Virus record (IMG/VR): IMGVR_UViG_3300042511_000879
Location: 172,072-236,071 of that record
DNA: 64,000 nt
Source: a virus
Reading direction: 5' to 3' (one strand)
Shown: piece after piece, positions 1 to 64,000 of the stretch
Numbering within the stretch: position 1 is the stretch's first letter
How the letters are laid out: each line of letters begins with the position of its first letter
Translations under genes and position numbers: made by a program
Notes under the pieces: generated by a model
Database searches by the model: none
Told to the model about the DNA's origin: nothing
Seen by the model: the letters and a program-made list of their open reading frames with translations, nothing else

Positions 1-111
1 GGTGAATGTATAATCATAGTGACCGTACTCTCCAAAGAGTTCTTTAATCTTTGCTTGCCATTCTTGGAGTTCCGCCTCCTGTCTTTCGGTTAATGTAAAA
101 CTTCTTGTCAT
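1..111 (-). CDS. Hypothetical protein, N-terminal fragment (runs off the window)
   Basis: An open frame starts with ATG at position 111 and reads without a stop to the window edge, giving 37 residues. Its start overlaps the stop of the exonuclease gene by 4 nt (ATGA), the usual translational coupling in this genome. The visible part is helical and charged (T-L-T-E-R-Q-E-A-E-L-Q-E-W). No family recognised; the C-terminal part is outside the window. Confidence 0.6.
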   Translation of the reverse strand, partial: MTRSFTLTERQEAELQEWQAKIKELFGEYGHYDYTFT

Positions 112-788
112 AGCTCATAACACGTTCTAAGTAACATTACTACATCCATTGCATCTTCGACTGCATTGTGAGTTACCACACCATCGATTCCTGCACGTTT
201 TTTACATTCGTCCAATCCTGGAACGCTCTCATCGTTAATCCAATCAACAAATAGGATTCCTGGGTCCAATACTCTACTACGAATTGAAAAGACTTGTTTC
301 CATCTTGGAAGTTTCTCTAAGAATTTCTTGTCAAATCCTGCAAAGTTTTTACCAGCACATGTCAAGTAGGTTTTTACCATATTTGAACCTAAAATTGGAT
401 ATGGAATACCATCGACTATTTTCATTTGTTTATTTAAAAAGTTAGGGTCTAAATCAACCAAACCATTTCTATAACAAAATTGATATAGTGCCTCTACTAC
501 CTCATCTTCATGATAAAACTTGGCTCCAAATGATTCCTCAACCAGTTTCTTTTCATCTTCGGTACGGGCTTCAGAATAGTCCTTCATCGCCTGAATTAAA
601 TCCTTGTTTAAATTTAAGGCAAAGATACTACCATAAACACTTTCGCGTTTTATAACCGCGTGGAATTTTGGTAGGTCTTCGAATGGAAGTTGATTTAAAG
701 TGTCTTCAATCACTGCTCCTATTGAAAGGATTTGATTAAATTCAGAGTCTAATCCTGTAGTTTCGATATCGATGGAAATGTACTTCAT
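108..788 (-). CDS. DEDDh-family 3'-5' exonuclease (DnaQ/DexA-like)
   Basis: Predicted 3'-5' exonuclease of 226 residues, about the size of T4 exonuclease A (DexA). Motif I is DIETTGLD (D7, E9), and the C-terminal H-x4-D motif III is seen as HNAVEDA (H207, D212), which marks the DEDDh subgroup; a GFDKKFL segment probably supplies the middle aspartate. Family members degrade DNA or RNA from the 3' end using two metal ions; in T4, DexA trims DNA but is not essential. Overlaps both neighbours by 4 nt. The catalytic class is well supported, the exact substrate is not. Confidence 0.85.
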   Translation of the reverse strand: MKYISIDIETTGLDSEFNQILSIGAVIEDTLNQLPFEDLPKFHAVIKRESVYGSIFALNLNKDLIQAMKDYSEARTEDEKKLVEESFGAKFYHEDEVVEALYQFCYRNGLVDLDPNFLNKQMKIVDGIPYPILGSNMVKTYLTCAGKNFAGFDKKFLEKLPRWKQVFSIRSRVLDPGILFVDWINDESVPGLDECKKRAGIDGVVTHNAVEDAMDVVMLLRTCYEL

Positions 789-1000
789 AATCCTTTTTCT
801 TTTTTATATATTTCTAATAGTTTTTTATAAGAATAGTTAGGAGATTTATTTACCTCATTAAATATACACCATTCTGCAAACTCAATAGCAAATTCACCTG
901 CTAGCCTTTCATGTTCAATAGCAACTTCCTCTACAGTACCTTCATAATGCTCTTCAACATCATTAATAAACCATTGTTGGAATCTTTCGTTTAGTGTCAT
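785..1000 (-). CDS. Hypothetical small acidic protein
   Basis: A 71-residue acidic, helical protein with a central EHERLAGEFAIEFAEWC segment. It is translationally coupled (ATGA overlap) to the exonuclease gene that follows. No membrane segment, no cysteine motif and no recognised family. Probably expressed with the exonuclease operon. Confidence 0.6.
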   Translation of the reverse strand: MTLNERFQQWFINDVEEHYEGTVEEVAIEHERLAGEFAIEFAEWCIFNEVNKSPNYSYKKLLEIYKKEKGL

Positions 1001-1009
1001 AATTATATC

Positions 1010-1372
1010 TTAAATTCGTGAAAAGTTTACAAATTCTGTCGCCTTTCTGGCATCATTGAATATCTTTAAGGCACTTTTCATGCTTACTTTTCTACCTGTT
1101 CTGGTAGTTAATAGTTCGAATCCTGACTCTTCGAATCGGTCATCAACTCCCCAAAATAAATAATAGTTCGATACCTTTTGGCCAGTCTTCTTATTATAAG
1201 AAGTCTTGTAGGTTGTTTTTTCAAACCTACCCCATTTTGGTGAAACGTATGGTCTTTGTGTTGATGCTCCAAGCGCAATTACACTTGGAAGTTCTTTGCC
1301 ATCTTCTAATCGCTGGAAGCTCATTAAGATTTCTACCGTTTTAAGGTCTTTATGTACTATGAAATTTCCCAT
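1010..1372 (-). CDS. Hypothetical protein, 120 aa
   Basis: A 120-residue soluble, basic protein with no family recognised. The central region is rich in Lys, Tyr and Thr (KTTYKTSYNKKTGQKVSNYY) and followed by an aromatic FWGVDDRFEESGFELL stretch, suggesting a small beta-rich fold. It lies 9 nt upstream of the 71-residue gene and 1 nt downstream of the KTSC-domain gene, so all are probably in the operon driven by the promoter at 1806-1878. Confidence 0.6.
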   Translation of the reverse strand: MGNFIVHKDLKTVEILMSFQRLEDGKELPSVIALGASTQRPYVSPKWGRFEKTTYKTSYNKKTGQKVSNYYLFWGVDDRFEESGFELLTTRTGRKVSMKSALKIFNDARKATEFVNFSRI

Positions 1373-1373
1373 C

Positions 1374-1595
1374 TTATTCCTCTAGTTTTACAAATTCATA
1401 TGTACCCTTAATCAAACTGTTTAGGGCAATTCCTTGCGATTCGGCGTTCGCAAATTCTTGATAGACCCCTGCAGGTACCTCAATATATCTGTAAGTCGCA
1501 TGGCCAAAAACCACATAAAGGTTTTTACTCTCATACTCGTATGTCGATGCTTTAATCGTGGACGAATCATAAATGTTTGTTTGTGTTTTAATCAT
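1374..1595 (-). CDS. KTSC-domain protein
   Basis: A 73-residue protein that fits the small KTSC domain: S-T-I near residue 12, a central Y-E-S-K-N-L-Y-V-V-F strand, then Y-R-Y-I-E-V-P and Y-Q-E-F-A-N-A-E-S-Q-G. Such domains occur alone in phages or next to lysyl-tRNA synthetase domains and their biochemical role is unknown. The start overlaps the end of the upstream 64-residue gene by 8 nt. The family call rests on the motif pattern only. Confidence 0.7.
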   Translation of the reverse strand: MIKTQTNIYDSSTIKASTYEYESKNLYVVFGHATYRYIEVPAGVYQEFANAESQGIALNSLIKGTYEFVKLEE

Positions 1596-1782
1596 TTTCT
1601 TGTTCTTTTGCTACTAAATTTCTATGTTTTTCAGTAAGTGTCACTACTAATTCTTTGTAGGTGTCGACCGCGTCGTTTGCATTAACTGTTTTAGCTCTGA
1701 TCAAGTCTAATGTCTTAGCATCTTTAATCATGATTGTGTCTACACTTAATTCTACCAAAATACTTCCAATTACTGTTTTCAT
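1588..1782 (-). CDS. Hypothetical protein, 64 aa, first gene after a promoter
   Basis: A 64-residue protein of unknown function, first gene of an operon: the conserved promoter element lies immediately upstream (1806-1878). The sequence begins with a hydrophobic strand (V-I-G-S-I-L-V-E-L) and ends in a charged helix. No motif recognised. Confidence 0.6.
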   Translation of the reverse strand: MKTVIGSILVELSVDTIMIKDAKTLDLIRAKTVNANDAVDTYKELVVTLTEKHRNLVAKEQEND

Positions 1783-1805
1783 GTGATTTGTTTTTAAATT
1801 GTTGT

Positions 1806-1878
1806 TTTAATTATAATGTAAATATAATCAATATGTATGATTCCGGAAAATCAGGAGTGTTAAAATTATGTTAAAGTT
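1806..1878 (-). promoter_or_regulatory. Class A promoter 1
   Basis: Three-block element reading on the minus strand: TTTTAACACT, 5 nt, TTTTCCGG, 16 nt, TATATTTAC followed by ATTATAATTAAAACA. It precedes the operon from 1782 down to 108. Its distal block overlaps the stop codon of the amidotransferase-like gene. Call based on recurrence of the same blocks and spacings at 19 sites. Confidence 0.8.
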
Positions 1879-2461
1879 TATTGAGTGGATATTCATTGTT
1901 CTCGCATTCGTCCCGTTCAGGGTGCCACTGAACTGCCCAAATCCTCTTCTCTAAGTCTTGAAATCCTTCAACAGTACCATCAGTAGCCCTGTGGGTAATC
2001 TCAAAGTTCAATGGAACCCAACGACAGTGCTGGTGGTGACGTGAATTAACGGTCTTTGAATCTCCATCAATATCATATATTTGATGAAACTGGGATAGTC
2101 TAAATGAATGATCGTCATCGTCGTCAAATGTATCATTGAGATGATTTTCAGTAAGATGTTCGGATATATTTTCAACCTCTCCGCCAAAGTAAACATTTAA
2201 GAGTTGCATTCCTCGACAAATTCCAATAATTGGTTGGCCATTTTCAAGGGCACTAGTAATCCATTCGGTTTCTCTAGCATCTCTTTTAGGACTTTTACCA
2301 ATATCTCCACCTCCGCAAAGTATTAATGGAGCATCGATGTTTTTACATTCGGTTCCTAAGAAATATGGTTTAAAACCATTTTCAATTAACCATTCGCGGT
2401 ACATCTGCTTTTCAAGTTCTCCATATGGCGGAGCCACTAATACTTTAGGTGTTTTAATCAT
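1871..2461 (-). CDS. Class I glutamine amidotransferase-like hydrolase (peptidase C26 type)
   Basis: Predicted gamma-glutamyl hydrolase or amidotransferase-fold protein, 196 residues. It shows the GGGDIG oxyanion segment (about 50-55), the nucleophile elbow GICRGMQ with Cys82, and the C-terminal QWHPE motif supplying His180 and Glu182, the complete catalytic triad. Stand-alone C26 enzymes cleave gamma-glutamyl linkages, for example gamma-glutamyl-GABA or folate polyglutamate. Here the substrate is unknown; no synthetase partner lies beside it. The gene end overlaps a promoter. It starts 1 nt from the upstream zinc-ribbon gene stop. Confidence 0.85.
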   Translation of the reverse strand: MIKTPKVLVAPPYGELEKQMYREWLIENGFKPYFLGTECKNIDAPLILCGGGDIGKSPKRDARETEWITSALENGQPIIGICRGMQLLNVYFGGEVENISEHLTENHLNDTFDDDDDHSFRLSQFHQIYDIDGDSKTVNSRHHQHCRWVPLNFEITHRATDGTVEGFQDLEKRIWAVQWHPERDECENNEYPLNKL

Positions 2462-2865
2462 TAAAATGTGTTATTATAAACCTGTCGGCCTTCAGCATGT
2501 TCATCACATAGGGTTGCAAGCCAACTTCCACCTCTGAGTTCTCCTAGTTCTCCGCACTTTTCACAAGTAATATATGAGGCATCTTCAGCCAAACGGATTC
2601 GACTGTAAACATCTTCACTAACTCCATTTGTATAGAATCGTAGTCCTCCAAACTTTTCTTTAACTTGACAAATCTGTTTGTCCCATCCAAGTTCAATAAG
2701 GTCTACTATAAGTCTCTTTAAGATTCCTAGCCAACCATTATCTACGGCAAAGTAACCTCTAGCAGTAATGGGATCCCGTCCAGTGTAGTAACCATTTTCA
2801 AGTCCTCCGATGCCTTTTAAAAAAGCCTCAAAGTCCTCATCGGTCATATAGTTATTGTTCTTCAT
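2461..2865 (-). CDS. Hypothetical protein with C-terminal zinc-binding cysteines
   Basis: A 134-residue protein ending in a likely zinc knuckle: ITCEKCGELGELR followed by LCDEHAEG, that is C-x2-C ... C-x2-H. The front part is helical with GWDKQICQVKEKFGGLRFY. The zinc ligands are seen; the function is unknown. It overlaps both neighbours by one nucleotide, so it belongs to the same transcript as the HAD-like and amidotransferase-like genes. Confidence 0.65.
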   Translation of the reverse strand: MKNNNYMTDEDFEAFLKGIGGLENGYYTGRDPITARGYFAVDNGWLGILKRLIVDLIELGWDKQICQVKEKFGGLRFYTNGVSEDVYSRIRLAEDASYITCEKCGELGELRGGSWLATLCDEHAEGRQVYNNTF

Positions 2866-3236
2866 TATTTTATTTGGCTATAAAGTTTGGTTAATATTGT
2901 CTCTTTTTTACCACGGATTACCTCTTCAAGGTCTGTTCGCTGTTTCGATACTTCCTCTCTGATTCTTTTAACAGCTCTTTCCGTTACTTTTGCATTCAGA
3001 TTTAATGGATAGATTTGTTTTGTGTTAACAATTTCTGCCTTTTCGGCATCGATAATTAGGTCAAGGTGAAGCGATGGTACTTGGATATAAAATTTTGCCA
3101 CATCCGGATCTTTAAGAGGTGTTTCAGCCTTAGGGTGATACAACAACTTTAGAATATTTCGGTAACCTCTTAAGTCTTCCGAAGATAATTCTTGTCTAAA
3201 TTTTTTAGCAAATTTAATCTTAGTTCTTCTAAACAT
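2865..3236 (-). CDS. Hypothetical basic protein, 123 aa
   Basis: A 123-residue lysine- and arginine-rich protein without a recognised domain. A basic N-terminus (M-F-R-R-T-K-I-K-F-A-K-K-F) is followed by a beta-rich centre and a long charged C-terminal helix (RAVKRIREEVSKQRTDLEEV) that may form a coiled coil. Located between the zinc-ribbon and HAD genes with almost no intergenic space. Confidence 0.6.
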   Translation of the reverse strand: MFRRTKIKFAKKFRQELSSEDLRGYRNILKLLYHPKAETPLKDPDVAKFYIQVPSLHLDLIIDAEKAEIVNTKQIYPLNLNAKVTERAVKRIREEVSKQRTDLEEVIRGKKETILTKLYSQIK

Positions 3237-3242
3237 AACCTT

Positions 3243-3818
3243 TTATTTTAAAAATTGTAAAATCTTTTCTTTAACACCTTGCTGTTTAATTCCTTCTGCC
3301 ATTTTTGGAGTATTAACAAAGTTAGATAGTCCCCATACTTGTTCCTTTCCATGAGAATCCGCTTCTCCTAATTCTAAGTCATCAACGCAAACCCAATTGG
3401 TAATTTCTGGATGATCGGTTAGATATTGTCGAACTTCGATAGAACGCTGCTGTTCGTACATTGTTCTTCGGGTCCATTCAAATTCATCTGGTTTATCACA
3501 ACCAATATATCTTTTAGTGAATGCGATAGGTTTCTTTAAGATTCCCTGTGATTCGTAGTATTCTCCAATTTCCTCTAAGTTTGCATGTAACCTCCAGTCG
3601 GAACTTACTACTATTTCGGCACAAGTCTCTTCCAAGATTTGGTTTAATACCTTAATTGCTTTTTTATCAAAGTTGTCAAATCGTATGTCAACCGGAGCTA
3701 TAGTATCGCTAGTCGCTTCAGGATTAAGTTTTTTGTACTTAGCCCATTTCTTTGAACGACCTCCCCAGTTATTATCTAGGCATATTACTCCGTCATTGTC
3801 TAAAAATATTACTTTCAT
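3243..3818 (-). CDS. HAD-superfamily phosphatase-like protein (Swiss-Army-Knife RNA repair HAD type)
   Basis: A 191-residue HAD-fold protein. Motif I is FLDNDGV (D7, D9), motif II is VVSSDWR around residue 75, and motif IV is CVDDLEL near residue 145. Proteins of this pattern include the HAD domain found in Swiss-Army-Knife RNA repair proteins, where HAD enzymes act on RNA end phosphates. Its neighbour two genes downstream (4255-4659) is a receiver-like protein of a family also linked to phosphate processing at RNA ends, which supports that reading. A generic nucleotidase role cannot be excluded. Confidence 0.7.
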   Translation of the reverse strand: MKVIFLDNDGVICLDNNWGGRSKKWAKYKKLNPEATSDTIAPVDIRFDNFDKKAIKVLNQILEETCAEIVVSSDWRLHANLEEIGEYYESQGILKKPIAFTKRYIGCDKPDEFEWTRRTMYEQQRSIEVRQYLTDHPEITNWVCVDDLELGEADSHGKEQVWGLSNFVNTPKMAEGIKQQGVKEKILQFLK

Positions 3819-3819
3819 C

Positions 3820-4044
3820 CTAGTTTCTAATTAATTCTATTTTTGTATTCTTGTAGTGCTCTACTAGTTTATCTTTAAGATGTCTTTTAACTTCCCAACT
3901 TAAATCTGTTTGGGTTGAAAGCCATTTATGGTACAAATCTATTAAATTTCTGGAACGAATTATCTGTTGCATTGTAGTGCATGAATTAATCGTTTTAACT
4001 ATCCATTCCTCGATTTCCATTGGTGTATTTCCTTCTGCTGCCAT
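3820..4044 (-). CDS. Hypothetical protein, 74 aa
   Basis: A 74-residue helical protein (IEEWIVKTINSCTTMQQIIR, then RHLKDKLVEHYKNTKIELIR). No recognised domain. It sits one nucleotide from each neighbour, between the small basic protein and the HAD-like gene. Confidence 0.6.
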   Translation of the reverse strand: MAAEGNTPMEIEEWIVKTINSCTTMQQIIRSRNLIDLYHKWLSTQTDLSWEVKRHLKDKLVEHYKNTKIELIRN

Positions 4045-4045
4045 A

Positions 4046-4252
4046 CTATAATTTTGTTAGTGGTACCCATTGTCCGTCTTTAAACTTATGTGGGATTCCG
4101 TTAATAGTTCTGAATTGTGAATGAGGGTCTACATTGATTTCCTCTTTCTTGAGTTTTCCAAGTACGTTTTCAAAGTCCTCTTGGGATGTCCTCCGTCTTA
4201 CCGTACTTGGGTCAACTTTCTTCTTTCTACGAGGTCCATTATAATATGCCAT
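4046..4252 (-). CDS. Hypothetical small basic protein, 68 aa
   Basis: The frame can be extended upstream to 4288, but that would overlap the preceding gene by 34 nt. The start at 4252 (M-A-Y-Y-N-G-P-R-R-K-K-K) lies 2 nt after the preceding stop and is preferred. The N-terminus is strongly basic (RRKKKVDPSTVRRRTSQEDF) and may bind nucleic acid; the end is P-H-K-F-K-D-G-Q-W-V-P. No family recognised. Confidence 0.6.
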   Translation of the reverse strand: MAYYNGPRRKKKVDPSTVRRRTSQEDFENVLGKLKKEEINVDPHSQFRTINGIPHKFKDGQWVPLTKL

Positions 4253-4254
4253 AG

Positions 4255-4659
4255 TTATACAGTATGTTCGATTCTTACACGGATGCAATTCTGAGGCAAT
4301 CTATGAATATGTCTATAGTTATTAATATAACCCATCATATTTGCACTACCAACTGCATTTGCAGAGTGTATTACAACATCAACAACATTAGCTCCATCCA
4401 ACCATTGATTGACCAACCATTTAGTGCAATCCATTCCAGTCTTTTCTGTAATATTATCATAGTTCAATTCGTAATTGTGGTACACATTTTTATGCCATTC
4501 GGCCATTGCAGTGTCTCCTAGGTCATGGTCTAATGAAATCAAGTCAATATTTTCAAGTCCAATTTCGGTAACTTTTTCTACAAATTCATCGTAACTTCTA
4601 ACAACAACCCAGTCTTTTTCAACCGGTGTTCTTACGTCATCTAAATATACTCTAATCAT
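4255..4659 (-). CDS. Cyclic-phosphate-processing receiver-like (cREC) protein
   Basis: A 134-residue receiver-fold protein: LDDVRTP at residues 6-12, an ISLDHDLGD motif (D44-H45-D46), and a conserved C-terminal segment. This LDDxRxP plus SLDHDLG pattern belongs to the receiver-derived family proposed to process cyclic phosphates at RNA ends; the acidic and histidine residues would hold metal. It is the first gene of an operon (promoter at 4672-4744) that also carries an RNA-repair-type HAD protein. The family is moderately certain, the biochemical role is inferred. Confidence 0.7.
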   Translation of the reverse strand: MIRVYLDDVRTPVEKDWVVVRSYDEFVEKVTEIGLENIDLISLDHDLGDTAMAEWHKNVYHNYELNYDNITEKTGMDCTKWLVNQWLDGANVVDVVIHSANAVGSANMMGYINNYRHIHRLPQNCIRVRIEHTV

Positions 4660-4671
4660 TTTGCGTTTGTT

Positions 4672-4744
4672 TTAATTTGATATGTAAATATAATCAATAA
4701 GTTTGAATCGGGAAAACTTTAACTGTTAAAATTATGTTAAAGTT
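4672..4744 (-). promoter_or_regulatory. Class A promoter 2
   Basis: Minus-strand blocks TTTTAACAGT, 5 nt, TTTTCCCG, 16 nt, TATATTTAC. Precedes the operon beginning with the receiver-like gene. No hairpin in this copy. The distal block includes the stop region of the glycosyltransferase-methyltransferase gene. Confidence 0.8.
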
Positions 4745-5972
4745 TTAATTTTGTAAGTATTCCTAAACCGTGAGATTCTTCATAATTATAGAAATTAAGA
4801 TTGTATTTAATACTTAAATCTTCGCATGCCTTATACACTTCTGGAAAGGACAAGGTATCATGAAAAACGGTAATTTCTGCATGTTGAACACACCATTCCC
4901 CGCACTTGTAAGTATCTTCGTATGTGTGTATAATATCAACATGAGCCATATTATATACTTCAGGATTATCTTTAATATAATCCTCGTATGAACTTCTAAT
5001 AAGATTTATATTTGTAAATTCCGCAAGATTTGATTTAGTAGCCTCAAGCATATCTTCTCTTAATCCAGCGTGTATGTCTCCAACGAAGGTATCGACCCCG
5101 TCTACTGTATTAAAGTAATTTGCAAAGGCAGATGTTGAATATCCAAATTCAACGCCGAATTCGATCGCTTTTTCTGTTTTTATACCTGATCTTTTTATTA
5201 AATCTTGCAAGATTGTTGGTATATTTCCCCAAGCTGTTGGTTGTTGGGTTGCCAACTTTGGCCATTCTCTAGTTTGAGGAGTAAAAATAGTGTGCATACT
5301 TTTGTTTTTTATATATTTATTAATAGTTGTTTCAATTAGCGGAGGATATACCGATCCACATTCGAATGTAGATTCAAAGTTTGCTTCTACGGAACCTATC
5401 CAAAATTCTTCTAGGTATATATTGGTAGTATCGATTAAAAAATCAGCATTTAAGTTTCTTAAATGCTTATGGGTTGCCCACCAATAATTTCCACTAAAAT
5501 GTGGATCATACCCTTCGTCATGTCGTCTGTAATTAGGGCCAATAGCGTCATATCCATCGTCTAGCATTTGGATATTAGGTAGCCAGTCGCAAAATGTAAC
5601 CCAGTCACATGAATTTCTCCAATCATCTTGAAATATTTCGCGGGTAGTAACGCCCTTTGAATGAAAATAGCAATAATATCCTTCAACTTCATCTGCCATT
5701 TTTTTAAGATTTAGCAGTGTTATTTTAGATTCTCGATAATCACTTGGATATTGTGATTTATCAATTTCAATGACAGTTGGAATTATCTTTTTATAGTCTT
5801 TAACAATATCTAAAAGCCATTGAATTCTGTCTCCATGTGGCGATGCTATATGCAATTGTATTGAATCGCATGCATCGTATAAACCACCTAAAAATAACTT
5901 AGTCAATTGGTCTTGGATTATACTTTTGTAATTACCATCTAGATATGTGTGATAAAAAACAATTTTTTTCAT
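4737..5972 (-). CDS. Glycosyltransferase-like / class I methyltransferase fusion
   Basis: A 411-residue two-domain protein. The first ~240 residues resemble polysaccharide-related glycosyltransferases that start with a short YHTYLDGN-type motif and contain YYCYFHSKGVTT and GSVEANFESTFECGSVYPP. The last ~150 residues form a Rossmann methyltransferase: AIEFGVEFGYSTSAFANYF (SAM-binding glycine motif), VDTFVGDIHAG, and HVDIIHTYEDTYKCG followed by VFHDT. It could decorate a surface glycan, a modified base or the phage particle; the sequence does not decide which. Overlaps the downstream 95-residue gene's start context by 4 nt. Confidence 0.6.
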   Translation of the reverse strand: MKKIVFYHTYLDGNYKSIIQDQLTKLFLGGLYDACDSIQLHIASPHGDRIQWLLDIVKDYKKIIPTVIEIDKSQYPSDYRESKITLLNLKKMADEVEGYYCYFHSKGVTTREIFQDDWRNSCDWVTFCDWLPNIQMLDDGYDAIGPNYRRHDEGYDPHFSGNYWWATHKHLRNLNADFLIDTTNIYLEEFWIGSVEANFESTFECGSVYPPLIETTINKYIKNKSMHTIFTPQTREWPKLATQQPTAWGNIPTILQDLIKRSGIKTEKAIEFGVEFGYSTSAFANYFNTVDGVDTFVGDIHAGLREDMLEATKSNLAEFTNINLIRSSYEDYIKDNPEVYNMAHVDIIHTYEDTYKCGEWCVQHAEITVFHDTLSFPEVYKACEDLSIKYNLNFYNYEESHGLGILTKLKL

Positions 5973-6256
5973 TTCTTTAAATCTTTTAAATAGTTAACAA
6001 GTTCTTGTAGTTTGTCGGCATCTTTTGGATTAAATATAAATTCATCGAATGCTCCGTAGTTGCATTGTCTTCCAAAAATGTATTTTAATCCGTACTTAAC
6101 TCGTTCCAAAAATGGTCTTTTAGTTAAATGTATATGAAAGTAACATGTTGGATATCTGTGTCCTTCAACCTCATCCTCATCATATAAGATAATAAGTTGA
6201 TGGTCAGTCGAGTGACATGCACATATTAAAATTTCTTTGTCTTCAAGTTGTTTCAT
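5969..6256 (-). CDS. Hypothetical conserved-looking phage protein, 95 aa
   Basis: A 95-residue protein with an N-terminal I-C-A-C-H-S-T-D-H-Q motif and Y-F-H-I-H-L, a Cys/His-rich face that might bind metal. No named family. It overlaps the fusion gene by 4 nt and follows the small membrane protein gene by 19 nt. Confidence 0.55.
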   Translation of the reverse strand: MKQLEDKEILICACHSTDHQLIILYDEDEVEGHRYPTCYFHIHLTKRPFLERVKYGLKYIFGRQCNYGAFDEFIFNPKDADKLQELVNYLKDLKK

Positions 6257-6275
6257 AAGTATTATATTTAAAAAA

Positions 6276-6530
6276 CTAGTTTTGTTTATAAACTCTTTTG
6301 TAAGCTCCGTAAATCCAACTATAGATTATCATGATTGCACAGAAAGAATCTAAGATCGCTATAATCCATTTTACAAAGTCTGGTGTTGGGAATGTATCTG
6401 GACCTAACAATATTAATACACCAAACCCGGTAAATACCCAAACTAATCCTAGAAAACCGGCAACTATTCCTGCGATAAACGTAACTGTCGGTCCAACCAA
6501 TTCCCAAATAAATTCTAAAAACTTTTTCAT
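6276..6530 (-). CDS. Small membrane protein
   Basis: An 84-residue protein with two or three hydrophobic helices (TFIAGIVAGFLGLVWVFTGF, GVLILLG, and WIIAILDSFCAIMIIYSWIY) and a basic C-terminus. Likely an inner-membrane protein; function unknown. It lies 2 nt downstream of the CCA-adding enzyme gene, in the same transcript. Confidence 0.6.
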   Translation of the reverse strand: MKKFLEFIWELVGPTVTFIAGIVAGFLGLVWVFTGFGVLILLGPDTFPTPDFVKWIIAILDSFCAIMIIYSWIYGAYKRVYKQN

Positions 6531-6532
6531 AA

Positions 6533-7273
6533 TTATATTTTTTCAAAAGTTGGTTTCAGCCACATCCCATTTTTAAAGATTAAATCTAAGAATCCTGGAA
6601 TATCTTGGTCAACGTCAGCAAGTAGTCTAAAACTTCTTGGAGTATCATGTTTCATCATTTTTATGATTTCCTCTCTGATTCTCTCTCCACTTACAGTTTG
6701 TTCTAGTTTCTGTAAAATGTTTGGTTGCTTCATCGCATTCCAAATATCAGCGTGCATTTGAAAATCTTTAGTGATAGTAAATCTTAGTGCTCTTAGCAAA
6801 CGAAGTGGGTCATCCATTAGGGTAGCGCTAGCGTGCATCGGAGTTCTTAAAATTCCAGCCTTTAAGTCCTCTACTCCACCGAATAGGTCAATAAGATTAC
6901 CATCAACATCTTCTGCAAGGGCGTTTAGGGTAAAATCTCTACGAATTAAATCGTCTTCCAATGTTCCAAGTTCTAGGATAGGTCTACGGGTTCCTTCAAC
7001 ATATCCAACCTCTTTACGGGCCATTACAAAATCTGCAACCAGTCCGGCGAACTGATGGTCTTTTGGAAACTTAGCACGAATCGTAAAACAATCTGGAGTA
7101 CTTAAGAAGATTTCAAAACCTTGGTCCGTCATCCAGTTTGTCATGATTTGAAAACCATCCTCAACCGTAAAACCTTTAGTATCTTCCAACACGAAAGTGA
7201 AATCTATATCTTTAGAGTCCAATCCAAGGAATTTATCTCGAATACATCCTCCAACACGGTAAATCTTTGCCAT
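6533..7273 (-). CDS. cca: tRNA nucleotidyltransferase (CCA-adding enzyme, class II type), short
   Basis: A 246-residue class II nucleotidyltransferase: RVGGCIRDKFLG (6-17), the metal-binding DIDF (D22, D24), RRDFTLNALAED (from 111), DDPLRLLRALRF (from 154) and a GERIREE helix (from 196). These are the head and neck motifs of bacterial CCA-adding and poly(A) enzymes, which are usually near 400 residues, so the body/tail region is shortened here. It would add or repair the 3' CCA of tRNAs; almost none of the tRNA genes in this window encodes CCA, giving it a clear job. First gene after promoter 3. A poly(A) polymerase activity is the main alternative. Confidence 0.85.
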   Translation of the reverse strand: MAKIYRVGGCIRDKFLGLDSKDIDFTFVLEDTKGFTVEDGFQIMTNWMTDQGFEIFLSTPDCFTIRAKFPKDHQFAGLVADFVMARKEVGYVEGTRRPILELGTLEDDLIRRDFTLNALAEDVDGNLIDLFGGVEDLKAGILRTPMHASATLMDDPLRLLRALRFTITKDFQMHADIWNAMKQPNILQKLEQTVSGERIREEIIKMMKHDTPRSFRLLADVDQDIPGFLDLIFKNGMWLKPTFEKI

Positions 7274-7282
7274 AATTTGTTT

Positions 7283-7356
7283 GTTTTAATTATAATGTAA
7301 ATATAAACAAAAAACTCCAGACCGTAAAATCTGGAGTGTTAAAATTATGTTAAAGT
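7283..7356 (-). promoter_or_regulatory. Class A promoter 3 with embedded terminator hairpin
   Basis: Minus-strand blocks TTTTAACACT, 5 nt, TTTTACGG, 16 nt, TATATTTAC. The middle block is the loop of a perfect hairpin, stem CTCCAGA/TCTGGAG, followed by TTTTTTG, which has the form of a rho-independent terminator for the upstream deoxyribosyltransferase-like operon. The same sequence then serves as promoter of the CCA-adding enzyme gene. Confidence 0.8.
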
Positions 7357-7817
7357 TTTTGATTAATCTTTGTGGTTAGTGCGCCAATCGCATCGTCTAG
7401 ATTTTCAAAGATTGGAATGTTATATCGAGTACATACAATGTCGACATTTCCTTTTCGCCAAAACCCTTTAGGACAACATACGATAATATTATCTCTGACA
7501 TGTAAACCTAATTCTAGGAGACTAATTGGACTCTTAGTTTCTGGAGAGAAGTACATGAAGATTATATCTGCATTTTCAAGACTATTCATTTCCCAGTTTA
7601 CTTGTTGGTTAAATTGAGGATTTGATTGTTCTTGAGTCCAGCTAGCATCCCAATCATCACGTCTTGGATTGTAAAGTGTTACATTGGTATTAATGTAATT
7701 GTTCTCGATTCTCTTTTGCCAATCTTCTGCCTTTCCCATTTCTATAGAACCGGCTAAAAATACTGAACATTTATTTTCTTGGTTTTGGTACCTGCTATTT
7801 GGTTTAATTACTTGCAT
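7350..7817 (-). CDS. Nucleoside 2-deoxyribosyltransferase-like protein
   Basis: A 155-residue protein of the nucleoside 2-deoxyribosyltransferase superfamily: V-F-L-A-G-S-I-E-M near residue 20, NPRRDDWDASW near 50, W-E-M-N-S-L-E-N-A-D, and SLLELGLHV, the segment that carries the catalytic glutamate in the family. Family members exchange or hydrolyse the glycosidic bond of deoxynucleosides, deoxynucleotides or related ribosides. In phages the gene may serve nucleotide salvage or base modification, or attack of a nucleotide second messenger; none of these is shown here. Confidence 0.7.
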   Translation of the reverse strand: MQVIKPNSRYQNQENKCSVFLAGSIEMGKAEDWQKRIENNYINTNVTLYNPRRDDWDASWTQEQSNPQFNQQVNWEMNSLENADIIFMYFSPETKSPISLLELGLHVRDNIIVCCPKGFWRKGNVDIVCTRYNIPIFENLDDAIGALTTKINQKL

Positions 7818-7819
7818 AC

Positions 7820-8533
7820 TTATATTATTTTAATTGCGTTGTGTTTTTTAATTTTAAATGATTGTCGAAGTTTTTCCTCTTCTTCATTATAATGGTAACC
7901 CCATCCCAGTTTTATGTTATCTTCCGATAGTCTTGAACGGAATAGACGGTATCGATTAACCATATAGTCCTCTCCAATATATTTATAATGCAGTAGGTTA
8001 TATTGATTTAATGAATATGTAACATCACCCCGAGGGGCTGCCTCATGGCATCCTGGATAGAAATTGATTTCAGAGATTTTGCTTTTATCAAATGCAATAC
8101 TTTTATTATAATAATGAGTATACTCACCATATTGTAAGGTATCAATGCTAATATCTGCTGGGTCTTCGGACATATTAACCATATTCCAACCGGTAAATTT
8201 TATTATTGATGTTCCCAGTCCAGATTCATATTCTAATTGTTCTCTAGTAATGAGACCAAGTTCATCAGCATCACAGACAATATTCCAGTCGGTTTTTGAA
8301 TCTTTCCAGCAATTGTTTTTAATTTCTAGATTTTTTCTATCAGAAAAATTATCTCCAGTGTCGTATTGAATAACCTCACAATTAAATTCTTTTGCAATTT
8401 CTACAGTTCTGTCCGTTGATTGGTTATTGTATACAACAATTCGGCAGTCCGGAAATGATGCTCTATAATGTTTAATAAAAAACGGTAGCATAAGTTCTTC
8501 ATTATATGCTACCGTGTAAATTGTTATTTGCAT
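7820..8533 (-). CDS. Glycosyltransferase family 2-like protein
   Basis: A 237-residue GT-A fold enzyme: TIYTVAYNEELMLPFFIKHY at the N-terminus, VVYNNQSTDRTVEIA, and the metal-binding DAD-E segment IVCDADELG near residue 90. It would transfer a sugar from a nucleotide donor, probably to a host or phage surface glycan. A second GT-A protein occurs at 62209-62997. The gene overlaps the upstream lipoprotein gene by 10 nt. Confidence 0.7.
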   Translation of the reverse strand: MQITIYTVAYNEELMLPFFIKHYRASFPDCRIVVYNNQSTDRTVEIAKEFNCEVIQYDTGDNFSDRKNLEIKNNCWKDSKTDWNIVCDADELGLITREQLEYESGLGTSIIKFTGWNMVNMSEDPADISIDTLQYGEYTHYYNKSIAFDKSKISEINFYPGCHEAAPRGDVTYSLNQYNLLHYKYIGEDYMVNRYRLFRSRLSEDNIKLGWGYHYNEEEEKLRQSFKIKKHNAIKII

Positions 8534-8799
8534 TCGTGTATTGGATTTTTACAATTTCCTTTATGTGAACCCCATCGAGAACTTCCCGAACCTGCAACTA
8601 TATACTCGCAACCTTCAAGAGTATAAACTCTATAGCGTTGATCGTAATATTTTGAAGTACTATCTAATTCGTAACGACTAGCACTAGTATTTTGATGTGG
8701 GTCTTTATAATTATCTGGTTTGCAACTAGTAACCATAAAGATTACTAGTGCAGCCAAAATTACTATTATTAAAGGTACTGGTGAGTACTGTCTATTCAT
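8524..8799 (-). CDS. Small predicted lipoprotein
   Basis: A 91-residue protein with a signal peptide and lipobox: a hydrophobic helix (PLIIVILAALVIFMVTSC) with the lipidated cysteine about residue 26. The mature part is short and polar with paired cysteines (EGCEY, GNCKNPIHEC), which may form disulfides. Likely exported to the periplasm or outer membrane; role unknown. Overlaps the NAMPT-like gene stop by one nucleotide. Confidence 0.65.
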   Translation of the reverse strand: MNRQYSPVPLIIVILAALVIFMVTSCKPDNYKDPHQNTSASRYELDSTSKYYDQRYRVYTLEGCEYIVAGSGSSRWGSHKGNCKNPIHECK

Positions 8800-10328
8800 T
8801 ATAGATTAGTTAAACGTTTTCTAATTTCTGTAAGAGTTGTTTGGTTTTCAAATTGACCATTCAAATAGATAGTTTTTAACAATCCAGACTTTTCATCTTC
8901 CCAAGTACATTGGTCTTCTAGTATGTAGAAATTATCTTCTACAGCTCCAGCAACTCTTAATAAACCTTTTGCAGATTTTTTAACTCCATCATCAGTGATT
9001 GGGTCTTTAAAGATTTCTCTTCCAACTCCATCAACTTCTACATAGGTGGCTTTCATTGCAAAACCAAAAGTATCTCTAGTGTTATATTGGTATGTAAAAC
9101 TTCCAACACCTAATACAATGTTTGTACTTGCAAAACCTTTTGCCTCTAATCTTGTGAAGATTTGTTCAGCACGGTCTAATGTAATACTGTCTCCGTAGAT
9201 TGCTCCAATATGAGGGTCTAATACTTTATAACCTTGGTCGTTAATAGTTCCACCGAATACATCCCAAAGTAATTCAATAACACCTTTTACTTCTGGTTTG
9301 TTTAAATATTCATCAGTAGGATTAACTTCTGCTACTCCACCTAAGTAAGCAACTACGTCATTATCGCTATGAACATTTGTTTTGATTATATTAGCACCGC
9401 AAATAATATCTACAGGGTCTCCTGAGTCAGGACGAATAACTAATTTACCATCTCTTGCAAGGATTTCCTCTTTTAAGGTAACGATATGTTCAGTACAAAC
9501 TTTCCATAAGTCCCATGTGTCAGAAACTACTGAAAGAATTCCTGTTGGATATGTCTCCAATAATCTACGGAAGGTTCCAATCTCATCATCTTTACTTCCA
9601 GCACACATTACTGAGTGCTCTGTTGCATTTACCGAACCAGATACAAATCCAGTTTCATTGTAATATTTACGGGCTCCAAAGATTGCAGGTAAACTATCTG
9701 AACCAGAGAAACTTGTTAAGTGTCCTAATCCTGAAGAGATTGTAGCATCTATAGAGTCCATACCTCTCATTGAGAAATCATGGGCTTGCCAATCTACGAA
9801 CCAACCTTTTTCGGCATCAGTTTTTAATTGCCATTCTGTAAATAATTTACGGTAAGCATGGGAAATAGTTGCACTTGTCATTGGTTTCCATAACAAGTTA
9901 GAAATAACTGTCTCCAAGTAATTGGTAATCCAATAGAAATCTGGATGTGTGTTGTAAATTGTCAAGACAGGTACTCTCATTGGTACTGTAGCTCCTTCCT
10001 CAATCGATTTAACTGCGATTGGTAGGTAACCCAAATCATGTAGGGCTTCAAAGTGGCTAACATCGTAGTCAGTATTTAAGTACATTGACAATTCGTTTTT
10101 CATTTCGCCACAAACTTTGTCTTTTGGTTTGCTAAAGAAATCTTTGTCAAAAGCCTCGTGGATTTGTTTCATTACCATTTGTTGGCCGAAACTTACTAGT
10201 TGGTTGCAACCTTTAGGAGCATATTTATTACTACGAGGAGTAAAGTTCGAATAGACCAACGTAGTCCCTTTTGGATATTGTTGGTGATGTCCTGTTTTGT
10301 AACCGTCTGTTAAAAATAATGGGTTCAT
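8799..10328 (-). CDS. nadV: Nicotinamide phosphoribosyltransferase-like enzyme (NAMPT/NadV)
   Basis: A 509-residue NAMPT-family protein, full length for the family. It has the N-terminal FLTDGYKTGHHQQYP, the HDFSMRGMDS segment, SDTWDLW, and the phosphoribosyl-binding RPDSGDP near residue 300. NAMPT joins nicotinamide to PRPP to form NMN. Close relatives used by phages (Namat) act on ADP-ribose-pyrophosphate instead. The PRPP-synthetase-like gene at 12173-13045 and the macro-domain gene at 10846-11484 lie just upstream, which favours an NAD-restoring pathway. Confidence 0.9.
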   Translation of the reverse strand: MNPLFLTDGYKTGHHQQYPKGTTLVYSNFTPRSNKYAPKGCNQLVSFGQQMVMKQIHEAFDKDFFSKPKDKVCGEMKNELSMYLNTDYDVSHFEALHDLGYLPIAVKSIEEGATVPMRVPVLTIYNTHPDFYWITNYLETVISNLLWKPMTSATISHAYRKLFTEWQLKTDAEKGWFVDWQAHDFSMRGMDSIDATISSGLGHLTSFSGSDSLPAIFGARKYYNETGFVSGSVNATEHSVMCAGSKDDEIGTFRRLLETYPTGILSVVSDTWDLWKVCTEHIVTLKEEILARDGKLVIRPDSGDPVDIICGANIIKTNVHSDNDVVAYLGGVAEVNPTDEYLNKPEVKGVIELLWDVFGGTINDQGYKVLDPHIGAIYGDSITLDRAEQIFTRLEAKGFASTNIVLGVGSFTYQYNTRDTFGFAMKATYVEVDGVGREIFKDPITDDGVKKSAKGLLRVAGAVEDNFYILEDQCTWEDEKSGLLKTIYLNGQFENQTTLTEIRKRLTNL

Positions 10329-10332
10329 AGTA

Positions 10333-10578
10333 TTAATATTTAGATATTGTTCTTAAATAAATTGCTTGTTGTCTAATTCCATACTCTCGGGTAAGTAAGC
10401 GGTCTGCATAATCATCACGCATAACAACCATAACATTATTAGACATTTCAGTTGCATCATGAAAACTATCTCTTCCTAGTATCATTCCTAAAGAATCTGC
10501 AAAGGATAGAATTAAATCTGCTAATTGTTTTGCATTTTTACATTGATTAACTGCTTCCCATTTTTGTAATTCTGTCAT
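10333..10578 (-). CDS. Hypothetical protein, 81 aa, NAD-block operon leader
   Basis: An 81-residue soluble helical protein (LQKWEAVNQCKNAKQLADLI and FADSLGMILGRDSFHDATEM). First gene after promoter 4 and 4 nt upstream of the NAMPT-like gene, so co-expressed with it. No recognised family. Confidence 0.6.
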   Translation of the reverse strand: MTELQKWEAVNQCKNAKQLADLILSFADSLGMILGRDSFHDATEMSNNVMVVMRDDYADRLLTREYGIRQQAIYLRTISKY

Positions 10579-10587
10579 AGTGTATCT

Positions 10588-10660
10588 GTTTTAATTATAA
10601 TGTAAATATAATCAATAGTTTTAAATCGGTAAAATTGGGAGTGTTAAAATTATGTTAAAT
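10588..10660 (-). promoter_or_regulatory. Class A promoter 4
   Basis: Minus-strand blocks TTTTAACACT, 5 nt, TTTTACCG, 16 nt, TATATTTAC. Drives the two-gene unit of the 81-residue protein and the NAMPT-like enzyme. No hairpin in this copy. Confidence 0.8.
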
Positions 10661-10849
10661 TTCTTCAGGGTCTGGTAAACCTTCTACAATTGTAAACATA
10701 ATTGGAAATGCCCATGCAAGCCTATTGGTTGCTCCATAATCTCCAGTCCAAAAGCAATAAGAACTATGTTCAATTGTCATTTCTCGGCATTCAATTTTTT
10801 GTATGGTAGTATTACCATCGTGCTTGTGTATTACTTTATAATTTCTCAT
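10655..10849 (-). CDS. Hypothetical protein, 64 aa
   Basis: A 64-residue protein, unknown family, with M-R-N-Y-K-V-I-H-K-H-D-G-N and an aromatic centre (SSYCFWTGDYGATNRLAWAF). Translationally coupled (ATGG overlap of 4 nt) to the macro-domain gene upstream. Ends inside the distal block of promoter 4. Confidence 0.6.
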   Translation of the reverse strand: MRNYKVIHKHDGNTTIQKIECREMTIEHSSYCFWTGDYGATNRLAWAFPIMFTIVEGLPDPEEI

Positions 10850-11484
10850 GGTTTATAAATTACAACTGACACTTGCATGTCCCTTAATTCTGTTTGAATA
10901 ATGTTTTTAATCCTGTTCCAATCTCCACCAGCCAGTCCGGCTCCAATTTTTGGAAGTCCAATACGTTTACCTGCAAAAGTCTTATTGATTTTACGTAGAC
11001 AAAGCGCAAGTGCCTCATAATCAATTGGCTTGGCAACACCATCTTTATGGTTAGCACCATAATTGTACTGTGTGTATGAATTCACAACTATAATATCTTT
11101 AACACCTGGTTGACCTGATGACTTTGAGTTCATTGGAACTGCAACTCCGGGTTCTGTAACCGATGGATGCTTAAACCATAGATATTGGTGTTGATAATCA
11201 ATAGTACCAAGTTTATTAATGTCTCCACGATTTTTGGTTTTTACCAAATGCTCGTAACCCTCGTCGTCATACTCAATATATTGAGTTAGTTCCATTTCAA
11301 ATTCATCGCATCCAAACGCATCTGCCATTTGAGGCGCTATTCCGGCGCCCATAGTACAAAAACAATTACACCCATGGGTGATTACATCAAATGTACCCTG
11401 TTTTGCCAAACGGATTAGGTCACCTTGGATTTCTTGATAGTTTGTTCCCATCGCTGATACTATTTGTTCGTTCAAATATCCCAT
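10846..11484 (-). CDS. Macro-domain protein (ADP-ribose-derivative binding)
   Basis: A 212-residue macro domain. Residues ~15-50 read EIQGDLIRLA...VITHGCNCFCTMGAGIAPQM, the ADP-ribose cradle with the catalytic-loop Asn and Gly-rich segment, and the C-terminal GLPKIGAGLAGGDWNRIK closes the pocket. It resembles the Poa1p-like type that acts on ADP-ribose 1''-phosphate, a product of tRNA splicing-type repair, or that removes ADP-ribosyl groups. Located in one run with the PTH2-like and PRPP-synthetase-like genes, it may clean up ADP-ribose products. Domain identification is firm, substrate is not. Confidence 0.85.
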   Translation of the reverse strand: MGYLNEQIVSAMGTNYQEIQGDLIRLAKQGTFDVITHGCNCFCTMGAGIAPQMADAFGCDEFEMELTQYIEYDDEGYEHLVKTKNRGDINKLGTIDYQHQYLWFKHPSVTEPGVAVPMNSKSSGQPGVKDIIVVNSYTQYNYGANHKDGVAKPIDYEALALCLRKINKTFAGKRIGLPKIGAGLAGGDWNRIKNIIQTELRDMQVSVVIYKP

Positions 11485-11987
11485 TATGCAAATCTAAATT
11501 GTTTAAGGAAATCTCTTAGGAATATGATTTGGTCTGCTTCCTCTTCAGTTTCGGCAAAATTCATCTTCCATTCATAAAATTGTTTTTCAAGACTTCTACC
11601 TCCTAGTTTTTCTTCTATAGCATCTCCTTCATAATCTGGCCAAGCAACTTTATCATATACTCTATCATCAACTAAGAAAACTACGGCAGTTAATTGGTCT
11701 CCCAAATCTGGTTCGTGGAATTCTCCAATACGGATGCATTGGTCATATAATGTAAAATAATGATTGTTAAGAGTTCCTTTGATAAAAGCCGTATTGTTAG
11801 TAGTACCTCCATTTAGAATTATAAAGGTCTTGTCTCTTCGGGCCCATGTCTGGTACTCTGGAGTCTCTGAGAATTCAAGTCCGTATTCAACAACAGCATG
11901 ACCGAACTGGATGCCTTGCTGAATTGGACTAATATTGTAAGGAACTAGTCCGTACATTCTAAATTCTCTATTGTCTCTATTGTTCAT
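11484..11987 (-). CDS. Peptidyl-tRNA hydrolase 2-like protein (tentative)
   Basis: A 167-residue protein whose first half has the outline of the PTH2 fold: RMYGLVPYNISPIQQGIQFG, HAVVEYGLEF, then WARRDKTFIILNGGTTN. In PTH2 enzymes an N-terminal strand, a G-x-x-x-x-Q-x-x-H-A helix and a lysine-containing strand form the active region. The C-terminal half is acidic and unusual. If correct, it would recycle peptidyl-tRNA, fitting the tRNA theme. Overlaps the macro gene by one nucleotide. Confidence 0.5.
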   Translation of the reverse strand: MNNRDNREFRMYGLVPYNISPIQQGIQFGHAVVEYGLEFSETPEYQTWARRDKTFIILNGGTTNNTAFIKGTLNNHYFTLYDQCIRIGEFHEPDLGDQLTAVVFLVDDRVYDKVAWPDYEGDAIEEKLGGRSLEKQFYEWKMNFAETEEEADQIIFLRDFLKQFRFA

Positions 11988-12171
11988 CAGTTGCTTTCTT
12001 AATTTCTTCAGTTAATATCCTTTCTAGTTCGGTAGTTGCATCAATTCCAAGATGCTGAAAGAATTCTGATTCTACTACTTCTACCGTTTGTAGTTCATAT
12101 TTAGAGCCTAAAATTGGGTCCTGAACTAATACTAATTGCTCTACAAATATTGTTTTTGGTTTTTTTGACAT
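11977..12171 (-). CDS. Hypothetical protein, 64 aa
   Basis: A 64-residue acidic protein (VESEFFQHLGIDATTELERI, then T-E-E-I-K-K-A-T-D-E-Q). It overlaps the PTH2-like gene by 11 nt and follows the PRPP-synthetase-like gene by 1 nt, so it belongs to the NAD-block operon. No family recognised. Confidence 0.6.
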   Translation of the reverse strand: MSKKPKTIFVEQLVLVQDPILGSKYELQTVEVVESEFFQHLGIDATTELERILTEEIKKATDEQ

Positions 12172-12172
12172 G

Positions 12173-13045
12173 TTATATTACGTTAAATTGTGTTGTGTTT
12201 GTTTTTTGTTCATATTCATTATCTGCAACATTTCTATGAGAATTTGTAGTATAAATGCCTTCGAAGTATTTGTTTAATTCTCCAAATCCGGTGCTAAAAA
12301 TACCATGAGTTACTACTAGATAAACTTTAGCAGTTGGTCTGCTTCCTTTGATTGCTTTTGCAAGTTCAATAAAGGTTCTACCACCATCGCAGATATCATC
12401 AATGATAACATATTTTAAGTCATCGTGTTGATTCAATGTAGGAATCTCAGTTCTTAGAATATTTCCACTTCGCATATCACGGACCTTAGTTGCGGTAATA
12501 ATATTTTCAATTCCAAACTTCTTTGCAACATCATAGATTTTTTTGTAGGCTCCAGCATCTGGACTTACTAAACAAATTCTGTCTTGGGCACCAATCTTAT
12601 TATCAATCTTTGATAGTGCATGTTTTGCAAGTGTGTGATTATCTACCTTCTCGTAGTTATTCAAACATGCTTCTAAAACATCTGAATGAGGGTCTAATGT
12701 AATTACTGTTACAAAGTTTAAGGAATTGATAATTGGGCAAATAACTTGCTTTAAGTAATTAACTCCGCCTTCAACAAATTTACGGTCTGAACGGGCTCCT
12801 ATAAAATAAGGAACATAAAGTGCAATTTCTCTGGTTGGTTTAATATTACGAACGGCTGCAGTTGCGCAAATAATCAGTTCTAAGTCTTTAAAGGTATTTA
12901 AACGTGAATTGATTTTCACAGCGTCTTCGTATCTTAATAAGTCTTTCCAATCCGTAAGGTCTACTGTTTGCTGACCGTCAGGAAATTGACTAATTTTGTA
13001 TTTAATCTGTGATTTTTCTGGGTTAACCAAGTCTAATATTATCAT
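12173..13045 (-). CDS. prs: Ribose-phosphate pyrophosphokinase-like enzyme (PRPP or ADPR-PP synthetase)
   Basis: A 290-residue PRPP-synthetase-family protein: FPDGQQTV near 21, the ATP-binding GARSDRKF (83-90), the metal-binding DPHSD (118-122), and the PRPP-loop signature YVIIDDICDGGRTF (215-222 at its core). It transfers pyrophosphate to C1 of ribose-5-phosphate; the variant called Adps in phage NAD-restoring pathways acts on ADP-ribose. It is about 25 residues shorter than bacterial Prs. First gene after promoter 5 and upstream of the macro and NAMPT-like genes. Confidence 0.85.
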   Translation of the reverse strand: MIILDLVNPEKSQIKYKISQFPDGQQTVDLTDWKDLLRYEDAVKINSRLNTFKDLELIICATAAVRNIKPTREIALYVPYFIGARSDRKFVEGGVNYLKQVICPIINSLNFVTVITLDPHSDVLEACLNNYEKVDNHTLAKHALSKIDNKIGAQDRICLVSPDAGAYKKIYDVAKKFGIENIITATKVRDMRSGNILRTEIPTLNQHDDLKYVIIDDICDGGRTFIELAKAIKGSRPTAKVYLVVTHGIFSTGFGELNKYFEGIYTTNSHRNVADNEYEQKTNTTQFNVI

Positions 13046-13052
13046 CTGATAT

Positions 13053-13138
13053 GTTGTTTTTAATTATATGTAAATATAAACAAAAGTTTTTAATCGGTAA
13101 AACTTTAATCAATTTATTTTTAAAACTTATTAACAATT
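13053..13138 (-). promoter_or_regulatory. Class A promoter 5 (divergent distal block)
   Basis: Minus-strand middle block TTTTACCG and TATATTTAC at the usual 16-nt spacing; the distal block is altered to an AATTGTTAATAAGTTTT-like sequence. Precedes the PRPP-synthetase-like operon. Confidence 0.75.
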
Positions 13139-13488
13139 ATTCTGGCAGCAACTCGGGTTCCTGTTATAGTTTCATCAATTGACCATTCGAATAGGTCGCT
13201 CTTCATAATTTGGTCGCAAATTTCACGTTTCATTCCATACTTAACAGAATCAAGTGCGAATCCGGGTCTCATTGCCTCTCCAGCTCCATATGTTTTGTCA
13301 TATTGATTCATGTATTTTTCGGATTGGATAACAACTGGTTTGCCATGTCGAATATCATATACGATATTAGTATTTTTAGACTCTTTAATAATCTTACGGC
13401 TAAACATACTATAGATTGCTCCAAGAGGTCCGGTTAACAAAAAGGTTTTTAGGTCAACTTCACGATTTAATAGTTCTTTAATCTTCAT
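13120..13488 (-). CDS. Hypothetical protein, 122 aa
   Basis: A 122-residue soluble protein (LLNREVDLKTFLLTGPLGAI, YDIRHGKPVVIQSEKYMNQY). Not assigned to a family. It overlaps the 3' edge of promoter 5 at its own end and overlaps the upstream gene stop by one nucleotide. Confidence 0.55.
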   Translation of the reverse strand: MKIKELLNREVDLKTFLLTGPLGAIYSMFSRKIIKESKNTNIVYDIRHGKPVVIQSEKYMNQYDKTYGAGEAMRPGFALDSVKYGMKREICDQIMKSDLFEWSIDETITGTRVAARIIVNKF

Positions 13489-13922
13489 TAGCTACGGTAT
13501 CTTAATTCATTTTGACGGTAAACGCTCAACACTGAACCCTGCCCGTGCGTGATTGCGAATTGGTACCCATAAAAATCATAAACCATTGAAGAGAAGTTCT
13601 CGGTTAGACCATCGATTGGGTCTATTTCAACACCTTCTTTTGATGCAATTTCCCACATTAAATTCATAAGGTGTAGGGGTCTTTCAGCGTATGTTGAGTA
13701 GTGTCTTGCATCATATTTCTCCTGCTTCACTAAAATGTCCAACATTAAATAATCAAAGGTAGAATCGTCACAAACACCATACATTTCTAATAACCTCTTG
13801 GCTCTTGCCTGTTCGATAGCGTCCCGTTGGGCAAGTTTATTAAAATAGTCTTCCATCGATTTTTGTCCTTCTGGACTCTTCATATATTCTAATCCTTGCT
13901 TAAGTGTTTCGTTTGCGTTCAT
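13488..13922 (-). CDS. Hypothetical protein, 144 aa
   Basis: The frame is open to 13952, but the ATG at 13922 (M-N-A-N-E-T-L-K-Q-G) falls 4 nt after the upstream stop and is preferred. The protein is helical and acidic, with M-Y-G-V-C-D-D-S-T-F-D-Y in the middle and Y-G-Y-Q-F-A-I-T-H-G-Q-G-S near the end. Family not recognised. Confidence 0.55.
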   Translation of the reverse strand: MNANETLKQGLEYMKSPEGQKSMEDYFNKLAQRDAIEQARAKRLLEMYGVCDDSTFDYLMLDILVKQEKYDARHYSTYAERPLHLMNLMWEIASKEGVEIDPIDGLTENFSSMVYDFYGYQFAITHGQGSVLSVYRQNELRYRS

Positions 13923-13926
13923 ATTT

Positions 13927-14163
13927 TTATATTTTAAATAGGTGACATGCATTAACAGAACGTCTTCTTGTTTCTGTACTAAATGATTCAGTTATCTTTC
14001 CCCAAAGACCTCTACGTTCTTGCACATTGTTCAATGTTACTTTAAGTTCATTTACCCTTTCGACAGTTCCTACAACTATAGTAACATGTCCGCTACTTTG
14101 TTGTGAATATCCGTATCTTTGTCCAATTTCAATTGGATTTCCTAGTGCGTCTGTTGCTTCCAT
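13927..14163 (-). CDS. Hypothetical protein, 78 aa (small beta-barrel-like)
   Basis: A 78-residue protein with the look of a small SH3-like barrel: DALGNPIEIGQRYGYSQQSS, then VTIVVGTVERVNELKVTLNN. Such modules in phages often bind proteins or nucleic acids, but no family was recognised. Two nucleotides from the next gene. Confidence 0.55.
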   Translation of the reverse strand: MEATDALGNPIEIGQRYGYSQQSSGHVTIVVGTVERVNELKVTLNNVQERRGLWGKITESFSTETRRRSVNACHLFKI

Positions 14164-14165
14164 GT

Positions 14166-14459
14166 TTAAATTTTAAATCGTTTCATTAACTTTAGTTTGT
14201 CAATTTCAGCACCCATTGCTTCTAATGATTTTGTATCATAGATAACCTCATTAGTTTTTGAGTCCATCATTACTCTATCATATTCTCCAGTTTCTTTACT
14301 TCTTGTAACAAAACAATAGATATTTTTTAGGGCATCTTTAAAAATACCATTATCGGTTTGGGCGTAATTGGTGGTTGTTTTATCATGGAACCATTCATGT
14401 GTTCCAGACTCAAAATATAAGCCATCGATTTCTAAGAATTGGTTTCTACTATTCATCAT
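14166..14459 (-). CDS. Hypothetical protein, 97 aa
   Basis: A 97-residue soluble protein beginning M-M-N-S-R-N-Q-F-L. Contains FESGTHEWFHDKTTTNYAQT and ends in a basic helix. Unknown family. Overlaps the 47-residue membrane protein by 11 nt. Confidence 0.55.
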   Translation of the reverse strand: MMNSRNQFLEIDGLYFESGTHEWFHDKTTTNYAQTDNGIFKDALKNIYCFVTRSKETGEYDRVMMDSKTNEVIYDTKSLEAMGAEIDKLKLMKRFKI

Positions 14460-14592
14460 CGTCAGATTTTGAAGACCATTGTGGAGTAAATATTAGTGCC
14501 CATAACGGCAATCCTGAACTTGTAAAATAACATGCACCTCCGATTAAACCAAAGAATGCTATGTATATAAGTGCTATTGAAATGTATTTCAT
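14449..14592 (-). CDS. Small membrane protein, 47 aa
   Basis: Reads M-K-Y-I-S-I-A-L-I-Y-I-A-F-F-G-L-I-G-G-A and ends in W-S-S-K-S-D-D-D-E. One N-terminal transmembrane helix or uncleaved signal is visible. It fills the gap between two longer genes and is coupled to the next gene by an 11-nt overlap. Confidence 0.5.
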   Translation of the reverse strand: MKYISIALIYIAFFGLIGGACYFTSSGLPLWALIFTPQWSSKSDDDE

Positions 14593-14596
14593 AATT

Positions 14597-15133
14597 TTAT
14601 TTGTTATGGTTCCAATCTATTTTAGGACAATATTTATTATACGATGCTTTAACAAAACTTACAATAATCGAATCTTGTTCTTCTACAATAGGATTCCAAA
14701 TTCGGTAGCCGTGTTCATCATATTTAATGTTTCGGTTTTTCCATAGTTTTGTTAAATAGTTATAAGCAGTAGCAATTCCAATTCCAAAAGAAAGTACCCA
14801 TCCCATTCCTCCGATTACAATTGAATGATAATATAAGGTGTCTTTAACAGGTTCTACAAAGAGTAAACCAACCCATGATACCATACATATTAGAATAAAT
14901 AAAATAAACCACGCAATAAATCCTAGACCTGCACGTTCTCCAGTCGAATGCGTTTGGCTTCTATCTAGTCTCTCCATAATAATTACAGGAAGGGATAGAA
15001 TCGAATATGGTAGGATAAACGTCCACATTAGGACAAGTTTCCAGAAGTATGGACATAAGGATTCTGGCATTCTAGAAGTTCCATAGAACCATCTGTACAA
15101 TTGTGCTGTGTTTGAATTGATGTTTAATTTCAT
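14597..15133 (-). CDS. Membrane protein with three to four helices
   Basis: A 178-residue protein with hydrophobic segments near residues 25-50 (FWKLVLMWTFILPYSILSLP), 68-95 (LGFIAWFILFILICMVSWVG) and 107-130 (IVIGGMGWVLSFGIGIATAY), and a polar tail. Probably an inner-membrane protein; function unknown. Confidence 0.6.
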   Translation of the reverse strand: MKLNINSNTAQLYRWFYGTSRMPESLCPYFWKLVLMWTFILPYSILSLPVIIMERLDRSQTHSTGERAGLGFIAWFILFILICMVSWVGLLFVEPVKDTLYYHSIVIGGMGWVLSFGIGIATAYNYLTKLWKNRNIKYDEHGYRIWNPIVEEQDSIIVSFVKASYNKYCPKIDWNHNK

Positions 15134-15137
15134 AGTT

Positions 15138-15548
15138 TTATTTGTTAATGATTACGTGAAAGTTTTTGTCTGAACTTAGGATTAAGTCATCTACATAAGT
15201 TTGAGCCTCATTATTCGAGTCGAATGTTTTTCCAAAAGATTGTTTGTAACCTAGTCGGATTTCAACATGAGATTTATTGTAAATCCTTTTGTTGGTTTCA
15301 TCAATTCGATATGATGAATAACCTTCAAAATATGATGTTTTAGTTCTATCCCACTGCCATTTTTCATTTCCTGCACAATCTTTGTATTCGTTCCAACCTG
15401 CTGGAATTGCCTTATTAGTACCAATTGGAATTCCTAAGAACATCTTAGGTGTTGCAGGAATCTCTGGATACCATCGGTAAGCCGTTTCTCTTTCTAGTGT
15501 TAAAGTAATTGATTCTACTTTGTCTAATTCAAAATAATGTTTTTGCAT
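15138..15548 (-). CDS. Hypothetical protein, 136 aa
   Basis: A 136-residue beta-rich protein (DKVESITLTLERETAYRWYP, then MFLGIPIGTNKAIPAGWNEY) without signal or membrane segment. No family recognised. One nucleotide separates it from the following gene. Confidence 0.55.
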   Translation of the reverse strand: MQKHYFELDKVESITLTLERETAYRWYPEIPATPKMFLGIPIGTNKAIPAGWNEYKDCAGNEKWQWDRTKTSYFEGYSSYRIDETNKRIYNKSHVEIRLGYKQSFGKTFDSNNEAQTYVDDLILSSDKNFHVIINK

Positions 15549-15549
15549 C

Positions 15550-15795
15550 TTAATAGGTATTAGTTATTTGTGTTGTTAGTATATGTGTGTCTCTTTCTTG
15601 CGACCCGATTCCTAATGATATTGATTTTCCATAAGCCATTGCTTTAATCTGATCATCTTTTTCATCAAAGATAAATCTGACAAATCCGGCTCCAGTTGCT
15701 ATTTCGTTGTGTCCAACCATATCTTTATGTTGGATAGCTGCTGAGAATATGATGGCACATCCATCAACAATTACGTATTTTGCGGCGCTTAACAT
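15550..15795 (-). CDS. Hypothetical protein, 81 aa
   Basis: An 81-residue protein with VIVDGCAIIFSAAIQHKDMV and GAGFVRFIFDEKDDQIKAMA, suggesting a small alpha-beta fold. Similar short proteins accompany many phages but no function is known. Overlaps the upstream gene by one nucleotide. Confidence 0.55.
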   Translation of the reverse strand: MLSAAKYVIVDGCAIIFSAAIQHKDMVGHNEIATGAGFVRFIFDEKDDQIKAMAYGKSISLGIGSQERDTHILTTQITNTY

Positions 15796-16133
15796 TACTT
15801 TACTTCTATAATGTTAGGGTATGAACTCAAAAAACCGATACGGTAACCCGATGTTTTGAAGGTATACGTAGAATCTTGTCTCAGTTTACCATACTCGTCG
15901 CTTGAATAAAAATTACCGCGGAAAAGGTCATCTTCTAATTTTAATGTACCTTTGTCAGTGTACACTAAATAATAAGAGTCGATTGTTTTTCCGTTCTGTT
16001 CGGTAATTCTCTCCTTACCTTCTACCTTTGCGGTAACTGTGTTTACGTTAGCATATCCAGTGATTCCAAAACCAATGGCCACGATAATAATTGCTACTAC
16101 TAAAATTTGAATTGTTAAAATTGAATTTCTCAT
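15795..16133 (-). CDS. Membrane-anchored hypothetical protein, 112 aa
   Basis: An N-terminal anchor (ILTIQILVVAIIIVAIGFGI) is followed by an extracytoplasmic-looking beta domain: KVEGKERITEQNGKTIDSYY, LEDDLFRGNFYSSDEYG and YRIGFLSSYPNI. This pattern recurs in small phage membrane proteins of unknown role. First gene after promoter 6. Confidence 0.65.
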   Translation of the reverse strand: MRNSILTIQILVVAIIIVAIGFGITGYANVNTVTAKVEGKERITEQNGKTIDSYYLVYTDKGTLKLEDDLFRGNFYSSDEYGKLRQDSTYTFKTSGYRIGFLSSYPNIIEVK

Positions 16134-16145
16134 AATGTTTCTTTG

Positions 16146-16221
16146 TTAAAATTAGATATGTAAATATAATCAATTGTTTTGAATCCGGAAAATCCAGAGT
16201 GTTAAAATTTTGTTAAAGTTT
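16146..16221 (-). promoter_or_regulatory. Class A promoter 6
   Basis: Minus-strand blocks TTTTAACACT, 5 nt, TTTTCCGG, 16 nt, TATATTTAC. Drives the membrane-protein operon that runs down to 13120. The distal block overlaps the stop of the 310-residue gene. Confidence 0.8.
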
Positions 16222-17152
16222 AGTATCTTCTAGAATTGCTATATGCTGTATTTGCCTCTTGTTCGTTTAAATACAATCGGGTAGTTTCCATTAAATTACC
16301 TTCTTTCATAAAACCTAGTGCATTTTCTCTAATGTTGGTTTTACCTTTTTGTATGTAACAAATAGGGTCATATTCACCATATTTCATTTTAGGGTATTGT
16401 TCCTTAATCTCCTTGATTTTCTCATCAGAATATTTTGCCTCATATCTTCTGGCTAATGCCAAATCCAGGACCATTTGAAGATTTTGTGATTCGTCGGTGA
16501 ATTGAGGGTCTACTCTATCTCCTCTATCTTTATCAGATGCTAAATAATTCTCTTTGACAATTTTGTTTTGAATAGGATATGATTTGATGTTATACTTCCC
16601 ATCAGGGTCTTCGTATGCAAAGAAGGCTCTTTCAGGAGTTTCATTAACATAATAGAAAGTTTTGCTATCACTTCTATAACCATAACTTCTAGAATAGCCG
16701 TACGTTGCAATATTAAATGTACCTAAGTACACCATTACATTTCCATGTTTACATATTGCACTAATAACTCTATCACCTGGAGTCAACGCTCTAACACCGT
16801 AGGTTGCAGCCTCCTCTTTCTCCTTCTTGTCATGTATCATCTCCATGTAATCCAATGTATCGGCGCGGACAAGGACCATCGAACCTCCGACCATTACCTC
16901 TTCTACGAATGTGATTGGATTCTTAATAACACCATATTCTAATTGGATAGTGTCTAATGGCAATTGATGGAAATCAACCCAAATATCTTTTGGTAAGTCT
17001 GGGTGACTTAGTTGAAACCCTAATTGGTTCCATTTCATGATTTTTACGTCCGTCATCGGGTCATTTTTGAAAGGCACTGTAGTTTTGTCCTTTGTTTTAC
17101 GAACTCTCTGTCCGATATGCACGTCTTTTAGTATTCTGTAGTTACAATTCAT
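16220..17152 (-). CDS. Hypothetical protein, 310 aa
   Basis: A 310-residue soluble protein with several aromatic-rich beta segments (YGVRALTPGDRVISAICKHG, MVYLGTFNIATYGYSRSYGY, TFYYVNETPERAFFAYEDPD). The repeated G-D-R-V / L-G-T-F pattern suggests barrel-like modules that could bind a ligand. Not assigned. It follows the 52-residue gene by 5 nt. Confidence 0.55.
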   Translation of the reverse strand: MNCNYRILKDVHIGQRVRKTKDKTTVPFKNDPMTDVKIMKWNQLGFQLSHPDLPKDIWVDFHQLPLDTIQLEYGVIKNPITFVEEVMVGGSMVLVRADTLDYMEMIHDKKEKEEAATYGVRALTPGDRVISAICKHGNVMVYLGTFNIATYGYSRSYGYRSDSKTFYYVNETPERAFFAYEDPDGKYNIKSYPIQNKIVKENYLASDKDRGDRVDPQFTDESQNLQMVLDLALARRYEAKYSDEKIKEIKEQYPKMKYGEYDPICYIQKGKTNIRENALGFMKEGNLMETTRLYLNEQEANTAYSNSRRY

Positions 17153-17157
17153 ATTTT

Positions 17158-17316
17158 TTAGTCTAATTGGTTTTCGATTATGTCAAACGTTTTTCCAGAG
17201 CAGTAGCTTGTAGCATAGTGGTAAGCTTCATCATAATCAGTAAAGCTCTTAACATCATTGAAGAATACTCCGTCATCTGGATTAGAAAAGTACGGTAAAA
17301 CTGTGTAGATTGTCAT
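17158..17316 (-). CDS. Hypothetical protein, 52 aa
   Basis: A 52-residue acidic protein (M-T-I-Y-T-V-L-P-Y-F-S-N-P-D-D-G) ending in F-D-I-I-E-N-Q-L-D. It starts directly downstream of promoter 7 and is the first gene before the 310-residue gene. Function unknown. Confidence 0.55.
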   Translation of the reverse strand: MTIYTVLPYFSNPDDGVFFNDVKSFTDYDEAYHYATSYCSGKTFDIIENQLD

Positions 17317-17324
17317 AATTGTTT

Positions 17325-17406
17325 GTTTTAATTATAATGTAAATATAAACAAAAAACCTGACATGGTAAAATGTCAGGTTAATTATTTTTAAAAAGTTAT
17401 TAACAA
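17325..17406 (-). promoter_or_regulatory. Class A promoter 7 with embedded terminator hairpin
   Basis: On the minus strand TTTTACC is the loop of the stem CCTGACA/TGTCAGG, followed by TTTTTTG and, 16 nt after the block, TATATTTAC. It would stop the SPFH transcript and start the 52-residue gene. Confidence 0.8.
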
Positions 17407-17407
17407 T

Positions 17408-18253
17408 TTATTTTAAGCCATACATAGTATTAGCTCCACTTGCCAATTGAGTTGTAGGAAGTGCTCCATCCCATCTCTCTATCCATTGTTGCTGTAATAA
17501 CATCGGAGTCAAGGTCGATTGTCTTAATTTATTAGACTCTGCTTCTGCTCTTGCGTTTGTTAACAGGGCTTCAGCGTCTCCTTGTGCTTTTGCTACTTTA
17601 ATTTTAGCTTGAGCTGTCGCAGTTTGTACTTGATTCTCTGCGGTTAGGGCTGCCTGAACTGCGTTGTTCTTAGCATTAATGGCATTCTTAAATGATGTAG
17701 GATATTCTAAGTTAGATGTAAATTGATTAACTATAAATCCTTCTTTAACAATCTGCGCTTCTAATAACCTTCTTACTTCAACTTCGAAAAGGGCTCTATT
17801 TGATATTAATTGTTCTGCTGAATATTTATTAGTTGCAAGTCGGAATGCGTCATATATTGCCGTCTTTAAGAAACCTTCCTCCAATTCTGGTAAGGTTCTA
17901 CGATATTTGGCAAATATTGAAGGTGCTTTGTCGGCTGCTACTGAATAGTTTAAGATAGGTGCAACTCGGAACTCCGAACCATCTTTTGTATTTACAGTAA
18001 ATGAATTGTCTCCTTCCTCTGAGTTCTTATATTCTTTATGTTGAATAAATGTTGGAAACTCATAAATCTTTGTTGTAACAGGATTAAAAAATACCCATCC
18101 TGTGCATGCTGTTACATTATTGACCCCTTTACCTGAGCCATACATGTTAACCTTTACTCCTACATGTCCTGCATCAATTACTTCGCATGAACTAAACATT
18201 GCGAAAATACCTACTACTACTGCTAAAATAATTCCAATCGATTTTAATCTCAT
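17408..18253 (-). CDS. SPFH/prohibitin-like lipoprotein
   Basis: A 281-residue SPFH-family protein. The N-terminus is a signal with lipobox (GIILAVVVGIFAMFSSC, Cys about 23), followed by the SPFH core (VIDAGHVGVKVNMYGSG, DGSEFRVAPILNYSV, YDAFRLATNKYSAEQLI) and a long alanine/lysine coiled coil with A-Q-A-K-I-K-V-A-K-A-Q-G-D-A-E-A. SPFH proteins form large membrane-associated rings or cages and modulate proteases or protect membranes. Phage copies may guard against proteolysis or superinfection, which is inference. Operon partner: a small membrane protein upstream. Confidence 0.85.
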   Translation of the reverse strand: MRLKSIGIILAVVVGIFAMFSSCEVIDAGHVGVKVNMYGSGKGVNNVTACTGWVFFNPVTTKIYEFPTFIQHKEYKNSEEGDNSFTVNTKDGSEFRVAPILNYSVAADKAPSIFAKYRRTLPELEEGFLKTAIYDAFRLATNKYSAEQLISNRALFEVEVRRLLEAQIVKEGFIVNQFTSNLEYPTSFKNAINAKNNAVQAALTAENQVQTATAQAKIKVAKAQGDAEALLTNARAEAESNKLRQSTLTPMLLQQQWIERWDGALPTTQLASGANTMYGLK

Positions 18254-18268
18254 TTTTTTTGTTTTAAA

Positions 18269-18553
18269 TTAATTATTTGGTTTTTGTTTATTACTTACTT
18301 TTTTTGCTCCACATTTACATGTAGTGCATTCAGAGTCTTTTTTGTTCTTTAACTTTATTAAATAGTCAGCTATAACATATACGGCACTTCCCCATATAAA
18401 AATTACAATTGCTAGATAAAAAAGTCCCAGAAAGAAGAGACCATCGTCCGGTGCACTTAATAGTTCAAATGCAATTTGTTGGAGTTGAAATACTCCGGCG
18501 ATTCCGATAAAGATACCAAGAATCATCAAGAAAAATTTAGAAAATGTATTCAT
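18269..18553 (-). CDS. Small membrane protein with C-terminal cysteines
   Basis: A 94-residue protein with two hydrophobic helices (FFLMILGIFIGIAGVFQLQQ and LFFLGLFYLAIVIFIWGSAV) and a polar tail containing C-T-T-C-K-C-G-A, a possible metal or redox site. Lies between the metallophosphoesterase and SPFH genes. Confidence 0.6.
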   Translation of the reverse strand: MNTFSKFFLMILGIFIGIAGVFQLQQIAFELLSAPDDGLFFLGLFYLAIVIFIWGSAVYVIADYLIKLKNKKDSECTTCKCGAKKVSNKQKPNN

Positions 18554-18565
18554 AGTTGTTTAAAA

Positions 18566-19231
18566 TTAAGAAGTTGCCGCGTCATTATGGTGGTCAAATT
18601 CATGGGTTAATAAAGATTTTATAGGTCTATTGCCAATTAGTTTCAAAACTTGTTGAATTGTGTATGGCTGAAAATCAGGACTTCCATCGATTCCAACATC
18701 CATCATTCGGCCAGGTCCAACTTTAAACTGGTGAGGTGTGTGAATATGTCCGTGGATGTGCATAACTCCCTGTCCCATATCTTGCCAACTAGCCATAGGG
18801 TAGTGACTCATTACGAATCGGTGTTTTGCACTTGGTCCGTTTTTAACCAATGGAGGCATAACGATTGTAACCATTCTTTGCTCATTTACTGAGGCGAAAA
18901 GGTCTTGAACATCTCCACGGTTTGTAAGGATATGATGGTCGTGATTTCCTAAGAAAAGGTGGATATTTTTACAGTTTAATTTGTTTCTAAATTCTACAAT
19001 AGAATCAAAACCACCAAAGCTCCAATCACCCAAGTGAATCAGGATGTCGTTTTCCATAACCAACATGTTTATATTGTCCTGCAAGTCGATGTTCATCTGG
19101 TCCAATGTCTTGTAATCCCTAGTACCTCGGGCACCATCCCATTTACTAACTCCTCTACAAATATTTGTATGGTTGTAGTGAGTGTCTGAAGTAAAAAAGA
19201 CTCTTTGTCCTGGGTTAACTACTATTTTCAT
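18566..19231 (-). CDS. Calcineurin-like metallophosphoesterase
   Basis: A 221-residue phosphoesterase with intact metal motifs: FFTSDTHYNHTN (D-x-H), LIHLGDWSFGG (GD), HLFLGNHDHH (GNHD), and VMSHYPMASW plus IHGHIHTPHQ (H, GHxH). These hydrolyse phosphoester bonds using two metal ions; substrates of this subgroup include cyclic nucleotides and nucleic acid ends. First gene after promoter 8. Two related proteins are at 23624-24331 and, in degenerate form, 39358-39876. Confidence 0.85.
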   Translation of the reverse strand: MKIVVNPGQRVFFTSDTHYNHTNICRGVSKWDGARGTRDYKTLDQMNIDLQDNINMLVMENDILIHLGDWSFGGFDSIVEFRNKLNCKNIHLFLGNHDHHILTNRGDVQDLFASVNEQRMVTIVMPPLVKNGPSAKHRFVMSHYPMASWQDMGQGVMHIHGHIHTPHQFKVGPGRMMDVGIDGSPDFQPYTIQQVLKLIGNRPIKSLLTHEFDHHNDAATS

Positions 19232-19241
19232 AATGTGTTTG

Positions 19242-19317
19242 TTTTAATTTGATATGTAAATATAATCAATAGTTTTGAATCGGTAAAACTTTAAGTGTTA
19301 AAATTTTGTTAAAGTTA
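19242..19317 (-). promoter_or_regulatory. Class A promoter 8
   Basis: Minus-strand blocks TTTTAACACT, 5 nt, TTTTACCG, 16 nt, TATATTTAC. It precedes the metallophosphoesterase-SPFH operon and directly follows the terminator at 19323-19350. Confidence 0.8.
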
Positions 19318-19322
19318 TTAAC

Positions 19323-19350
19323 AAAAAAAGAGGAGCAATATTGCTCCTCT
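19323..19350 (-). terminator. Rho-independent terminator after the tail/surface gene block
   Basis: On the minus strand the inverted repeat GAGGAGCAA/TTGCTCCTC is followed by TTTTTTT. It lies 24 nt after the stop of the 138-residue gene and ends the 22.6-19.4 kb transcript. Confidence 0.85.
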
Positions 19351-19373
19351 CCTGTATTAAATGTATCTTTTAA

Positions 19374-19790
19374 TTAGTCTTTAGAACCGTAAAAATATGT
19401 TACTGTTGCTGGGCTAACCGGGTCATTATTTTTAATATCGATTTTGAAACCTGCAATGTCTGCTGCATAAATTGGTAGGAATGTTGCATTTCCAGATAGC
19501 AATCTTGCGAAATGTATGGTAACTGTAGGTGCGCTTTTATGTGTTAAATAAATATCAATTCCGAAGTTTGAATTAGTACTTGCAGATTGACAATATAGAT
19601 AAATAATTCCAAAATTTCCAGATTGTTCGTTAGTTTCTAATAATACTTCTGTAGCAGATGGCTGAATTTGATTAGTAATTAATGATGTTGAATCGCCATT
19701 AATAGTCTCAGTATCTGTTGATTTTATTGACAATGGATTTGGGAAAAGAGTACTTGAATCCAGTGTTATTGTTGTTTTTAATGATGCCAT
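19374..19790 (-). CDS. Virion or surface beta-domain protein (paralogue of the fibre N-terminus)
   Basis: A 138-residue protein that appears homologous in outline to residues 1-130 of the 775-residue protein at 20252-22579: both start with LKTT/FKTT + I/L-x-x-x-S, carry I-x-x-N-x-I-x-x-x-A-T-E / V-N-T-N-P-T-E, contain a P-I-Y or P-L-Y segment and end in a T-V-T-Y-F-Y-G-S or A-E-L-E-Y-F-T-G-S strand. Likely a small jelly-roll-like virion decoration or fibre-tip partner. Function inferred from this relation only. Confidence 0.5.
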   Translation of the reverse strand: MASLKTTITLDSSTLFPNPLSIKSTDTETINGDSTSLITNQIQPSATEVLLETNEQSGNFGIIYLYCQSASTNSNFGIDIYLTHKSAPTVTIHFARLLSGNATFLPIYAADIAGFKIDIKNNDPVSPATVTYFYGSKD

Positions 19791-19810
19791 CTCTTTATAT
19801 TATTTTTTAT

Positions 19811-20215
19811 TTATGCAGGGTTTTCTGGAGTTTCTTCTACTACTGGAGTTTCTTCTACTACTGGAGTTTCTTCAACTACTGGAGCAACAGGAACTTCTGC
19901 TTTTGTTTTAAGTGGAAGAGTTGCTTCAAATTTTACTCCGTAAGAGGTTACTGCCTCGGTTCCAACTAAATCTTTTCCGTGCGCTGTAAGTTTAACATCA
20001 ACTACCCCTTCTGGAAGATTTAATTTGGCTTTCACTGATGTGATAATTTCATCTGCAGTGTATGTTTCAATATTAGCCTCTGTTGATAAACTAAAAGCTC
20101 TTTTTTTAACGGGTTCTTTTTTATATTCAGAAAGAAGTTGTACTCCTTTTGAATCTTTCTTTTTATAATTTACATCTACTGTTTCGTAGATGTTTGCGTT
20201 AACTGTATAGTTCAT
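19811..20215 (-). CDS. Hypothetical protein with C-terminal PVVEET repeats
   Basis: A 134-residue protein. The first half begins with N-Y-T-V-N-A-N-I-Y-E-T-V and has beta/alpha character; the last 30 residues contain three tandem P-V-V-E-E-T repeats, an extended acidic proline-rich tail. Such tails act as stalks or flexible linkers in surface proteins. Located between two virion-like genes, so it may be a structural or host-facing protein. Confidence 0.5.
   Translation of the reverse strand: MNYTVNANIYETVDVNYKKKDSKGVQLLSEYKKEPVKKRAFSLSTEANIETYTADEIITSVKAKLNLPEGVVDVKLTAHGKDLVGTEAVTSYGVKFEATLPLKTKAEVPVAPVVEETPVVEETPVVEETPENPA
19825..19885. repeat. Tandem 18-nt repeat encoding PVVEET
   Basis: Three consecutive near-identical 18-nt units (consensus ACTGGAGTTTCTTCTACT on the plus strand) at the 3' end of the 134-residue gene. 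The unit is in frame, so repeat number can change by slippage without breaking the gene. Confidence 0.8.
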
Positions 20216-20251
20216 ATTTATATGTTTTTGTTTTATATTAAATTTTAAAGA

Positions 20252-22579
20252 TTACCACCAGCCGTTGCTATCAAAAGCATAATTGTATCCATTAGGATGG
20301 GTTGTAGTTAACGAGCTTAGCAATTTCCCAAATTTATAATGAGTATAGTTACCATTGTTGTCATAAAATACCCAGTAATTTAATTTTCCGTAGTTAGTAT
20401 AATTATCATAATTTGGTTTTTCAGTATCGATTTCATATAAAAAACTAAGGTTAAGGTCAAAGACACGAACTTTCCAATTAATATTTGAGGTTTCCTTATA
20501 GGCTAAAACTACTGTTTCGGTGCTCATGTCTAAATTCCAACTGTTTATGTTTCCAAGTTTAAGTAATTCCTTTTCATTAGCCGCAGCTCCTCTGGTTATC
20601 ATTCTACAATATAAGGTGTCTAATGTTGAGGTGAATTGAGGTCTAACTAATAAAATTTTACCAGGACTTACAGGGTATTGGTCACCTTCAGAATTAGCGT
20701 TCCAATAACTTCCATTAGTAAATGTTGGAAGTAGTGTCCATTTTTTAGTAGAGGTATTAAAGTACCACTCTTTGTCAGCAGCGTAATCTACGGCGATCAA
20801 TGTATTAAATTCAGTAGACCAGTCATCATCATTACTGATTAAAATTTTGTCCAGTACCTTTGAATCATAAACGGTTATTTCACGAGTGTATGGTGAAACA
20901 GTATCAGGTCTAAGCCATAATGCACGATAATCTCCAAAACAATCCGTATTATAATTTGAAGCATCATAAGTACTTAAATCATTAATAAGGTTAAAACGGG
21001 TTGGTTCAACTCCGGATGTAAAACGAGTTGCAACCAATGGTCCACTTAAGTTACTATCGCCTGATAGTAATATAAAATCTTTATCAGTTGCATAGATTTT
21101 GGTGTTCCAATCGTTACTTGTATAGAAATTGTCTTCAGTATTTGGTACAATATAATTTCTTTGTTCCAAATCATTATTGATAATATAAGTTACTTCAAGG
21201 TCTCCGTCAGTGTCTGTATCTAATAAAAGACTGTTATTGACAAAATAATTACCATGCAAAATAATTGCAACTGATTCTGGTTTGTAGTCCCTTCCAGCTC
21301 CAGTGTGATAAGTATTGCTGATAACTTCATAAGCGTTATGATTTGAAGTCCAAGTTAGGTCCTCTCCGATAAGTTTTCCAGTAAGTTGGTTGTAGTTCAA
21401 GAATATGAAATCTCCAGAACTGTTATTTGTGTATACCACTTGCATTTTACCCGAACCATAGAAATAGTAGTCACGCTGTGTCATTTCAATATTATTAAAA
21501 TCTACAGTTTTAAGAAGTGTACCATCAGTGTTGAATATTTCTAGAGTTTCTATAACATCGTATGTATTTCCTTCGGTTAAAGTTTCAACTACAATAAAGT
21601 TACCGTATGAATATACGTAAGAATTTGTAAAATTGGTGATTGGATTGGTGGTTTTGATTAAGGTTTTATTAGCACCTTTAATTAAAAATACGGCTTCATT
21701 TACTGTTCCATTATATCCTTCAACATACACAGTAAAAGTTCCATCAGCAGTACAGTTATCCCAGTTATTTTCAACGTAGATATTACTAATACCTATAAAA
21801 TCATGTTGATAAAAGTTATCACCATCAAAATAGATTGCATGTCCATCATCTCCGTCATACCAAGTTATTAAGTTGGCTCTTCCATCTCCATTGTAACTGT
21901 TAAAAGTTTGATTAATATTTTCAGCACCGATTATAGAACCTCTACTATTTACAAAAACAAATATATTGTTTCCGGCATTATCAAAAAATCTCCAAATATA
22001 ACCCTTTCGATTAACAACTGCTTGAATTGTCTCATTTGGATAGTCAGTGTGGTTAATTGTAGTATCTACTATTGATCCGTTCATAAATATATTAGGCCCT
22101 TGTCCAGGGATTGCCGTATTAGCGTCTAATGTAAAATATTTCCACGTAGTACCAGAGTCTTTGAATTTTACAAGCACATTTTCTCCAACATCTTCTCCTC
22201 GACTTCCAGTAAAATATTCTAATTCTGCAGTTCCATTTGTTGTAAATGCTCCAATACCGTTACTTCCAAAAGGACCCTCGTTTTCATTATATGTATAAAG
22301 AGGAACAGCGGCAAATTCTCCAGGAGAAAGAGTGATTACGCCTCCACCAGTTACAATACCAATTATATTTTGCTTTGGGTTTGTTGCAGTTGATTTAACA
22401 TAAAGGAATGAACCTCTAGATCTACCACCGCCTAATGGAATTTCTGTAGGATTAGTATTAACTGTTACCTTGCTCATAACAATATTATCTAGTAGATCGT
22501 TGTTATATGAAGTGGTAAATTTAACAGGTGTAGATTGATCGGCTGACTCTACACTTAAAGTCGTTTTAAATATTGACAT
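20252..22579 (-). CDS. Large fibre-like / putative receptor-binding surface protein
   Basis: A 775-residue protein without signal peptide. Residues 1-130 form a beta domain related to the 138-residue protein nearby. The rest is a run of tryptophan-, tyrosine- and aspartate-rich beta repeats (for example IYFDGDNFYQHDFIGISNIY, MQVVYTNNSSGDFIFLNYNQ, WYFNTSTKKWTLLPTF), the style of a beta-propeller or fibre adhesin. A late-type GATATATA element lies 26 nt upstream. I infer a tail fibre or receptor-binding protein; no family name is claimed. Confidence 0.5.
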   Translation of the reverse strand: MSIFKTTLSVESADQSTPVKFTTSYNNDLLDNIVMSKVTVNTNPTEIPLGGGRSRGSFLYVKSTATNPKQNIIGIVTGGGVITLSPGEFAAVPLYTYNENEGPFGSNGIGAFTTNGTAELEYFTGSRGEDVGENVLVKFKDSGTTWKYFTLDANTAIPGQGPNIFMNGSIVDTTINHTDYPNETIQAVVNRKGYIWRFFDNAGNNIFVFVNSRGSIIGAENINQTFNSYNGDGRANLITWYDGDDGHAIYFDGDNFYQHDFIGISNIYVENNWDNCTADGTFTVYVEGYNGTVNEAVFLIKGANKTLIKTTNPITNFTNSYVYSYGNFIVVETLTEGNTYDVIETLEIFNTDGTLLKTVDFNNIEMTQRDYYFYGSGKMQVVYTNNSSGDFIFLNYNQLTGKLIGEDLTWTSNHNAYEVISNTYHTGAGRDYKPESVAIILHGNYFVNNSLLLDTDTDGDLEVTYIINNDLEQRNYIVPNTEDNFYTSNDWNTKIYATDKDFILLSGDSNLSGPLVATRFTSGVEPTRFNLINDLSTYDASNYNTDCFGDYRALWLRPDTVSPYTREITVYDSKVLDKILISNDDDWSTEFNTLIAVDYAADKEWYFNTSTKKWTLLPTFTNGSYWNANSEGDQYPVSPGKILLVRPQFTSTLDTLYCRMITRGAAANEKELLKLGNINSWNLDMSTETVVLAYKETSNINWKVRVFDLNLSFLYEIDTEKPNYDNYTNYGKLNYWVFYDNNGNYTHYKFGKLLSSLTTTHPNGYNYAFDSNGWW

Positions 22580-22604
22580 ACTTTAACTTTTTTTTTATTT
22601 AAAG

Positions 22605-22613
22605 TATATATCC
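22605..22613 (-). promoter_or_regulatory. Class B (late-type) promoter motif before the fibre-like gene
   Basis: GGATATATA on the minus strand, followed by an A-rich leader to the ATG at 22579. Same motif as before the sheath, tube, terminase and tape-measure candidates. Confidence 0.5.
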
Positions 22614-22636
22614 ATTTAAAACGACCATATTTTAAA

Positions 22637-23242
22637 TTATAGGTCCAAACTATTAGGGTAATACAATAAGGTTGGGTTCCTTTTTTGTATGTCCAGGTCG
22701 GGATATTTCTCTTTAAACTTTAACACATTGAATTTCTTAGTAATCAAGTGATGTCCATTCTTGGTTGGGATAATAGCCTCGATTTTTGACTCTCCAAATG
22801 GTCCGCATTCATGGTCTATGTAGGCCATCATTATAGGACTGGCTTCCATAATATCATCAACATCGATTATCCATCTCTTCTCTCCGGTTTTGATTTGTCC
22901 TACAACCGAATCGAATAGACCTTTTTGGTTGTGTTGACCATTTTGGATACGTTGAGCCAAGTCAACCATCATACTTAGACTTACATCGAAGTGGTTTTGT
23001 TTTTGTACGTGGATATAGGCTCTGGCTTTAAACATTTCACAAAGTTGAATAACCTCATCCCATCTTCTTTCAAGGTGGTCGATACTCTCAATACAATAAG
23101 TCTTAATAGTCCTTACTGATTGGTGATTATCTCGTTCTTCTGCTGGCTGGTCCTTCTTGCGTTTAAAAACATAGAGCATATAAAAGTCTCCTTTGTTTTC
23201 AAAGTTTAGGAGTGGTTTGATTATTTCTAGGTTGTTTATCAT
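22637..23242 (-). CDS. Possible archaeo-eukaryotic primase-like protein (tentative)
   Basis: The frame extends to 23281, but ATG 23242 (M-I-N-N-L-E-I-I-K) sits 1 nt from the upstream stop and is preferred, giving 201 residues. It has KRWIIDVDDI (a D-x-D-type acidic motif) and later IIPTKNGHHLITKKF, a combination seen in small phage proteins that resemble the catalytic core of archaeo-eukaryotic primases (DxD and s-x-H motifs). Nucleotidyl-transfer activity is only a suggestion; the upstream 101-residue gene is co-transcribed. Confidence 0.4.
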   Translation of the reverse strand: MINNLEIIKPLLNFENKGDFYMLYVFKRKKDQPAEERDNHQSVRTIKTYCIESIDHLERRWDEVIQLCEMFKARAYIHVQKQNHFDVSLSMMVDLAQRIQNGQHNQKGLFDSVVGQIKTGEKRWIIDVDDIMEASPIMMAYIDHECGPFGESKIEAIIPTKNGHHLITKKFNVLKFKEKYPDLDIQKRNPTLLYYPNSLDL

Positions 23243-23243
23243 T

Positions 23244-23549
23244 TTAATATGCGATTTTGTCCTTTGGAACTTCAAGTCCATTTAGGGCGTTTAATAATAT
23301 TTGTGTTCCTTCCTCTACATCAGGTTTAACACTTCCAGTACATCTCTTAGAGAATAGTTCGTCAGAAATATTAGTTCTTCCGGTAGAAGTAGCACTTACA
23401 GCCTTCATATACCATGGATTTCTACTAGGTCTCATTGTTAAAATGGCGTACCATTTATTATCACTGCATTGTACTAATACTCCTTCAACACTTGTTGTGG
23501 ATTTTAAGGGCTTTGTTTTAACTACGGTAATTTCTACTTTTTCAGACAT
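23244..23549 (-). CDS. Hypothetical protein, 101 aa
   Basis: A 101-residue beta-rich protein (VEGVLVQCSDNKWYAILTMR, WYMKAVSATSTGRTN), first gene after promoter 9. No family recognised. Confidence 0.55.
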   Translation of the reverse strand: MSEKVEITVVKTKPLKSTTSVEGVLVQCSDNKWYAILTMRPSRNPWYMKAVSATSTGRTNISDELFSKRCTGSVKPDVEEGTQILLNALNGLEVPKDKIAY

Positions 23550-23556
23550 ATTGTTT

Positions 23557-23628
23557 GTTTTAATTATAATGTAAATATAAACAAAAAACCCCAGACCGTA
23601 AAATCTGGAGTGTTAATGTTTTGTTAAT
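23557..23628 (-). promoter_or_regulatory. Class A promoter 9 with embedded terminator hairpin
   Basis: Minus strand: stem CCAGA/TCTGG with loop TTTTACGG, then GGTTTTTTG and TATATTTAC. Ends the 26-23.6 kb transcript and starts the 101-residue gene. The distal block is AACATTAACACT-like, slightly altered. Confidence 0.8.
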
Positions 23629-24331
23629 TTATGAATGTTACTTCATTAGTAACCGGGTCCCAATCGAATGTTACTGGTTTGTTCGTGTACTTATACTCTT
23701 CATTCAAGATTGAAGCATTAAAGAAATGAGTTCCATTCAAGAACTTATAACCATAACTACCGTGAATATGCCCAAAAACATGTATCTTTGGTTTAACTAC
23801 ATCTACTCGTTCTCTCAATAAGGCGCATCCTAAGAGTGGCTCATTATATGGAGGTCCACTAATATCCAAAATCTCTTGAGGTGGTCCGTGAGTGATTAAT
23901 ATATCAGTGTCTTCCGGAATGGCTTCCCATTTGCTCATTAATCCTGGTCCGCCTTTCGGAAGGTTAAAAGCCCAGTCATAGAACCATGGCTGCCATGGAG
24001 TACCATAAATAACTGTTTGTTGGTCATCCTCGTCCCATAAATCAAGTCTTTCGTCTTGTAAATATGTAATGCCTTTATAAGAACTATAAATCTCTCTTGC
24101 ATCATCTGGAAAATCCTCAAAGGTTCTATCATGATTTCCGGCAATAAATATCTTTTGGTCATAATGCTCAAGCGAATTATACCAGTGACAAAAATCTTTA
24201 ATGTCATTTTTATTATAACCAGAGTTCATTAAATCCCCAGCATGAAGTAATAAGTCTCCACCTGGAAGGTCCAATTTAGGGTCTATTAAACCGTGCTTAG
24301 TATGTGTGTCGCTAATTAATGTGATTCTCAT
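23624..24331 (-). CDS. Calcineurin-like metallophosphoesterase (second copy)
   Basis: A 235-residue enzyme with LISDTHTKHG (D-x-H at 8-10), LLHAGDLMNSG (GD), FIAGNHDRTFE (GNHD), ILITHGPPQE (H) and HVFGHIHGSYG (GHxH): the full dimetal site. This subgroup resembles phosphodiesterases acting on cyclic nucleotides or small phosphodiesters. Co-transcribed with small genes upstream, including the T9SS-domain protein. Substrate unknown; a role in degrading cyclic-nucleotide defence signals is possible but unproven. Confidence 0.85.
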   Translation of the reverse strand: MRITLISDTHTKHGLIDPKLDLPGGDLLLHAGDLMNSGYNKNDIKDFCHWYNSLEHYDQKIFIAGNHDRTFEDFPDDAREIYSSYKGITYLQDERLDLWDEDDQQTVIYGTPWQPWFYDWAFNLPKGGPGLMSKWEAIPEDTDILITHGPPQEILDISGPPYNEPLLGCALLRERVDVVKPKIHVFGHIHGSYGYKFLNGTHFFNASILNEEYKYTNKPVTFDWDPVTNEVTFIN

Positions 24332-24332
24332 C

Positions 24333-24524
24333 TTATTTTTTATTTATTATAATTTGGTCTATAAAGTCTCCAGGTTGCAGTTCAACATTTTGAAGTATTA
24401 AAGCTCTTAGCATCTCTTCGGTTATTTCCAAAGTTCTTTCTACATCTTGATTGTCTTCATACTCTTGGTCTGTCCAATCCTCGTTGTCTATAATGTACTC
24501 AAGTACAATTTTTACTTTGCTCAT
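24333..24524 (-). CDS. Hypothetical acidic protein, 63 aa
   Basis: A 63-residue protein with an acidic middle (NEDWTDQEYEDNQDVERTLE) and C-terminal I-D-Q-I-I-I-N-K-K. One nucleotide from the phosphoesterase gene. No family recognised. Confidence 0.55.
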   Translation of the reverse strand: MSKVKIVLEYIIDNEDWTDQEYEDNQDVERTLEITEEMLRALILQNVELQPGDFIDQIIINKK

Positions 24525-24527
24525 TTT

Positions 24528-24911
24528 TTATATTTTAAGTAGTTTATAAATTCTATTATTGATTTTTATTAAATATAAAGTATTGGGCAGGGATTCAAAA
24601 AAAATAGTTTCTTCATTTTTTATTCTACTACTTTTAATCAATCTTCCAGTTAAATCATAGACTTCATAGTCTATAGACTCATCAATTCTAGAATTCACAA
24701 TTATATTATTCTTAGTAGGATTTGGATAAATAGTAACTTCGGAAATTAAGTTATTTAGTAAATTTAACTTAGGTTCTTCATCAGAAATTTGTATCCCTTC
24801 AGGTGCTACATAAAATATTTGACCAATACTGTATTCATATTGACCAGATGTTAGTATAACCTCTTGTGAGTATGTTGTTAAGTAAAACAGTAAAATTAGA
24901 TATTTTATCAT
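24528..24911 (-). CDS. Secreted protein ending in a T9SS C-terminal sorting domain
   Basis: A 127-residue protein: signal peptide at 1-16 (M-I-K-Y-L-I-L-L-F-Y-L-T-T-Y-S-Q), a linker of about 40 residues, then a type IX secretion sorting domain: VTIYPNPTKNNIIV (59-72), DYEVYDLTGRLIKSS (81-95) and a C-terminal LYLIKINNRIYKLLK. This domain directs proteins across the outer membrane in Bacteroidota, where it is normally cleaved by the sortase. Here the protein is nearly all signal and sorting domain with no large passenger. The genes downstream and upstream are a phosphoesterase and a lipoprotein. Domain call is strong; a role as T9SS substrate or competitor is inference. Confidence 0.8.
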   Translation of the reverse strand: MIKYLILLFYLTTYSQEVILTSGQYEYSIGQIFYVAPEGIQISDEEPKLNLLNNLISEVTIYPNPTKNNIIVNSRIDESIDYEVYDLTGRLIKSSRIKNEETIFFESLPNTLYLIKINNRIYKLLKI

Positions 24912-25114
24912 AATTTTATATATTGTCTTTTAAATCTGGTTTGTTTCTCATTCAGGACTAAAATATATCGAGTGCCTAGAGCGGTCTTATATACTTGGTA
25001 CCTTTCATTATCCGTATAGCACCATTCATTAGTGTAAGAGTGTTTATAGATTCTCTGCTCTACAGAACAAGAGGTTAATAATAGTAATACAAGTAAAAGC
25101 AATAATTGTTTCAT
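24908..25114 (-). CDS. Small predicted lipoprotein, 68 aa
   Basis: Signal with lipobox (LLLLLVLLLLTSCS, Cys about 16) followed by a short polar domain. Overlaps the T9SS-domain gene by 4 nt, so both exported proteins are translated together. Function unknown. Confidence 0.65.
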   Translation of the reverse strand: MKQLLLLLVLLLLTSCSVEQRIYKHSYTNEWCYTDNERYQVYKTALGTRYILVLNEKQTRFKRQYIKL

Positions 25115-25329
25115 ATCTTATTTATTTTAAAATATTGATGTTGCCTGCATTCTTTACACTGGAGAGTACATCCATACTGCGGCATATTAGCTCTATGAAA
25201 TTCGTAACATTTCCATTTGCGCTTTGCTAGTAACTTTTTAATTCGGACCTTTTTAAGCGGTTCGATAACTACAAATCTTATAAATAATCCTGCTGTAATT
25301 CCTAATAGTCCAAATATAACTTCTCTCAT
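25111..25329 (-). CDS. Small membrane protein with CxxC motif, 72 aa
   Basis: N-terminal membrane helix (VIFGLLGITAGLFIRFVVI) followed by a basic stretch (KKVRIKKLLAKRKWK) and a cysteine cluster C-T-L-Q-C-K-E-C. Overlaps both neighbours by 4 nt. Function unknown. Confidence 0.6.
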   Translation of the reverse strand: MREVIFGLLGITAGLFIRFVVIEPLKKVRIKKLLAKRKWKCYEFHRANMPQYGCTLQCKECRQHQYFKINKI

Positions 25330-26081
25330 AGTTTGCTTGTTTTATTTCTCTTTTCGTATGCTAACTCTTCTCTAAGAAGTTTTATTTCTTTTGCATCTTG
25401 TTCTTGTTGCCATTTAGCACCTCTTTTGAATCCATCTCTAGCTGCAGTTATTTCTTCTCTGTTATAATCATCACTTCTATACCATTCCTTAATTGGAAAT
25501 TCTAGTAATGATGCCTTATCAATAGTTTCTTCAAGTGTTTCTTGTTTAGCATTTTGGATAAACCTTTCCATTATTTCATCTTTGGGAAGGTTTATTGAAT
25601 ATTCAACCCTCTTTCCATAACAAGTTTCGCATCCACGACCTTGATGCAATGTGCATGTCATGTCTGTAAAACAAAGGTCATCAACTCCATTACATCGACC
25701 GCAGCATCTGCTCTTTTCTACTGTTTCTATCTTTTCACAATTTTGATTCTTAATATACCATTTTAAGAATTCCTCTGGAATGGCCTGAACCCCTTCATTA
25801 ATAAGAGCAGTATCCGTTGTTAGGATAATCCTTTTCCATTCTCTTCTATCAATTAAACCTTGAGCATCAACCAGCTTTGGACTGGCTTTCATTACCTCAA
25901 TCCCGTCTGTAACGTAATCTCCTCTATTAAATTTACCATTGGCAGTAATATAGAGCTGCTGAGTACTTCTTTCAAAGGCCCTAAACAGCGAAGTATATTT
26001 GCTAAGAGTTAACTCAGAACTATTACCTAGATAATATAATCTGCTTGGATTCGGTGTTGCTAATAAGTGTACATTTTTCAT
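25326..26081 (-). CDS. Hypothetical protein with zinc-like cysteine cluster, 251 aa
   Basis: Start chosen at 26081 (M-K-N-V-H-L-L-A-T-P-N-P-S-R-L-Y) rather than 26105, because this N-terminus has the M-K-N-V-H-x-L-x-T-x-x-P-S-R-L pattern familiar from other phage proteins. The first ~110 residues look like a phage-specific alpha/beta domain, followed by a cysteine-rich region C-C-G-R-C-N-G-V-D-D-L-C and C-T-L-H-Q-G-R-G-C-E-T-C, likely zinc binding, then a charged C-terminal helix. Function unknown. Confidence 0.6.
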   Translation of the reverse strand: MKNVHLLATPNPSRLYYLGNSSELTLSKYTSLFRAFERSTQQLYITANGKFNRGDYVTDGIEVMKASPKLVDAQGLIDRREWKRIILTTDTALINEGVQAIPEEFLKWYIKNQNCEKIETVEKSRCCGRCNGVDDLCFTDMTCTLHQGRGCETCYGKRVEYSINLPKDEIMERFIQNAKQETLEETIDKASLLEFPIKEWYRSDDYNREEITAARDGFKRGAKWQQEQDAKEIKLLREELAYEKRNKTSKL

Positions 26082-26160
26082 AGTTTGCTTGTTTATTTTA
26101 CCCAAAGGCTTAAAGACTTAAGTTATATTCAATGGGTAGGTTTTTGTTTCTTTATTTTAA

Positions 26161-26310
26161 TTATAATTTATAAAAAGCTAATAATTCTTTAGATTTTTTA
26201 ATTTGTTGTCTCAGTTCTTCCATTTTTGAGTGAGACAACTCTGACATGTCATACAATGCTTGCATCATCACTATTTGATTTTCTAACATTAATATTTCTA
26301 TTGCATTCAT
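26161..26310 (-). CDS. Hypothetical helical protein, 49 aa
   Basis: The frame is open to 26403, but the promoter at 26320-26397 lies inside that extension, so the ATG at 26310 (M-N-A-I-E-I-L-M-L-E-N-Q) is used. The 49 residues form one charged helix, possibly a coiled coil (EELRQQIKKSKELLAFYKL). Confidence 0.55.
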   Translation of the reverse strand: MNAIEILMLENQIVMMQALYDMSELSHSKMEELRQQIKKSKELLAFYKL

Positions 26311-26319
26311 AATTTTCTT

Positions 26320-26397
26320 TGTTTTAATTAGATATGTAAATATAATCAAAAACTTTTTATCAGGAAACATTAATCCCAAAAAGTTATTAACAATTTT
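26320..26397 (-). promoter_or_regulatory. Class A promoter 10 (divergent)
   Basis: Minus-strand TATATTTAC with TTTCCTG as middle block and an AATAACTTTTTG-like distal block. It lies just after the HNH gene terminator and starts the operon of the 49-residue helical protein. Confidence 0.7.
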
Positions 26398-26401
26398 ACA
26401 C

Positions 26402-26429
26402 AAAAAAGCCCGGCATTAACCGGGCTTTG
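26402..26429 (-). terminator. Rho-independent terminator after the HNH gene
   Basis: On the minus strand AAAGCCCGG TTAATG CCGGGCTTTTTT: a 9-bp GC-rich stem with a T run, 6 nt after the HNH gene stop. Confidence 0.9.
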
Positions 26430-26434
26430 AGAAT

Positions 26435-26947
26435 CTACTTGTCGAAAAATAGATATTGTTTCCATTCGTCTGGAATGTTTTCGATATGTTTCATTAACAT
26501 AAGGAAATGAGGTCTTCTGGGTTGCGGAATGGTCTTACCGTACTCTTCCAGACTTAAGTCTGCTTTTTCACCATTGCATTTTTTGCAGGCAGTGGTAAGA
26601 TTTTCCCAGGTGTTAGGACCTCCTTTTGATTGGGGAATAACATGGTCTATTGTAAGTTTCTTTCTGTCGGATTCTTCGCAATAAACGCATTTATGGTTGT
26701 CTCTCTTAAAGACATTTTCTCTGGTTAGAGGAACGTTTCGGTGCTCAGTATAAATGTACTTTTGTACTTTTATAATCGAAGGCTTATAGATTTCAGCATC
26801 AGGGTCGCATAGACCAAATTTACAATCATGCTCCCAAATCACTTTTGCGTTTCCCTTATACACTATTGAAAATGCTCTAAGACTACTGATAACACTTCGA
26901 GGCATATAGCTCGAATCGATTACTAATGTTTTGTTAAAAATGTTCAT
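26435..26947 (-). CDS. HNH endonuclease
   Basis: A 170-residue HNH nuclease. Around residue 90-130: HKCVYCEESDRKKLTIDHVIP, then G-G-P-N-T-W-E-N-L and CKKCNGEKADLSLEEYG; two CxxC pairs bind zinc and D-H...N...H form the betabetaalpha-metal site. Stand-alone HNH proteins of this type are either homing endonucleases or phage DNA-processing nucleases. It lies at the 3' end of the tRNA array transcript, with a terminator right behind it. Either role is possible. Confidence 0.85.
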   Translation of the reverse strand: MNIFNKTLVIDSSYMPRSVISSLRAFSIVYKGNAKVIWEHDCKFGLCDPDAEIYKPSIIKVQKYIYTEHRNVPLTRENVFKRDNHKCVYCEESDRKKLTIDHVIPQSKGGPNTWENLTTACKKCNGEKADLSLEEYGKTIPQPRRPHFLMLMKHIENIPDEWKQYLFFDK

Positions 26948-26962
26948 GATATTAAATATTTG

Positions 26963-27048
26963 CGGAGAGCAGAGGTTACGATCCCCATCCGGTTCTCCCG
27001 GACCAACTGTTTAGCAAACAGCACTGAAGCCACTTCAGATTACTCTCC
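26963..27048 (-). tRNA. tRNA-Ser(GCU)
   Basis: Acceptor GGAGAGT/GCTCTCC, anticodon loop TTGCTAA, long variable arm (class II). The T-loop is unusual (ATCGTAA). No encoded CCA. Confidence 0.8.
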
Positions 27049-27058
27049 AAGTTAATTG

Positions 27059-27152
27059 CGGAAGATGACGGATTCGAACCCCCACACCATTTTAATGATC
27101 GACGCATTTCAAGTGCGCTGCCGGTACCCAGACTCTTTCGGCTTAATCTTCC
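27059..27152 (-). tRNA. tRNA-Ser(UGA)
   Basis: Acceptor GGAAGAT/ATCTTCC, loop CTTGAAA, long variable arm, T-loop TTCGAAT. No encoded CCA. Confidence 0.9.
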
Positions 27153-27162
27153 AATTTGTTTG

Positions 27163-27235
27163 TACCCCTAGAAGAATTCGAATCTCCATTTAACATCTTA
27201 GAAGGATGTTGCATTTCCATTTATGCTATAGGGGC
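27163..27235 (-). tRNA. tRNA-Arg(UCU)
   Basis: Acceptor GCCCCTA/TAGGGGT, anticodon stem ACATC/GATGT with loop CTTCTAA. Reads AGA, the preferred arginine codon type in this AT-rich genome. Confidence 0.9.
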
Positions 27236-27330
27236 ATAAAGCCAATCCCGTAGATTGGCCGCTCGGCTTTAGGTACCAAGTTTGCAAGAATAAATCTCTG
27301 ACCAGGACTTATACCCTCTGGGTATCGTCG

Positions 27331-27402
27331 TGTGTTTCCGGGTTTCGAACCCTGTTCTCTACATTCACAGTGTAGCACTTTACCGATTAAGCTAGAAACA
27401 CC
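27331..27402 (-). tRNA. tRNA-His(GUG)
   Basis: Acceptor GTGTTTC/GAAACAC with an extra 5' G as expected for His, stem CTACA/TGTAG, loop CTGTGAA, T-loop TTCGAAA. Confidence 0.9.
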
Positions 27403-27409
27403 ATATTAG

Positions 27410-27480
27410 TCTCGAATAGTGGAATCGAACCACTGCCCTTTGCATGTAAAACAAATACGCTACCATTACGCCAATTCGAG
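27410..27480 (-). tRNA. tRNA-Val(UAC)
   Basis: Acceptor CTCGAAT/ATTCGAG, loop TTTACAT, T-loop TTCGATT. No encoded CCA. Confidence 0.85.
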
Positions 27481-27544
27481 TTTTGAGAGGGTTAGGTATG
27501 GCTCACCTCTCCGTGACTGACGTCCTACCTTAACAGTCTAATTG

Positions 27545-27617
27545 TTCCCCCGGATGGCCTCGAACCATCTACCCCTCCGTTAAAAGCGGAGTGCCCGTCC
27601 ACATGAGCTTCGAGAGA
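27545..27617 (-). tRNA. tRNA-Lys(UUU)
   Basis: Anticodon stem CTCCG/CGGAG with loop CTTTTAA; acceptor TCTCTCG/CGGGGGA uses G-U pairs. T-arm GATGG/CCATC. Confidence 0.85.
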
Positions 27618-27627
27618 TTGTATTTTG

Positions 27628-27699
27628 TTGCGATAAGGAATTTCGAAATCCTGACATCTCCAATATGAGCGGAGTACTCTTCCTCTGAGTTATATCGCA
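27628..27699 (-). tRNA. tRNA with CAU anticodon (Met or Ile2), overlapped by a CDS
   Basis: Acceptor TGCGATA/TATCGCA, stem CTCCG/TGGAG, loop CTCATAT. The first 10 nt of this tRNA also encode the last codons and TAA stop of the endonuclease-like gene at 27690-28322. Confidence 0.85.
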
Positions 27700-28322
27700 T
27701 TTTTTAATTTTTCAAATTCACTTAATACAAATTTTTCATTATATCTACCAGAATCTTTAATTATATAAGGAACATATCCACATTTAATTATTTCTTGGAT
27801 TTTTATCCTATCTCTGTTTTGGACCTGTTCTAATGAATGATTTTTGGTAATTTTTTCATAGTGCCATTTACCATTCCATAAAATAGCAATTTTTATTGAA
27901 GGTATTATAACGTCTGCATCCCATCCATTAAATATACATTCATTTGTTAAAATATTTTTAAATTCATTTTGACATAATTCAGCAAATAGTATTTCATTTT
28001 TGCTTCTTTTATTTTGAGATTTAGCGCTATTTAATCCACCTCTTCTACTGTATTCTAAATGATTAGGATGTGCAACTGCACATGATTTAGAACAAAATTT
28101 AGAATTTCTTTTGTGCCATTTTACCGTAAATTCATTTTGACATGACATGCAACATAGTTTAACGTCAGGGTTTGCATTGGCACTTATTTTTTTAGAAACT
28201 TTTTCATTAATTTCTTTTCTTTTGGCTTTAGTACTAAAACCTCTAGAACATTTTGTTGAACAGAATCTGCCAGAACCATAAGTTCCTTCATGTTCGTTGT
28301 TGCAATTTTCACATGTTTTCAT
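27690..28322 (-). CDS. Homing-endonuclease-like protein (EDxHD/Vsr-type) inside the tRNA array
   Basis: A 210-residue protein with two N-terminal zinc-finger-like units (CENCNNEHEGTYGSGRFCST-KC and CCMSCQNEFTVKWHKRNSKFC-S-KSC) followed by a nuclease domain: SKNEILFAELCQNEF, FNGWDADVIIPSIKIAILWN and GKWHYEKITKNHSLEQVQNRDRIK, then P-Y-I-I-K-D. The E...D-x-x-I...W-N-G-x-W-H-Y pattern matches Vsr-like EDxHD homing nucleases of phages. Its base composition is lower in G than its neighbours (many A-rich lysine/asparagine codons), consistent with later insertion. Its stop lies within the downstream tRNA. Confidence 0.75.
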   Translation of the reverse strand: MKTCENCNNEHEGTYGSGRFCSTKCSRGFSTKAKRKEINEKVSKKISANANPDVKLCCMSCQNEFTVKWHKRNSKFCSKSCAVAHPNHLEYSRRGGLNSAKSQNKRSKNEILFAELCQNEFKNILTNECIFNGWDADVIIPSIKIAILWNGKWHYEKITKNHSLEQVQNRDRIKIQEIIKCGYVPYIIKDSGRYNEKFVLSEFEKLKNAI

Positions 28323-28325
28323 ATT

Positions 28326-28336
28326 ATATATATCTA
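28326..28336 (-). promoter_or_regulatory. Class B (late-type) promoter motif before the endonuclease-like gene
   Basis: AGATATATATAA on the minus strand, directly upstream of the ATG at 28322. It may give the endonuclease its own expression independent of the tRNA transcript. Confidence 0.4.
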
Positions 28337-28367
28337 CATATTATTCGAACTTTTAAATTTGCCTTAG

Positions 28368-28440
28368 TAGTCTATGAAGGATTCGAACCCTCATCTTCCG
28401 ATCCGTAGTCGAATGTTACTATCCGTTGAACTAATAGACT
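28368..28440 (-). tRNA. tRNA-Arg(ACG)
   Basis: Acceptor AGTCTAT/ATAGACT, anticodon stem TTCGA/TCGGA, loop CTACGGA. The ACG anticodon normally needs deamination of A34 by TadA to read CGN codons; the host would supply that. Confidence 0.85.
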
Positions 28441-28445
28441 AATTG

Positions 28446-28520
28446 TGTCCTTGGGAGGGATCGAACCTCCATATCTCTCGGTTATGAGCCGAGCGCCTTC
28501 ACCAATTTAGCTACAAGAAC
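28446..28520 (-). tRNA. tRNA-Met-like (CAU)
   Basis: Acceptor GTTCTTG/CAAGGAC, stem CTCGG/CCGAG, loop CTCATAA, T-loop TTCGATC. The G-rich anticodon stem is consistent with either elongator Met or Ile2. Confidence 0.85.
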
Positions 28521-28527
28521 CTTACAG

Positions 28528-28598
28528 CACGGGTGGAGGGATTTGAACCCCCATCGCTGGTGTTGGAGACCAGAATGCTACCGTTGCACTACACCCGT
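28528..28598 (-). tRNA. tRNA-Trp(CCA)
   Basis: Acceptor ACGGGTG/CACCCGT, stem CTGGT/ACCAG, loop CTCCAAC, discriminator G. Confidence 0.9.
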
Positions 28599-28674
28599 AA
28601 ATATGTAGGATATCGCTTAACCTACCAGGTTTTACCCATTAAATCATATTAAATGACCCAAGACGATTTTTTTG

Positions 28675-28765
28675 TAGATATGGGCAGAATTGAACTGTCC
28701 GGCACGTCCATGTTCCTTGCAACTGCGAAGTACTGAGGATTGCTCTACCACTGAGCTACATATCT
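28675..28765 (-). tRNA. tRNA-like element with abnormal anticodon arm
   Basis: Acceptor AGATATG/CATATCT and a normal D-arm (TAGCTCAGTGGTAGAGC) are clear, and the T-loop TTCAATT is recognisable, but the centre is about 15 nt too long and no standard 7-nt loop with U33 closes a 5-bp stem. Could be a type II tRNA, one with an insertion, or a decaying gene. Isotype not assigned. Confidence 0.45.
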
Positions 28766-28772
28766 GACCTAG

Positions 28773-28850
28773 TTGCGATTAGAGGAGTTGAACCTCTGGA
28801 GGGTATATCTACCGATACGGCTCATGAGACCGTCTCTGACCAACATCGCA
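28773..28850 (-). tRNA. tRNA-like element, CAU anticodon, shortened D-arm and long variable arm
   Basis: Acceptor TGCGAT/ATCGCA, anticodon stem ACGGT/GCCGT with loop CTCATGA and a good T-arm (AGAGG/CCTCT). The D-arm is only 3 bp and the variable arm carries an extra GGTA/TACC hairpin. Possibly a decaying or specialised Met/Ile2 tRNA. Confidence 0.55.
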
Positions 28851-28854
28851 TTTT

Positions 28855-28970
28855 AGAGCCACGTAACAGGGATCGAACCTGTCTACCGAATCTTGTCAAA
28901 TACTCTCATCTTGTCGACCTTTCAGAGGCATATTCTATTTAACTCTTCATGATTTTCCACCTTACGTCTA
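28855..28970 (-). other. tRNA 3'-half-like sequence (T-arm and partial acceptor)
   Basis: A canonical T-arm (ACAGG TTCGATC CCTGT) is followed by TTACGT, which can pair with an upstream ACGTAA about 95 nt away, but the segment between lacks a normal D- and anticodon arm. Best read as a degenerate tRNA or one broken by an insertion. Confidence 0.4.
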
Positions 28971-29029
28971 AAGTGTTCCATACATAACTAGTTAAAAGAT
29001 CCAGTTGTCACCATTGACTACGGACATTT

Positions 29030-29105
29030 TGGTGGACCCTGTAGGAATCGAACCTACTCCTCTAGTTCTTCAGACTAGCGTACGCACCAGCTATACCAAA
29101 GGTCC
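29030..29105 (-). tRNA. tRNA-Phe(GAA), with encoded CCA
   Basis: Acceptor GGACCTT/AGGGTCC, stem CTAGT/ACTAG, loop CTGAAGA; discriminator A followed by CCA in the DNA. It is the only canonical tRNA here in which I see an encoded CCA end. Confidence 0.9.
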
Positions 29106-29144
29106 ATAAAAGTATAATATCCGTTATAATACCGACCCAGTTTC

Positions 29145-29182
29145 CCAGGACCAGGTTGGATTCGAACCAACATCTCTTTTTT
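29145..29182 (-). other. Isolated T-arm-like tRNA fragment
   Basis: GTTGG TTCGAAT CCAAC is a perfect T-arm, but it directly follows tRNA-Tyr on the minus strand with no room for a 5' half. Probably a tRNA remnant left by recombination within the array. Confidence 0.5.
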
Positions 29183-29185
29183 ACG

Positions 29186-29267
29186 TGGGCAGCAGTGGAC
29201 TCGAACCACTCCCTTTAGAGACCGATTTTACAGACCGGCTGCCGTATCCGAACGACTTTTGCTACCC
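29186..29267 (-). tRNA. tRNA-Tyr(GUA)
   Basis: Acceptor GGGTAGC/GCTGCCC, stem CCGGT/ATCGG, loop CTGTAAA, class II variable region as in bacterial tRNA-Tyr. Confidence 0.9.
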
Positions 29268-29273
29268 TTATTG

Positions 29274-29347
29274 TAGTGATATTAGGAATCGAACCTAAAA
29301 CCTCTTCGGTATCAGCGAAGTGCTCTAACCAATTGAGCTATACCACT
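29274..29347 (-). tRNA. tRNA-Ile(GAU)
   Basis: Acceptor AGTGGTA/TATCACT, D-arm TAGCTCAATTGGTTAGAGC, stem CTTCG/CGAAG, loop CTGATAC. Confidence 0.9.
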
Positions 29348-29411
29348 AGTTGATTACCATCTGACTCTTTTCGAACTTTGCAGGCTCGTATCATTCCTTA
29401 ATGGTAATTTG

Positions 29412-29483
29412 CTCTTCCCCTAGGACTCGAACCTAGATAAAATGATTAACAGTCATCCGTAATAACCTTTATACGAGAGAAGA
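29412..29483 (-). tRNA. tRNA-Asn(GUU) copy 1
   Basis: Acceptor TCTTCTC/GGGAAGA, stem GATGA/TCATT, loop CTGTTAA, T-loop TTCGAGT. Confidence 0.85.
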
Positions 29484-29489
29484 ATTTTG

Positions 29490-29561
29490 AGGACCCTGAG
29501 AATTTCGAAATCTCGACCCGTTGCCTAACAAACAACCGCTCTGCCTCTGAGCTAAAGATCC
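29490..29561 (-). tRNA. tRNA-Asn(GUU) copy 2
   Basis: Acceptor GGATCTT/AGGGTCC, stem GTTGT/GCAAC, loop TTGTTAG. The T-stem has one mismatch. Sequence differs strongly from copy 1, so it is not a recent duplicate. Confidence 0.75.
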
Positions 29562-29584
29562 AATTTAGTCTTTTGCTTACCTCT

Positions 29585-29650
29585 AAATAATTTACTTTGC
29601 CAACCGGGCCTTAGTTCCCGGCGCTTACCAATCATACTGGAGTAATTATT
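29585..29650 (-). other. Degenerate tRNA-like element without T-arm
   Basis: Minus strand shows a 7-bp outer stem (AATAATT/AATTATT), a D-arm-like GATTGGTAAGC and a strong hairpin CCGGG/CCCGG with loop AACTAAGG, but no TTCRA T-loop. May be a tRNA remnant or a structured spacer. Confidence 0.35.
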
Positions 29651-29657
29651 CCTTTGT

Positions 29658-29729
29658 TGCGGGTGAGGGACTCGAACCCCCGACCTTAAGCTTATGAGGC
29701 TCACGAGATACCAACTTCTACCAACCCGC
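29658..29729 (-). tRNA. tRNA-Met-like (CAU), third canonical copy
   Basis: Acceptor GCGGGT/ACCCGC, stem TGAGC/GCTTA, loop CTCATAA, T-arm GGGGG TTCGAGT CCCTC. Initiator hallmarks (three G-C pairs in the anticodon stem) are absent, so elongator Met or Ile2 is likelier. Confidence 0.85.
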
Positions 29730-29735
29730 TATTTG

Positions 29736-29824
29736 TTTCCCTTGAAGGACTCGAACCTTCATCAACTTACGTTGAGCAACCACATTCAATAGTGGTCCAT
29801 GTTTGCCAATTTCACCAAAGAGAA
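29736..29824 (-). tRNA. Class II tRNA with apparent 8-nt anticodon loop (Ser-like)
   Basis: Acceptor TTCTCTT/AAGGGAA, long variable arm TCAAC/GTTGA, T-arm GAAGG/CCTTC. The anticodon stem ACCAC/GTGGT encloses TATTGAAT, eight nucleotides instead of seven. With the usual loop register it would read as Ser(UGA); eight-nt loops are typical of frameshift-suppressor tRNAs. Confidence 0.65.
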
Positions 29825-29928
29825 AACTACTAAATAAATTTCGTCTGCAAAGTACTCTTTATCATATGTAGTAACCTTATAGTCCCGATAGAATTTGCAG
29901 ATTCTATACTTGCCTATCCAGTTTGTTG
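29825..29928 (-). other. Spacer with tRNA-Cys-like hairpin
   Basis: Contains the hairpin TAGAA-TCTGCAAA-TTCTA, resembling a Cys(GCA) anticodon arm, inside a weak outer stem (GCAAGTA/TACTTTGC), but no D- or T-arm. A full tRNA-Cys is present at 31431-31500, so this is probably a remnant. Confidence 0.3.
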
Positions 29929-30002
29929 CCGAGATGACGGGACTCGAACCCGTGACCTTCGCCGTGACAGGGCGACATTGTTACCAACTCTACTACACCT
30001 CG
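29929..30002 (-). tRNA. tRNA-Asp(GUC)
   Basis: Acceptor CGAGGTG/CATCTCG, stem TCGCC/GGCGA, loop CTGTCAC, discriminator G. Confidence 0.9.
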
Positions 30003-30011
30003 ATTATTTTG

Positions 30012-30087
30012 CGGTCCCGGAGGGTTTCGAACCCTCATTTTAGAGCAGTGACAGTGCAATTCCCCGACCAATGGGGCTCACAAGACC
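30012..30087 (-). tRNA. tRNA, probably Asp(GUC) copy 2, weak anticodon stem
   Basis: Acceptor GGTCTTG/CGGGACC, T-arm GAGGG TTCGAAA CCCTC, loop CTGTCAC. Only three pairs (GCA/TGC) of the anticodon stem form, so function and isotype are less certain. Confidence 0.65.
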
Positions 30088-30092
30088 TTTTG

Positions 30093-30164
30093 TGGAGCTA
30101 CCGGGATTCGAACCCGGAATAACAGAATGCAAATCTATCGTGATGCCAATTTCACTATAACCCC
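30093..30164 (-). tRNA. tRNA-Ala(UGC)
   Basis: Acceptor GGGGTTA/TAGCTCC including the G3-U70 wobble that marks alanine tRNAs; stem ATAGA/TCTGT, loop TTTGCAT. Confidence 0.9.
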
Positions 30165-30203
30165 AAATGCACTTCCTCGACTGTTTAGTGCGAACCAACG
30201 TAG

Positions 30204-30275
30204 TATTGCGTATGGGATTCGAACCCATGCCTCATCATAGAAAGTGATACGTGTTTACCCCTTCACTAACGCAAC
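30204..30275 (-). tRNA. tRNA-Glu(UUC)
   Basis: Acceptor GTTGCGT/ACGCAAT, stem TATCA/TGATG, loop CTTTCTA, T-loop TTCGAAT. Confidence 0.9.
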
Positions 30276-30281
30276 ATTTAG

Positions 30282-30353
30282 AGCCTCTACAAGGAATCGA
30301 ACCCTGTTATCTTGTGTACAAAACAAGCGCATCACCATTTATGCTTTAGAGGC
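30282..30353 (-). tRNA. tRNA-Thr(UGU)
   Basis: Acceptor GCCTCTA/TAGAGGC, stem CTTGT/ACAAG, loop TTTGTAC. Confidence 0.9.
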
Positions 30354-30359
30354 AAATCA

Positions 30360-30428
30360 ATTAAAGTGGGTGTTTGAATCCCTTCTCCGCTTTATCAGTG
30401 CGGTGCTTTACTACTAAGCTAACTTTAA
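30360..30428 (-). tRNA. tRNA-Ile(GAU) copy 2, unusual T-arm
   Basis: Acceptor TTAAAGT/ACTTTAA, D-arm TAGCTTAGTAGTAAAGC, loop CTGATAA. The T-arm is short (GGG/CCC with a large loop), so it may be decaying relative to the Ile copy at 29274-29347. Confidence 0.65.
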
Positions 30429-30434
30429 TCCTTG

Positions 30435-30507
30435 TACCCAGGGAGGGATTCGAACCCTCAATATCTAGTTCCTAAGACTAGCGTGTCTACCGTTCCACCA
30501 CCAGGGC
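30435..30507 (-). tRNA. tRNA-Leu(UAG) with short variable region
   Basis: Acceptor GCCCTGG/CCTGGGT, stem CTAGT/ACTAG, loop CTTAGGA. The variable region is only five nt (ATATT), whereas leucine tRNAs normally carry a long arm. Confidence 0.8.
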
Positions 30508-30566
30508 AAATCTAATTCTATGCTCACAATATGTAGTTCTATGAATTAGTAACAATCTCATCTGTG

Positions 30567-30642
30567 TCTGGATAGCAGGATTCGAACCTGCGTGCTCTAG
30601 CGTCCAAGGCCAGCGAGATAAACCGGGCTCCTCTACATCCAG
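30567..30642 (-). tRNA. tRNA-Pro(UGG)
   Basis: Acceptor CTGGATG/TATCCAG, stem CTGGC/GCTAG, loop CTTGGAC, T-arm GCAGG/CCTGC. Confidence 0.9.
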
Positions 30643-30652
30643 AAATTATTTG

Positions 30653-30723
30653 TTGCCTGTGGAGGTAACGATCCTCCTCCGATGCTGTCAAAGAGCATTG
30701 TACTACCTTTATACGAACAAGCA
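30653..30723 (-). tRNA. tRNA-Gln(UUG)
   Basis: Acceptor TGCTTGT/ACAGGCA, stem ATGCT/AGCAT, loop CTTTGAC. The D-arm is short (3 bp). Confidence 0.85.
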
Positions 30724-31102
30724 TTATTTCAAACTTGGTTTTTAACTAGGTTTCGGAGCGCATCACTTGTATTTTCAAAGTAACGGAACATTCTTAAAGC
30801 TTATTGAATGAACTGCCTAATTAAATTTCCAGTATCACCGCGAGGAGGTGTTTGATTGATACCGCTGAGCTTCGTTATTCTCCGGAGAATATTCTCCTTT
30901 GGATATTCGTTTCATGCTACTTCTATGTTTATCGGCCGATTCCATATTTTCGCCATTATACAATTTATTTCTTTTCGTCATCCCCTACTGCCCACTTGGA
31001 TGCGGTTACGAAAGCGTTCCAGTCTGTTCACGATACAATTTACAGTACCTCGAGAGCGATTTCCCGTTAAGAACCGATACTTGTGACCGGCAATCAATTT
31101 AG
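30724..31102 (-). other. 379-nt spacer in the tRNA array
   Basis: No tRNA fold is seen here. The segment is richer in G and C than the intergenic average and contains inverted repeats such as TCTCCGGAGA near 30879-30890. It might encode a structured RNA or the 48-residue frame listed separately. Confidence 0.4.
30835..30981 (-). CDS. Possible small protein, 48 aa (low confidence)
   Basis: An ATG-to-TGA frame (M-T-K-R-N-K-L-Y-N-G-E-N ... N-T-S-S-R) of strongly hydrophilic composition in the otherwise empty spacer. Use of two CGG codons is unlike neighbouring genes. It may be chance; the region could be an RNA instead. Confidence 0.25.
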   Translation of the reverse strand: MTKRNKLYNGENMESADKHRSSMKRISKGEYSPENNEAQRYQSNTSSR

Positions 31103-31178
31103 TTATCATGACAGGATTCGAACCTGCGATTGGAAGACTATTACCTCTACCCGTGCTAACCATCTACACTACATAATA
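31103..31178 (-). tRNA. tRNA of unassigned isotype
   Basis: Acceptor TATTATG/CATGATA, D-arm GTG...CAC with ATGGTTAGC, T-arm GCAGG TTCGAAT CCTGT all fit. The central 25 nt do not form a standard anticodon arm with U33; CTTCCAA is present but lacks a stem. Possibly a damaged tRNA-Gly. Confidence 0.5.
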
Positions 31179-31242
31179 GCTACACTGTGGTATATCAATT
31201 TAATACCCTTAATATTTACTCAATGACGAGCAGTATAGTTTG

Positions 31243-31314
31243 AGCAGATAGGGAGAATCGAACTCCCATCTTTAGATTGGAAGTCTAAAGTAATGGCCAT
31301 TATACGATATCTGC
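31243..31314 (-). tRNA. tRNA-Gly(UCC)
   Basis: Acceptor GCAGATA/TATCTGC, stem TTAGA/TCTAA, loop CTTCCAA, T-arm GGGAG/CTCCC. First tRNA downstream of promoter 11. Confidence 0.9.
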
Positions 31315-31346
31315 AAATTTGGTTATCAGTATGTCAAAGAACCTTT

Positions 31347-31422
31347 GTTCTAATTTGTTATGTAAATATATAACAATTCTTTCAATCGGTAAAACTTTAA
31401 GTGTTAAAATTATGTTAAAGTT
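31347..31422 (-). promoter_or_regulatory. Class A promoter 11, drives the tRNA array
   Basis: Minus-strand blocks TTTTAACACT, 5 nt, TTTTACCG, then TATATTTAC. It sits between tRNA-Cys (upstream) and tRNA-Gly, and is the only class A element found in the 4.5-kb array, so the array may be one long transcript. Confidence 0.8.
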
Positions 31423-31430
31423 TTAATTTG

Positions 31431-31500
31431 AGTCTCCGTACAGAATCGAACTGTATCTGTAGCGTTTGCAATGCTACCGGTCGCCATAACCATCAGAGAC
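31431..31500 (-). tRNA. tRNA-Cys(GCA)
   Basis: Acceptor GTCTCTG/CGGAGAC, anticodon stem TAGCA/CGCTA (one A-C mismatch at the loop), loop TTGCAAA. It lies upstream of promoter 11 and downstream of the terminator at 31511-31544, so its expression may depend on readthrough. Confidence 0.85.
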
Positions 31501-31510
31501 ATATAAAATC

Positions 31511-31544
31511 AAAAAAGGACCAATCATTTCTGAAAGGTCCTTTT
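31511..31544 (-). terminator. Rho-independent terminator before the tRNA array
   Basis: Minus strand AAAGGACC ... GGTCCTTT with a 14-nt loop and T6. It follows the 46-residue gene and separates the protein-coding operon from the tRNAs. Confidence 0.85.
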
Positions 31545-31567
31545 GAATATTTGTATGTTAATAGAGT

Positions 31568-31708
31568 TTAACTCATATTAACTAATTTTGTTTCAAAAGA
31601 ACCATAATGCTTCCAATCCCCATTATTTCTATAAGAGGCACATATCGGGCTACCTGTCGTAAGGACTGGTTGTTCCATAAAAATGATATGTTGTTGAATT
31701 GCTTGCAT
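31568..31708 (-). CDS. Hypothetical protein, 46 aa
   Basis: An ATG-to-TAA frame giving 46 residues (M-Q-A-I-Q-Q-H-I-I-F-M-E-Q-P), followed directly by a terminator. The terminator placement and lack of overlap support a real gene. No family recognised. Confidence 0.5.
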   Translation of the reverse strand: MQAIQQHIIFMEQPVLTTGSPICASYRNNGDWKHYGSFETKLVNMS

Positions 31709-31820
31709 TGTAATTGTTTTATTTGTTCTAATCTATATATAAGATTTAATTTTCTTATGTATATTATAGTATTATATATCTTTTTGTTTCATGAAATTCA
31801 ATGTAAATTCCATTTATTTT

Positions 31821-32180
31821 TTATTTATTTTTAGATGATTGGTTTTCAATTGAAAGGGCTTTGATATGTTTACAATCTCCTCTTCGGAAGCTCGATGCGG
31901 GACAATTACAACTCCAAACCCCTCTCTGAAACTTGACCAAATATTCTGACTTTCCGTTTGATGATGGTACCTTAAATTCTAGGTCCACCTGTGGTTCAGC
32001 CTTCAATTGGGTTGGAACTATTGGTTTCTCAATAATTATACTGTCATCGAACTCTACATCATCTCTAGTTGTTCCCTCATCTACAGGAATCCAACCCGGA
32101 CATATATAGGTACCAAACATGGTTCTCATAATTCCAAAGTCTTTAAAGACCCGGTCTCTAGGTATTTTATATTTAGCCAT
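31821..32180 (-). CDS. SWIM-type zinc-finger-like protein
   Basis: A 119-residue protein whose C-terminus reads WSCNCPASSFRRGDCKHIKA, the C-x-C-(n)-C-x-H pattern of SWIM zinc fingers, preceded by an SEYLVKFQRG strand typical of that domain. The N-terminus is a separate small domain (VFKDFGIMRTMFGTYICPGW). SWIM modules bind DNA or protein; role here unknown. Overlaps the upstream gene by one nucleotide. Confidence 0.7.
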   Translation of the reverse strand: MAKYKIPRDRVFKDFGIMRTMFGTYICPGWIPVDEGTTRDDVEFDDSIIIEKPIVPTQLKAEPQVDLEFKVPSSNGKSEYLVKFQRGVWSCNCPASSFRRGDCKHIKALSIENQSSKNK

Positions 32181-32404
32181 TATCTTTCTAGGATTACGAA
32201 TTCACCGAATGCATTATCAAATGCTTGTAAGAGATTCTCATAGTCTCCGCTCATCATTTCGTTTATGAGTGCTTCACCTCTATCTTTCCATCCTAACTGG
32301 GTTGCAAATCGTTTAGCGTAAGCCATAAGAGCAAATGCATTTCCATCAGGACCTGTAAGGTCTATAATAATCGGGGTGGTTTTGACTTGTTTACTTCGTA
32401 TCAT
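32180..32404 (-). CDS. Hypothetical protein, 74 aa
   Basis: A 74-residue helical protein (MIRSKQVKTTPIIIDLTGPD, then YENLLQAFDNAFGEFVILE). Similar short proteins occur in other phages, function unknown. First gene after promoter 12. Confidence 0.6.
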   Translation of the reverse strand: MIRSKQVKTTPIIIDLTGPDGNAFALMAYAKRFATQLGWKDRGEALINEMMSGDYENLLQAFDNAFGEFVILER

Positions 32405-32410
32405 AATTGA

Positions 32411-32487
32411 TGTTTTAATTATAATGTAAATATAAACAAAAAACTCCAGACCCGAAAGTCTGGAGTGTTAAAATTTTGTTAAAGTTT
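32411..32487 (-). promoter_or_regulatory. Class A promoter 12 with embedded terminator hairpin
   Basis: Minus strand: stem CTCCAGAC/GTCTGGAG, loop TTTCGG, then TTTTTTG and TATATTTAC. Terminates the lipoprotein transcript and starts the 74-residue/SWIM operon. The loop is slightly changed (TTTCGGG) to fit the longer stem. Confidence 0.8.
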
Positions 32488-32489
32488 AA

Positions 32490-32657
32490 TTACTTTACAG
32501 TGTCTACTTTTGTAGTGTCTACTGATACGGTGTCTACTTTTACTGAATCAACTTGTACTGTTGTTGAATCTGTTCCGGTAGTTGTAGTTTCTACTTGCTT
32601 ACAAGATGTAGCTACTAGTGTTGCCATAAATGCAATCGCTAAAAATACTTTTTTCAT
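32490..32657 (-). CDS. Small predicted lipoprotein with VDT/VDS repeats
   Basis: A 55-residue protein: signal and lipobox M-K-K-V-F-L-A-I-A-F-M-A-T-L-V-A-T-S-C (Cys19), then a Thr/Val/Asp tail made of repeated V-D-S-V/V-D-T-V units. The tail has no globular content; it may be a surface-attached spacer. It lies directly before a terminator-promoter element. Confidence 0.65.
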   Translation of the reverse strand: MKKVFLAIAFMATLVATSCKQVETTTTGTDSTTVQVDSVKVDTVSVDTTKVDTVK

Positions 32658-32720
32658 TTTGGTTTAGTTTAATGTTATTTAATTTAAAAGTTATATGATT
32701 TAAAACCTTTTTGTTTCAAA

Positions 32721-32900
32721 TTATTCTCTTTTCTTTTTATCAATAACTGACCATACTATTCCGATAAGAGTTGCAACTGCACCGATTCCAGTGTTAAGTG
32801 TTACTTCTGTTAAAACTCCTGAAGTTACAAGGTAACCTCCTACGAATGTTAAAATGTGTCTAACAAATCCTAATGTTTTGTCTAATGATTCTTGTGTCAT
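32721..32900 (-). CDS. Holin-like small membrane protein, 59 aa
   Basis: A 59-residue protein with two hydrophobic helices (VRHILTFVGGYLVTSGVL and NTGIGAVATLIGIVWSVI) and a basic tail D-K-K-K-R-E. The R-H-I-L-T-x-x-G-G-Y-L-V-T-S-G-V-L pattern matches small phage holin-like proteins in which both helices insert in the inner membrane. Lysis function is predicted, not shown; no endolysin is recognised beside it. Confidence 0.6.
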   Translation of the reverse strand: MTQESLDKTLGFVRHILTFVGGYLVTSGVLTEVTLNTGIGAVATLIGIVWSVIDKKKRE

Positions 32901-32902
32901 AA

Positions 32903-33445
32903 TTATAAATCTATTTTTTGTTTAGAGCCATCTGTCATACTATAAGTAATATGCAGCGGTTTTAGTGAATGTTCTCCTGAATTTAGTATCTTTAAATATT
33001 CAGAACCTTTACCTGGTTTTAAGTAGGCAACAGTCATGTGGGGCATATAATCTGGGTAGTCCGTAGTGTGCGGAAGTTCACTAAGTGATTTATTTGCATT
33101 ATGAAGATTATCACCTTCCATGTCAAATTTTAGGACATCAAATTTATCATTTTCAAAAAGAGAAAGATTGTAGGCTTTGCACTCTCCGAGTTTAATCCCT
33201 TTTAATTTGTCTGCAACCTGATCAACAGTTACTTCAGGGTGAAGTCCGTATAATAAAGTACAGTGTGGTTCATTTTCAAGACCGTAACTTTCATCAGCTT
33301 CTACTGTGAAAATATCTTCAGGTCTTATTGATTGATGTAGAGTTGCCATTGCTGGAAAGTCAAAATATAACATTGCACAATTAAAATCATGTGTTGTTTT
33401 TATTTTTTCATTTAAGAACTCTTCGAATAGTTTAATTCTTTTCAT
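32903..33445 (-). CDS. 2H phosphoesterase-like protein with capsid-targeting-like tag
   Basis: Start chosen at 33445 (MKRIKLFEEFLNE) because this N-terminus is shared by three other genes; the longer frame adds eight residues. The 180-residue protein carries two H-x-T motifs, P-H-C-T-L-L-Y-G-L and P-H-M-T-V-A-Y-L-K, hallmarks of 2H phosphoesterases that act on 2'-5' or cyclic phosphodiesters. The tag resembles the T4 capsid-targeting sequence, with an L-N-E cleavage-like site after residue 13, suggesting packaging and injection. T4 Acb1, an anti-CBASS enzyme, is also a 2H phosphoesterase, so degradation of cyclic oligonucleotides is a testable idea. tRNA-repair chemistry is the alternative. 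Confidence 0.75.
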   Translation of the reverse strand: MKRIKLFEEFLNEKIKTTHDFNCAMLYFDFPAMATLHQSIRPEDIFTVEADESYGLENEPHCTLLYGLHPEVTVDQVADKLKGIKLGECKAYNLSLFENDKFDVLKFDMEGDNLHNANKSLSELPHTTDYPDYMPHMTVAYLKPGKGSEYLKILNSGEHSLKPLHITYSMTDGSKQKIDL

Positions 33446-33950
33446 TATTTTCTTTTTTATTAATTTCATCCATTTTTTTCATAGCCCAATCAACTCCTTC
33501 ATCTCCACCCCAAATCAACCATGCAACATATCCATTGTCTTTCCACGGTTCTGATTTATGTTCTGGTGCTATTTTCGAGTTCTTTCTATGTCGATTAAAT
33601 TGTGCCATTCGGGAAACTACATCTTGCGAAAGTTTTTCTCCTTTTGCCAACTGATTTGCGCGTTGCCATCCGACTGGAGTACCTGCAGTTACTTCATCAC
33701 GTCCATATTGGTCTCTCCAATCCAGGGCCTTCTTTGCATTCTCCTTTGCGGCAGCAGGATAGTCATTGTAAGTATCTTCTGATTCTAAAACAACAGATTC
33801 TTGCGCGTCCTCCCAGTCCTCTTCATCGGGATAATCTTTATCACCTGGCTTTGCAGGTTTTTCGCCGCGCTTTCTTTTAGCCCATATATTGTCCCAAAGA
33901 CCCTTCTTTTTTTCGTCTAGGAACTCTTCAAATAATTTTACTTTTTTCAT
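33432..33950 (-). CDS. Hypothetical tagged protein (capsid-targeting-like N-terminus)
   Basis: A 172-residue protein starting MKKVKLFEEFLDE, the same tag as its neighbours. It then has KLWDNIWAKRKRGEKPAKPG-like charged text (LWDNIWAKRKRGEKPAKPG, DKDYPDEEDWEDAQE) and a conserved-looking R-M-A-Q-F-N-R-H-R-K-N ... AWLIWGGDEGVDWAMKKMDE segment seen in phage head-associated proteins. Function unknown; likely virion-internal if the tag works as inferred. Overlaps the 2H gene by 14 nt. Confidence 0.6.
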   Translation of the reverse strand: MKKVKLFEEFLDEKKKGLWDNIWAKRKRGEKPAKPGDKDYPDEEDWEDAQESVVLESEDTYNDYPAAAKENAKKALDWRDQYGRDEVTAGTPVGWQRANQLAKGEKLSQDVVSRMAQFNRHRKNSKIAPEHKSEPWKDNGYVAWLIWGGDEGVDWAMKKMDEINKKENNEKN

Positions 33951-34891
33951 TCTACTTCAAATCTTTTTGGGTCAAAGTCCAGGGTTTTCTTAATCATATA
34001 GTCACTCAATTTCTCGAGCTCGGTGTTAGCCGCTGGATTTACATCACGACCGTAAAAATCATTAAATAATTGTCTGTATGCCTGAACTGTAGAATCAAAT
34101 GGTACTCCCGGCTGACTGTTACTTTCAATTATATATAGTTTTCCAGATTTATCTTCCATAATATCAAAACAGATATATGGCAAGTCTGAGAATATTTTAC
34201 CGAATTTTTCAACTAGGTCATTAAATTTCTGTGGTATTTTGGTAACGTCCTTTTTAATGTATTTAAACATCATTTGTTCGTCTCCTTTTCCTTCTCCAGA
34301 TTTTGCTTTAGCATTCAATGGGTTTCTTTCCATCCAGAAAAATGGTTTACCCTTAAATGTAATCAATCTGTGTTCGGCTGCTTTGTCAATATATTCTGAA
34401 TAAACATCCAACTTCGAATGGTCTGCATCGTCCCATGATTTCTGGTCCTTAAAGATTTGAATACCAAGTCCTGAGTGTCCTTCTGCTGGTTTTCCAATTA
34501 ATGGGAATCCAATTTTTAGGGCATCTTTTTCATTATGCGCAGTTTTTGGGATGTTTTCATCACCATCAACCAACTTATGAAATTCTGCCTTGGAACCAGA
34601 TTGTTTGATATGTTCTGGTAGGTTATAGACATTTTCTTTTTTAATTAACCCTTCATCTAGGAGCTTTTGAGTTACTTTAGAATTGTATGTAAGGATTGGG
34701 TATTCTGAATTGATGTTAATGTCTTTGTAATTATCAAGTGTTACCTGTACAAAGAAATTATCTCCGGCGAAGTCTTTATAAGACCACCATCTATGCCCAC
34801 TATCAGGATTAATAGCCAAATAGATTTTATGCAAATCGGAATTGTCTTCCTTCTCTGCAATAAACTGTTCAAATAATTTAATTCTTTTCAT
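33947..34891 (-). CDS. ATP-grasp-like ligase with capsid-targeting-like tag
   Basis: A 314-residue protein with N-terminal MKRIKLFEQFIAE tag, followed by an ATP-grasp domain: FPLIGKPAEGHSGLGIQIF (lysine and glycine loop that contacts ATP), Y-I-D-K-A-A-E-H-R, and a C-terminal YICFDIMEDKSGKLYIIESN with the acidic/Asn pair that binds Mg-ATP. ATP-grasp enzymes join a carboxylate to an amine or thiol, for example peptides or tubulin-like tails. The substrate is unknown. The tag suggests delivery into the host with phage DNA. Confidence 0.75.
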   Translation of the reverse strand: MKRIKLFEQFIAEKEDNSDLHKIYLAINPDSGHRWWSYKDFAGDNFFVQVTLDNYKDININSEYPILTYNSKVTQKLLDEGLIKKENVYNLPEHIKQSGSKAEFHKLVDGDENIPKTAHNEKDALKIGFPLIGKPAEGHSGLGIQIFKDQKSWDDADHSKLDVYSEYIDKAAEHRLITFKGKPFFWMERNPLNAKAKSGEGKGDEQMMFKYIKKDVTKIPQKFNDLVEKFGKIFSDLPYICFDIMEDKSGKLYIIESNSQPGVPFDSTVQAYRQLFNDFYGRDVNPAANTELEKLSDYMIKKTLDFDPKRFEVE

Positions 34892-34894
34892 GTA

Positions 34895-34904
34895 TTATAT
34901 ATCT
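34895..34904 (-). promoter_or_regulatory. Class B (late-type) promoter motif before the tagged genes
   Basis: AGATATATAA on the minus strand, overlapping the stop region of the nuclease-like gene and 3 nt from the ATG at 34891. If active, the transcript would be nearly leaderless; it would place the tagged genes under late control. Confidence 0.35.
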
Positions 34905-35359
34905 TATAAATACGAAGACGAAAGTTCTTTAAGTTGTTTTAATATAGTAGGGTCTTCAATCTTATGAATCACCTTCATTCCGTCTTGTTGTCGACGGATT
35001 CCAATTGCAGTTGTTCCAGAATTAAATTTAATTGTATGCAGTTTTGCGACCTTAGGGTCCATTTCAAAAATGCAACCCGCAAATTGGTCCTCTTGAGTTT
35101 GTAATGGGACTGAAACCCAATAAACCCGATGTGAATTCATAATCTTATCATGTTGGCTCTTTGGAAATGAAAACGAATCGTAATAGATTAAGGGTGCATT
35201 TGTTTTTACCTCAATGTTATATCCATCAATTATCATATCTTTATCCGAATCAAAAACGTTTAGGGATTCCTCGACCTGATGTCCGGAATCCCTAAAGTGT
35301 TTTGCAACTATCTTTTCTCCTAGCATTCCTAGAAGTACTCTTTTGTAATCAACTGCCAT
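34904..35359 (-). CDS. PD-(D/E)xK nuclease-like protein
   Basis: A 151-residue restriction-endonuclease-fold candidate: GEKIVAKHFRDSGHQVEESL (helix with Glu) followed by DSDKDMIIDGYNIEVKTNAP, where D-x(8-9)-E-V-K forms the PD-(D/E)xK-type metal site. Such phage proteins include Holliday-junction or DNA end nucleases. No target known. Lies two nt from the RNA ligase gene. Confidence 0.6.
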   Translation of the reverse strand: MAVDYKRVLLGMLGEKIVAKHFRDSGHQVEESLNVFDSDKDMIIDGYNIEVKTNAPLIYYDSFSFPKSQHDKIMNSHRVYWVSVPLQTQEDQFAGCIFEMDPKVAKLHTIKFNSGTTAIGIRRQQDGMKVIHKIEDPTILKQLKELSSSYL

Positions 35360-35360
35360 A

Positions 35361-36485
35361 TCAGTGAGAATCTCCTACGTTATTCTTTTCACCATAAATC
35401 AAGTAGTCTGGATTAATTACTTTCGCAACTTTTTGTCTTTCACCAGTAATGTGCTTGATTACAATTCCTTCATGTGGGACTTTAGTACCGTCGATGAAGT
35501 TACCGAAAACCAAACCATCTTGTACCTCTTGATTCCATAATCCTTCATAAAGAACTGTAACATGAGAGAGTTCTAGAACTTCCTCAACAATGTATTCTGT
35601 TAATTCAGGGTCCATATACTTTCCATCAATTGTTAAATCAAATGCAGCAAATCTAGTATCTTTTAAACCATATTCATAGTTCTTTTGAATTCCTGCACCA
35701 TAGATTTCACCATACAAAACAAAACCAGAACCAATTTCTTCGACTGATTTTCTTTTTACAGCTCTCCAAAGTTTTTCTTTGATACCATATTCTTCGGCAG
35801 TTGTTCTCCAAACGTCAGTTGAATAAAATCCTTGAGAATCAGATCCTTTCTCACAATTATGAGAACCATAAATGTACTCGTAGTTAACCCATTCGTCAGC
35901 AATTCTTAAGAATTTTCTTACTCTGTCCCAAAGGGTCAATTTAGATTTCTTTACAATACCATAACGTGCATTTGTTCCGTGCAATTTTCTGGTGATTTGA
36001 ACCTCATCCGCTTCAGTAAATAATCCAGCCACATTTTTCAAGTTTGGAAACTTGTAGTAGATATGGAAGTTTTGGTTATCTCTCCATTTGATTTTTCTAC
36101 CAGATGCTAATTGGATTTGTTTAACTGGTGGCTCATATTTAGTGATACCTAACTCTTCCATTAAATCCTTTCCTTCTACAATAGATTTTGCTCTAATATA
36201 TGTAACTGGAATGATTAAACATTCTGAATAGACTCCACGCAATTTTACAGTTCGGACTCTTGTACCTTTTCTTAGGTAGTTTGCAACTCCCATTTTTTCA
36301 GAAAGGGCTTCAGGTATTACTGCATCTGTTGTTGCAATTACTGTTAGGGAACCTTCTCTAAATTCACCTTTCTTTGTGATGGCATTCCATCCACCTGCGA
36401 TAACTAATTCGATGTTATCTGCTCCTTCGATTGCTCGAACTTCATTTATTTTTGCTACGTAGCAAACTGAATTTTGATTTTCCAT
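35361..36485 (-). CDS. RNA ligase (Rnl5 / DRB0094-like), with N-terminal OB domain
   Basis: A 374-residue nucleotidyltransferase-type ligase. The first ~130 residues form an OB-like domain (CYVAKINEVRAIEGADNIEL, TRVRTVKLRGVYSECLIIP). The catalytic core has motif I RKLHGTNARYG (K-x-H-G-x-N, with the nucleophilic lysine near 167), motif III-like LYGEIYGAGIQ, motif IV EGIVIKH and motif V K-V-I-N-P-D-Y. This architecture is that of Deinococcus-type RNA ligase, which seals nicks with a 3'-OH RNA strand. With the kinase-like gene nearby it would repair nuclease-cut tRNAs. A DNA-end role is less likely. Confidence 0.85.
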   Translation of the reverse strand: MENQNSVCYVAKINEVRAIEGADNIELVIAGGWNAITKKGEFREGSLTVIATTDAVIPEALSEKMGVANYLRKGTRVRTVKLRGVYSECLIIPVTYIRAKSIVEGKDLMEELGITKYEPPVKQIQLASGRKIKWRDNQNFHIYYKFPNLKNVAGLFTEADEVQITRKLHGTNARYGIVKKSKLTLWDRVRKFLRIADEWVNYEYIYGSHNCEKGSDSQGFYSTDVWRTTAEEYGIKEKLWRAVKRKSVEEIGSGFVLYGEIYGAGIQKNYEYGLKDTRFAAFDLTIDGKYMDPELTEYIVEEVLELSHVTVLYEGLWNQEVQDGLVFGNFIDGTKVPHEGIVIKHITGERQKVAKVINPDYLIYGEKNNVGDSH

Positions 36486-36868
36486 TATATTAATTCATAT
36501 TTGGTTAATGTGTCTCTTCTCTCTTCTTTGTTAATTCCTATCAAATAGTTCTTAACGTTTTTAACGATTAACTTACTATAAAATGTTCCAATGTATGCTA
36601 ATGTTACCTTCTTTTTTTCTGACGGTCTTGTTTTTAAATCTATTTTAACATTTTTAACATCACTAATTGCGGATAGTATTTGATTTTTATAGCCAGAATT
36701 ACCATCGATTAAATTAATAACTCTATTTGTTAAAATACCATTAACAACTACCCGGATTTGATGGGGTTTATTACCTTTAAGATATGTGATTTGATACTCA
36801 TCATATCCAAGGTGTTTAAACCCTTCATCCGTCTTTTCGTATTTGGCAACTTTAAAAATGTTTTCCAT
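36485..36868 (-). CDS. Hypothetical protein, 127 aa
   Basis: A 127-residue basic protein (YLKGNKPHQIRVVVNGILTN, then KVTLAYIGTFYSKLIVKNVK). It overlaps the RNA ligase gene by one nucleotide and lies 3 nt from the kinase gene, so it probably belongs to the same RNA-repair unit. No family recognised. Confidence 0.55.
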   Translation of the reverse strand: MENIFKVAKYEKTDEGFKHLGYDEYQITYLKGNKPHQIRVVVNGILTNRVINLIDGNSGYKNQILSAISDVKNVKIDLKTRPSEKKKVTLAYIGTFYSKLIVKNVKNYLIGINKEERRDTLTKYELI

Positions 36869-36871
36869 CCT

Positions 36872-37255
36872 TTATAGTTTTACTTCAAATCTTTGTTTCA
36901 TTTTTTCTAATGTTTCTTGCGGAACATTGTGCTCATTTACCCCTCCATGTCGGTTTTCTACGATTAAGGAGTATACTCTATAGTCATATTTTTCAGCCAA
37001 ATCATAGTAGGCTTGCATTTCCCATTCTTGGGTAAATGTGTTTGCTACTGCTATTTTAAGTTCCATTTGCATAAACTCTTCACATCGGATTCTACACCAT
37101 TCATGCGCATCTTTTAATTTAGTTGCATTAAATTCATAAGTACCATTACTCATAAAATACTGGTCTGCTTCTAAACGATAACAATTTAATGATTCTGCCA
37201 GCGTAGATTTTCCAGCTCCTGGTAGTCCTCTTAATAAAAATAGTTCTTTACTCAT
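36872..37255 (-). CDS. P-loop nucleotide kinase, polynucleotide-kinase-like
   Basis: Start set at 37255 (M-S-K-E-L-F-L-L-R-G-L-P-G-A-G-K-S-T-L-A), 8 nt into the upstream gene; the longer frame only adds eight residues. The 127-residue protein has a Walker A GLPGAGKST, a D-x-x-F/E region (LEADQYF) and a C-terminal V-I-E-N-R-H-G lid-like segment, similar to the kinase domain of T4 Pnk. It would phosphorylate 5'-OH ends of RNA. The RNA ligase lies two genes downstream. A metabolite kinase is possible. Confidence 0.7.
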   Translation of the reverse strand: MSKELFLLRGLPGAGKSTLAESLNCYRLEADQYFMSNGTYEFNATKLKDAHEWCRIRCEEFMQMELKIAVANTFTQEWEMQAYYDLAEKYDYRVYSLIVENRHGGVNEHNVPQETLEKMKQRFEVKL

Positions 37256-37397
37256 ACCATTGTGATTTTTGTAGTTCATAATATTCCTCTTCAGTCATTG
37301 GCCTTTCATTGTAAATTGCTTCTGCGACCAAGAATCCAAATAGGAAAGCCATTAAAGCAATTATCAAAATTACTGCATTTGTATCTTTGTCTCCCAT
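37248..37397 (-). CDS. Small membrane protein, 49 aa
   Basis: One transmembrane helix (VILIIALMAFLFGFLVAEAI) after a short acidic start, with an acidic C-terminus (MTEEEYYELQKSQWYE). It overlaps the kinase start by 8 nt and is preceded by the 102-residue gene. Confidence 0.55.
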   Translation of the reverse strand: MGDKDTNAVILIIALMAFLFGFLVAEAIYNERPMTEEEYYELQKSQWYE

Positions 37398-37398
37398 C

Positions 37399-37707
37399 TT
37401 ATTTGTTGATTTGAGATTCTACTTCTTGAATAAAATCTGATGCTGATACTTTACCTCCAACATTAAATTTCATCAATTCATTTTCAGTGTATTCTCTTGA
37501 ACCGGTCTTCCAGTCATATATTGTAAAAATATCACCTTCAAAATCTACAACCCATTCAACTTGAACTTTATTATCTCCACTTGGCTCATTGTATGTAGGT
37601 TCTCCTAGTGCCTCTAGTAATTGACTATAAGTTGCAACAATATAACCTTGAAGTGATGTTCCTGATTCGTCTGCGTCTTCGATTGAAAGTACCTTAAAAT
37701 TTTTCAT
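37399..37707 (-). CDS. Hypothetical protein, 102 aa
   Basis: A 102-residue protein with a YSQLLEALGEPTYNEPSGDN start-like helix and W-V-V-D-F-E-G-D-I-F-T-I-Y-D-W-K-T-G-S, a beta sheet pattern met in small phage proteins of unknown function. First gene after promoter 13. Confidence 0.6.
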   Translation of the reverse strand: MKNFKVLSIEDADESGTSLQGYIVATYSQLLEALGEPTYNEPSGDNKVQVEWVVDFEGDIFTIYDWKTGSREYTENELMKFNVGGKVSASDFIQEVESQINK

Positions 37708-37717
37708 AGTGTTTCTT

Positions 37718-37795
37718 TGTTAAAATTAGATATGTAAATATAATCAATAGTTTAGAATCCTGAAAATCTAAAATGTTAATTTTTTGTTAAAGTTT
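37718..37795 (-). promoter_or_regulatory. Class A promoter 13
   Basis: Minus-strand distal block AAATTAACATTTT-like, middle TTTTCAGG and TATATTTAC at 16 nt. Drives the RNA-repair operon (37707 down). The distal block overlaps the stop of the AlkB-like gene. Confidence 0.75.
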
Positions 37796-38350
37796 TTGTC
37801 TTCGAAAGCTTAAACTTAATCGAGGTTCTACATCATTTTTTTCTTTTGGAATTCCATGTAAATATATGTCTTGCATACCAGGACCCATAAATAACATAGA
37901 ATTATGTTTTAGTACAACCTCGTATCCAATGTTGGTAAATCTATTAATCAATCTCATTTTACGATTAGAATTGCCGAGTGTAAGTGTCGCAACAATCATT
38001 GGTTGTTCTAGGTCTGGCATTTTGTCGGTATGATCCCTAAAAGAACAATTTCCACTATTATAATAATTAAGAGTGCATGTATTAAAATAATCAGCGTTAA
38101 CAGGTAACTTCTCCTCTAATTCTTTTTTAATTCTTAAAACAGTTTCAGAGTAGTTTTTTCGACCATACTTTTTGCCAAATAGTGTGTATGTAATACCCTT
38201 ATCGGTCATTCTACACATTTTTCTACCACCTCGACCGGGTTTATCAAAACTGGCTTCTACTTTAACACTATCAAAAAGATTTGGATAATTATCAATGTCC
38301 AATATATCTTCAATTAAATAGATGTTGTCAATTAGTTTTATTGCTTTCAT
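37787..38350 (-). CDS. alkB: AlkB-like 2-oxoglutarate/Fe(II) dioxygenase
   Basis: A 187-residue AlkB-family enzyme: LNYYNSGNCSFRDHTDK gives the H-x-D iron pair, HNSMLFMGPGMQDIYLHGIP the distal histidine, and PRLSLSFRRQ the R-x-S-x-x-F-R motif that holds 2-oxoglutarate and substrate. AlkB enzymes remove alkyl groups from bases in DNA or RNA; tRNA is a known substrate of some. It is first after promoter 14 and may guard either the phage genome or its tRNAs. A general DNA-repair role is the default. Confidence 0.85.
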   Translation of the reverse strand: MKAIKLIDNIYLIEDILDIDNYPNLFDSVKVEASFDKPGRGGRKMCRMTDKGITYTLFGKKYGRKNYSETVLRIKKELEEKLPVNADYFNTCTLNYYNSGNCSFRDHTDKMPDLEQPMIVATLTLGNSNRKMRLINRFTNIGYEVVLKHNSMLFMGPGMQDIYLHGIPKEKNDVEPRLSLSFRRQKL

Positions 38351-38351
38351 T

Positions 38352-38438
38352 TAATTAAATTTAATATGTAAATATAAACAAAAAACCTGACACGGTAAAA
38401 TGTCAGGTTAATTATTTTCAAAAAGTTATTAACAATTT
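38352..38438 (-). promoter_or_regulatory. Class A promoter 14 with embedded terminator hairpin
   Basis: Minus strand: stem CCTGACA/TGTCAGG with loop TTTTACCG, then TTTTTTG and TATATTTAC. Terminates the sigma-factor operon and starts the AlkB-like gene. Confidence 0.8.
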
Positions 38439-38649
38439 AACAAACTTCATGTTTTTTAATTTTATGTTGTTTTTTATAGCTCTCTATAAAACTGCCACCA
38501 ACTCCAATCTCATCGATAATATAATTATTCGGAATCATTGGTTTCCTGGCATTCAGATTTATAATTTTATCCGGGTTTTGTTCATTCTCAAACACAATCA
38601 TGTATTTTGTTTTTGAACTGCTAGATTTTCTATAGACAACAACAACCAT
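38437..38649 (-). CDS. Hypothetical small basic protein, 70 aa
   Basis: A 70-residue protein with a basic N-terminus (V-V-V-V-Y-R-K-S-S-S-S-K-T-K-Y), immediately downstream of the sigma-factor gene and overlapping its stop by 1 nt. Could be a sigma-factor partner such as an anti-sigma or co-activator, but this is position-based only. Confidence 0.5.
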   Translation of the reverse strand: MVVVVYRKSSSSKTKYMIVFENEQNPDKIINLNARKPMIPNNYIIDEIGVGGSFIESYKKQHKIKKHEVC

Positions 38650-39263
38650 TACGACATCATATTTTCTTCGATGATTGCTTTACCTCTACGAATACGGTTT
38701 TTAATAGTTTGTAGCGGTAAGTCATGTTTTTCTGCGATTTCTTCGTACTTCATCTCATTAATCAAACGATCAATTACAATTTCACGGTACATTCCTTTCA
38801 GGTTTTCAATTTCAGTAAGAGCACGACCATACTTTGCCATAAGTTCGTCATCTTCCTCAAGGAAATCCTGTTCGGTTTTCATTACGTAATCTTCAATAGC
38901 ACCATTTAATCCTTTTGAGCCACTTACAAATTCACCATTCTCACTTACTTCAACACCGTAATCAGATAGGGCATCCAGGGAGGATTGTTTGTTTCTATTA
39001 TTGATATGTCCTAATGCATCATTGAATGCAATTCGGTACAACCATGTAGTGATCTGGTATTGTGGGTCATATTGATCAATTTTAGTCCACAATTTTGTTA
39101 AAGTGTTTACGGCAATATCTTCAGCCATTTCGCGATCTTTTACTATTTTATTAATATAAGTCGTAAGTCCTGGTTTTACTTTGTAAAAAAGTGCAGTAAA
39201 GTCTGCTTCAGAACGGGTTGATAAAAAATTCTCTGTTAATTCTCTGTAAGATTTAGATGCCAT
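38649..39263 (-). CDS. RNA polymerase sigma factor (ECF/sigma-70-like)
   Basis: A 204-residue sigma factor. The N-terminal region 2 reads YINKIVKDREMAEDIAVNTL, KLWTKIDQYDPQYQITTWLY and RIAFNDALGHI; the C-terminal region 4 contains MYREIVIDRLINEMKYEEIA and LPLQTIKNRIRRGK, a helix-turn-helix. It is the only transcription initiation factor seen in the window, so it may recognise one of the two promoter classes (late, like T4 gp55, is attractive). It is itself driven by class A promoter 15. Confidence 0.85.
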   Translation of the reverse strand: MASKSYRELTENFLSTRSEADFTALFYKVKPGLTTYINKIVKDREMAEDIAVNTLTKLWTKIDQYDPQYQITTWLYRIAFNDALGHINNRNKQSSLDALSDYGVEVSENGEFVSGSKGLNGAIEDYVMKTEQDFLEEDDELMAKYGRALTEIENLKGMYREIVIDRLINEMKYEEIAEKHDLPLQTIKNRIRRGKAIIEENMMS

Positions 39264-39272
39264 ATTTGTTTT

Positions 39273-39355
39273 TGTTTTTTAATTATAATGTAAATATAAT
39301 ACAATTTTTTGAATAGGGAAACACTAGAGTGTTAAAATTTTGTTAAAGTTATTAA
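39273..39355 (-). promoter_or_regulatory. Class A promoter 15
   Basis: Minus-strand blocks TTTTAACACT, a TTTCCC-type middle block, and TATATTTAC. Drives the sigma-factor gene. The element begins just after the stop of the degenerate phosphoesterase-like gene. Confidence 0.75.
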
Positions 39356-39357
39356 CA

Positions 39358-39876
39358 TTATTCTACTTCATTGAAGAGCTCAATTATCTTGGATAATTCT
39401 ACGGGTTTAAATTCCCAAAAGTCACAACAACAATTAATTGTTTTGGTCTTATGGTTACTTGCATACTTTTTATTCGGAAATCCTATGATTGAATAGGCAC
39501 CTTTTGATTTGCGTGGCCATTCAAGGAGAGGCCAATATGAAAGAACTGCGTTCTCTTCTGAAAAGACTTCTAATAGTCCATTAAAAAAGTCAATATCTAG
39601 GGCAGAGGCGGTCTCTTCTAGCTCTTCAAGGGCCTGGTCAAATTCTCCGTCTATATTAATAATAGTCCCGTTCAGGTTTCTAAGGAAATATTCCGCAGTT
39701 TCTGGGTCCCATGCAAAGTTACCTAAAACGTACACTATATCTTCCGGAGAGACTGTTGAATTCCATGATTCAAAAAGAGTTTGATTCATTTCTTGGACAT
39801 CCTCGAAGGGTCTTTTATATGATTTTATGGCACCTGGTCGGCCAAATTGCTGATTTGATGTTACGAATGTTTTCAT
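39358..39876 (-). CDS. Degenerate metallophosphoesterase-like protein (metal ligands lost)
   Basis: A 172-residue protein whose outline follows the calcineurin-like protein at 18566-19231, but with changes at nearly every metal ligand: T-S-D-T-H becomes T-S-N-Q-Q, L-G-D becomes L-G-N-F-A-W, and G-N-H-D becomes D-G-E-F-D. It is still a full-length domain with an intact reading frame. Probably a pseudoenzyme that binds a ligand or inhibits a partner. Nuclease-like neighbour 39876-40412 is co-transcribed. Confidence 0.6.
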   Translation of the reverse strand: MKTFVTSNQQFGRPGAIKSYKRPFEDVQEMNQTLFESWNSTVSPEDIVYVLGNFAWDPETAEYFLRNLNGTIINIDGEFDQALEELEETASALDIDFFNGLLEVFSEENAVLSYWPLLEWPRKSKGAYSIIGFPNKKYASNHKTKTINCCCDFWEFKPVELSKIIELFNEVE

Positions 39877-40412
39877 TAAACTATTGCAAATTTTACGTTA
39901 AAATTATCCCACAAATTCTCTAAGAATTTTTGTTCATTTACTGCAGATGAGCCTTTGACGATTCTACCATCCTCACTAACATCAATAAACATATAAATAA
40001 CAAAATCATAAGCAGTTGAATATACTATTGATTGTCCAAATCCTTCTCGTAAGGATGAACCTCTGTCTCCCTTCTTAAATTCGATGGCAATAGTAACCCC
40101 TTCGCTTTGGATTGTCATATCCGGACGGTTTTGAGTCCCCATGAATTGAATTTGTTTCACAGTGGTATTTACATTACCCTCCCATTTAATCATTGTTCTT
40201 GCTTTTTCTTTGGCAAGAGATCTGCTAAAGCCCTTCTTTTCCATGACATATTCTGTCAACTGAGTAAGAAGGTGAGGATAAATAAATTGAATTATTTTAT
40301 CCTCACTTTGATTCTTGTAGCCAATTGTTTCAAAAACATCACGAGTAGTAATGCCGTCTTGGATAGCTTCTAGCAAATCTAAACGTTTTTTAGATTTACT
40401 TGCTAATTTCAT
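39876..40412 (-). CDS. PD-(D/E)xK nuclease-like protein
   Basis: A 178-residue protein with a restriction-endonuclease-like core: NRPDMTIQSEGVTIAIEFKK, that is P-D-x-x-I ... E-F-K, followed by GDRGSSLREGFGQSIVYS, an end helix found in this fold. The N-terminal helix bundle may bind DNA. No catalytic partner identified. Overlaps its neighbour by one nucleotide. Confidence 0.6.
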   Translation of the reverse strand: MKLASKSKKRLDLLEAIQDGITTRDVFETIGYKNQSEDKIIQFIYPHLLTQLTEYVMEKKGFSRSLAKEKARTMIKWEGNVNTTVKQIQFMGTQNRPDMTIQSEGVTIAIEFKKGDRGSSLREGFGQSIVYSTAYDFVIYMFIDVSEDGRIVKGSSAVNEQKFLENLWDNFNVKFAIV

Positions 40413-40414
40413 AA

Positions 40415-40933
40415 TTATTGTGCGATTTCTTCTACTGCAACCTCAGGTTTTTCTGCTTCATCAATAGCAACATCAAGTTCTGCTAATTGAACGTGTTTCT
40501 CTTGGATTACCTTGTTAGCCTCAGCCATTTCATTTAAGGCATTTGAGATTTGAGCACCTACATTTGTTAGTAATCTAGTAAAGATTTTAGCTCCATCAAT
40601 ACCAGTACCTGTTATGTTTGTGATAATAGTGTACAATTGATTAAGTTGAACTCCACTAAGTTGAACAGTAGATTCTCCCTTGTCTGCGATTTGGAATTGT
40701 TTCTTTTGGTCTGCTAATGCATCATAAAGGTTAATTACAAAAGCAGCATTTTTAATACTCCACTCGTAATTTTTGTCAATTTGCTTTAAGATAGCGTTAA
40801 TGTTTTGGATGCTTTCAAGATTTACAGAATATTTCTTTTCTGCTAAGTCTTTTTGTGCCTCGTTAACTTCAATTTCTAATTGAGAACGTAGGTCTTTTAA
40901 TTCTGCTGTAGATTTTTGTTTTGCTTTCGCCAT
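40415..40933 (-). CDS. Hypothetical helical/coiled-coil protein, 172 aa
   Basis: A 172-residue acidic, largely helical protein (SQLEIEVNEAQKDLAEKKYS, VIQEKHVQLAELDVAIDEAE). Coiled-coil character at both ends. Lies between the GMP-kinase-like and nuclease-like genes; a late-type AATATATAA motif lies upstream. Function unknown. Confidence 0.55.
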   Translation of the reverse strand: MAKAKQKSTAELKDLRSQLEIEVNEAQKDLAEKKYSVNLESIQNINAILKQIDKNYEWSIKNAAFVINLYDALADQKKQFQIADKGESTVQLSGVQLNQLYTIITNITGTGIDGAKIFTRLLTNVGAQISNALNEMAEANKVIQEKHVQLAELDVAIDEAEKPEVAVEEIAQ

Positions 40934-40960
40934 TTGAATTGTTTTAGGTATTATATATTA

Positions 40961-41440
40961 TTAAAAGTTTTCATTAGTTATTTTACAATCAAAATCAAAA
41001 AAGTTTCTAAATTGTTCATTATCTGCTGAAATTCTTCTGTCAGTTGAATCATTTTTATCATTTCGATCACCTAGGCGCTCTCTACGAATCTCTTCTGGGA
41101 TGTCTAAGTATATTACAAAGACCCTGTTTCTGTAGTCCTGTTCAAGCAGAGTAACAGCCTCAGCATTTAGAATCATCACATCGCATCGCTCAAATTCATC
41201 TTTGGTTAGGCCATATTTCCAACCATTAAATTCTTGCCATTCTGCAAATTCTCCTCTTTCAATTTTAGAATCAAATTCCTCAGTTGTTAGATAATAATAG
41301 TCCTTTCCATGAACTTCGCCCTCTCTAGGTAAACGGGTTGTACATGAAACTCCATACACAAATCCCTTGTCCATCATTCGTTTTCTTAAGTAATCCTTAC
41401 CGGTAGCAGCAGCTCCGACAATTGCAATTTTTCCAGTCAT
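40961..41440 (-). CDS. gmk: Guanylate-kinase-like nucleotide kinase
   Basis: A 159-residue GMP-kinase-fold protein: P-loop G-A-A-A-T-G-K-D, the GMP-binding segment SCTTRLPREGEVHGKDYYYL, and a lid-like I-P-E-E-I-R-R-E-R-L. The canonical P-loop is G-x-S-G-x-G-K; here it is G-A-A-A-T-G-K, so catalysis may be altered. It would make GDP or dGDP for the phage pool, or act on a modified base, as in T4 gp1 dNMP kinase. Shortened relative to bacterial Gmk (~205). Confidence 0.75.
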   Translation of the reverse strand: MTGKIAIVGAAATGKDYLRKRMMDKGFVYGVSCTTRLPREGEVHGKDYYYLTTEEFDSKIERGEFAEWQEFNGWKYGLTKDEFERCDVMILNAEAVTLLEQDYRNRVFVIYLDIPEEIRRERLGDRNDKNDSTDRRISADNEQFRNFFDFDCKITNENF

Positions 41441-41448
41441 ATAAATAT

Positions 41449-42294
41449 TTATTTTTTAGTGTATGCTTCAGGGCTTGGCATTCCGCTATAGTGACACCAA
41501 GTATCAGAGTCAAATTCAACAAGGTCCCATTTCCGGTCGTACCAAAATCTTCGACCATTGGCATCAACTATATTTGCCATAGTTGGATTTGAGTAACATT
41601 GAAAGAAATGTTCTGGAGCGGCGTCTAATCCAAAGGGGTTTTTCCAGTCTTTAATACTTCCACCTCCCATTACGTAGGCAAGTTGCGGTATTTCTCGGCA
41701 TAAGGTTAAAATGTCAGGGTATTGTTGCAGAATCTCTCTAGCCGGAAGGAATGGATTTGCATCTGCAACTCTATATAAAATCTCAGCTCGTAAGTAGTTT
41801 CCAATTCCATTAAAGTACTTCTGGTTCATCATTACCAAGTGAACTGGTTTATCAAATTCCTTCTTGTCAATATTGTCCATTATGTTTTTTTGGAATCCTT
41901 CAAAGTCCTGTGTGGGGTCTGGTCCTCTGTCCGCTGACCAGTCGCTTTCAACTTTCCACTTTCCAAATCGTCGAACATCTACAAAACTCAGGGTCTTTCC
42001 ACATTCTGAATAGAACTTAAGATGGGCATGTTTTGATTCTTTACCTGTTGGGGTTATTTGAAAATGTCCAGCCATACCCATGTTCATTCTGAGAGAAACA
42101 TATCCGATTGGAGAGATTAAATACACCATCAATTCTTTTCCTCGGCTCTTTGCACTAATTTTAAAAACCGTAGATTCTGCATCAATTTCAACCCCTTTAT
42201 GCACGGGATTCTTTTCAATCTTATTAAAAAAAAGACCTTCAGATACTGTATTAATATACGCTGCTGTAAGTTTAAGTTCTGCTAATTCTGGCAT
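41449..42294 (-). CDS. Fpg/Nei-family DNA glycosylase
   Basis: Start set at 42294 so that the protein begins M-P-E-L-A-E: in this family the catalytic proline must follow the initiator Met, and Glu3 is also catalytic. The 281-residue protein has LRMNMGMAGHFQI, the H2TH-type segment QKYFNGIGNYLRAEILYR, and a C-terminal GRRFWYDRKWD in place of the usual four-cysteine zinc finger (zincless finger). It excises oxidised bases and cuts the abasic strand. The longer frame to 42318 is unlikely. Confidence 0.8.
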   Translation of the reverse strand: MPELAELKLTAAYINTVSEGLFFNKIEKNPVHKGVEIDAESTVFKISAKSRGKELMVYLISPIGYVSLRMNMGMAGHFQITPTGKESKHAHLKFYSECGKTLSFVDVRRFGKWKVESDWSADRGPDPTQDFEGFQKNIMDNIDKKEFDKPVHLVMMNQKYFNGIGNYLRAEILYRVADANPFLPAREILQQYPDILTLCREIPQLAYVMGGGSIKDWKNPFGLDAAPEHFFQCYSNPTMANIVDANGRRFWYDRKWDLVEFDSDTWCHYSGMPSPEAYTKK

Positions 42295-42295
42295 A

Positions 42296-42493
42296 TTAAG
42301 ATTTAAAAAATGAAACAATAAATACTATTAGAAAGAATGGCCAAAATACGGCCAATAAGACATGTTCAAACCTTGTATATGGTTTTAAATGGATTCCAAT
42401 CGGATTACTCTCATTTAACAGTTCTCTTAGTTGGTGCATCCCAAATGAATAGGACACACCAAATAATAAGTACAAAATGATATTGTGTATCAT
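42296..42493 (-). CDS. Small membrane protein, 65 aa
   Basis: Two hydrophobic helices (IILYLLFGVSYSFGM and HVLLAVFWPFFLIVFIVSFF) with a short loop. One nt from the glycosylase start. Function unknown. Confidence 0.55.
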   Translation of the reverse strand: MIHNIILYLLFGVSYSFGMHQLRELLNESNPIGIHLKPYTRFEHVLLAVFWPFFLIVFIVSFFKS

Positions 42494-42494
42494 T

Positions 42495-42713
42495 TTATTT
42501 TTTGCTTGAGGTTGAAGTTCCTTTGAATAGGATTGAAAATAAGAAATTCAATCCAAGAGCTTGCCAAAATGTGATTGGGTGAACTCCATCAACTGCACTA
42601 ATTAAACATCCATTCCATAATAATTGTACTGGCCATGCAAATAAGATTGCAGCCACGACTAATAATGCTATCCCAGCAAAGATTAATCCGATTCCTGTAG
42701 TTAATTTTTCCAT
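42495..42713 (-). CDS. Small membrane protein, 72 aa
   Basis: Two hydrophobic segments (GLIFAGIALLVVAAILFAW and FWQALGLNFLFSILFKG) with a polar loop. Part of a cluster of short membrane genes at 42.3-44.3 kb. Confidence 0.55.
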   Translation of the reverse strand: MEKLTTGIGLIFAGIALLVVAAILFAWPVQLLWNGCLISAVDGVHPITFWQALGLNFLFSILFKGTSTSSKK

Positions 42714-42718
42714 AATAA

Positions 42719-42868
42719 TTATATTTGTTCTTCGGGTTTTGTTTCAATTACTAAATAAGTTCCAACCTCAGTACGTTTTACCGTTCCATAGGTTACAAGT
42801 CTCCTAACTACTTCTAAATCGGTTGTAGCCATCAGGTTTAATGTGTGTTCCATGTAGATTACTTTCAT
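42719..42868 (-). CDS. Hypothetical protein, 49 aa
   Basis: M-K-V-I-Y-M-E-H-T-L-N-L-M-A-T-T ... ending I-E-T-K-P-E-E-Q-I. Small mixed protein, coupled to the upstream membrane gene by an ATGA overlap. No family recognised. Confidence 0.55.
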   Translation of the reverse strand: MKVIYMEHTLNLMATTDLEVVRRLVTYGTVKRTEVGTYLVIETKPEEQI

Positions 42869-43056
42869 ATTTTCTTTATTTTAAAGTTTAATACCAACCA
42901 TCCTAAAATTAATGTAGGTATTCCAACCCACCATATCCATTCTCTATTATATTCAATTCCTCCAACTTTACCAAAAAAATAGGACATTGTTGGTATTAAC
43001 CATATAGTCATAGACCCTATTGGATTCGAAAAAATGCTTCGTTTAACTATTTTCAT
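42865..43056 (-). CDS. Small membrane protein, 63 aa
   Basis: Basic N-terminus then two hydrophobic segments (GSMTIWLIPTMSYFFGKV and WIWWVGIPTLILGWLVLNF). Overlaps the next gene by 4 nt. Function unknown. Confidence 0.55.
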   Translation of the reverse strand: MKIVKRSIFSNPIGSMTIWLIPTMSYFFGKVGGIEYNREWIWWVGIPTLILGWLVLNFKIKKI

Positions 43057-43062
43057 ATCTTT

Positions 43063-43725
43063 TTATTTTACTTCGTCAATTTTAGTTATTTCGGCAGTTT
43101 GAAAATCTATTCGGTAGATTCCTAATGGTAATGCTATCTCTTTGTCATACCAACTATATGTATGATTGATAATTATACAGTTGACTCCTTGGATTGTTGG
43201 TGAACTTTTAGGTGCAATTGCATTTCCAGTTCGTAAATCATATATGTAATTACCAATCGAAGCAAGATGTCCTCCTATATGGTATGGATAATCTAAACTT
43301 TCCCTATTTAAACAAATTTCTCCAAGTCTATTAATAATTACATGGGTTCCAAATGAAAAACCATTATCGTTCTTTTTTGGTTGTTTTGTTTTAACGTAAT
43401 TAATTAAAGAGCAATAACCATCTTTAAAAGTTCCGCCAAGTCCGCCTTTACGAAAGATTAAGTCCGATACTTTAAGGTCATTATGATATAGGTGAGAATA
43501 TTTCATCCCTACAATTCTAGAGTTTTCAGATTGTTTTTTTGTAAGAGGAATCGGTCGAAGTTCATATCCATCTCCTAATTTTTGGTATGGATATTTTTCT
43601 ATCGGTTCAGGTTTATGTAAACCTCCAAAGATACTCTCAAGCATTCCACCTGAATTTGAAATAAAAGCATTCATTAATTTTAATCCTTCTAATGCATCAT
43701 CGATGTTTTTTTCTTTATTGCTCAT
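43063..43725 (-). CDS. Hypothetical protein, 220 aa
   Basis: A 220-residue soluble protein with an amphipathic N-terminus and beta-rich body (YQKLGDGYELRPIPLTKKQS, FGTHVIINRLGEICLNRESL, IIINHTYSWYDKEIALPLGI). The body has repeated strand-turn units. No family recognised. Confidence 0.5.
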   Translation of the reverse strand: MSNKEKNIDDALEGLKLMNAFISNSGGMLESIFGGLHKPEPIEKYPYQKLGDGYELRPIPLTKKQSENSRIVGMKYSHLYHNDLKVSDLIFRKGGLGGTFKDGYCSLINYVKTKQPKKNDNGFSFGTHVIINRLGEICLNRESLDYPYHIGGHLASIGNYIYDLRTGNAIAPKSSPTIQGVNCIIINHTYSWYDKEIALPLGIYRIDFQTAEITKIDEVK

Positions 43726-43921
43726 TACTTGTTTTTTTAAATTGTTCAGGATATAAAATAGTGTAATTTCTGGTTATGCACCATTTTGCATACATTAATG
43801 GAATTCCCCAGAAATATTTTAAGACAGGTTTTACAAAACGGTGTCCATTGTAATCTCCTACTAATAAATAACTATCAACAGTATAATCATGGTCTACTTC
43901 CCATTTAATAATTCCGTCCAT
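43715..43921 (-). CDS. Hypothetical protein, 68 aa
   Basis: An acidic start (M-D-G-I-I-K-W-E-V-D-H-D-Y) and an aromatic centre (FVKPVLKYFWGIPLMYAKWC), possibly membrane-associated. Overlaps both neighbours by 1-11 nt. Confidence 0.5.
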   Translation of the reverse strand: MDGIIKWEVDHDYTVDSYLLVGDYNGHRFVKPVLKYFWGIPLMYAKWCITRNYTILYPEQFKKTSNEQ

Positions 43922-44337
43922 TATTTTACGTATTTAATTTTAGTTTTTATAATGGCTAGCATTTGTTTCATTTTATCATAGTGGGGTCCTCCACCTGATA
44001 ATCTTCTAAGAGTTCCACCTTCTATAAATTCATCATTGATTATTGCATGCAGTTCCTTTGAAGTTTCAGCAGCTTCGATTCTTTCACTAACCTCTTCGGC
44101 CCTGTCCCAGAATAATGTATTGGACTTTGACATGCTAACCATAAGTAGGGCAATAGCAGTAAATGGAATTGACATTAGGCTTGAAAATTTAAGAGATGTC
44201 ACTGGATTTGTAAATACATCTTCAGGTCCTCCCATTGCTTGAGAGAGTCCAAACCATATTATAAATACGACCGTTGTCATTATTGCATACCATATTGGAA
44301 GTGCAAGGTACCATTTTAAGTTTGATAGTTTTTCCAT
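43921..44337 (-). CDS. Membrane protein, 138 aa
   Basis: Two hydrophobic helices (WYLALPIWYAIMTTVVFIIW and SLKFSSLMSIPFTAIALLMV) followed by a soluble helical tail (RAEEVSERIEAAETSKELHA) and basic end. Function unknown. Confidence 0.55.
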   Translation of the reverse strand: MEKLSNLKWYLALPIWYAIMTTVVFIIWFGLSQAMGGPEDVFTNPVTSLKFSSLMSIPFTAIALLMVSMSKSNTLFWDRAEEVSERIEAAETSKELHAIINDEFIEGGTLRRLSGGGPHYDKMKQMLAIIKTKIKYVK

Positions 44338-44339
44338 GA

Positions 44340-44516
44340 TTAAACTAGTTTAGCTATTAAATCTATTAATAATTGTTTTTTAATTTCAAGTTCAATTATG
44401 CTTTCGGCTAATTGTTTACTTCTTAATACTGAATGAATATCATCACATGATTCTTTACTCATTGATAACATTAATGCATTTTGTTTTGTGCAAACTTTTT
44501 GTAATTCGTCTAGCAT
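44340..44516 (-). CDS. Hypothetical helical protein, 58 aa
   Basis: M-L-D-E-L-Q-K-V-C-T-K-Q-N-A-L-M-L-S, ending IIELEIKKQLLIDLIAKLV, a charged amphipathic helix, perhaps a coiled coil. Two nt from the next gene. Confidence 0.5.
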   Translation of the reverse strand: MLDELQKVCTKQNALMLSMSKESCDDIHSVLRSKQLAESIIELEIKKQLLIDLIAKLV

Positions 44517-44559
44517 AGTCTTATTTTTTAATTATTGCTTGCATTTACGCATGCTGTTT

Positions 44560-44874
44560 TTATATTTGTTTAAGTGTTAAATTAATATGTTTGATTGAAC
44601 CTATTTTTGTACCTTTGAAGACTATATCCTCGTTAATAATTAGACCCATTTGAATTAACCAATCGATTTCATTTGGAATTGGTAAGGGTTTCCATGGTTT
44701 TCGTTTGCCATCGTATCTTATACGAAGTTCTAAAAGTAATTCTCCATAAGCCCTATCATTATAGATTGTTGCATTATTAAAGACCTCTTTGAACCATAAG
44801 ATGTTAGACAAATGTTGATGTCCTATTCGATTAAATCTTTTACGTTTTCCAAATGCGGTTGTCCAATATCCCAT
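44560..44874 (-). CDS. Hypothetical protein, 104 aa
   Basis: A 104-residue basic protein (MGYWTTAFGKRKRFNRIGHQ, LRIRYDGKRKPWKPLPIPN). It could bind nucleic acid, but no domain is recognised. Confidence 0.5.
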   Translation of the reverse strand: MGYWTTAFGKRKRFNRIGHQHLSNILWFKEVFNNATIYNDRAYGELLLELRIRYDGKRKPWKPLPIPNEIDWLIQMGLIINEDIVFKGTKIGSIKHINLTLKQI

Positions 44875-44878
44875 GCTT

Positions 44879-45034
44879 TTATTTTTTAATTATTGCTTTT
44901 GCAACCTTCTTTTTGCCATTAATACCTATCACTGTGATTTGGGTCTTTGTATTAGTGAATTCGTAATCGGTGCAACCTAAGTGGCTTAATTGACCCATTG
45001 CTTCTGATACTGTATTGAACTTAAATGTCGTCAT
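44879..45034 (-). CDS. Hypothetical protein, 51 aa
   Basis: M-T-T-F-K-F-N-T-V-S-E-A-M-G-Q-L ... ending G-K-K-K-V-A-K-A-I-I-K-K, a basic small alpha/beta protein. First gene after promoter 16. Confidence 0.5.
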   Translation of the reverse strand: MTTFKFNTVSEAMGQLSHLGCTDYEFTNTKTQITVIGINGKKKVAKAIIKK

Positions 45035-45040
45035 ATTTCT

Positions 45041-45124
45041 TTGTTTTAATTAGATATGTAAATATAATCAACTTTTTTGAATCCGGAAACTATTTTGTGT
45101 TAATTTTTTGTTAAAGTTATTAAC
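45041..45124 (-). promoter_or_regulatory. Class A promoter 16
   Basis: Minus-strand middle block TTTCCGG and TATATTTAC, with an AAAATTAACAC distal block. Drives the run of small genes 45034 down to 40961. The 48-residue gene ends inside it. Confidence 0.75.
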
Positions 45125-45266
45125 ATATTGCAAAAGTGCTAGCCTTATATTTCTTGTCCAATGCTCTGGCTGCCCCGTGGGGTTTGGGATTCCAACTTAG
45201 TTTAATGCATAGTATGGCTATCAAGATACTATTTTTACATCTTGTGAATAAAATATAATTTTTCAT
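45120..45266 (-). CDS. Possible small protein, 48 aa
   Basis: Open frame starting M-K-N-Y-I-L-F-T-R-C-K-N, with S-W-N-P-K-P-H-G-A-A-R-A-L-D and ending in A-I-C. It directly follows the 32-residue membrane peptide gene (1-nt gap) and ends in the promoter region. Real but small is likely; no family. Confidence 0.4.
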   Translation of the reverse strand: MKNYILFTRCKNSILIAILCIKLSWNPKPHGAARALDKKYKASTFAIC

Positions 45267-45267
45267 A

Positions 45268-45366
45268 TTACATTACAGGTGAAAAGTGAGCAACTAGAGC
45301 TGTAAGTATTAAGACAATAATACAGCATAATGCAAACTGGAGATTGCTTTTTACATTTTGTTTCAT
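45268..45366 (-). CDS. Possible small membrane peptide, 32 aa
   Basis: M-K-Q-N-V-K-S-N-L-Q-F-A-L-C-C-I-I-V-L-I ... P-V-M: one hydrophobic helix. Position between two other tiny frames supports a polycistronic unit, but so short a gene remains unproven. Confidence 0.4.
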   Translation of the reverse strand: MKQNVKSNLQFALCCIIVLILTALVAHFSPVM

Positions 45367-45401
45367 GGCGTTTATTATTAATTTTTAAATGGTACAAGTT
45401 T

Positions 45402-45539
45402 TTATAAATCCTCGGATTTATCTTTATGCTTTATTTTCTTATAATACTTCTTTTTATTACGATACGGTGCCGGTACTTTTAGGGCATCAAACCATTCCTC
45501 TAATGTGAAGTTTATTTTTGTAAGTTTTTTCTTTTCCAT
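45402..45539 (-). CDS. Hypothetical small basic protein, 45 aa
   Basis: M-E-K-K-K-L-T-K-I-N-F-T-L-E-E-W-F-D-A-L ... K-K-K-Y-Y-K-K-I-K-H-K-D-K. Lysine rich, first gene after promoter 17. Confidence 0.5.
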   Translation of the reverse strand: MEKKKLTKINFTLEEWFDALKVPAPYRNKKKYYKKIKHKDKSEDL

Positions 45540-45544
45540 GGTGT

Positions 45545-45622
45545 TTAATTTAATTAGATATGTAAATATAATCAAAAAACTCCAGACGGTAAAATCTGGA
45601 GTGTTAAAATTATGTTAAAGTT
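45545..45622 (-). promoter_or_regulatory. Class A promoter 17 with embedded terminator hairpin
   Basis: Minus strand: stem CTCCAGA/TCTGGAG with loop TTTTACCG, then TTTTTTG and TATATTTAC at 16 nt. Ends the hydrolase operon and begins the small-gene operon. Confidence 0.8.
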
Positions 45623-45623
45623 T

Positions 45624-46133
45624 TTAATCTATGTTTTTGAATTCCTCAAACATTTTAATTCTCTGCATCTCATTAAGATAGCCAGAATTTAGTACATATT
45701 TCTTAAATACATTTATTGGTGTTTGATGTCCATTACTTTCAAAGTGAATATTAAAATTTCCAGGATTCTTTTTAACCCATTCAATTGTCCCTTCAGGGTT
45801 AATTAAATTATCCCTCTTACCAAGAATAACAGTATGATTTGCTTTCATACTTCCAATTTGTACTGCTGGTTCCATTGAACGACTATGAACTGCTGGATTA
45901 AAAAGAATAGTTGGTATTCCAGTGATTGTTGAAAGACAATATGCAAACCATCCTCCCATTGAGCTTCCAATTAAAACGTCTGGTCTATTATTTTGTATCT
46001 TTGCTAAGATTTCATTAAACATCCCAGGATTTTTGTAGTCCATTACAGGACATTCGGCATCAAACTTTGCTAAGAACTCTGACTTTTGACTCCTAGCTTT
46101 ACTTTCAAGACCATGTAAAAATAGTGCTTTCAT
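45624..46133 (-). CDS. Alpha/beta hydrolase (YqiA-like esterase) with C-terminal tag-like sequence
   Basis: A 169-residue hydrolase: FLHGLESKARSQKSEFL, nucleophile elbow IGSSMGGWFAY, ILFNPA, LGKRDNLINPEGT (Asp) and FESNGHQTPI (His), a complete Ser-Asp-His triad of the YqiA/UPF0227 type, carboxylesterases of unknown physiological substrate. The last residues (MQRIKMFEEF-KNID) resemble the N-terminal tag of the neighbouring tagged genes but sit at the C-terminus. Follows the tagged 46135-46725 gene by 1 nt. Confidence 0.75.
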   Translation of the reverse strand: MKALFLHGLESKARSQKSEFLAKFDAECPVMDYKNPGMFNEILAKIQNNRPDVLIGSSMGGWFAYCLSTITGIPTILFNPAVHSRSMEPAVQIGSMKANHTVILGKRDNLINPEGTIEWVKKNPGNFNIHFESNGHQTPINVFKKYVLNSGYLNEMQRIKMFEEFKNID

Positions 46134-46134
46134 A

Positions 46135-46725
46135 CTATACCTTTGGTTTACCTAACATTACTTTTTCATGGGCTCCTCCACCTATAGTTCGACTATACCA
46201 ACCTCCGCCAGTTCCACCGTCTAGGTTTCCAATCCAATCGACCTTTTTACCCAAGACCTTTTCTACTGTTTCTTGGTCGGTTACAATAGGTACTTGGTAC
46301 TTATTAATTAAGATTTCGGCAATTTTACCAGAAACTTCTATATAATATCCAAGTTGTTTTAATTCTTTTCCTCGTCTATCCATATAATCTCTCTTAGCAT
46401 CTTTGGTTCCATCATGGCCAACTCCTGAGAATTTAAGTCCAAATCGGGTTTTTTCACCAAACATGATAACATCAAAATCATTACTGCCGTGAATATCTAT
46501 TCCCTCCCAATAGTTCCAATCAGGGTCTTTAAATACATCACTAGGTGATTGTACCTTGATATGTCCTCCAATCTCAGAGTACGCTGTACTAATAAGATTA
46601 AAGAATTCCTTTTCTAATTCTGTATCTTTAGTCGGTTTTAATATGACTGGTTTGTTTTTCTTAGGATTAAAAAGCTCTCCGCTTCTCTCTTCTATAAATT
46701 GTTCATATAGTTTAATTTTCTTCAT
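46135..46725 (-). CDS. Hypothetical tagged protein (capsid-targeting-like N-terminus)
   Basis: A 196-residue protein that starts MKKIKLYEQFIEER, the same tag as at 33-35 kb. The body reads VILKPTKDTELEKEFFNLIS, YWEGIDIHGSNDFDVIMFGE, TRFGLKFSGVGHDGTKDAKR and DWIGNLDGGTGGGWYSRTIG; the last part is glycine-rich. No family recognised. If packaged it would be an injected effector of unknown target. Confidence 0.6.
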   Translation of the reverse strand: MKKIKLYEQFIEERSGELFNPKKNKPVILKPTKDTELEKEFFNLISTAYSEIGGHIKVQSPSDVFKDPDWNYWEGIDIHGSNDFDVIMFGEKTRFGLKFSGVGHDGTKDAKRDYMDRRGKELKQLGYYIEVSGKIAEILINKYQVPIVTDQETVEKVLGKKVDWIGNLDGGTGGGWYSRTIGGGAHEKVMLGKPKV

Positions 46726-46734
46726 ATTCTATAT

Positions 46735-46790
46735 ATTTTAATTATAGTGTAAATATAAACAAAAAACCTGACGCGGTAAAACTTTTTCAA
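46735..46790 (-). promoter_or_regulatory. Class A promoter 18 (partial)
   Basis: Minus-strand TTTTACCG and TATATTTAC at 16 nt; the distal block is missing or altered because this copy lies at the junction with the plus-strand gene. It drives the tagged gene. Confidence 0.7.
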
Positions 46791-46845
46791 TAATTTTTTA
46801 CAAAAAGTTTAGATAAATAATCTAATCTAAAAATATTCATACATC

Positions 46846-46983
46846 ATGGCAAAAGGCACTACAGGAGGGGCTTTCAACGCAACTCCAAAAAAGAAAAGAA
46901 AAGGGGTTCATTCTAAAACTAAAAGTACTAAGAATAAAGGAGCCCAAAAATACAAAAAAGCTTATAAAGGCCAAGGTAAATAA
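46846..46983 (+). CDS. Small lysine-rich basic protein on the plus strand
   Basis: The only convincing plus-strand gene: ATG at 46846, 45 residues, M-A-K-G-T-T-G-G-A-F-N-A-T-P-K-K-K-R-K-G ... K-G-V-H-S-K-T-K-S-T-K-N-K-G-A ... Y-K-G-Q-G-K. Sixteen lysines or arginines make it strongly cationic, like a DNA-condensing or nucleoid protein. It is followed by its own terminator and faces the thioredoxin/115-residue operon. Small K-K-K-R-K-G-V-H-x-K peptides occur in other phages, which is consistent with a conserved packaging or capsid role. Confidence 0.7.
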   Translation: MAKGTTGGAFNATPKKKRKGVHSKTKSTKNKGAQKYKKAYKGQGK

Positions 46984-46998
46984 CCTTGGCTTTTTTAT
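46969..46998 (+). terminator. Rho-independent terminator after the basic-protein gene
   Basis: GGCCAAGGT AAATA ACCTTGGC followed by TTTTTT on the plus strand; the last codons and stop lie in the stem. Its position overlaps the convergent gene's stop at 46995. Confidence 0.85.
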
Positions 46999-47309
46999 TT
47001 AGCGCAAAAGTTCTCGTTTGTAGTATGCGCAAATGAATTAGGGTTTGCAGTTCCTGTATGTGTTGTATATTTCCCATACAACGGCTGGTTTTCTGGTCGA
47101 AAAGTCCAATCACACTGCGGAAACATTGGATTATATGGTGTATTTGGAGCAGTGTATGGCTGATACGGCAAGGTTGTTCCAGGACCAATCCATGGATTTG
47201 GATTTGGTAACCATTTAGTATTTTCAGTCTTTAATAAGACAACTGCTTCTTTAGCAGTTATTAATTTCTCGTCTAATAATCGTTGAACAATTGATTCTTT
47301 AGTTGGCAT
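46995..47309 (-). CDS. Hypothetical proline-rich protein, 104 aa
   Basis: Start chosen at 47309 (M-P-T-K-E-S-I-V-Q-R-L-L-D) since it overlaps the thioredoxin stop by 11 nt; the longer frame to 47339 is less likely. After the helical N-terminus it becomes Pro/Tyr/Asn-rich (WLPNPNPWIGPGTTLPYQPY), a low-complexity extended region typical of a virion or packaging-linked protein. No family recognised. Confidence 0.5.
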   Translation of the reverse strand: MPTKESIVQRLLDEKLITAKEAVVLLKTENTKWLPNPNPWIGPGTTLPYQPYTAPNTPYNPMFPQCDWTFRPENQPLYGKYTTHTGTANPNSFAHTTNENFCAK

Positions 47310-47553
47310 GATTCTCAAATTTTTCAAGATAGAATTCAACTGGATTAACTCCTACAAATCTTTCAAGTTCAACTCCATTCTCATTAATTAATACTACTGT
47401 TGGAATATTTCGGATTCCATACTTTTCGGTTGTTTCTGTGTCTGAATCTACTAAGATTTTTTCAACAGTAACACTTTCTGCAACTAATTCCATTTTTGGT
47501 GCTAATTGTTTGCAAGGTCCGCACCACGGTGCACTAAAATAAAGGTATTTCAT
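47299..47553 (-). CDS. Thioredoxin-like protein
   Basis: An 84-residue compact thioredoxin: SAPWCGPCKQLAPKME with the CGPC redox pair, and NIPTVVLINENG with the cis-proline. It is shorter than E. coli thioredoxin (109), similar to T4 thioredoxin (nrdC, about 87). It could reduce ribonucleotide reductase or other proteins. Positioned after the tape-measure candidate. Confidence 0.85.
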   Translation of the reverse strand: MKYLYFSAPWCGPCKQLAPKMELVAESVTVEKILVDSDTETTEKYGIRNIPTVVLINENGVELERFVGVNPVEFYLEKFENHAN

Positions 47554-47595
47554 AATTTTATAAATTTTATATTATATAAAAAATGCGTGGTTTGT

Positions 47596-50286
47596 TTATT
47601 CTGGTTTGATCTTAACAGTAATGAATGTATCAAAACGTTCTTCTAATGATGTTATTGCATCAATAAGTGGCTGAAGGTCCATAACACCTTTTGCATCGGC
47701 TGTCATTTTGCTTACATCCTTTTTAACTCCAGTAACAGTTTCTTTAATATTGTTAAATGCTCCAGAAACAACATCTGCGGCAGCGCTAGTATTATCTCCT
47801 TGTTTTGCAACACTATCTTCAAGATTTTTAGCTGCTCCAGTAAGTTCTTTAACAGCAACCAGTAATTTATCGGCTAAGACTCCCATTGCAGATTGTCCAT
47901 TATTCTTGGCAAGATCCGTAAGGGCTTTAAACATGTTTGTAGTAGTTTCAATTGCTTTAACATTTAATGTTCGGCTTGCATTTGAAATCTTAGCGTAAGA
48001 GTTTGCAATACTACTTAATGATTTTGCGTTTGCAGTTAAATCATCAGCATCAGTGTCTCCGACAAATTTAGTAACGCTTTCAAATGCTTTAGAAACTCCG
48101 TTTGCTGATTTATTAATAAGAGCAAATCCAGTACCAACAGCAGTAAGCGGTGCTGCTAGTGTTTGTATTTGTGGTCCGAGCGTTGCAAGTTCCCTTAATA
48201 TATCAAGAGGTGAAGGAGTACTACCTCCGAAAAGAGATGAGATTCCATTAAAAATTGCTCCAACTGCTCCGGCTGCCGAACCAAGTAATCCTGCAACATC
48301 TCCACCAGCTACTGCAGCAGAAAATATTAACCAAGCGCCTCCTAAGGCAGCAACACCAATAGCAAGAGGAATCATATTTTCAATTCCAATTTCATCTTTA
48401 AATCGGGCAAATGCTGTGATAATAGCATTTACCGGCATCATTACAATATCGACAAATCCACTGGCAACTCCTTTAAGCGCTGGCATAGCCGGTGCTAATA
48501 AGGAAAGAATCCAACCAACTGCCACGATTGTTATTGCAATTACTATAATACCTAGTGCTCCTAAAAGAAGTGTCGCTGGACTCAATGCTTGTACAGCTAT
48601 ACCAACTCCCGAAATAACAATGGCAAATGCACCAATTGCTAAAGCGGCAGATAATGTCCAATCCATTGGTGGAGCAATAAATGTACCTGGTAACATTGAA
48701 AATAACAATGCAACTGCAATTACTGCGAATGATGCTACAACAACCCCTAATAGGGCTTTAAGCATATCACCCATACTTAATTTTCCAATACTTTTGCTTG
48801 AAAGATACATCATAGCTCCGAATAGGACAACAGAAAGTGCGGCTTTAAGACTCCATTCAGGTTCGGGTGCTTCAAATTTAATCCCAGCAAGTCCTTGAAA
48901 AATCCATGCGGTTGCAAGAACTCCAAATGCAATTATTGGAATTGCAACTGCCATAAATAACATTTCTTTCAGACTCATTCCACTGATTGCTTTTGAAATT
49001 ATATAAAAAGGAATTGCAAAAATAAGCATGGCAAAACCAGCTTTAAGAACCCACATAGGGTCTGGCGCTTTTAAATTGTCTCCTTCCGGAAGAGCCATAA
49101 AAATCCAAGATGTCAAAACAATACCAATTGCCATAACTGGAATTGCTACTGCACCAAATATAATATCTCTAAGAGAAGCTCCTTTGATAGCTTTCATAAT
49201 GAAATAAAATCCAACTGCAAAAAGTCCAATTGCAAGTGCAGATTTAAGAGTCCATATAGGATCCGGCGCCATTAAATTGTCTCCTTGCGGAAGCATCATA
49301 AATATAACTGAAATTGCTACTAATGATAGTGCTATTAATGGAATTGCCAAGGCACCATAAAGAAGTTCTTTAGGACTGGCTCCTTTAATTGCTTTCATAA
49401 TAAAATAAAAACCAACTGCAAATAATCCAATAGCAAGAGCAGATTTTAGGACCCATATAGGATCTGGAGCTATTAAATTGTCTCCTTTTGGTAATAACAT
49501 AAACGCGTAAGCTGCTCCAACAATACCAAGTGCCATTAATGGAATTGCTGCTGCTGCAAACATTAATTGTTCTTTTGTAATATCTTTGGATGCTTTAAGA
49601 ATCATTGAATATGCAAAAGCGGCTGGAATCATTATAACTGCAACTGCTAATGCTGTTAAAAATTGACCACCTGTAATAACTGGCATCAAACTAAATATTG
49701 CTCCACTTAATACTATAGATATTGCAATTCCTACCATCGCAAGAGTCGTTGCTCCTGCAAGTGCAAACATAGATTTTGGTTTACTTAAATCTACTCCCTT
49801 TCCATTTCCAGCAAGGTCTTTTTGTCCACTAAGTACTTCTGCTATTTTAACAAATGTAGGTGCAATAAGTGCAAAAATACCTGCAACTGCAAGTACTGTA
49901 AGTAATTGTCCTATTGAAATAACTGGAACTAATGTAAATATTGCAGCTGCTCCAACAATTGCTCCAGCAACTCCAACTATCATTAGCGCTGTTAATCCAA
50001 CATCTTTAGCCGACATTGGGGAGAACATTCCTCCTCCAGCGCCACCTTTTGCTCCAGCGCCTGATGCTAATACTTTATTCTGCTCTCTTAAGATGCTTCG
50101 AATATCGGTAAGTATTGTTGTTTGTTTTTTAAGCTCATCTGAAGTGGTCTCTCCGGATTTACTACTCGTTCCGTTAAGAACAACTTCAGCGATTCTATTA
50201 AGAATAACCGCAGTTGCTTCGGTAGCGTCTTGAATTTTATTTAATGGGCTTGTTAGTAATCCAATTTGTTTATTGCTTTGAGTCAC
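47596..50286 (-). CDS. Tape-measure-like protein with repeated membrane-like helices
   Basis: An 896-residue protein whose N-terminus (TATEATAVILNRIAEVVL-like) is polar and helical. Residues about 100-640 form tandem modules of about 67 residues that include AIGLFAVGFYFIMKAIKGAS, then LLYGALAIPLIALSLVAISV and P-D-P-I-W segments, with several almost identical copies. The C-terminal ~200 residues are polar coiled coil (GDNTSAAADVVSGAFNNIKE). Size and position after the baseplate hub and tail genes match a tape measure protein (T4 gp29 role); hydrophobic helices are common in tape measures that form the DNA channel at infection. Confidence 0.6.
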   Translation of the reverse strand: MTQSNKQIGLLTSPLNKIQDATEATAVILNRIAEVVLNGTSSKSGETTSDELKKQTTILTDIRSILREQNKVLASGAGAKGGAGGGMFSPMSAKDVGLTALMIVGVAGAIVGAAAIFTLVPVISIGQLLTVLAVAGIFALIAPTFVKIAEVLSGQKDLAGNGKGVDLSKPKSMFALAGATTLAMVGIAISIVLSGAIFSLMPVITGGQFLTALAVAVIMIPAAFAYSMILKASKDITKEQLMFAAAAIPLMALGIVGAAYAFMLLPKGDNLIAPDPIWVLKSALAIGLFAVGFYFIMKAIKGASPKELLYGALAIPLIALSLVAISVIFMMLPQGDNLMAPDPIWTLKSALAIGLFAVGFYFIMKAIKGASLRDIIFGAVAIPVMAIGIVLTSWIFMALPEGDNLKAPDPMWVLKAGFAMLIFAIPFYIISKAISGMSLKEMLFMAVAIPIIAFGVLATAWIFQGLAGIKFEAPEPEWSLKAALSVVLFGAMMYLSSKSIGKLSMGDMLKALLGVVVASFAVIAVALLFSMLPGTFIAPPMDWTLSAALAIGAFAIVISGVGIAVQALSPATLLLGALGIIVIAITIVAVGWILSLLAPAMPALKGVASGFVDIVMMPVNAIITAFARFKDEIGIENMIPLAIGVAALGGAWLIFSAAVAGGDVAGLLGSAAGAVGAIFNGISSLFGGSTPSPLDILRELATLGPQIQTLAAPLTAVGTGFALINKSANGVSKAFESVTKFVGDTDADDLTANAKSLSSIANSYAKISNASRTLNVKAIETTTNMFKALTDLAKNNGQSAMGVLADKLLVAVKELTGAAKNLEDSVAKQGDNTSAAADVVSGAFNNIKETVTGVKKDVSKMTADAKGVMDLQPLIDAITSLEERFDTFITVKIKPE
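48960..49660. repeat. In-gene tandem repeats of about 201 nt in the tape-measure candidate
   Basis: Long near-identical stretches recur within the gene, for example around 49190-49236 and 49393-49439, each encoding the F-Y-F-I-M-K-A-I-K-G-A-S helix. Spacing near 201 nt equals 67 residues. Repeat expansion or loss here would change tail length. Confidence 0.7.
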
Positions 50287-50324
50287 CTATTGTCGATTTT
50301 TTTGGGATAAAGGTTTTATCTTTG

Positions 50325-50334
50325 TTATATATCC
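50325..50334 (-). promoter_or_regulatory. Class B (late-type) promoter motif before the tape-measure candidate
   Basis: GGATATATAA on the minus strand, 39-48 nt upstream of the ATG at 50286. It is preceded by the terminator of the baseplate gene unit, so a new transcript is likely to start here. Confidence 0.55.
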
Positions 50335-50337
50335 AAA

Positions 50338-50366
50338 TAAAAAAGGGCCCGATTAGGGACCCTTTG
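50338..50366 (-). terminator. Rho-independent terminator after the baseplate/chaperone genes
   Basis: Minus strand AAAGGGTCCC TAATC GGGCCCTTTTTT: GC stem with T run, just past the stop of the 82-residue gene at 50369. One mismatch (T-C) in the stem. Confidence 0.8.
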
Positions 50367-50368
50367 TT

Positions 50369-50617
50369 TTACATTTTCGGCATGCTAATATTTGGCATTT
50401 TCATGTTAGGCATTTTCATATTACCCATCATTCCTGATGCTGCATCATTTTGATTAGTGTTCTGTTTATTCTCCTCCTTAATATGCTCTATCAAGTCTTT
50501 AACAAGATAATGGAATTCATAGTATTCCATTCTCTCAAGTTCCGATGGTTGCGTATGGAGTTTAAGATATATTTGAAACTTCGTTTTAAAGAAGTTCTCC
50601 AGCGATATCTTGAACAA
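50369..50617 (-). CDS. Small helical protein with methionine-rich tail, likely tail assembly
   Basis: An 82-residue protein: helical N-terminus (ERMEYYEFHYLVKDLIEHIK) and a low-complexity Met/Asn/Pro tail with repeated N-M-K-M-P. It overlaps the baseplate gene by 32 nt. Position and size match tail assembly catalysts such as gp51, or a tape-measure chaperone. This is inference from context. Confidence 0.5.
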   Translation of the reverse strand: MFKISLENFFKTKFQIYLKLHTQPSELERMEYYEFHYLVKDLIEHIKEENKQNTNQNDAASGMMGNMKMPNMKMPNISMPKM

Positions 50618-51560
50618 TGAAAAGAGATTTGATTCCGTCGCGAAAACTGATGGGAACCTCTTCCTCCTCGTCCCCTAATTGTACTAGCATGTTTGGTTGA
50701 ATTCCGACTTTCATTTTTTCAGCCAACGTATAAACCAGATTGTATTTTTTATTTGTCCAACCGTTTAATTCAATTTCAAATTCAAAAATTGTTTTGTCAT
50801 TAAAAGTTCTCCAATCTTTGTGTAAGTATGGAATGATTTGAAGTACTGACTGGTCAACTTTAAGTCCTTTTTGCTGCTTTTCTTTAATATATGCAGTAAT
50901 TTTTTGCATAACTCCGATAGCAGGTGGTTTCATTTCAATAGTACCAAATGAACGCGTTTCAACTTGAAATGATTTTGTTTCAGAATCATAATATTTGTCA
51001 AGTTCTGTTGGAATTTTAAAGTATTGAAAATAATCTTTTTTAATTTCAATATCATGCTTCTCTCCTTTTTTGCTAGTGTGCTCAATTTTTAAGTTTGATT
51101 CTGGCTCTGGAAAAGTTAAGTCTCTAATAGAAAGAATAACGTAAAAACGGTCCTCTTCTAAAAGGTCTTTATAAGATAATCTTTTTATTGAACATGTAAT
51201 TCTTGTACATGAATCTACTATTGTATTCAGTTTTTCATCGATATCTAACACGTTGGTCTCATCAATCGTTGAAAAATGTCTAACTTCTGCAACTTTAGCA
51301 GATCTAATTGAAAGTTCGGTTCCTTCCGGGTAAAACATACCACCTGAAGGTAATGAAAGTAATGGAATTGTGTGGTAACCTAGGTGAAAATCTGCATCTT
51401 CAGCTTTATCTCCAGTAAATCTTTGCATGTTAACTTTTCCTAGATTTAAGGGTGCCTCTTGTGCTGGTTCCGGAACTTCTACATAAACCTCTTGGTTTTC
51501 TACAGACTGAACCATATTTTTATATTGTTCTTCTAGATTTGAATCATTTTCTGTATTCAT
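50586..51560 (-). CDS. T4 gp26-like baseplate hub protein
   Basis: A 324-residue protein with the outline of the T4 baseplate hub family: HTIPLLSLPSGGMFYPEGTE, then IRSAKVAEVRHFSTIDETN and LNTIVDSCTRITCSIKRLSY-KDLLEEDRFYVILSIRDLTF. T4 gp26 belongs to this group and helps build the hub. The C-terminus is acidic (LGDEEEEVPISFRDGIKSLF). Its neighbours (tube, sheath, tape-measure candidate) support the assignment. Confidence 0.65.
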   Translation of the reverse strand: MNTENDSNLEEQYKNMVQSVENQEVYVEVPEPAQEAPLNLGKVNMQRFTGDKAEDADFHLGYHTIPLLSLPSGGMFYPEGTELSIRSAKVAEVRHFSTIDETNVLDIDEKLNTIVDSCTRITCSIKRLSYKDLLEEDRFYVILSIRDLTFPEPESNLKIEHTSKKGEKHDIEIKKDYFQYFKIPTELDKYYDSETKSFQVETRSFGTIEMKPPAIGVMQKITAYIKEKQQKGLKVDQSVLQIIPYLHKDWRTFNDKTIFEFEIELNGWTNKKYNLVYTLAEKMKVGIQPNMLVQLGDEEEEVPISFRDGIKSLFIVQDIAGELL

Positions 51561-51563
51561 AAA

Positions 51564-51782
51564 TTATTTGTTTTTAAGTTTTTTAATGTCGATTTTATTA
51601 AATTTGGTTATTGTATCTGCTCTCTTGTCTATTTCGGTTCTTATAACATCTCTAATAAATGCTGAGATTGAAATTGGTCTTTGTCCTGTTTCGATAGCTT
51701 CAGTAAGTATTATTCGATTAATTAAAGTTACTTCATCTTCTGATAATAAGACCTGTAACTTTTTGGTTAGTTTATCCATCAA
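51564..51782 (-). CDS. Ribbon-helix-helix-like small protein, 72 aa
   Basis: A 72-residue protein with L-T-K-K-L-Q-V-L-L-S-E-D-E-V and ISISAFIRDVIRTEIDKRAD, a strand-helix-helix pattern typical of small DNA-binding regulators. Lies between the tube and baseplate genes. DNA binding is predicted from the pattern. Confidence 0.55.
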   Translation of the reverse strand: MMDKLTKKLQVLLSEDEVTLINRIILTEAIETGQRPISISAFIRDVIRTEIDKRADTITKFNKIDIKKLKNK

Positions 51783-51816
51783 TATATTATATTATCATTA
51801 TATTATGTTTTTGTTT

Positions 51817-51857
51817 CAAAAAAATATAGGGAACAAATCAATTATTCCCTATACTTT
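51817..51857 (-). terminator. Rho-independent terminator after the tail tube gene
   Basis: Minus strand TATAGGGAA ... TTCCCTATA followed by TTTTTTT. A 9-bp stem with a 12-nt loop, 10 nt after the tail tube stop. Allows tail tube mRNA to be made in excess. Confidence 0.85.
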
Positions 51858-51866
51858 ATAAAATAA

Positions 51867-52421
51867 TTATGCTAGAACTTCTTTCCAAGCATCACATCTC
51901 CATCCTACTTCTAATGTAGCAGCATCCTTAGAATCGTAATTTAATTCAGTAGTAAAACCTAAAGCTGAAGAAATTTGGCAATCTTCTAAAGTTACTGTTC
52001 TATAAATATCTCCAGCTCTGTTGAACTGTACGATAACAATAGTACCTACGTAATCTTTTTTAAGACCCATTGTACCAGTATTCGGATCGTATCTTAAGTT
52101 ATACCATTGTCTCATTGCTTTGTATAAATAAGCTTGATTTGCTTCATTTAAGTTTAATGAGAAGTTAATGGTTACATCAACTGCAGTTCCATCAGGCATA
52201 CCAGCGAACGATCTAGTAACCCATTTGTATTTTTGTTCTACTGCAGCAATGTCTTTATATAATTCTAATCCTGAGATTGAATTAACGTGCTGTAATAAAA
52301 GTGGAGCATCTGCAACACCAGCTGGTGGAAGTATTGTAACTTCAAACAGGTTAGGCTGGATTGGTTCAAAATTTCTACCTTTTCTAGACGTTTGGTCTTG
52401 ATTATAGTGTGGTAATCCCAT
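51867..52421 (-). CDS. Tail tube protein (gp19-like)
   Basis: A 184-residue tail tube protein, size close to T4 gp19 (163). Contains PNLFEVTILPPAGVADAPLL at the N-terminus, FAGMPDGTAVDVTINFSLNL, W-Y-N-L-R-Y-D-P-N-T-G, and FNRAGDIYRTVTLEDCQISS, the conserved hallmarks of T4-type tubes (AlkW-N-L-x-Y-D; D-C-x-I). It polymerises into the rigid inner tube. Gene lies directly downstream of the sheath gene, as in T4. Confidence 0.85.
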   Translation of the reverse strand: MGLPHYNQDQTSRKGRNFEPIQPNLFEVTILPPAGVADAPLLLQHVNSISGLELYKDIAAVEQKYKWVTRSFAGMPDGTAVDVTINFSLNLNEANQAYLYKAMRQWYNLRYDPNTGTMGLKKDYVGTIVIVQFNRAGDIYRTVTLEDCQISSALGFTTELNYDSKDAATLEVGWRCDAWKEVLA

Positions 52422-52441
52422 GTTAATTAATTTTTATTTTT

Positions 52442-52450
52442 TTATATATC
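52442..52450 (-). promoter_or_regulatory. Class B (late-type) promoter motif before the tail tube gene
   Basis: GATATATAA on the minus strand, 21 nt upstream of the ATG at 52421. Together with the downstream terminator it gives a monocistronic tail tube transcript. Confidence 0.6.
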
Positions 52451-52454
52451 ACGA

Positions 52455-54743
52455 TTATAGGTTACCTGATTGAATTTCTCCAGTATTTAAAACTGTTGTT
52501 CTATGAACTACAATTTCTAAACCTTTAACTGGTTCTACGTAAGTATCAATTATACCCATATTGTTATCGATAATCTCATTAGTGTTATTCGTAGAGTCCA
52601 TTACATTTTTAAACTCATAAATACCATTATCTTGTTTAACACCTTGTAAGAATGAATCTGCAAGGGTCTTGATTTCAAGTCTTGTTTGTGCAGTGTTAAA
52701 TTCAAATACGTAATCTTTAAGAATATTTGCCATACCATCTTCGATGTAAATAAGTACCTCTCTTACGTGAGCAGAAGAAAGTGCAGATTTAATAGATTGT
52801 TGCGCAGTTTTATTACCTAAGATAGTTAAACCTGTTCCTCTTTGGAATACAATTGGATTGTAACCAAATGGCTCTAAAATATCTCTATCACCTTTGTCAA
52901 AAGAATATTCAACTCCTTTAACGTTTGTACCAGATACAACTCCTCTTCTTGGACCAGCAACGATTGACCATGGAAGGGCGTTCGTGTATTTGTCGATGTA
53001 GTTGTTAGCAACATAAGCAGCTGGAGGAACAATAATGTCTTTTCCATTGTCGCTTACAATTAAACCAGGTCCGTAGTAGAATGCATAATTTGCACCTTCA
53101 TTTATACTTGGTAGAGCATATATTTTAGTAGGGTTTTTATCTTGATTACCACCATCTGCAATATAAGCAGTATCAAAAGCTCCATTTGCATCTGTGAAAG
53201 ATGGGTCTGTAGATTTTTTGAAATCTTCAATTGTTGGTGCATTTAAGATTGCGGCAGCATTTTGTCTATCTTTTGCTAATTGAGAAAGATTGCGTTTGTT
53301 GTTTAAACCATTCACATCAAAAGATGTAAAAGTATCTACAACATATCTAAAATCAATAATGTCTTTGTCGATTAGGGCATCATAGATTCCATTACCTCCA
53401 GAAAGAACAGATAAATAGTCGCTTATTTCTTTTCCAGTTATATTTGCTTTTTGTAATACAAATGTCTTATAAACTAGAGAAGCTGATTCATAAGATTTAA
53501 TAATTCTACTTTGGTAATCCGGTACTACATCAGTATAGACTGTAAAAATAGTATCTCCGCCAACTATTGCTTTTGCAATTCTATTAACTCTTGCAAGTCT
53601 AGTTCCAAGATTCTCAGAATCAACGTATTGTCCAACTGTAATTGGGAATGTTGTAGGCTCATCTCCAGTCGTATAAGTTACAGTGAAATTTGAACTACCT
53701 AATGTATTGTCAGTTCCTATAGTAGCGCCATCAGTTATAAAATCAAATATAGTTTCTCTATCACCTGCAGGAACATAGTGAGATAGTAATTCATAAGAAT
53801 TAGCACTATTATGAACATGTCCTACAAAATCAACTTGAGTTCCTTGTTCGTCCATAACTGCATCTTCATTAACTGCACAGAATAAACCAGTTCTTCTAGC
53901 TTCTGCGTTAATAGTTGATTCAATATATAAGTTTCTACCTTCAAGGTCTTTAAATCCTGGTAAGATAGAACCTGTGTATTGTGCAATTAAACTAACCTGT
54001 CTAAGGTTTGCAAATTGTGCAAGTTTTGTTTTATCTAAACCGTCTGCTGTAAAATAAGCAGAATAGATTGGGTCATTTATCATTGCAGCAGCATCGAATT
54101 CTCCTTTGAATACAAATACATCAACCATAAAATCTGACATTTTATCGAAATCATTTAAGTATTCTGGAACATTTCCAACACCATACCATTCTCTTGCAGT
54201 TAAGTCAAATTCTTTAACTTCTTGAGCCTGTCTTACGATGATTGTGATTGGTTCTTGTTTAATATTAACAAAGTTTAAGACGTGATCGTTATCAGGAACT
54301 ATAGTTGCTAATGTTTCAGCATCTGAAGGAACCATGAATTTATCATTATCAAAGAAATCTGCGTATCCTGAATTACCACTATCTGATGTAATGTTAACTG
54401 CTCCAGCACCTCCACAGGTTACTGGACTTTGGTAAGATGCAATATCTCCAGGAACAAATTGCTCAAGATTTAGTGCTAATATAGGACCTCTTGAAAGTGC
54501 TTCGATACAAGATCTGTGGAAAAACATTCCCTTTTTTTCTAAACTTTTATCAATGTTTCCAAACACATTTACAAGAGTTTCAACTGAATCAATCAAAACC
54601 GGTGTGTTGTAAGGACCTTTTTTAGAGTGACCTACCATTAATCTAAGAGTCTCGACATTTATATTTGCTGTCTGAGATTTATCAAACTCAAGTCTATAAA
54701 CTCCTGAGCTCTTAAAATTTAATAATTGCGGACTTAGTGCCAT
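52455..54743 (-). CDS. Tail sheath protein (gp18-like)
   Basis: A 762-residue contractile sheath protein (T4 gp18 is 659). The N-terminus reads SSGVYRLEFDKSQTANINVE-like, then LMVGHSKKGPYNTPVLIDSV, the classic sheath start; the C-terminal half contains NPIVFQRGTGLTILGNKTAQ and a helix-strand end (YVEPVKGLEIVVHRTTVLNT), where conserved sheath strands bind neighbours. The insertion of about 100 residues in the middle is likely a surface domain. The call is secure from these motifs and the gene order. Confidence 0.9.
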   Translation of the reverse strand: MALSPQLLNFKSSGVYRLEFDKSQTANINVETLRLMVGHSKKGPYNTPVLIDSVETLVNVFGNIDKSLEKKGMFFHRSCIEALSRGPILALNLEQFVPGDIASYQSPVTCGGAGAVNITSDSGNSGYADFFDNDKFMVPSDAETLATIVPDNDHVLNFVNIKQEPITIIVRQAQEVKEFDLTAREWYGVGNVPEYLNDFDKMSDFMVDVFVFKGEFDAAAMINDPIYSAYFTADGLDKTKLAQFANLRQVSLIAQYTGSILPGFKDLEGRNLYIESTINAEARRTGLFCAVNEDAVMDEQGTQVDFVGHVHNSANSYELLSHYVPAGDRETIFDFITDGATIGTDNTLGSSNFTVTYTTGDEPTTFPITVGQYVDSENLGTRLARVNRIAKAIVGGDTIFTVYTDVVPDYQSRIIKSYESASLVYKTFVLQKANITGKEISDYLSVLSGGNGIYDALIDKDIIDFRYVVDTFTSFDVNGLNNKRNLSQLAKDRQNAAAILNAPTIEDFKKSTDPSFTDANGAFDTAYIADGGNQDKNPTKIYALPSINEGANYAFYYGPGLIVSDNGKDIIVPPAAYVANNYIDKYTNALPWSIVAGPRRGVVSGTNVKGVEYSFDKGDRDILEPFGYNPIVFQRGTGLTILGNKTAQQSIKSALSSAHVREVLIYIEDGMANILKDYVFEFNTAQTRLEIKTLADSFLQGVKQDNGIYEFKNVMDSTNNTNEIIDNNMGIIDTYVEPVKGLEIVVHRTTVLNTGEIQSGNL

Positions 54744-54770
54744 AATTTTAAGTGTATTTTTTTTCTTTTA

Positions 54771-54779
54771 TTATATATC
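54771..54779 (-). promoter_or_regulatory. Class B (late-type) promoter motif before the tail sheath gene
   Basis: GATATATAA on the minus strand, with an A-rich leader (AAAAGAAAAAAAATACAC) to the ATG at 54743. Confidence 0.6.
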
Positions 54780-54795
54780 TAAATTAAAATGGATT

Positions 54796-56631
54796 TTATC
54801 CCAACAAATCGTATATGTCATACTGAAGGTCTCCACTTGTTTCATTATTTTTATATAATATTTTCTCCATGAGAGAGTGCTTTTCAGGCTCTATAATATC
54901 TAATAGTTCTTCAACATAATCGGCATAATCAACTGTTGTAAAAAATTCGGTTGCGGTAATGCATGTCATGATTGAATCATCATTTCCCATCTGGGCTCCA
55001 TAACTTCCGTTTTTAACAATTCCAAAAAGACTTGCCTCTTGAACTGTTTGAATGTCATTTATTTTAACACGATTAATTTCTATAAACTTTTTAAAGTTTT
55101 GGCAAAACACTGATTTATTATCAGATTTAAGTCGTATTCCAGGTTTTGGTGCTTTTGCATCATGCCTGTGTTTAAATCTTAGGACCAATTCATCTTCAAA
55201 TTCATTTCGACCTGGGAAAACCGTTGAAAGGTATTGCAATAAGATACTTCCATAAGTATTATATTCAATAATCAATTTAACGTTTTCAGCATTAAATACA
55301 TCAAGTGCTAATATGTATAAGATTTTTGCAAAATCTTCGATTGGATGCTCATTACTTCGGAATATTCCAACCTGATTAATCCGGAAAAAATCATACATCG
55401 CTCCTGGATTAATATAATTTTCTATGTCTTTATCCGGAAGTGGTTCAACTTCAAACATATTTATAACTGAATAGTCTCCTCCATTTCCTTCTGCAATATC
55501 AACTGTAAATAGATAATATTTTTCTTCGTTTCCGGCCTCTTCAATATCAAAACTTGGATTAAATGAAAGAAATCCTTGAGTATCAATATGGGCATTTTCA
55601 AACTCTTCAATATCATGCCAAACAAATTTCTTGGCATTTTTTCGGATATTTTTCATAGTGCCAGGACTTAATAATAAACTGGATGAACTTGTAAACTCAT
55701 TTCCGTATTGTCTATTAAAAGCATCTTCAGAACCTAAGTTTCCAAGTTCTCTTTTATACCAGGCATCGTCCCTATCAGGATGTTGCCACCAATCTATTCG
55801 GGTTGCTTTATATTCATTAAGTCCCTTTTCAGCATCGGCATAAATTTCATAGAACTTATTAAATCCATTTGGTGTAGAGGTAATATTAATCCTCGAAATC
55901 TTCGATGCAGAAAGCGTAGGGTAAACGTTTTCATAGAATGAGTTTACAATCGTTGGGTGAACGTGAGCAAACTCATCAAGATATAAATTGTGAATAGTAA
56001 AACCAATACCTGACTTAGCTGTAGTTGACTGACCAACAAGTCTACAACCATTATCAGCCCTTACGTTCATTACATCATATTTGATAATTCCCGGCTTCAT
56101 AAAGAATGGAAGGTTCTCAATTACAACTTTAGCCTTGTCAATAATCTCTTTTGTTGATTCAGATTTATTTGCAAGTAGTAGGGTTGTTTTGTCATAGTTA
56201 AATGTAAGGTACCATGCATTAAAAATACTGGCAGTTACAGTTTTACCCATCTGTCTGGATGCTAAGACAATATTAAATCTATTGTGTTGAAAGTCCCTTA
56301 AGAGGTCTTTTTGATATTCACGTAATTTTACCTGTTGAATACCATTATCGGTCATTACAACCGCATAGGTTTCTGCAAAGTAAACGATATCATTTGCGCA
56401 CTTTGCAATTTCTTTAAGTTCTGCATCAGTATATTCAAATACAATATTACCTCTTCGTAGGAATTGTTTTCCTTCGTAGAATGGCATGCTGACTTGGGGT
56501 CTATAACCTTTATCAAGCGCAACCATTAAATCATTAATGATTTTAGTTGACCATACTAGTTTCTGTGCATCCTGGTCTGATTCTCCTGAGGGAATCCATT
56601 TGTTGTCTCCAACATATCCTTCGTTTGCCAT
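54796..56631 (-). CDS. Terminase large subunit (gp17-like)
   Basis: A 611-residue packaging motor, the same size as T4 gp17 (610). ATPase: NIVLASRQMGKTVTASIFNA (Walker A), then NLYLDEFAHV (Walker B) and coupling I-T-S-T-P-N-G-F. C-terminal nuclease: YYLFTVDIAEGNGGDYSVIN with catalytic acids and LIIEYNTYGS. It pumps DNA into the prohead and cuts concatemers. Overlaps the small-terminase candidate by 2 nt spacing. Secure assignment. Confidence 0.95.
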   Translation of the reverse strand: MANEGYVGDNKWIPSGESDQDAQKLVWSTKIINDLMVALDKGYRPQVSMPFYEGKQFLRRGNIVFEYTDAELKEIAKCANDIVYFAETYAVVMTDNGIQQVKLREYQKDLLRDFQHNRFNIVLASRQMGKTVTASIFNAWYLTFNYDKTTLLLANKSESTKEIIDKAKVVIENLPFFMKPGIIKYDVMNVRADNGCRLVGQSTTAKSGIGFTIHNLYLDEFAHVHPTIVNSFYENVYPTLSASKISRINITSTPNGFNKFYEIYADAEKGLNEYKATRIDWWQHPDRDDAWYKRELGNLGSEDAFNRQYGNEFTSSSSLLLSPGTMKNIRKNAKKFVWHDIEEFENAHIDTQGFLSFNPSFDIEEAGNEEKYYLFTVDIAEGNGGDYSVINMFEVEPLPDKDIENYINPGAMYDFFRINQVGIFRSNEHPIEDFAKILYILALDVFNAENVKLIIEYNTYGSILLQYLSTVFPGRNEFEDELVLRFKHRHDAKAPKPGIRLKSDNKSVFCQNFKKFIEINRVKINDIQTVQEASLFGIVKNGSYGAQMGNDDSIMTCITATEFFTTVDYADYVEELLDIIEPEKHSLMEKILYKNNETSGDLQYDIYDLLG

Positions 56632-56632
56632 A

Positions 56633-57277
56633 TTATTCTGTTATTTCAACATCTTGAATGTCAGCTTCGGAAGAATCGATTCCTTCGCGGATCATTCTCA
56701 TTAGGTCTTTAGTACCTCTTTGAACATTTCCAGAACCTGCGTCTCCGCCTGAAACTTCTATTTCTCTGATGTTATCTCGTTTTCTGTATATCTCAATATC
56801 TCGTGCAATTCTTTTGGCGCTCTCTTCAGTTGCCATTAAATACATTGTTTGAGATTTGATTATATCGAGCATTGATTTTTGTAGGGTTGCAAGTACTTCA
56901 AACATTCTAGGAGCAACTTCGCCATCTTCAATTGCATTAAGCAAGGTTGTAAGAGCCCGCTCTCCGGCTTGAAGTTGATAAACTAATGAACTCATTGTCA
57001 TTTCGTCCATCTTCTTTTTAGCTTGAATATACTCATCTCGCTCTATAATATCCTCATCCAAATAGAACTTCATTAAGGCAGTAATAGTTTTCTTAGCCTT
57101 TCGGGTAGAGCTCTCTTTAAGTTCGGCAAAAGTTACATGATTTTGTGCTCTTCTTGCCGGAAGTGCTACATCAGTTTCTATTACTTCAGATATTTCTCCG
57201 CTTCCTGCCCCGATTAATTCGTCAAGGTCTTTTCGGATATCCTCTGCCTGGTCTTTTATACTTTTATTTTCTGACAT
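56633..57277 (-). CDS. Terminase small subunit candidate (gp16-like)
   Basis: A 214-residue helical, acidic protein immediately upstream of the large terminase (1-nt gap): RRAQNHVTFAELKESSTRKA, then MKFYLDEDIIERDEYIQAKK and LLNAIEDGEVAPRMFEVLAT. The central helices and position match small terminases that recognise packaging sites; the sequence itself is not diagnostic. Preceded by a late-type promoter motif. Confidence 0.6.
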   Translation of the reverse strand: MSENKSIKDQAEDIRKDLDELIGAGSGEISEVIETDVALPARRAQNHVTFAELKESSTRKAKKTITALMKFYLDEDIIERDEYIQAKKKMDEMTMSSLVYQLQAGERALTTLLNAIEDGEVAPRMFEVLATLQKSMLDIIKSQTMYLMATEESAKRIARDIEIYRKRDNIREIEVSGGDAGSGNVQRGTKDLMRMIREGIDSSEADIQDVEITE

Positions 57278-57296
57278 ATAAATTTGTTTTATTAAA

Positions 57297-57306
57297 TTAT
57301 ATATCG
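57297..57306 (-). promoter_or_regulatory. Class B (late-type) promoter motif before the terminase genes
   Basis: CGATATATAA on the minus strand, about 20 nt upstream of the ATG at 57277. Confidence 0.55.
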
Positions 57307-57309
57307 AAA

Positions 57310-59244
57310 TTAACGAGCATTGGCATATTTTTGGAATCCTATGCTTGGAATTGCATTATCAACAATAATTGCGTGCTGATTATCTCTTACAACGTATTGA
57401 TTTAAAATATTTGAATGCTGTTCAAATTCAACAGGAGTATCGAATACTCTAATATTGGTCATTATCATATTATTAGCTTGTAATTCAAATTTTGCTTGAG
57501 AAGTCCAAATCTGTTCTTCAAGTTGCGGTACTATTTGGGTAAATTCATTAGTTAAATTATTTCCAGCGCTTTGAGGAAGCATCATATTGTTTGACGTATC
57601 AAGACTATATATTGATGCAGACATTTGAAGAAATTCATTATTGATATTAACAACATAACCATACCATTTTGCAGGGTTAAAAGCTATTCCATGTGTAAAG
57701 TATTGTACTCCTTGTGGTGTTGTAACAATTAACTCGGTATTACTTATTGTTATTGAAAACTTGTCGGCAGTATCTCCAATTAATCTATAATCTAAAACTG
57801 AATTAGATGCAAATCGAGGGGCAAACCATGAAGAGAATGCAATTCCATGTCCTGATTTAACTTCAGATTGAGCTTCGTAAACAACAGCAGAATCTCCTAG
57901 TGTCATATTTAAAAAATTGTAATGATTTTTGCTGACAATAGTCCATCTATTTTTTAAGTCATAATCAACTATTCCAAGTTTTGTATCAACAAAGGTTCGG
58001 ATTCCATCGTTATATTTATTAATAACTGTTTGGAATATTTCCGGCTTAAGATTCTTTTTATATTCGTCTTGAATTCTTTCTCCAAATATTTCTTCAATTC
58101 CAGTTATTAATACGTCAGTATCGTCGTCAAATTGTCCTTTGATAACATCTCCGCGGTCTTGGTATTTAACAAGTTTAACTTTCCAATATGAATGGCTTCT
58201 ATTAAATTCATCTGCTAAAGAAACAGAGTTTATTTCGTACATTCTATTAATAATTGGAATAAACATATAGTCCTTGTTTCTTGGATATTTTCCTGCCCCA
58301 AAATGAGTTTCAAACTCTTCAGCAGTTATATGAATTTCAAAGTCCTCTAATTCAATTCCAAATATATCATAAGTGCTAGCTTCTGTAGGGAATTCATTAT
58401 CTGGAACCATTATCTTTATTGTTTGCTTGTCAGTTACATTATGTAATGAATATTCCATCAAAATAACATCAGATGTTCTTGCGTCAGGTTCAGTTTTAAA
58501 GTAGGTAACCTCATGTCCAAAAATTCCATTAACAATGTTAACAAGTTGCTTATACATTTTAACTGATTTGGTAAGAGCGTATGGATTAAATTGGTTTGAT
58601 GCATTACATGTAACTTGAATATTTGCGCAACCATTCATTGCAAAAGGATCGGTACAATCAGTACAGAAATTTGGACATGATACTATTATACCATCCCCGG
58701 TTATAATTGAAATTGTAATTGAAAGAAATGTTAACGTATTTCCAGTTGCAAGTCCAGCAACCTCTGCCTTAATATCAAAATAAAGAGGCTTGGTAGGGTC
58801 AAAAGTAATTCCTTGAATATCTCCAGAGCCTGTTCCATGATTTAATGGAGCAAATTCAGAGAAAATTGTTCCAGATTTGGACCATCTAAATTCATATTCA
58901 AAAAAGTTTACAAGGTCTGGTGTTGTATAATATTTAGCATTTGTAAAATTGTATTGTAAGGGTTCAGTAACAGTCAATTCAGTATCACTAATAACAACGT
59001 CGATTTCGTATGTTATATTACCAATAATTATAGAATCTCCAGAAGCAAATGACGTAGTGAATTGAGTTTCATATCCAAAAACATTCAATGATGTACTTGA
59101 ACCAGTAACATTACCAGTCATGTGAGGTTTTTTAAGACCTACAACAATATCCCAGTTGTCAACTTGGGTTGTATTAAGATATGGTTGTTGGATAGATGCG
59201 ACAAAGAAATCTCCGTATTCATTTGCTGTATAATTGGTTACCAT
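57310..59244 (-). CDS. Virion structural protein candidate, 644 aa
   Basis: A 644-residue beta-rich protein starting VTNYTANEYGDFFVASIQQP. It has a cysteine cluster CPNFCTDCTDPFAMNGCANI, a central YMFIPIINRMYEINSV segment seen in neck or tail-completion-like proteins, and a C-terminal domain FSSWFAPRFASNSVLDYRLI resembling carbohydrate-binding or concanavalin-like folds. Positioned between the small-terminase candidate and a membrane protein gene; probably a neck, collar or tail structural protein. Not assigned to a T4 gene. Confidence 0.5.
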   Translation of the reverse strand: MVTNYTANEYGDFFVASIQQPYLNTTQVDNWDIVVGLKKPHMTGNVTGSSTSLNVFGYETQFTTSFASGDSIIIGNITYEIDVVISDTELTVTEPLQYNFTNAKYYTTPDLVNFFEYEFRWSKSGTIFSEFAPLNHGTGSGDIQGITFDPTKPLYFDIKAEVAGLATGNTLTFLSITISIITGDGIIVSCPNFCTDCTDPFAMNGCANIQVTCNASNQFNPYALTKSVKMYKQLVNIVNGIFGHEVTYFKTEPDARTSDVILMEYSLHNVTDKQTIKIMVPDNEFPTEASTYDIFGIELEDFEIHITAEEFETHFGAGKYPRNKDYMFIPIINRMYEINSVSLADEFNRSHSYWKVKLVKYQDRGDVIKGQFDDDTDVLITGIEEIFGERIQDEYKKNLKPEIFQTVINKYNDGIRTFVDTKLGIVDYDLKNRWTIVSKNHYNFLNMTLGDSAVVYEAQSEVKSGHGIAFSSWFAPRFASNSVLDYRLIGDTADKFSITISNTELIVTTPQGVQYFTHGIAFNPAKWYGYVVNINNEFLQMSASIYSLDTSNNMMLPQSAGNNLTNEFTQIVPQLEEQIWTSQAKFELQANNMIMTNIRVFDTPVEFEQHSNILNQYVVRDNQHAIIVDNAIPSIGFQKYANAR

Positions 59245-59246
59245 TA

Positions 59247-59651
59247 TTAGTCTTTATTTTTATTTACCTCGTCTTGTGGAGCATAAACCTCTCCAGCTAG
59301 CCAAGATGCTACAAATCCAGTTAATGATACAAAATATAGTGCAAGTTCATTTAAGTTTGCTTTAAACCAAATGGCTCCGCAACCTGCGATAGCCCAAAGA
59401 ATAACAATAACATATATCATTACCTCTTTTCGAGAGTTTGGTCCCGGCTTAAGAATTGCTGATTTTGAGCTTGGTTTCTTGGATTCAGCCCATATATAAG
59501 TTGCAGCGTATGCTGTTAGGGATCCAAAATATACTGAAAGGTCTGTGAAGCTTGCCTCTTTAAAGGCTCCAAAAAGTCCCATACCTACCCAAAGAGTTAC
59601 TATAATATAGATTAATGCTTCTCTTTTACCGAAATTACTAAAGAAATTCAT
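59247..59651 (-). CDS. Membrane protein made of a duplicated two-helix unit
   Basis: A 134-residue protein composed of two similar halves: REALIYIIVTLWVGMGLFGA ... LSVYFGSLTAYAATYIWAES and KEVMIYVIVILWAIAGCGAI ... LALYFVSLTGFVASWLAGEV. Each half has two membrane helices; the repeated L-x-x-Y-F-x-S-L-T-x-x-x-A motif shows internal duplication. Possible holin or membrane virion protein; a late-type promoter motif lies upstream. Confidence 0.6.
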   Translation of the reverse strand: MNFFSNFGKREALIYIIVTLWVGMGLFGAFKEASFTDLSVYFGSLTAYAATYIWAESKKPSSKSAILKPGPNSRKEVMIYVIVILWAIAGCGAIWFKANLNELALYFVSLTGFVASWLAGEVYAPQDEVNKNKD

Positions 59652-59666
59652 ATTAAATGTTTTTCT

Positions 59667-59677
59667 TTTATATATTC
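59667..59677 (-). promoter_or_regulatory. Class B (late-type) promoter motif before the duplicated membrane protein
   Basis: TGAATATATAA on the minus strand, about 20 nt upstream of the ATG at 59651; one base differs from the consensus. Confidence 0.5.
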
Positions 59678-59685
59678 ACGAAATA

Positions 59686-60330
59686 TTAGTAGTCGGTAAT
59701 TAATAGGATTAATGGGTCCTCTTTTTCAATTTTTGACTCAAGTATATCTAAAATGTCGGTAACTATTCCAGCATCGGAATCTTCAGGGTCTTTTTCATCA
59801 AGATAGAAAAGTATACTATCATAGAGTTCTTTTGCATTAAGTCTAGCAAATGGAATTCCCTCTTCGAATACTTCAATTTCTTCTAGAATCTTATTAACTA
59901 ATGGAAGTTCTGTGTCTTCATATAAATCATAAAGTCTCAGAGTTGCAGTTAGTAGTTTAAAACTGAATTGAATCATTTTTATACCATCAGTTTCAATTAT
60001 TCGGGAGTACTTTTTATCCTTATTGAGGGTTAATTTGATATATTGTAAATTTTCCATTTCTATTAATATTTGGAAAAGAAAAAAGACTGTGTTGATTTCT
60101 TTATGCATAAAATCGGAACCAACCGATTTAATTTTATTGATAGAATTTTGATAATATGTATCTAATATGTATTTTAATTGAGATGACGATACCATTATAG
60201 AGTCATTTCCAAGTTCGATAAAATCAATATCGTTTTGGATTTGTGCCCATAATTTATTGTCAATGTAATTATATTTGTACAGCGTAACGTCGATCGCAGT
60301 TGGGATCGAACTAAATTCAAATTGTTGCAT
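59686..60330 (-). CDS. Hypothetical protein, 214 aa
   Basis: A 214-residue helical protein (LKYILDTYYQNSINKIKSVG, MIQFSFKLLTATLRLYDLYE). Acidic C-terminus. Between replication-type and virion genes. No family recognised. Confidence 0.5.
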   Translation of the reverse strand: MQQFEFSSIPTAIDVTLYKYNYIDNKLWAQIQNDIDFIELGNDSIMVSSSQLKYILDTYYQNSINKIKSVGSDFMHKEINTVFFLFQILIEMENLQYIKLTLNKDKKYSRIIETDGIKMIQFSFKLLTATLRLYDLYEDTELPLVNKILEEIEVFEEGIPFARLNAKELYDSILFYLDEKDPEDSDAGIVTDILDILESKIEKEDPLILLITDY

Positions 60331-60339
60331 AGTCGGATA

Positions 60340-60768
60340 TTAATATACCTGCATCGAATTCTCTATTCTCTGTAAAGAGGTATAAAGTTCTTCTTTAGCA
60401 AATTTTTCAAGTTCTTTAAATTCTCTTTTGCCAATTTCATTTCTTTGCATAAAGAATGAGATGGCTTCTTCTGAGGGTATATATTTGCTTTTTGAAGTCA
60501 CTTCTTTTTCTGACTTTTTGGTCTTAGTATAAATCCAACCCGGTACACTTTTAAATCGGGCTGCAACAAGAGACCAACTATCAATTACTGCAAGTGGATT
60601 AATCCCATTTTTATTAAATAATTGGGCATTTGCTGGGTATTGAATCGAAAAGAAGCGATTAATCATGAAATGATGTCGCTTCTTATTATGGTTACTTATT
60701 TTTTTATATTCAGCAGGTTTGGTGAATATTATTTTTATAAAATCAAACAGTTTTGTTTCGTCTAACAT
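60340..60768 (-). CDS. Clamp-loader small subunit candidate (gp62-like)
   Basis: A 142-residue basic protein: F-D-F-I-K-I-I-F-T-K-P-A near the start, then KKRHHFMINRFFSIQYPANA, resembling gp62 of T4-like phages (F-I-V-N-R-x-x-S...), and a W-x-x-x-K-K-K region. T4 gp62 pairs with gp44 to load the sliding clamp. The gp44 homologue lies 2.5 kb upstream. Tentative: the family is highly divergent. Confidence 0.5.
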   Translation of the reverse strand: MLDETKLFDFIKIIFTKPAEYKKISNHNKKRHHFMINRFFSIQYPANAQLFNKNGINPLAVIDSWSLVAARFKSVPGWIYTKTKKSEKEVTSKSKYIPSEEAISFFMQRNEIGKREFKELEKFAKEELYTSLQRIENSMQVY

Positions 60769-60913
60769 TTTTTATTGCTTTTTTAAAAAGTTCAATTCGT
60801 GTACTAGTTATATCGGTTTTTTGTAATTTGTTTACCTCAGCAATAACCTTGTCAAAGTCGCCGTCTTTGTGCGCTTCAATTAGTAATTCTGTTAAAATAT
60901 CCTCGCTAGTCAT
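60743..60913 (-). CDS. Hypothetical small protein, 56 aa
   Basis: M-T-S-E-D-I-L-T-E-L-L-I-E-A-H-K-D-G ... R-R-N-K-T-V. Helical acidic N-terminus, basic C-terminus. Its 3' end overlaps the gp62-like gene by 26 nt; its start is 1 nt from the RNase H stop. Expression coupling likely. Function unknown. Confidence 0.5.
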   Translation of the reverse strand: MTSEDILTELLIEAHKDGDFDKVIAEVNKLQKTDITSTRIELFKKAIKNVRRNKTV

Positions 60914-60914
60914 T

Positions 60915-62147
60915 TTAAAATAACGTGTTTATTTTTTTAGTTTCAGGTTGTTGAGAAACTTTGTCTAGTTGTAACGTTGCAAATGGGTCAAAACTCTTTG
61001 GAGCACCACTTCCGGTTGCACCTTTTGAATTCCACTGTGTACCTTCTAATATCTTTTCCATCTGAGTTAATCCGGCCAATCTTGTTTCAACTGTAAAATC
61101 TTTTTCAATTTCATCATATATTGCTTTTAGAATTCCACCAGGTATCGTATTAAAGTGAAGTAACATTAAGTCTAGATTTTGATTGAATCGCAAACGGATT
61201 TCATCAATTGTAGATTTACCAACAACATCATGAATCATATTAACTATGGTTTTAACTTGTTCCTCAGAGAAAAAATGGTCAATGTGGAAGTTACCTTCAA
61301 TTTCACGATATTTTTCTAGGATTTGAATTGCCTGTTTTTCAGTGATTGAATAGTTTCGGATAGAACCAGTACTAGTTCTTTTAGTCCATGAAACAACTGA
61401 TTGAATGTTATCGCTTTTATCACCTTGTAAGATTTTAGAGAAGATAAAATCATCACAATTAATCTCTTCTATTTCTACTCCGTTTTTAGCAATCCAACTA
61501 ATAAAATCACCTTTAAGTTGGTTATTAAGAACATCAGCAGAACCCATGTTAAATAACAAGTCATCATTTGATATTTCTACCTCATTAGGTTTGTTAATAA
61601 GGTTTTCGAAACCTTCGAATGCTAACAATCTACGCTTAGAATTATAGTACCATAGGGTATATGCATCTGTTGCTTCATTATAATTAACTAATTGAATAAG
61701 GTCACGGTCACCTGTCCAAACAATACAATTTTTACCTTCATTGTTTAATTGGGTCGACCATCCGAATAAAATATCATCAGCTTCTGCGCCAGGAACTTTA
61801 TGTATAATTACACCTTGCTTTGCAAGAATATCTTGAAACTCTGTATAAACATTAAATACATTTTCCCAGTTAACTGAACTATCAGCAACTCGGGTACCTT
61901 TATATTCTGCTGCTGGGAATAAGTCTTTACGCCAAGATTTTGAATCAACTGCAACTACAATTTGATCGACAAATGGAGTCATTTTTCTGACCTCTGATGC
62001 AAAGTCAATACATAGTTTTCTCATGAATTGTTCTTGTCCATCTCTGTCTCCTAATAATTGTTCTTTTTTAGGACGTGGAAGTACAAAAAGTCTACTATGT
62101 ACGAAGTAATTTCCGTCGATAATAAGTGTGTGTTTTCCTAGTTTCAT
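60915..62147 (-). CDS. rnh: T4 RNase H-like 5'-3' nuclease
   Basis: A 410-residue flap/5' nuclease related to T4 RNase H (305): TLIIDGNYFVHSRLFVLP, VVAVDSKSWRKDLFPAAEYK, PGAEADDILFGWS and CIVWTGDRDLIQLV give the acidic metal cluster (D, DS, EADD, DRD). T4 RNase H removes RNA primers on the lagging strand. It has an extended C-terminus ending K-K-I-N-T-L-F, which could be a sliding-clamp-binding peptide. First gene after promoter 19. Confidence 0.85.
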   Translation of the reverse strand: MKLGKHTLIIDGNYFVHSRLFVLPRPKKEQLLGDRDGQEQFMRKLCIDFASEVRKMTPFVDQIVVAVDSKSWRKDLFPAAEYKGTRVADSSVNWENVFNVYTEFQDILAKQGVIIHKVPGAEADDILFGWSTQLNNEGKNCIVWTGDRDLIQLVNYNEATDAYTLWYYNSKRRLLAFEGFENLINKPNEVEISNDDLLFNMGSADVLNNQLKGDFISWIAKNGVEIEEINCDDFIFSKILQGDKSDNIQSVVSWTKRTSTGSIRNYSITEKQAIQILEKYREIEGNFHIDHFFSEEQVKTIVNMIHDVVGKSTIDEIRLRFNQNLDLMLLHFNTIPGGILKAIYDEIEKDFTVETRLAGLTQMEKILEGTQWNSKGATGSGAPKSFDPFATLQLDKVSQQPETKKINTLF

Positions 62148-62154
62148 AGTTCTA

Positions 62155-62212
62155 TAATTTATTTATGTAAATATAATAAAAAAATCTGACACGGTAAAAT
62201 ATTTTGTGTTAT
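62155..62212 (-). promoter_or_regulatory. Class A promoter 19 (partial)
   Basis: Minus-strand TTTTACCG, 16 nt, TATATTTAC preceding the RNase H gene; the distal block is changed (AACACAAAATA). It is the only class A element in the 47-64 kb region, marking replication as early or middle. Confidence 0.7.
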
Positions 62213-62997
62213 ATTTTTATGTTATTTTTTATTATCTCTGGAATATTGGATATAATATTGTTTAGGATTGGTTCAAAATACCAATCTATTACTTTTTGCT
62301 CTTCAGTCATTCTATAATGGCGATTATATCCGTATTTAATAGTTTCAGAGGACCATGGCATTGCCGCCCATTTTAAATGACGTTCAATAGTTGTTTTAAA
62401 ATTAGTTTTATGCATGTGTATTAAAAATAATTTTTCATTTGCAGGAGGATTAGATTGCCAAACATTATTTATTTTATATTTATGAAAACCTATTCCCCAG
62501 TCAAGTTGTTTTCTTGACAATAATGTTTTTCCATAATGCTGCTGTTCAGGGTACCAATATTTAATTTGTGGAAACCAAGGCTCATCTAATTTTAGGTCTT
62601 CTTGTAGGGTTGGAATGTGGATTACTTCATAACCTCTGCATGTTATTATATCATCGCTTTTTGTTAAGCCTTCTAGAAATCCTTTTAGTCCACCTTCGGC
62701 ATGATAGTATATTATCTCATCAACATCTAACGACATCACAAAATCATATCCTTCAGATTTTAGTTTTTCCATGGCAAAATATATTTCATAGAAAGTTGCA
62801 TTTGCATCTAGAATATCTACCTTAGTGTGCATTATATTTGCATTTGGTTTAATCACATCATTTATGTACTCTTCAGACGAGCCAAAATCTAGAATGTAAA
62901 TATCTTTTTTATCTAAATGTTGACTATAGTACTCAAAGAACTTATGGATGAATGTATTTTCATCTTTGATTGGACAAATTATTGCTACTTTTTCCAT
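62209..62997 (-). CDS. Glycosyltransferase family 2-like protein
   Basis: A 262-residue GT-A protein: VAIICPIKDENTFIHKFFEY at the N-terminus, DIYILDFGSSEEY, and the metal-binding DVDE in YDFVMSLDVDEIIY. Second GT-A gene in the window. The target (cell envelope, phage DNA base or fibre) is unknown. It lies between the clamp loader and RNase H, an unusual place, so a role in DNA base glycosylation is worth testing. Confidence 0.65.
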   Translation of the reverse strand: MEKVAIICPIKDENTFIHKFFEYYSQHLDKKDIYILDFGSSEEYINDVIKPNANIMHTKVDILDANATFYEIYFAMEKLKSEGYDFVMSLDVDEIIYYHAEGGLKGFLEGLTKSDDIITCRGYEVIHIPTLQEDLKLDEPWFPQIKYWYPEQQHYGKTLLSRKQLDWGIGFHKYKINNVWQSNPPANEKLFLIHMHKTNFKTTIERHLKWAAMPWSSETIKYGYNRHYRMTEEQKVIDWYFEPILNNIISNIPEIIKNNIKI

Positions 62998-62998
62998 C

Positions 62999-63949
62999 TT
63001 AACCGTTAACTATTGTTTGAATTTTATATACGCATGCAAGCAACGTAATTACTGGGTCAATTACCAATGTTCTCTGTGCTTGATGTTCTGCAACGCAAAT
63101 TGCAATTTGTGGAATGTGTCGAGCGTTTTGAGGTTTTTCAGTTTGAATATACTCAATAAATTCTTGACCAAGTGTCTGCAGCACGTCATCTACTCTATTT
63201 GAATATTCACCTACAATATACTTATAGTTAACTACAGGGTCCATTTGATTAAAAATTAGGTCAAACATATCTTTATAGACTGAGTTAAATTTTTTAACAT
63301 CATCAACAGTAATATTTTGAGTACCTTGAGTTTTATATCCTTGTAATTTATTAAGAGTACTTCTTAGGTCTGGAAAGTTTCTTTTAACAAATTCTACTAA
63401 GGCTGGTTTTTCGATTGTCATTCCTTCCTTTCCACAAATATCATAAACCCTTCTAATATATTTCTTTGTCAATTCATTCTCTTCGGATTTATCAAAGTCA
63501 AAATTAATAACTTCAAAACGGGAAAGAATTGGATCTGGGATTTTATTAACATAATTACAAGTTGCAATAAAACGGGAGTTACTAGCAAACTGCTCCATGG
63601 TTGCACGAAGTGCTTTAAAGAATTGGTCAGATACACCATCAACCTCATCTAATATTACAACCTTAAATTTTCCTTGGTCATCCAGGATTGACATCGTTGA
63701 ACAGAAATCAGTGATCCGGGTTCTAATTACATCAACTGAAGTATCTGTAGATGCATTAATGTAGAGGTATGGTAATCCAAATTGGTTAACAATAGCTTTT
63801 GCTGTTGAGGTTTTACCCGTTCCAGGGCTACCTGCCAATAACATATTCTGTGTTAATCCATTTTCAAATTTCGACATTACACGTTCTGGAAGGATTAGGT
63901 CTTCTAGATTTTTAGGACGATATTTTTCTGTAAAAAGTGCTTGAATCAT
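62999..63949 (-). CDS. Clamp loader large subunit (gp44-like AAA+ ATPase)
   Basis: A 316-residue AAA+ ATPase, T4 gp44 size (319). Walker A LLAGSPGTGKTSTAKAI, Walker B FKVVILDEVDGV, arginine-finger region FIATCNYVNKIPDPILSRFE, and the sensor C-terminal P-A-L-V-E-F-V-K-R-N-F-P-D-L-R. It loads the sliding clamp for the replicative polymerase. The gene begins the segment nearest the window end; its promoter may be upstream. Confidence 0.9.
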   Translation of the reverse strand: MIQALFTEKYRPKNLEDLILPERVMSKFENGLTQNMLLAGSPGTGKTSTAKAIVNQFGLPYLYINASTDTSVDVIRTRITDFCSTMSILDDQGKFKVVILDEVDGVSDQFFKALRATMEQFASNSRFIATCNYVNKIPDPILSRFEVINFDFDKSEENELTKKYIRRVYDICGKEGMTIEKPALVEFVKRNFPDLRSTLNKLQGYKTQGTQNITVDDVKKFNSVYKDMFDLIFNQMDPVVNYKYIVGEYSNRVDDVLQTLGQEFIEYIQTEKPQNARHIPQIAICVAEHQAQRTLVIDPVITLLACVYKIQTIVNG

Positions 63950-64000
63950 TTTTTAGGTTTAAGTTTATAGGTATTATATAAGAAGGTCTCTATAAGTTTC

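Follow-up and report, generated by a model that had tools for sequence, protein, structure and literature searches.

Why should proteins with no other resemblance begin with nearly the same peptide? The window analysed here is a stretch of 64,000 nucleotides, positions 172,072 to 236,071 and the end of the 236,071-bp metagenomic virus record IMGVR_UViG_3300042511_000879. An initial annotation had pointed to four minus-strand genes in it that share such a start, and had proposed that their products are packaged in the capsid, trimmed and injected with the DNA. All four open reading frames are present with the N-termini that it gave (Table 1). We examined the tag across the genome and its relatives, the protease that might cut it and the proteins that carry it. 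The polyproteins and the likely Acb1 identity of the 2H phosphoesterase, both described below, go beyond that annotation.

Table 1. Tagged genes, tags and promoter-like elements in the window (positions count from the first letter of the window; a slash marks the predicted cut here and throughout).
Feature	Position	Strand	Basis
Tagged 2H phosphoesterase, 180 aa, Acb1-like anti-CBASS candidate	32903..33445	-	PF23474, HxT motifs, predicted fold
N-terminal tag MKRIKLFEEFLNE of the 2H gene	33407..33445	-	sequence
Tagged protein, 172 aa, probably two modules	33432..33950	-	internal tag-like site; downstream module directly behind the tag in L041
Candidate internal cleavage site ESVVLE/SEDTYNDY in the 172-aa protein	33783..33800	-	corresponds to tag E13 of L041
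N-terminal tag MKKVKLFEEFLDE of the 172-aa protein	33912..33950	-	sequence
Tagged ATP-grasp-like protein, 314 aa	33947..34891	-	weak Pfam ATP-grasp matches; phrog_2599
N-terminal tag MKRIKLFEQFIAE of the 314-aa protein	34853..34891	-	sequence
Promoter-like GATATATAA before the three-gene tagged cluster	34895..34903	-	motif scan
Tagged protein, 196 aa	46135..46725	-	15-member tagged family in relatives
N-terminal tag MKKIKLYEQFIEE of the 196-aa protein	46687..46725	-	sequence
Tail tube gene with GATATATAA element (context, not cargo)	51867..52421	-	phrog_45, E 9.3e-9; motif 29 bp before ATG
Tail sheath gene with GATATATAA element (context, not cargo)	52455..54743	-	phrog_34521, E 1.6e-123; motif 36 bp before ATG

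The source phage

The record comes from a large T4-like phage (236 kb). Its head module is T4-like, with a portal (phrog_213, E 1.7e-69), a small acidic gene, a protease-scaffold fusion and a capsid protein of the gp23 type (PF07068, E 5.5e-41), and the minus strand carries 301 of the 339 predicted ORFs (at least 40 aa counted). The nearest relatives of the capsid protein are found in an uncultured 462-kb phage, Prevotella Lak phages, Sphingomonas phage PAU and Tenacibaculum phages, which makes a Bacteroidota host likely. Both ends of the record (1-2097 and about 233192-236071) overlap at 92-95% identity with an insertion, which suggests a circular map closed across strain variants. Within the window, 26 tRNA genes that together serve most amino acids form an array (27162-31500, minus strand) adjoining the tagged cluster.

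A 13-residue tag on unrelated proteins

The tag has the consensus M-K-x-[IV]-K-L-[FY]-E-x-[FY]-[LIV]-x-E over its 13 residues. The whole-genome scan that the initial annotation called for, carried out with a position weight matrix, returned 23 ORFs above 20 bits, every tag lying at an ATG start; the total is thus at least 23, with at least 19 beyond the original four. They cluster around 24-25, 36, 39-47, 99, 122-123, 148-151, 205-207 and 219 kb of the genome. The tag DNA pattern was found in at least 119 IMG/VR stretches, against 0 matches to a reversed-peptide control pattern across the whole IMG/VR collection, and had 0 matches in 84,980 prokaryote species genomes. Using a looser DNA pattern, 36 phage records gave matches on the coding strand only, and its reversed control had no match anywhere in the same records. 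Related metagenomic phage loci that were fetched contain 202 tagged ORFs versus 7 internal matches.

Taken together, the genes of this phage and its relatives comprise 225 tagged ORFs in 94 families with no body similarity behind the tag. The shared N-terminus is far beyond chance, and the earlier observation of a near-identical start on unrelated proteins now extends from four genes to 94 families. With one tag per family, there are 93 distinct DNA 39-mers and 66 peptides; from these many synonymous changes it follows that selection acts on the tag peptide. Glutamate occupies P1 in 93 of the 94 families, while P3 is leucine or isoleucine in 53, valine in 40 and methionine in one. The L/I-x-E ending that had been read as the T4 cleavage rule therefore holds for the glutamate but not as a strict rule at P3, where valine relaxes it. 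Both F/Y7 and F/Y10 are kept in 94 of 94 families, a count partly imposed by the search pattern; a tag found without that pattern (MQKLKSFDQFSTE, in L146) also has F7 and F10.

Beyond the exact form, the closest huge phage, LR756500, carries a variant tag series (MKYIKEYEDFINE/A, MKYIQTYKDFLIE/S and MKFLKSYEEFLNE/N). Tenacibaculum phage PTm1, which is cultured and related through its capsid protein, has no such series; no other cultured phage was found to bear exactly this tag either, and a search of open-access papers found none containing the tag string. Two other minus-strand genes of the genome (39522-39076 and 142134-141523) keep the front half of the tag (MKTIKLFEEF and MKKVKLFEEY) and have lost E13; their products are perhaps packaged without cutting. 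The tag also drifts, as seen in a 429-aa protein (genome 46536-45247, minus strand) whose start MKTRILNFNRFITE is atypical although its LR756500 counterpart bears a normal tag, MKFLKSYEEFLNE.

The prohead protease and the head core

The leader of T4 IPIII offers a direct comparison, as its first 10 residues are enough for packaging, with residues 4 and 7 controlling targeting and residues 8 and 10 controlling processing by gp21 (PMC9026906). The T4 packaging tag cited in the initial annotation, MKTYQEFIAE, is indeed what the T4 record reads for IPII and IPIII. Aligned from the cut site, Y4, F7, I8 and E10 of T4 fall on F/Y7, F10, L/I/V11 and E13, the most conserved positions of the tag.

A gp21-like prohead protease, which the packaging proposal had named as something to look for, is encoded in the genome. 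This S77 protease (genome 7432-5510; PF03420, E 1.4e-11; phrog_207, E 1.5e-40) is a protease-scaffold fusion, with LGELDHP and SSR as its His and Ser motifs versus LGELNHP and SSR in gp21. Among tagged contigs it has a match in 19 of the 28 above 60 kb and in 14 of the 16 above 100 kb, compared with 1 of 24 control contigs retrieved with an unrelated pattern, which are mostly smaller and make the comparison approximate. The two tagged contigs above 100 kb that gave no S77 match are possibly incomplete. A second S77-like ORF of 132 aa (PF03420, E 1.7e-8), separate from the head fusion, lies outside the window at genome 156684-156286 (minus strand); it is present in three related contigs, and LR756500 has it as a 135-aa frame.

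The tag is also found on a gene of the head core itself. Between portal and protease-scaffold, where T4 has gp67 and gp68, five relatives have a gene that bears the full tag (MKHVKLFEEFLSE, MKRVKLFEEFIKE, MKHVKLFEQFLKE), and in the present phage this gene reads MKIIKTFEEFTSSLQE/D. Three loci (L074, L086 and L112) have a cargo-type module inserted between the tag and the body of this gene, bordered from the core protein by a site such as DSVLSE/A or DRTNE/A. In the model of the tagged 2H protein, residues 1-18 have pLDDT below 50 and the body is folded.

A candidate late promoter

The promoter-like element GATATATAA has 27 copies on the coding strand of the genome and a single one on the opposite strand, most of them some 30-36 bases ahead of an ATG, with a closer 12-base copy before the ATP-grasp gene of the window. 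Downstream of it lie the protease, tail sheath and tail tube genes, a tail fibre gene, tagged operons, and the genes for the 913- and 1029-aa proteins. In the tagged IMG/VR loci, 133 copies lie on the coding strand versus 1 on the opposite, and tagged ORFs have the element in front of them more often (27/179) than other ORFs do (56/765; p = 0.002). From this distribution, GATATATAA would be a late promoter. The T4-type late promoter TATAAATA was also considered for the tagged genes and set aside, being not enriched before them, unlike GATATATAA.

Proteins behind the tag

The best-defined cargo candidate is the 2H phosphoesterase, for which profile, motifs and fold agree with the original assignment. 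It matches the PF23474 Acb1 profile with 31.3 bits (cut-off 27), and both motifs, H61xT63 and H136xT138, are invariant in all nine aligned sequences. The predicted model (mean pLDDT 81.7) has among its best PDB matches the penguinpox cGAMP phosphodiesterase (E 2.5e-5) and the FBB1 Acb1-3'3'-cGAMP complex (7t27, E 5e-5); identity to FBB1 Acb1 in the structural alignment is only about 21%, and a PDB sequence search with the family profile gave no match. Acb1 destroys CBASS signals using an HxT/HxT tetrad (PMC9117128), and on profile and model the protein of the window is likely an Acb1. A second possible ATG lies upstream of its gene at 33469 (188 aa), but in the relatives the protein begins with the tag. 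Relatives that have this gene also keep its tag, which was one of the points on which the packaging proposal had been made to depend, and the homolog in LR745206 has a tag-like start, MKLKKYKQFIKE/S. Some distant homologs, those of LR756508 and Maribacter phage Molly, lack a tag, which indicates that tag and enzyme are separable.

The label of effector enzymes, applied earlier to all four proteins, is thus well supported for the 2H phosphoesterase but not for the other three. The 314-aa protein, member of a tagged family of 12, reaches E 6e-6 at best with Pfam ATP-grasp profiles (below the cut-off) and E 1.9e-5 with phrog_2599 (S6 glutaminyl transferase), and a PDB sequence search gave no match. 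Neither the 172-aa nor the 196-aa protein has a Pfam match. Elsewhere, tagged families include ATP-grasp proteins, a P-loop protein and a nucleotidyltransferase with the motif GRFQPFHNGH (CTP_transf_like, E 1e-7), which in the present phage makes up the last part of a 623-aa protein, behind the site SVNLNE/A. In a PDB sequence search it had weak matches throughout, for the most part to phosphopantetheine adenylyltransferases; the tagged nucleotidyltransferases are possibly NAD-type.

Candidate polyproteins with tag-like internal sites

Long proteins of 1029, 913 and 831 aa look like polyproteins. The 1029-aa ORF (50520-47431) contains many sites of the ESVVNE, ESTVTE and ESVVTE type, mostly 50-110 residues apart. 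We counted 9 copies of the motif ES-x-[LIVMT]-[NTDS]-E in the 4,846 residues that tagged proteins comprise and 9 more in the other 63,217 residues, of which 8 sit in the 1029-aa ORF. Across its orthologs (L142, L143 and others), whole modules are lost or gained exactly between sites. Thus our sequence reads ELVVSE/SKEADEAS...ESTVSE/AFNRL where L142 has ELVVSE/AFNRL, and ESVVNE/GTKQF...ESVVNE/AEKF where L142 has ESVVNE/AEKF. In L151 the protein is 189 aa long and consists of a normal tag plus two of the modules. The 831-aa tagged protein of L129 starts with a 110-aa protein that is a separate tagged gene in the present phage (66% identical); its final part is the first module of our 913-aa protein (59% identical), and there is an E/S or E/A site at both joins.

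To compare such borders we collected cases in which a module that follows the tag directly in one protein lies inside the chain of another. E13 fell within 2 residues of an [LIVMT]-x-E in 23 of 33 cases, which are not all independent (4.9 expected). One of them is the 172-aa protein of the window, whose internal site aligns with the tag of L041 (MKRIKLFEEFLNE/SEETYNDY), with 75% identity behind it. The density of the strict [LIVM]xE is not raised in tagged proteins (15.7 versus 17.0 per 1000 residues in untagged ones), so the polyprotein argument is carried by the longer linker motif and the junction mapping. AlphaFold gave no reliable fold for the 1029-aa protein (pTM 0.26), with all sites in low-confidence stretches, as are 63% of its residues, and folded modules between sites are accordingly not confirmed. 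No Pfam family matched the 1029- and 831-aa proteins at E 0.01; the 913-aa protein has two weak, below-cut-off matches, neither to a peptidase.

Proposed mechanism and alternatives

The tag and its spread, its link to a head-core gene and the protease, the promoter-like elements and the exchange of modules at sites can be read directly from the sequences; from them we infer packaging, cleavage, injection and enzyme activity. The tag is very probably a capsid-targeting sequence of the T4 internal-protein type, by which cargo would be packed, cut and injected, and polyproteins diced. Mechanistically, the front half of the tag, with F/Y7 and F10, would dock late-expressed proteins in the prohead core, and its end, F-[LIV]-x-E, would be cut by the S77 prohead protease of the phage, freeing the mature protein inside the head for injection with the DNA. 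The same route would serve more than 20 cargo genes in one phage. In the polyproteins, where tag-like E-S-x-V-N/T-E sites part the modules, the same protease would dice the chain into cargo modules. The Acb1-like 2H phosphoesterase would then be a pre-made immune-evasion enzyme, ready before phage gene expression.

The tag could instead dock proteins in the prohead core and do nothing more, the tagged proteins being scaffold or structural parts that are cut and lost, and the polyproteins a shredded core like T4 gp22. The tagged gene between portal and protease does look like a core protein, with 32 acidic residues in 116, and T4 core proteins are cut to fragments, most of which leave the head (PMC9026906). 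However, the cargo has enzyme families without a scaffold role (2H phosphoesterase, nucleotidyltransferase, ATP-grasp), the 94 families vary from phage to phage, unlike structural parts, and the cut sites are not random but lie between modules known elsewhere as separate genes. We consider this account unlikely.

Far lower still is the probability that the shared N-terminus sorts proteins elsewhere (to a membrane, a phage compartment or an assembly site) and matches the protease rule at E13 by accident. Such a role would suit a short amphipathic helix, which the tag could form (helix 7-14 in a low-confidence model), but the tag is also on the head-core gene beside the protease, the T4 targeting and processing positions match it, and E13 aligns with internal sites at module borders. 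Least credible, by a small step, is a DNA or RNA element, such as a translation enhancer or a recombination seam, in place of a peptide signal. Mosaic gene exchange at tags and linkers is frequent, and homologous recombination at the repeats probably contributes to it, but third codon positions vary where residues are kept, as the 39-mer and peptide counts of the 94 families reflect, and we rejected a DNA-level or translation role on this codon variation.

A wider picture is also reasonably likely, though we hold it with less assurance. A clade of T4-like jumbo phages would carry a fast-changing stock of head proteins, with the tag and internal sites as a plug-in grammar. Single tagged genes, or polyproteins of up to a dozen or so modules diced at head maturation, would supply this stock, which would include anti-immunity enzymes (Acb1-like, possibly NAD-type nucleotidyltransferases) delivered before phage expression. 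The tag turns the search for injected phage proteins into a sequence search and marks about 94 mostly uncharacterised families as probably injected. CBASS-type immunity is triggered as infection begins, and an enzyme in the particle that destroys second messengers would already be at work at that moment. Dicing of polyproteins in the phage head, if true, would be a new route by which many small proteins are loaded, and chosen proteins could be packaged in phage particles with the help of the tag and linkers.

Comparison with known systems

In T4, three internal proteins share a leader, about ten are known across the T-evens, and IP1-3 inhibit type IV restriction enzymes (PMC12373910). As in T4 IPI, IPII and IPIII, the present tag is a short leader on unrelated proteins that ends in hydrophobic-x-E, accompanied by an S77 protease; its residues match those of T4 positions 4, 7, 8 and 10, and it is absent from the protein body. 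It differs in its length (13 residues versus 10), in its distinct front half MKxIKL and in tolerating valine at P3, and one genome has more than 20 tagged genes versus 3, with recognisable enzymes and polyproteins as cargo.

In phiKZ and SPN3US, a protease related to S77 cleaves many head and ejection proteins after Glu, and some propeptides are cleaved more than once (PMC9026906, PMC10052503). Cutting after Glu by a related enzyme is what we predict here from sequence. However, the propeptides of those phages, as described, have no single conserved short tag, and their multiple cuts remove propeptides and do not release cargo modules. Polyvalent proteins of phages and conjugative elements are multi-domain chains of 2 to 15 domains, predicted to be packaged and injected, whose processing is attributed to a built-in metallopeptidase domain (PMC5512222). 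The 831-, 913- and 1029-aa proteins resemble them in joining several unrelated domains, as shuffled modules, in one predicted-packaged chain, but neither a built-in metallopeptidase nor another recognised polyvalent domain was found, and the modules are parted by prohead-protease-like target sites. With the Acb1 of T4 and FBB1, the 2H protein shares the phosphoesterase fold and the HxT/HxT tetrad; it differs from the FBB1 enzyme in its low identity, in the capsid tag and in an activity that is a candidate one here. By analogy, the system would work like the T4 internal proteins at a larger scale and combine this with a multi-domain layout, in which cutting would fall to the prohead protease.
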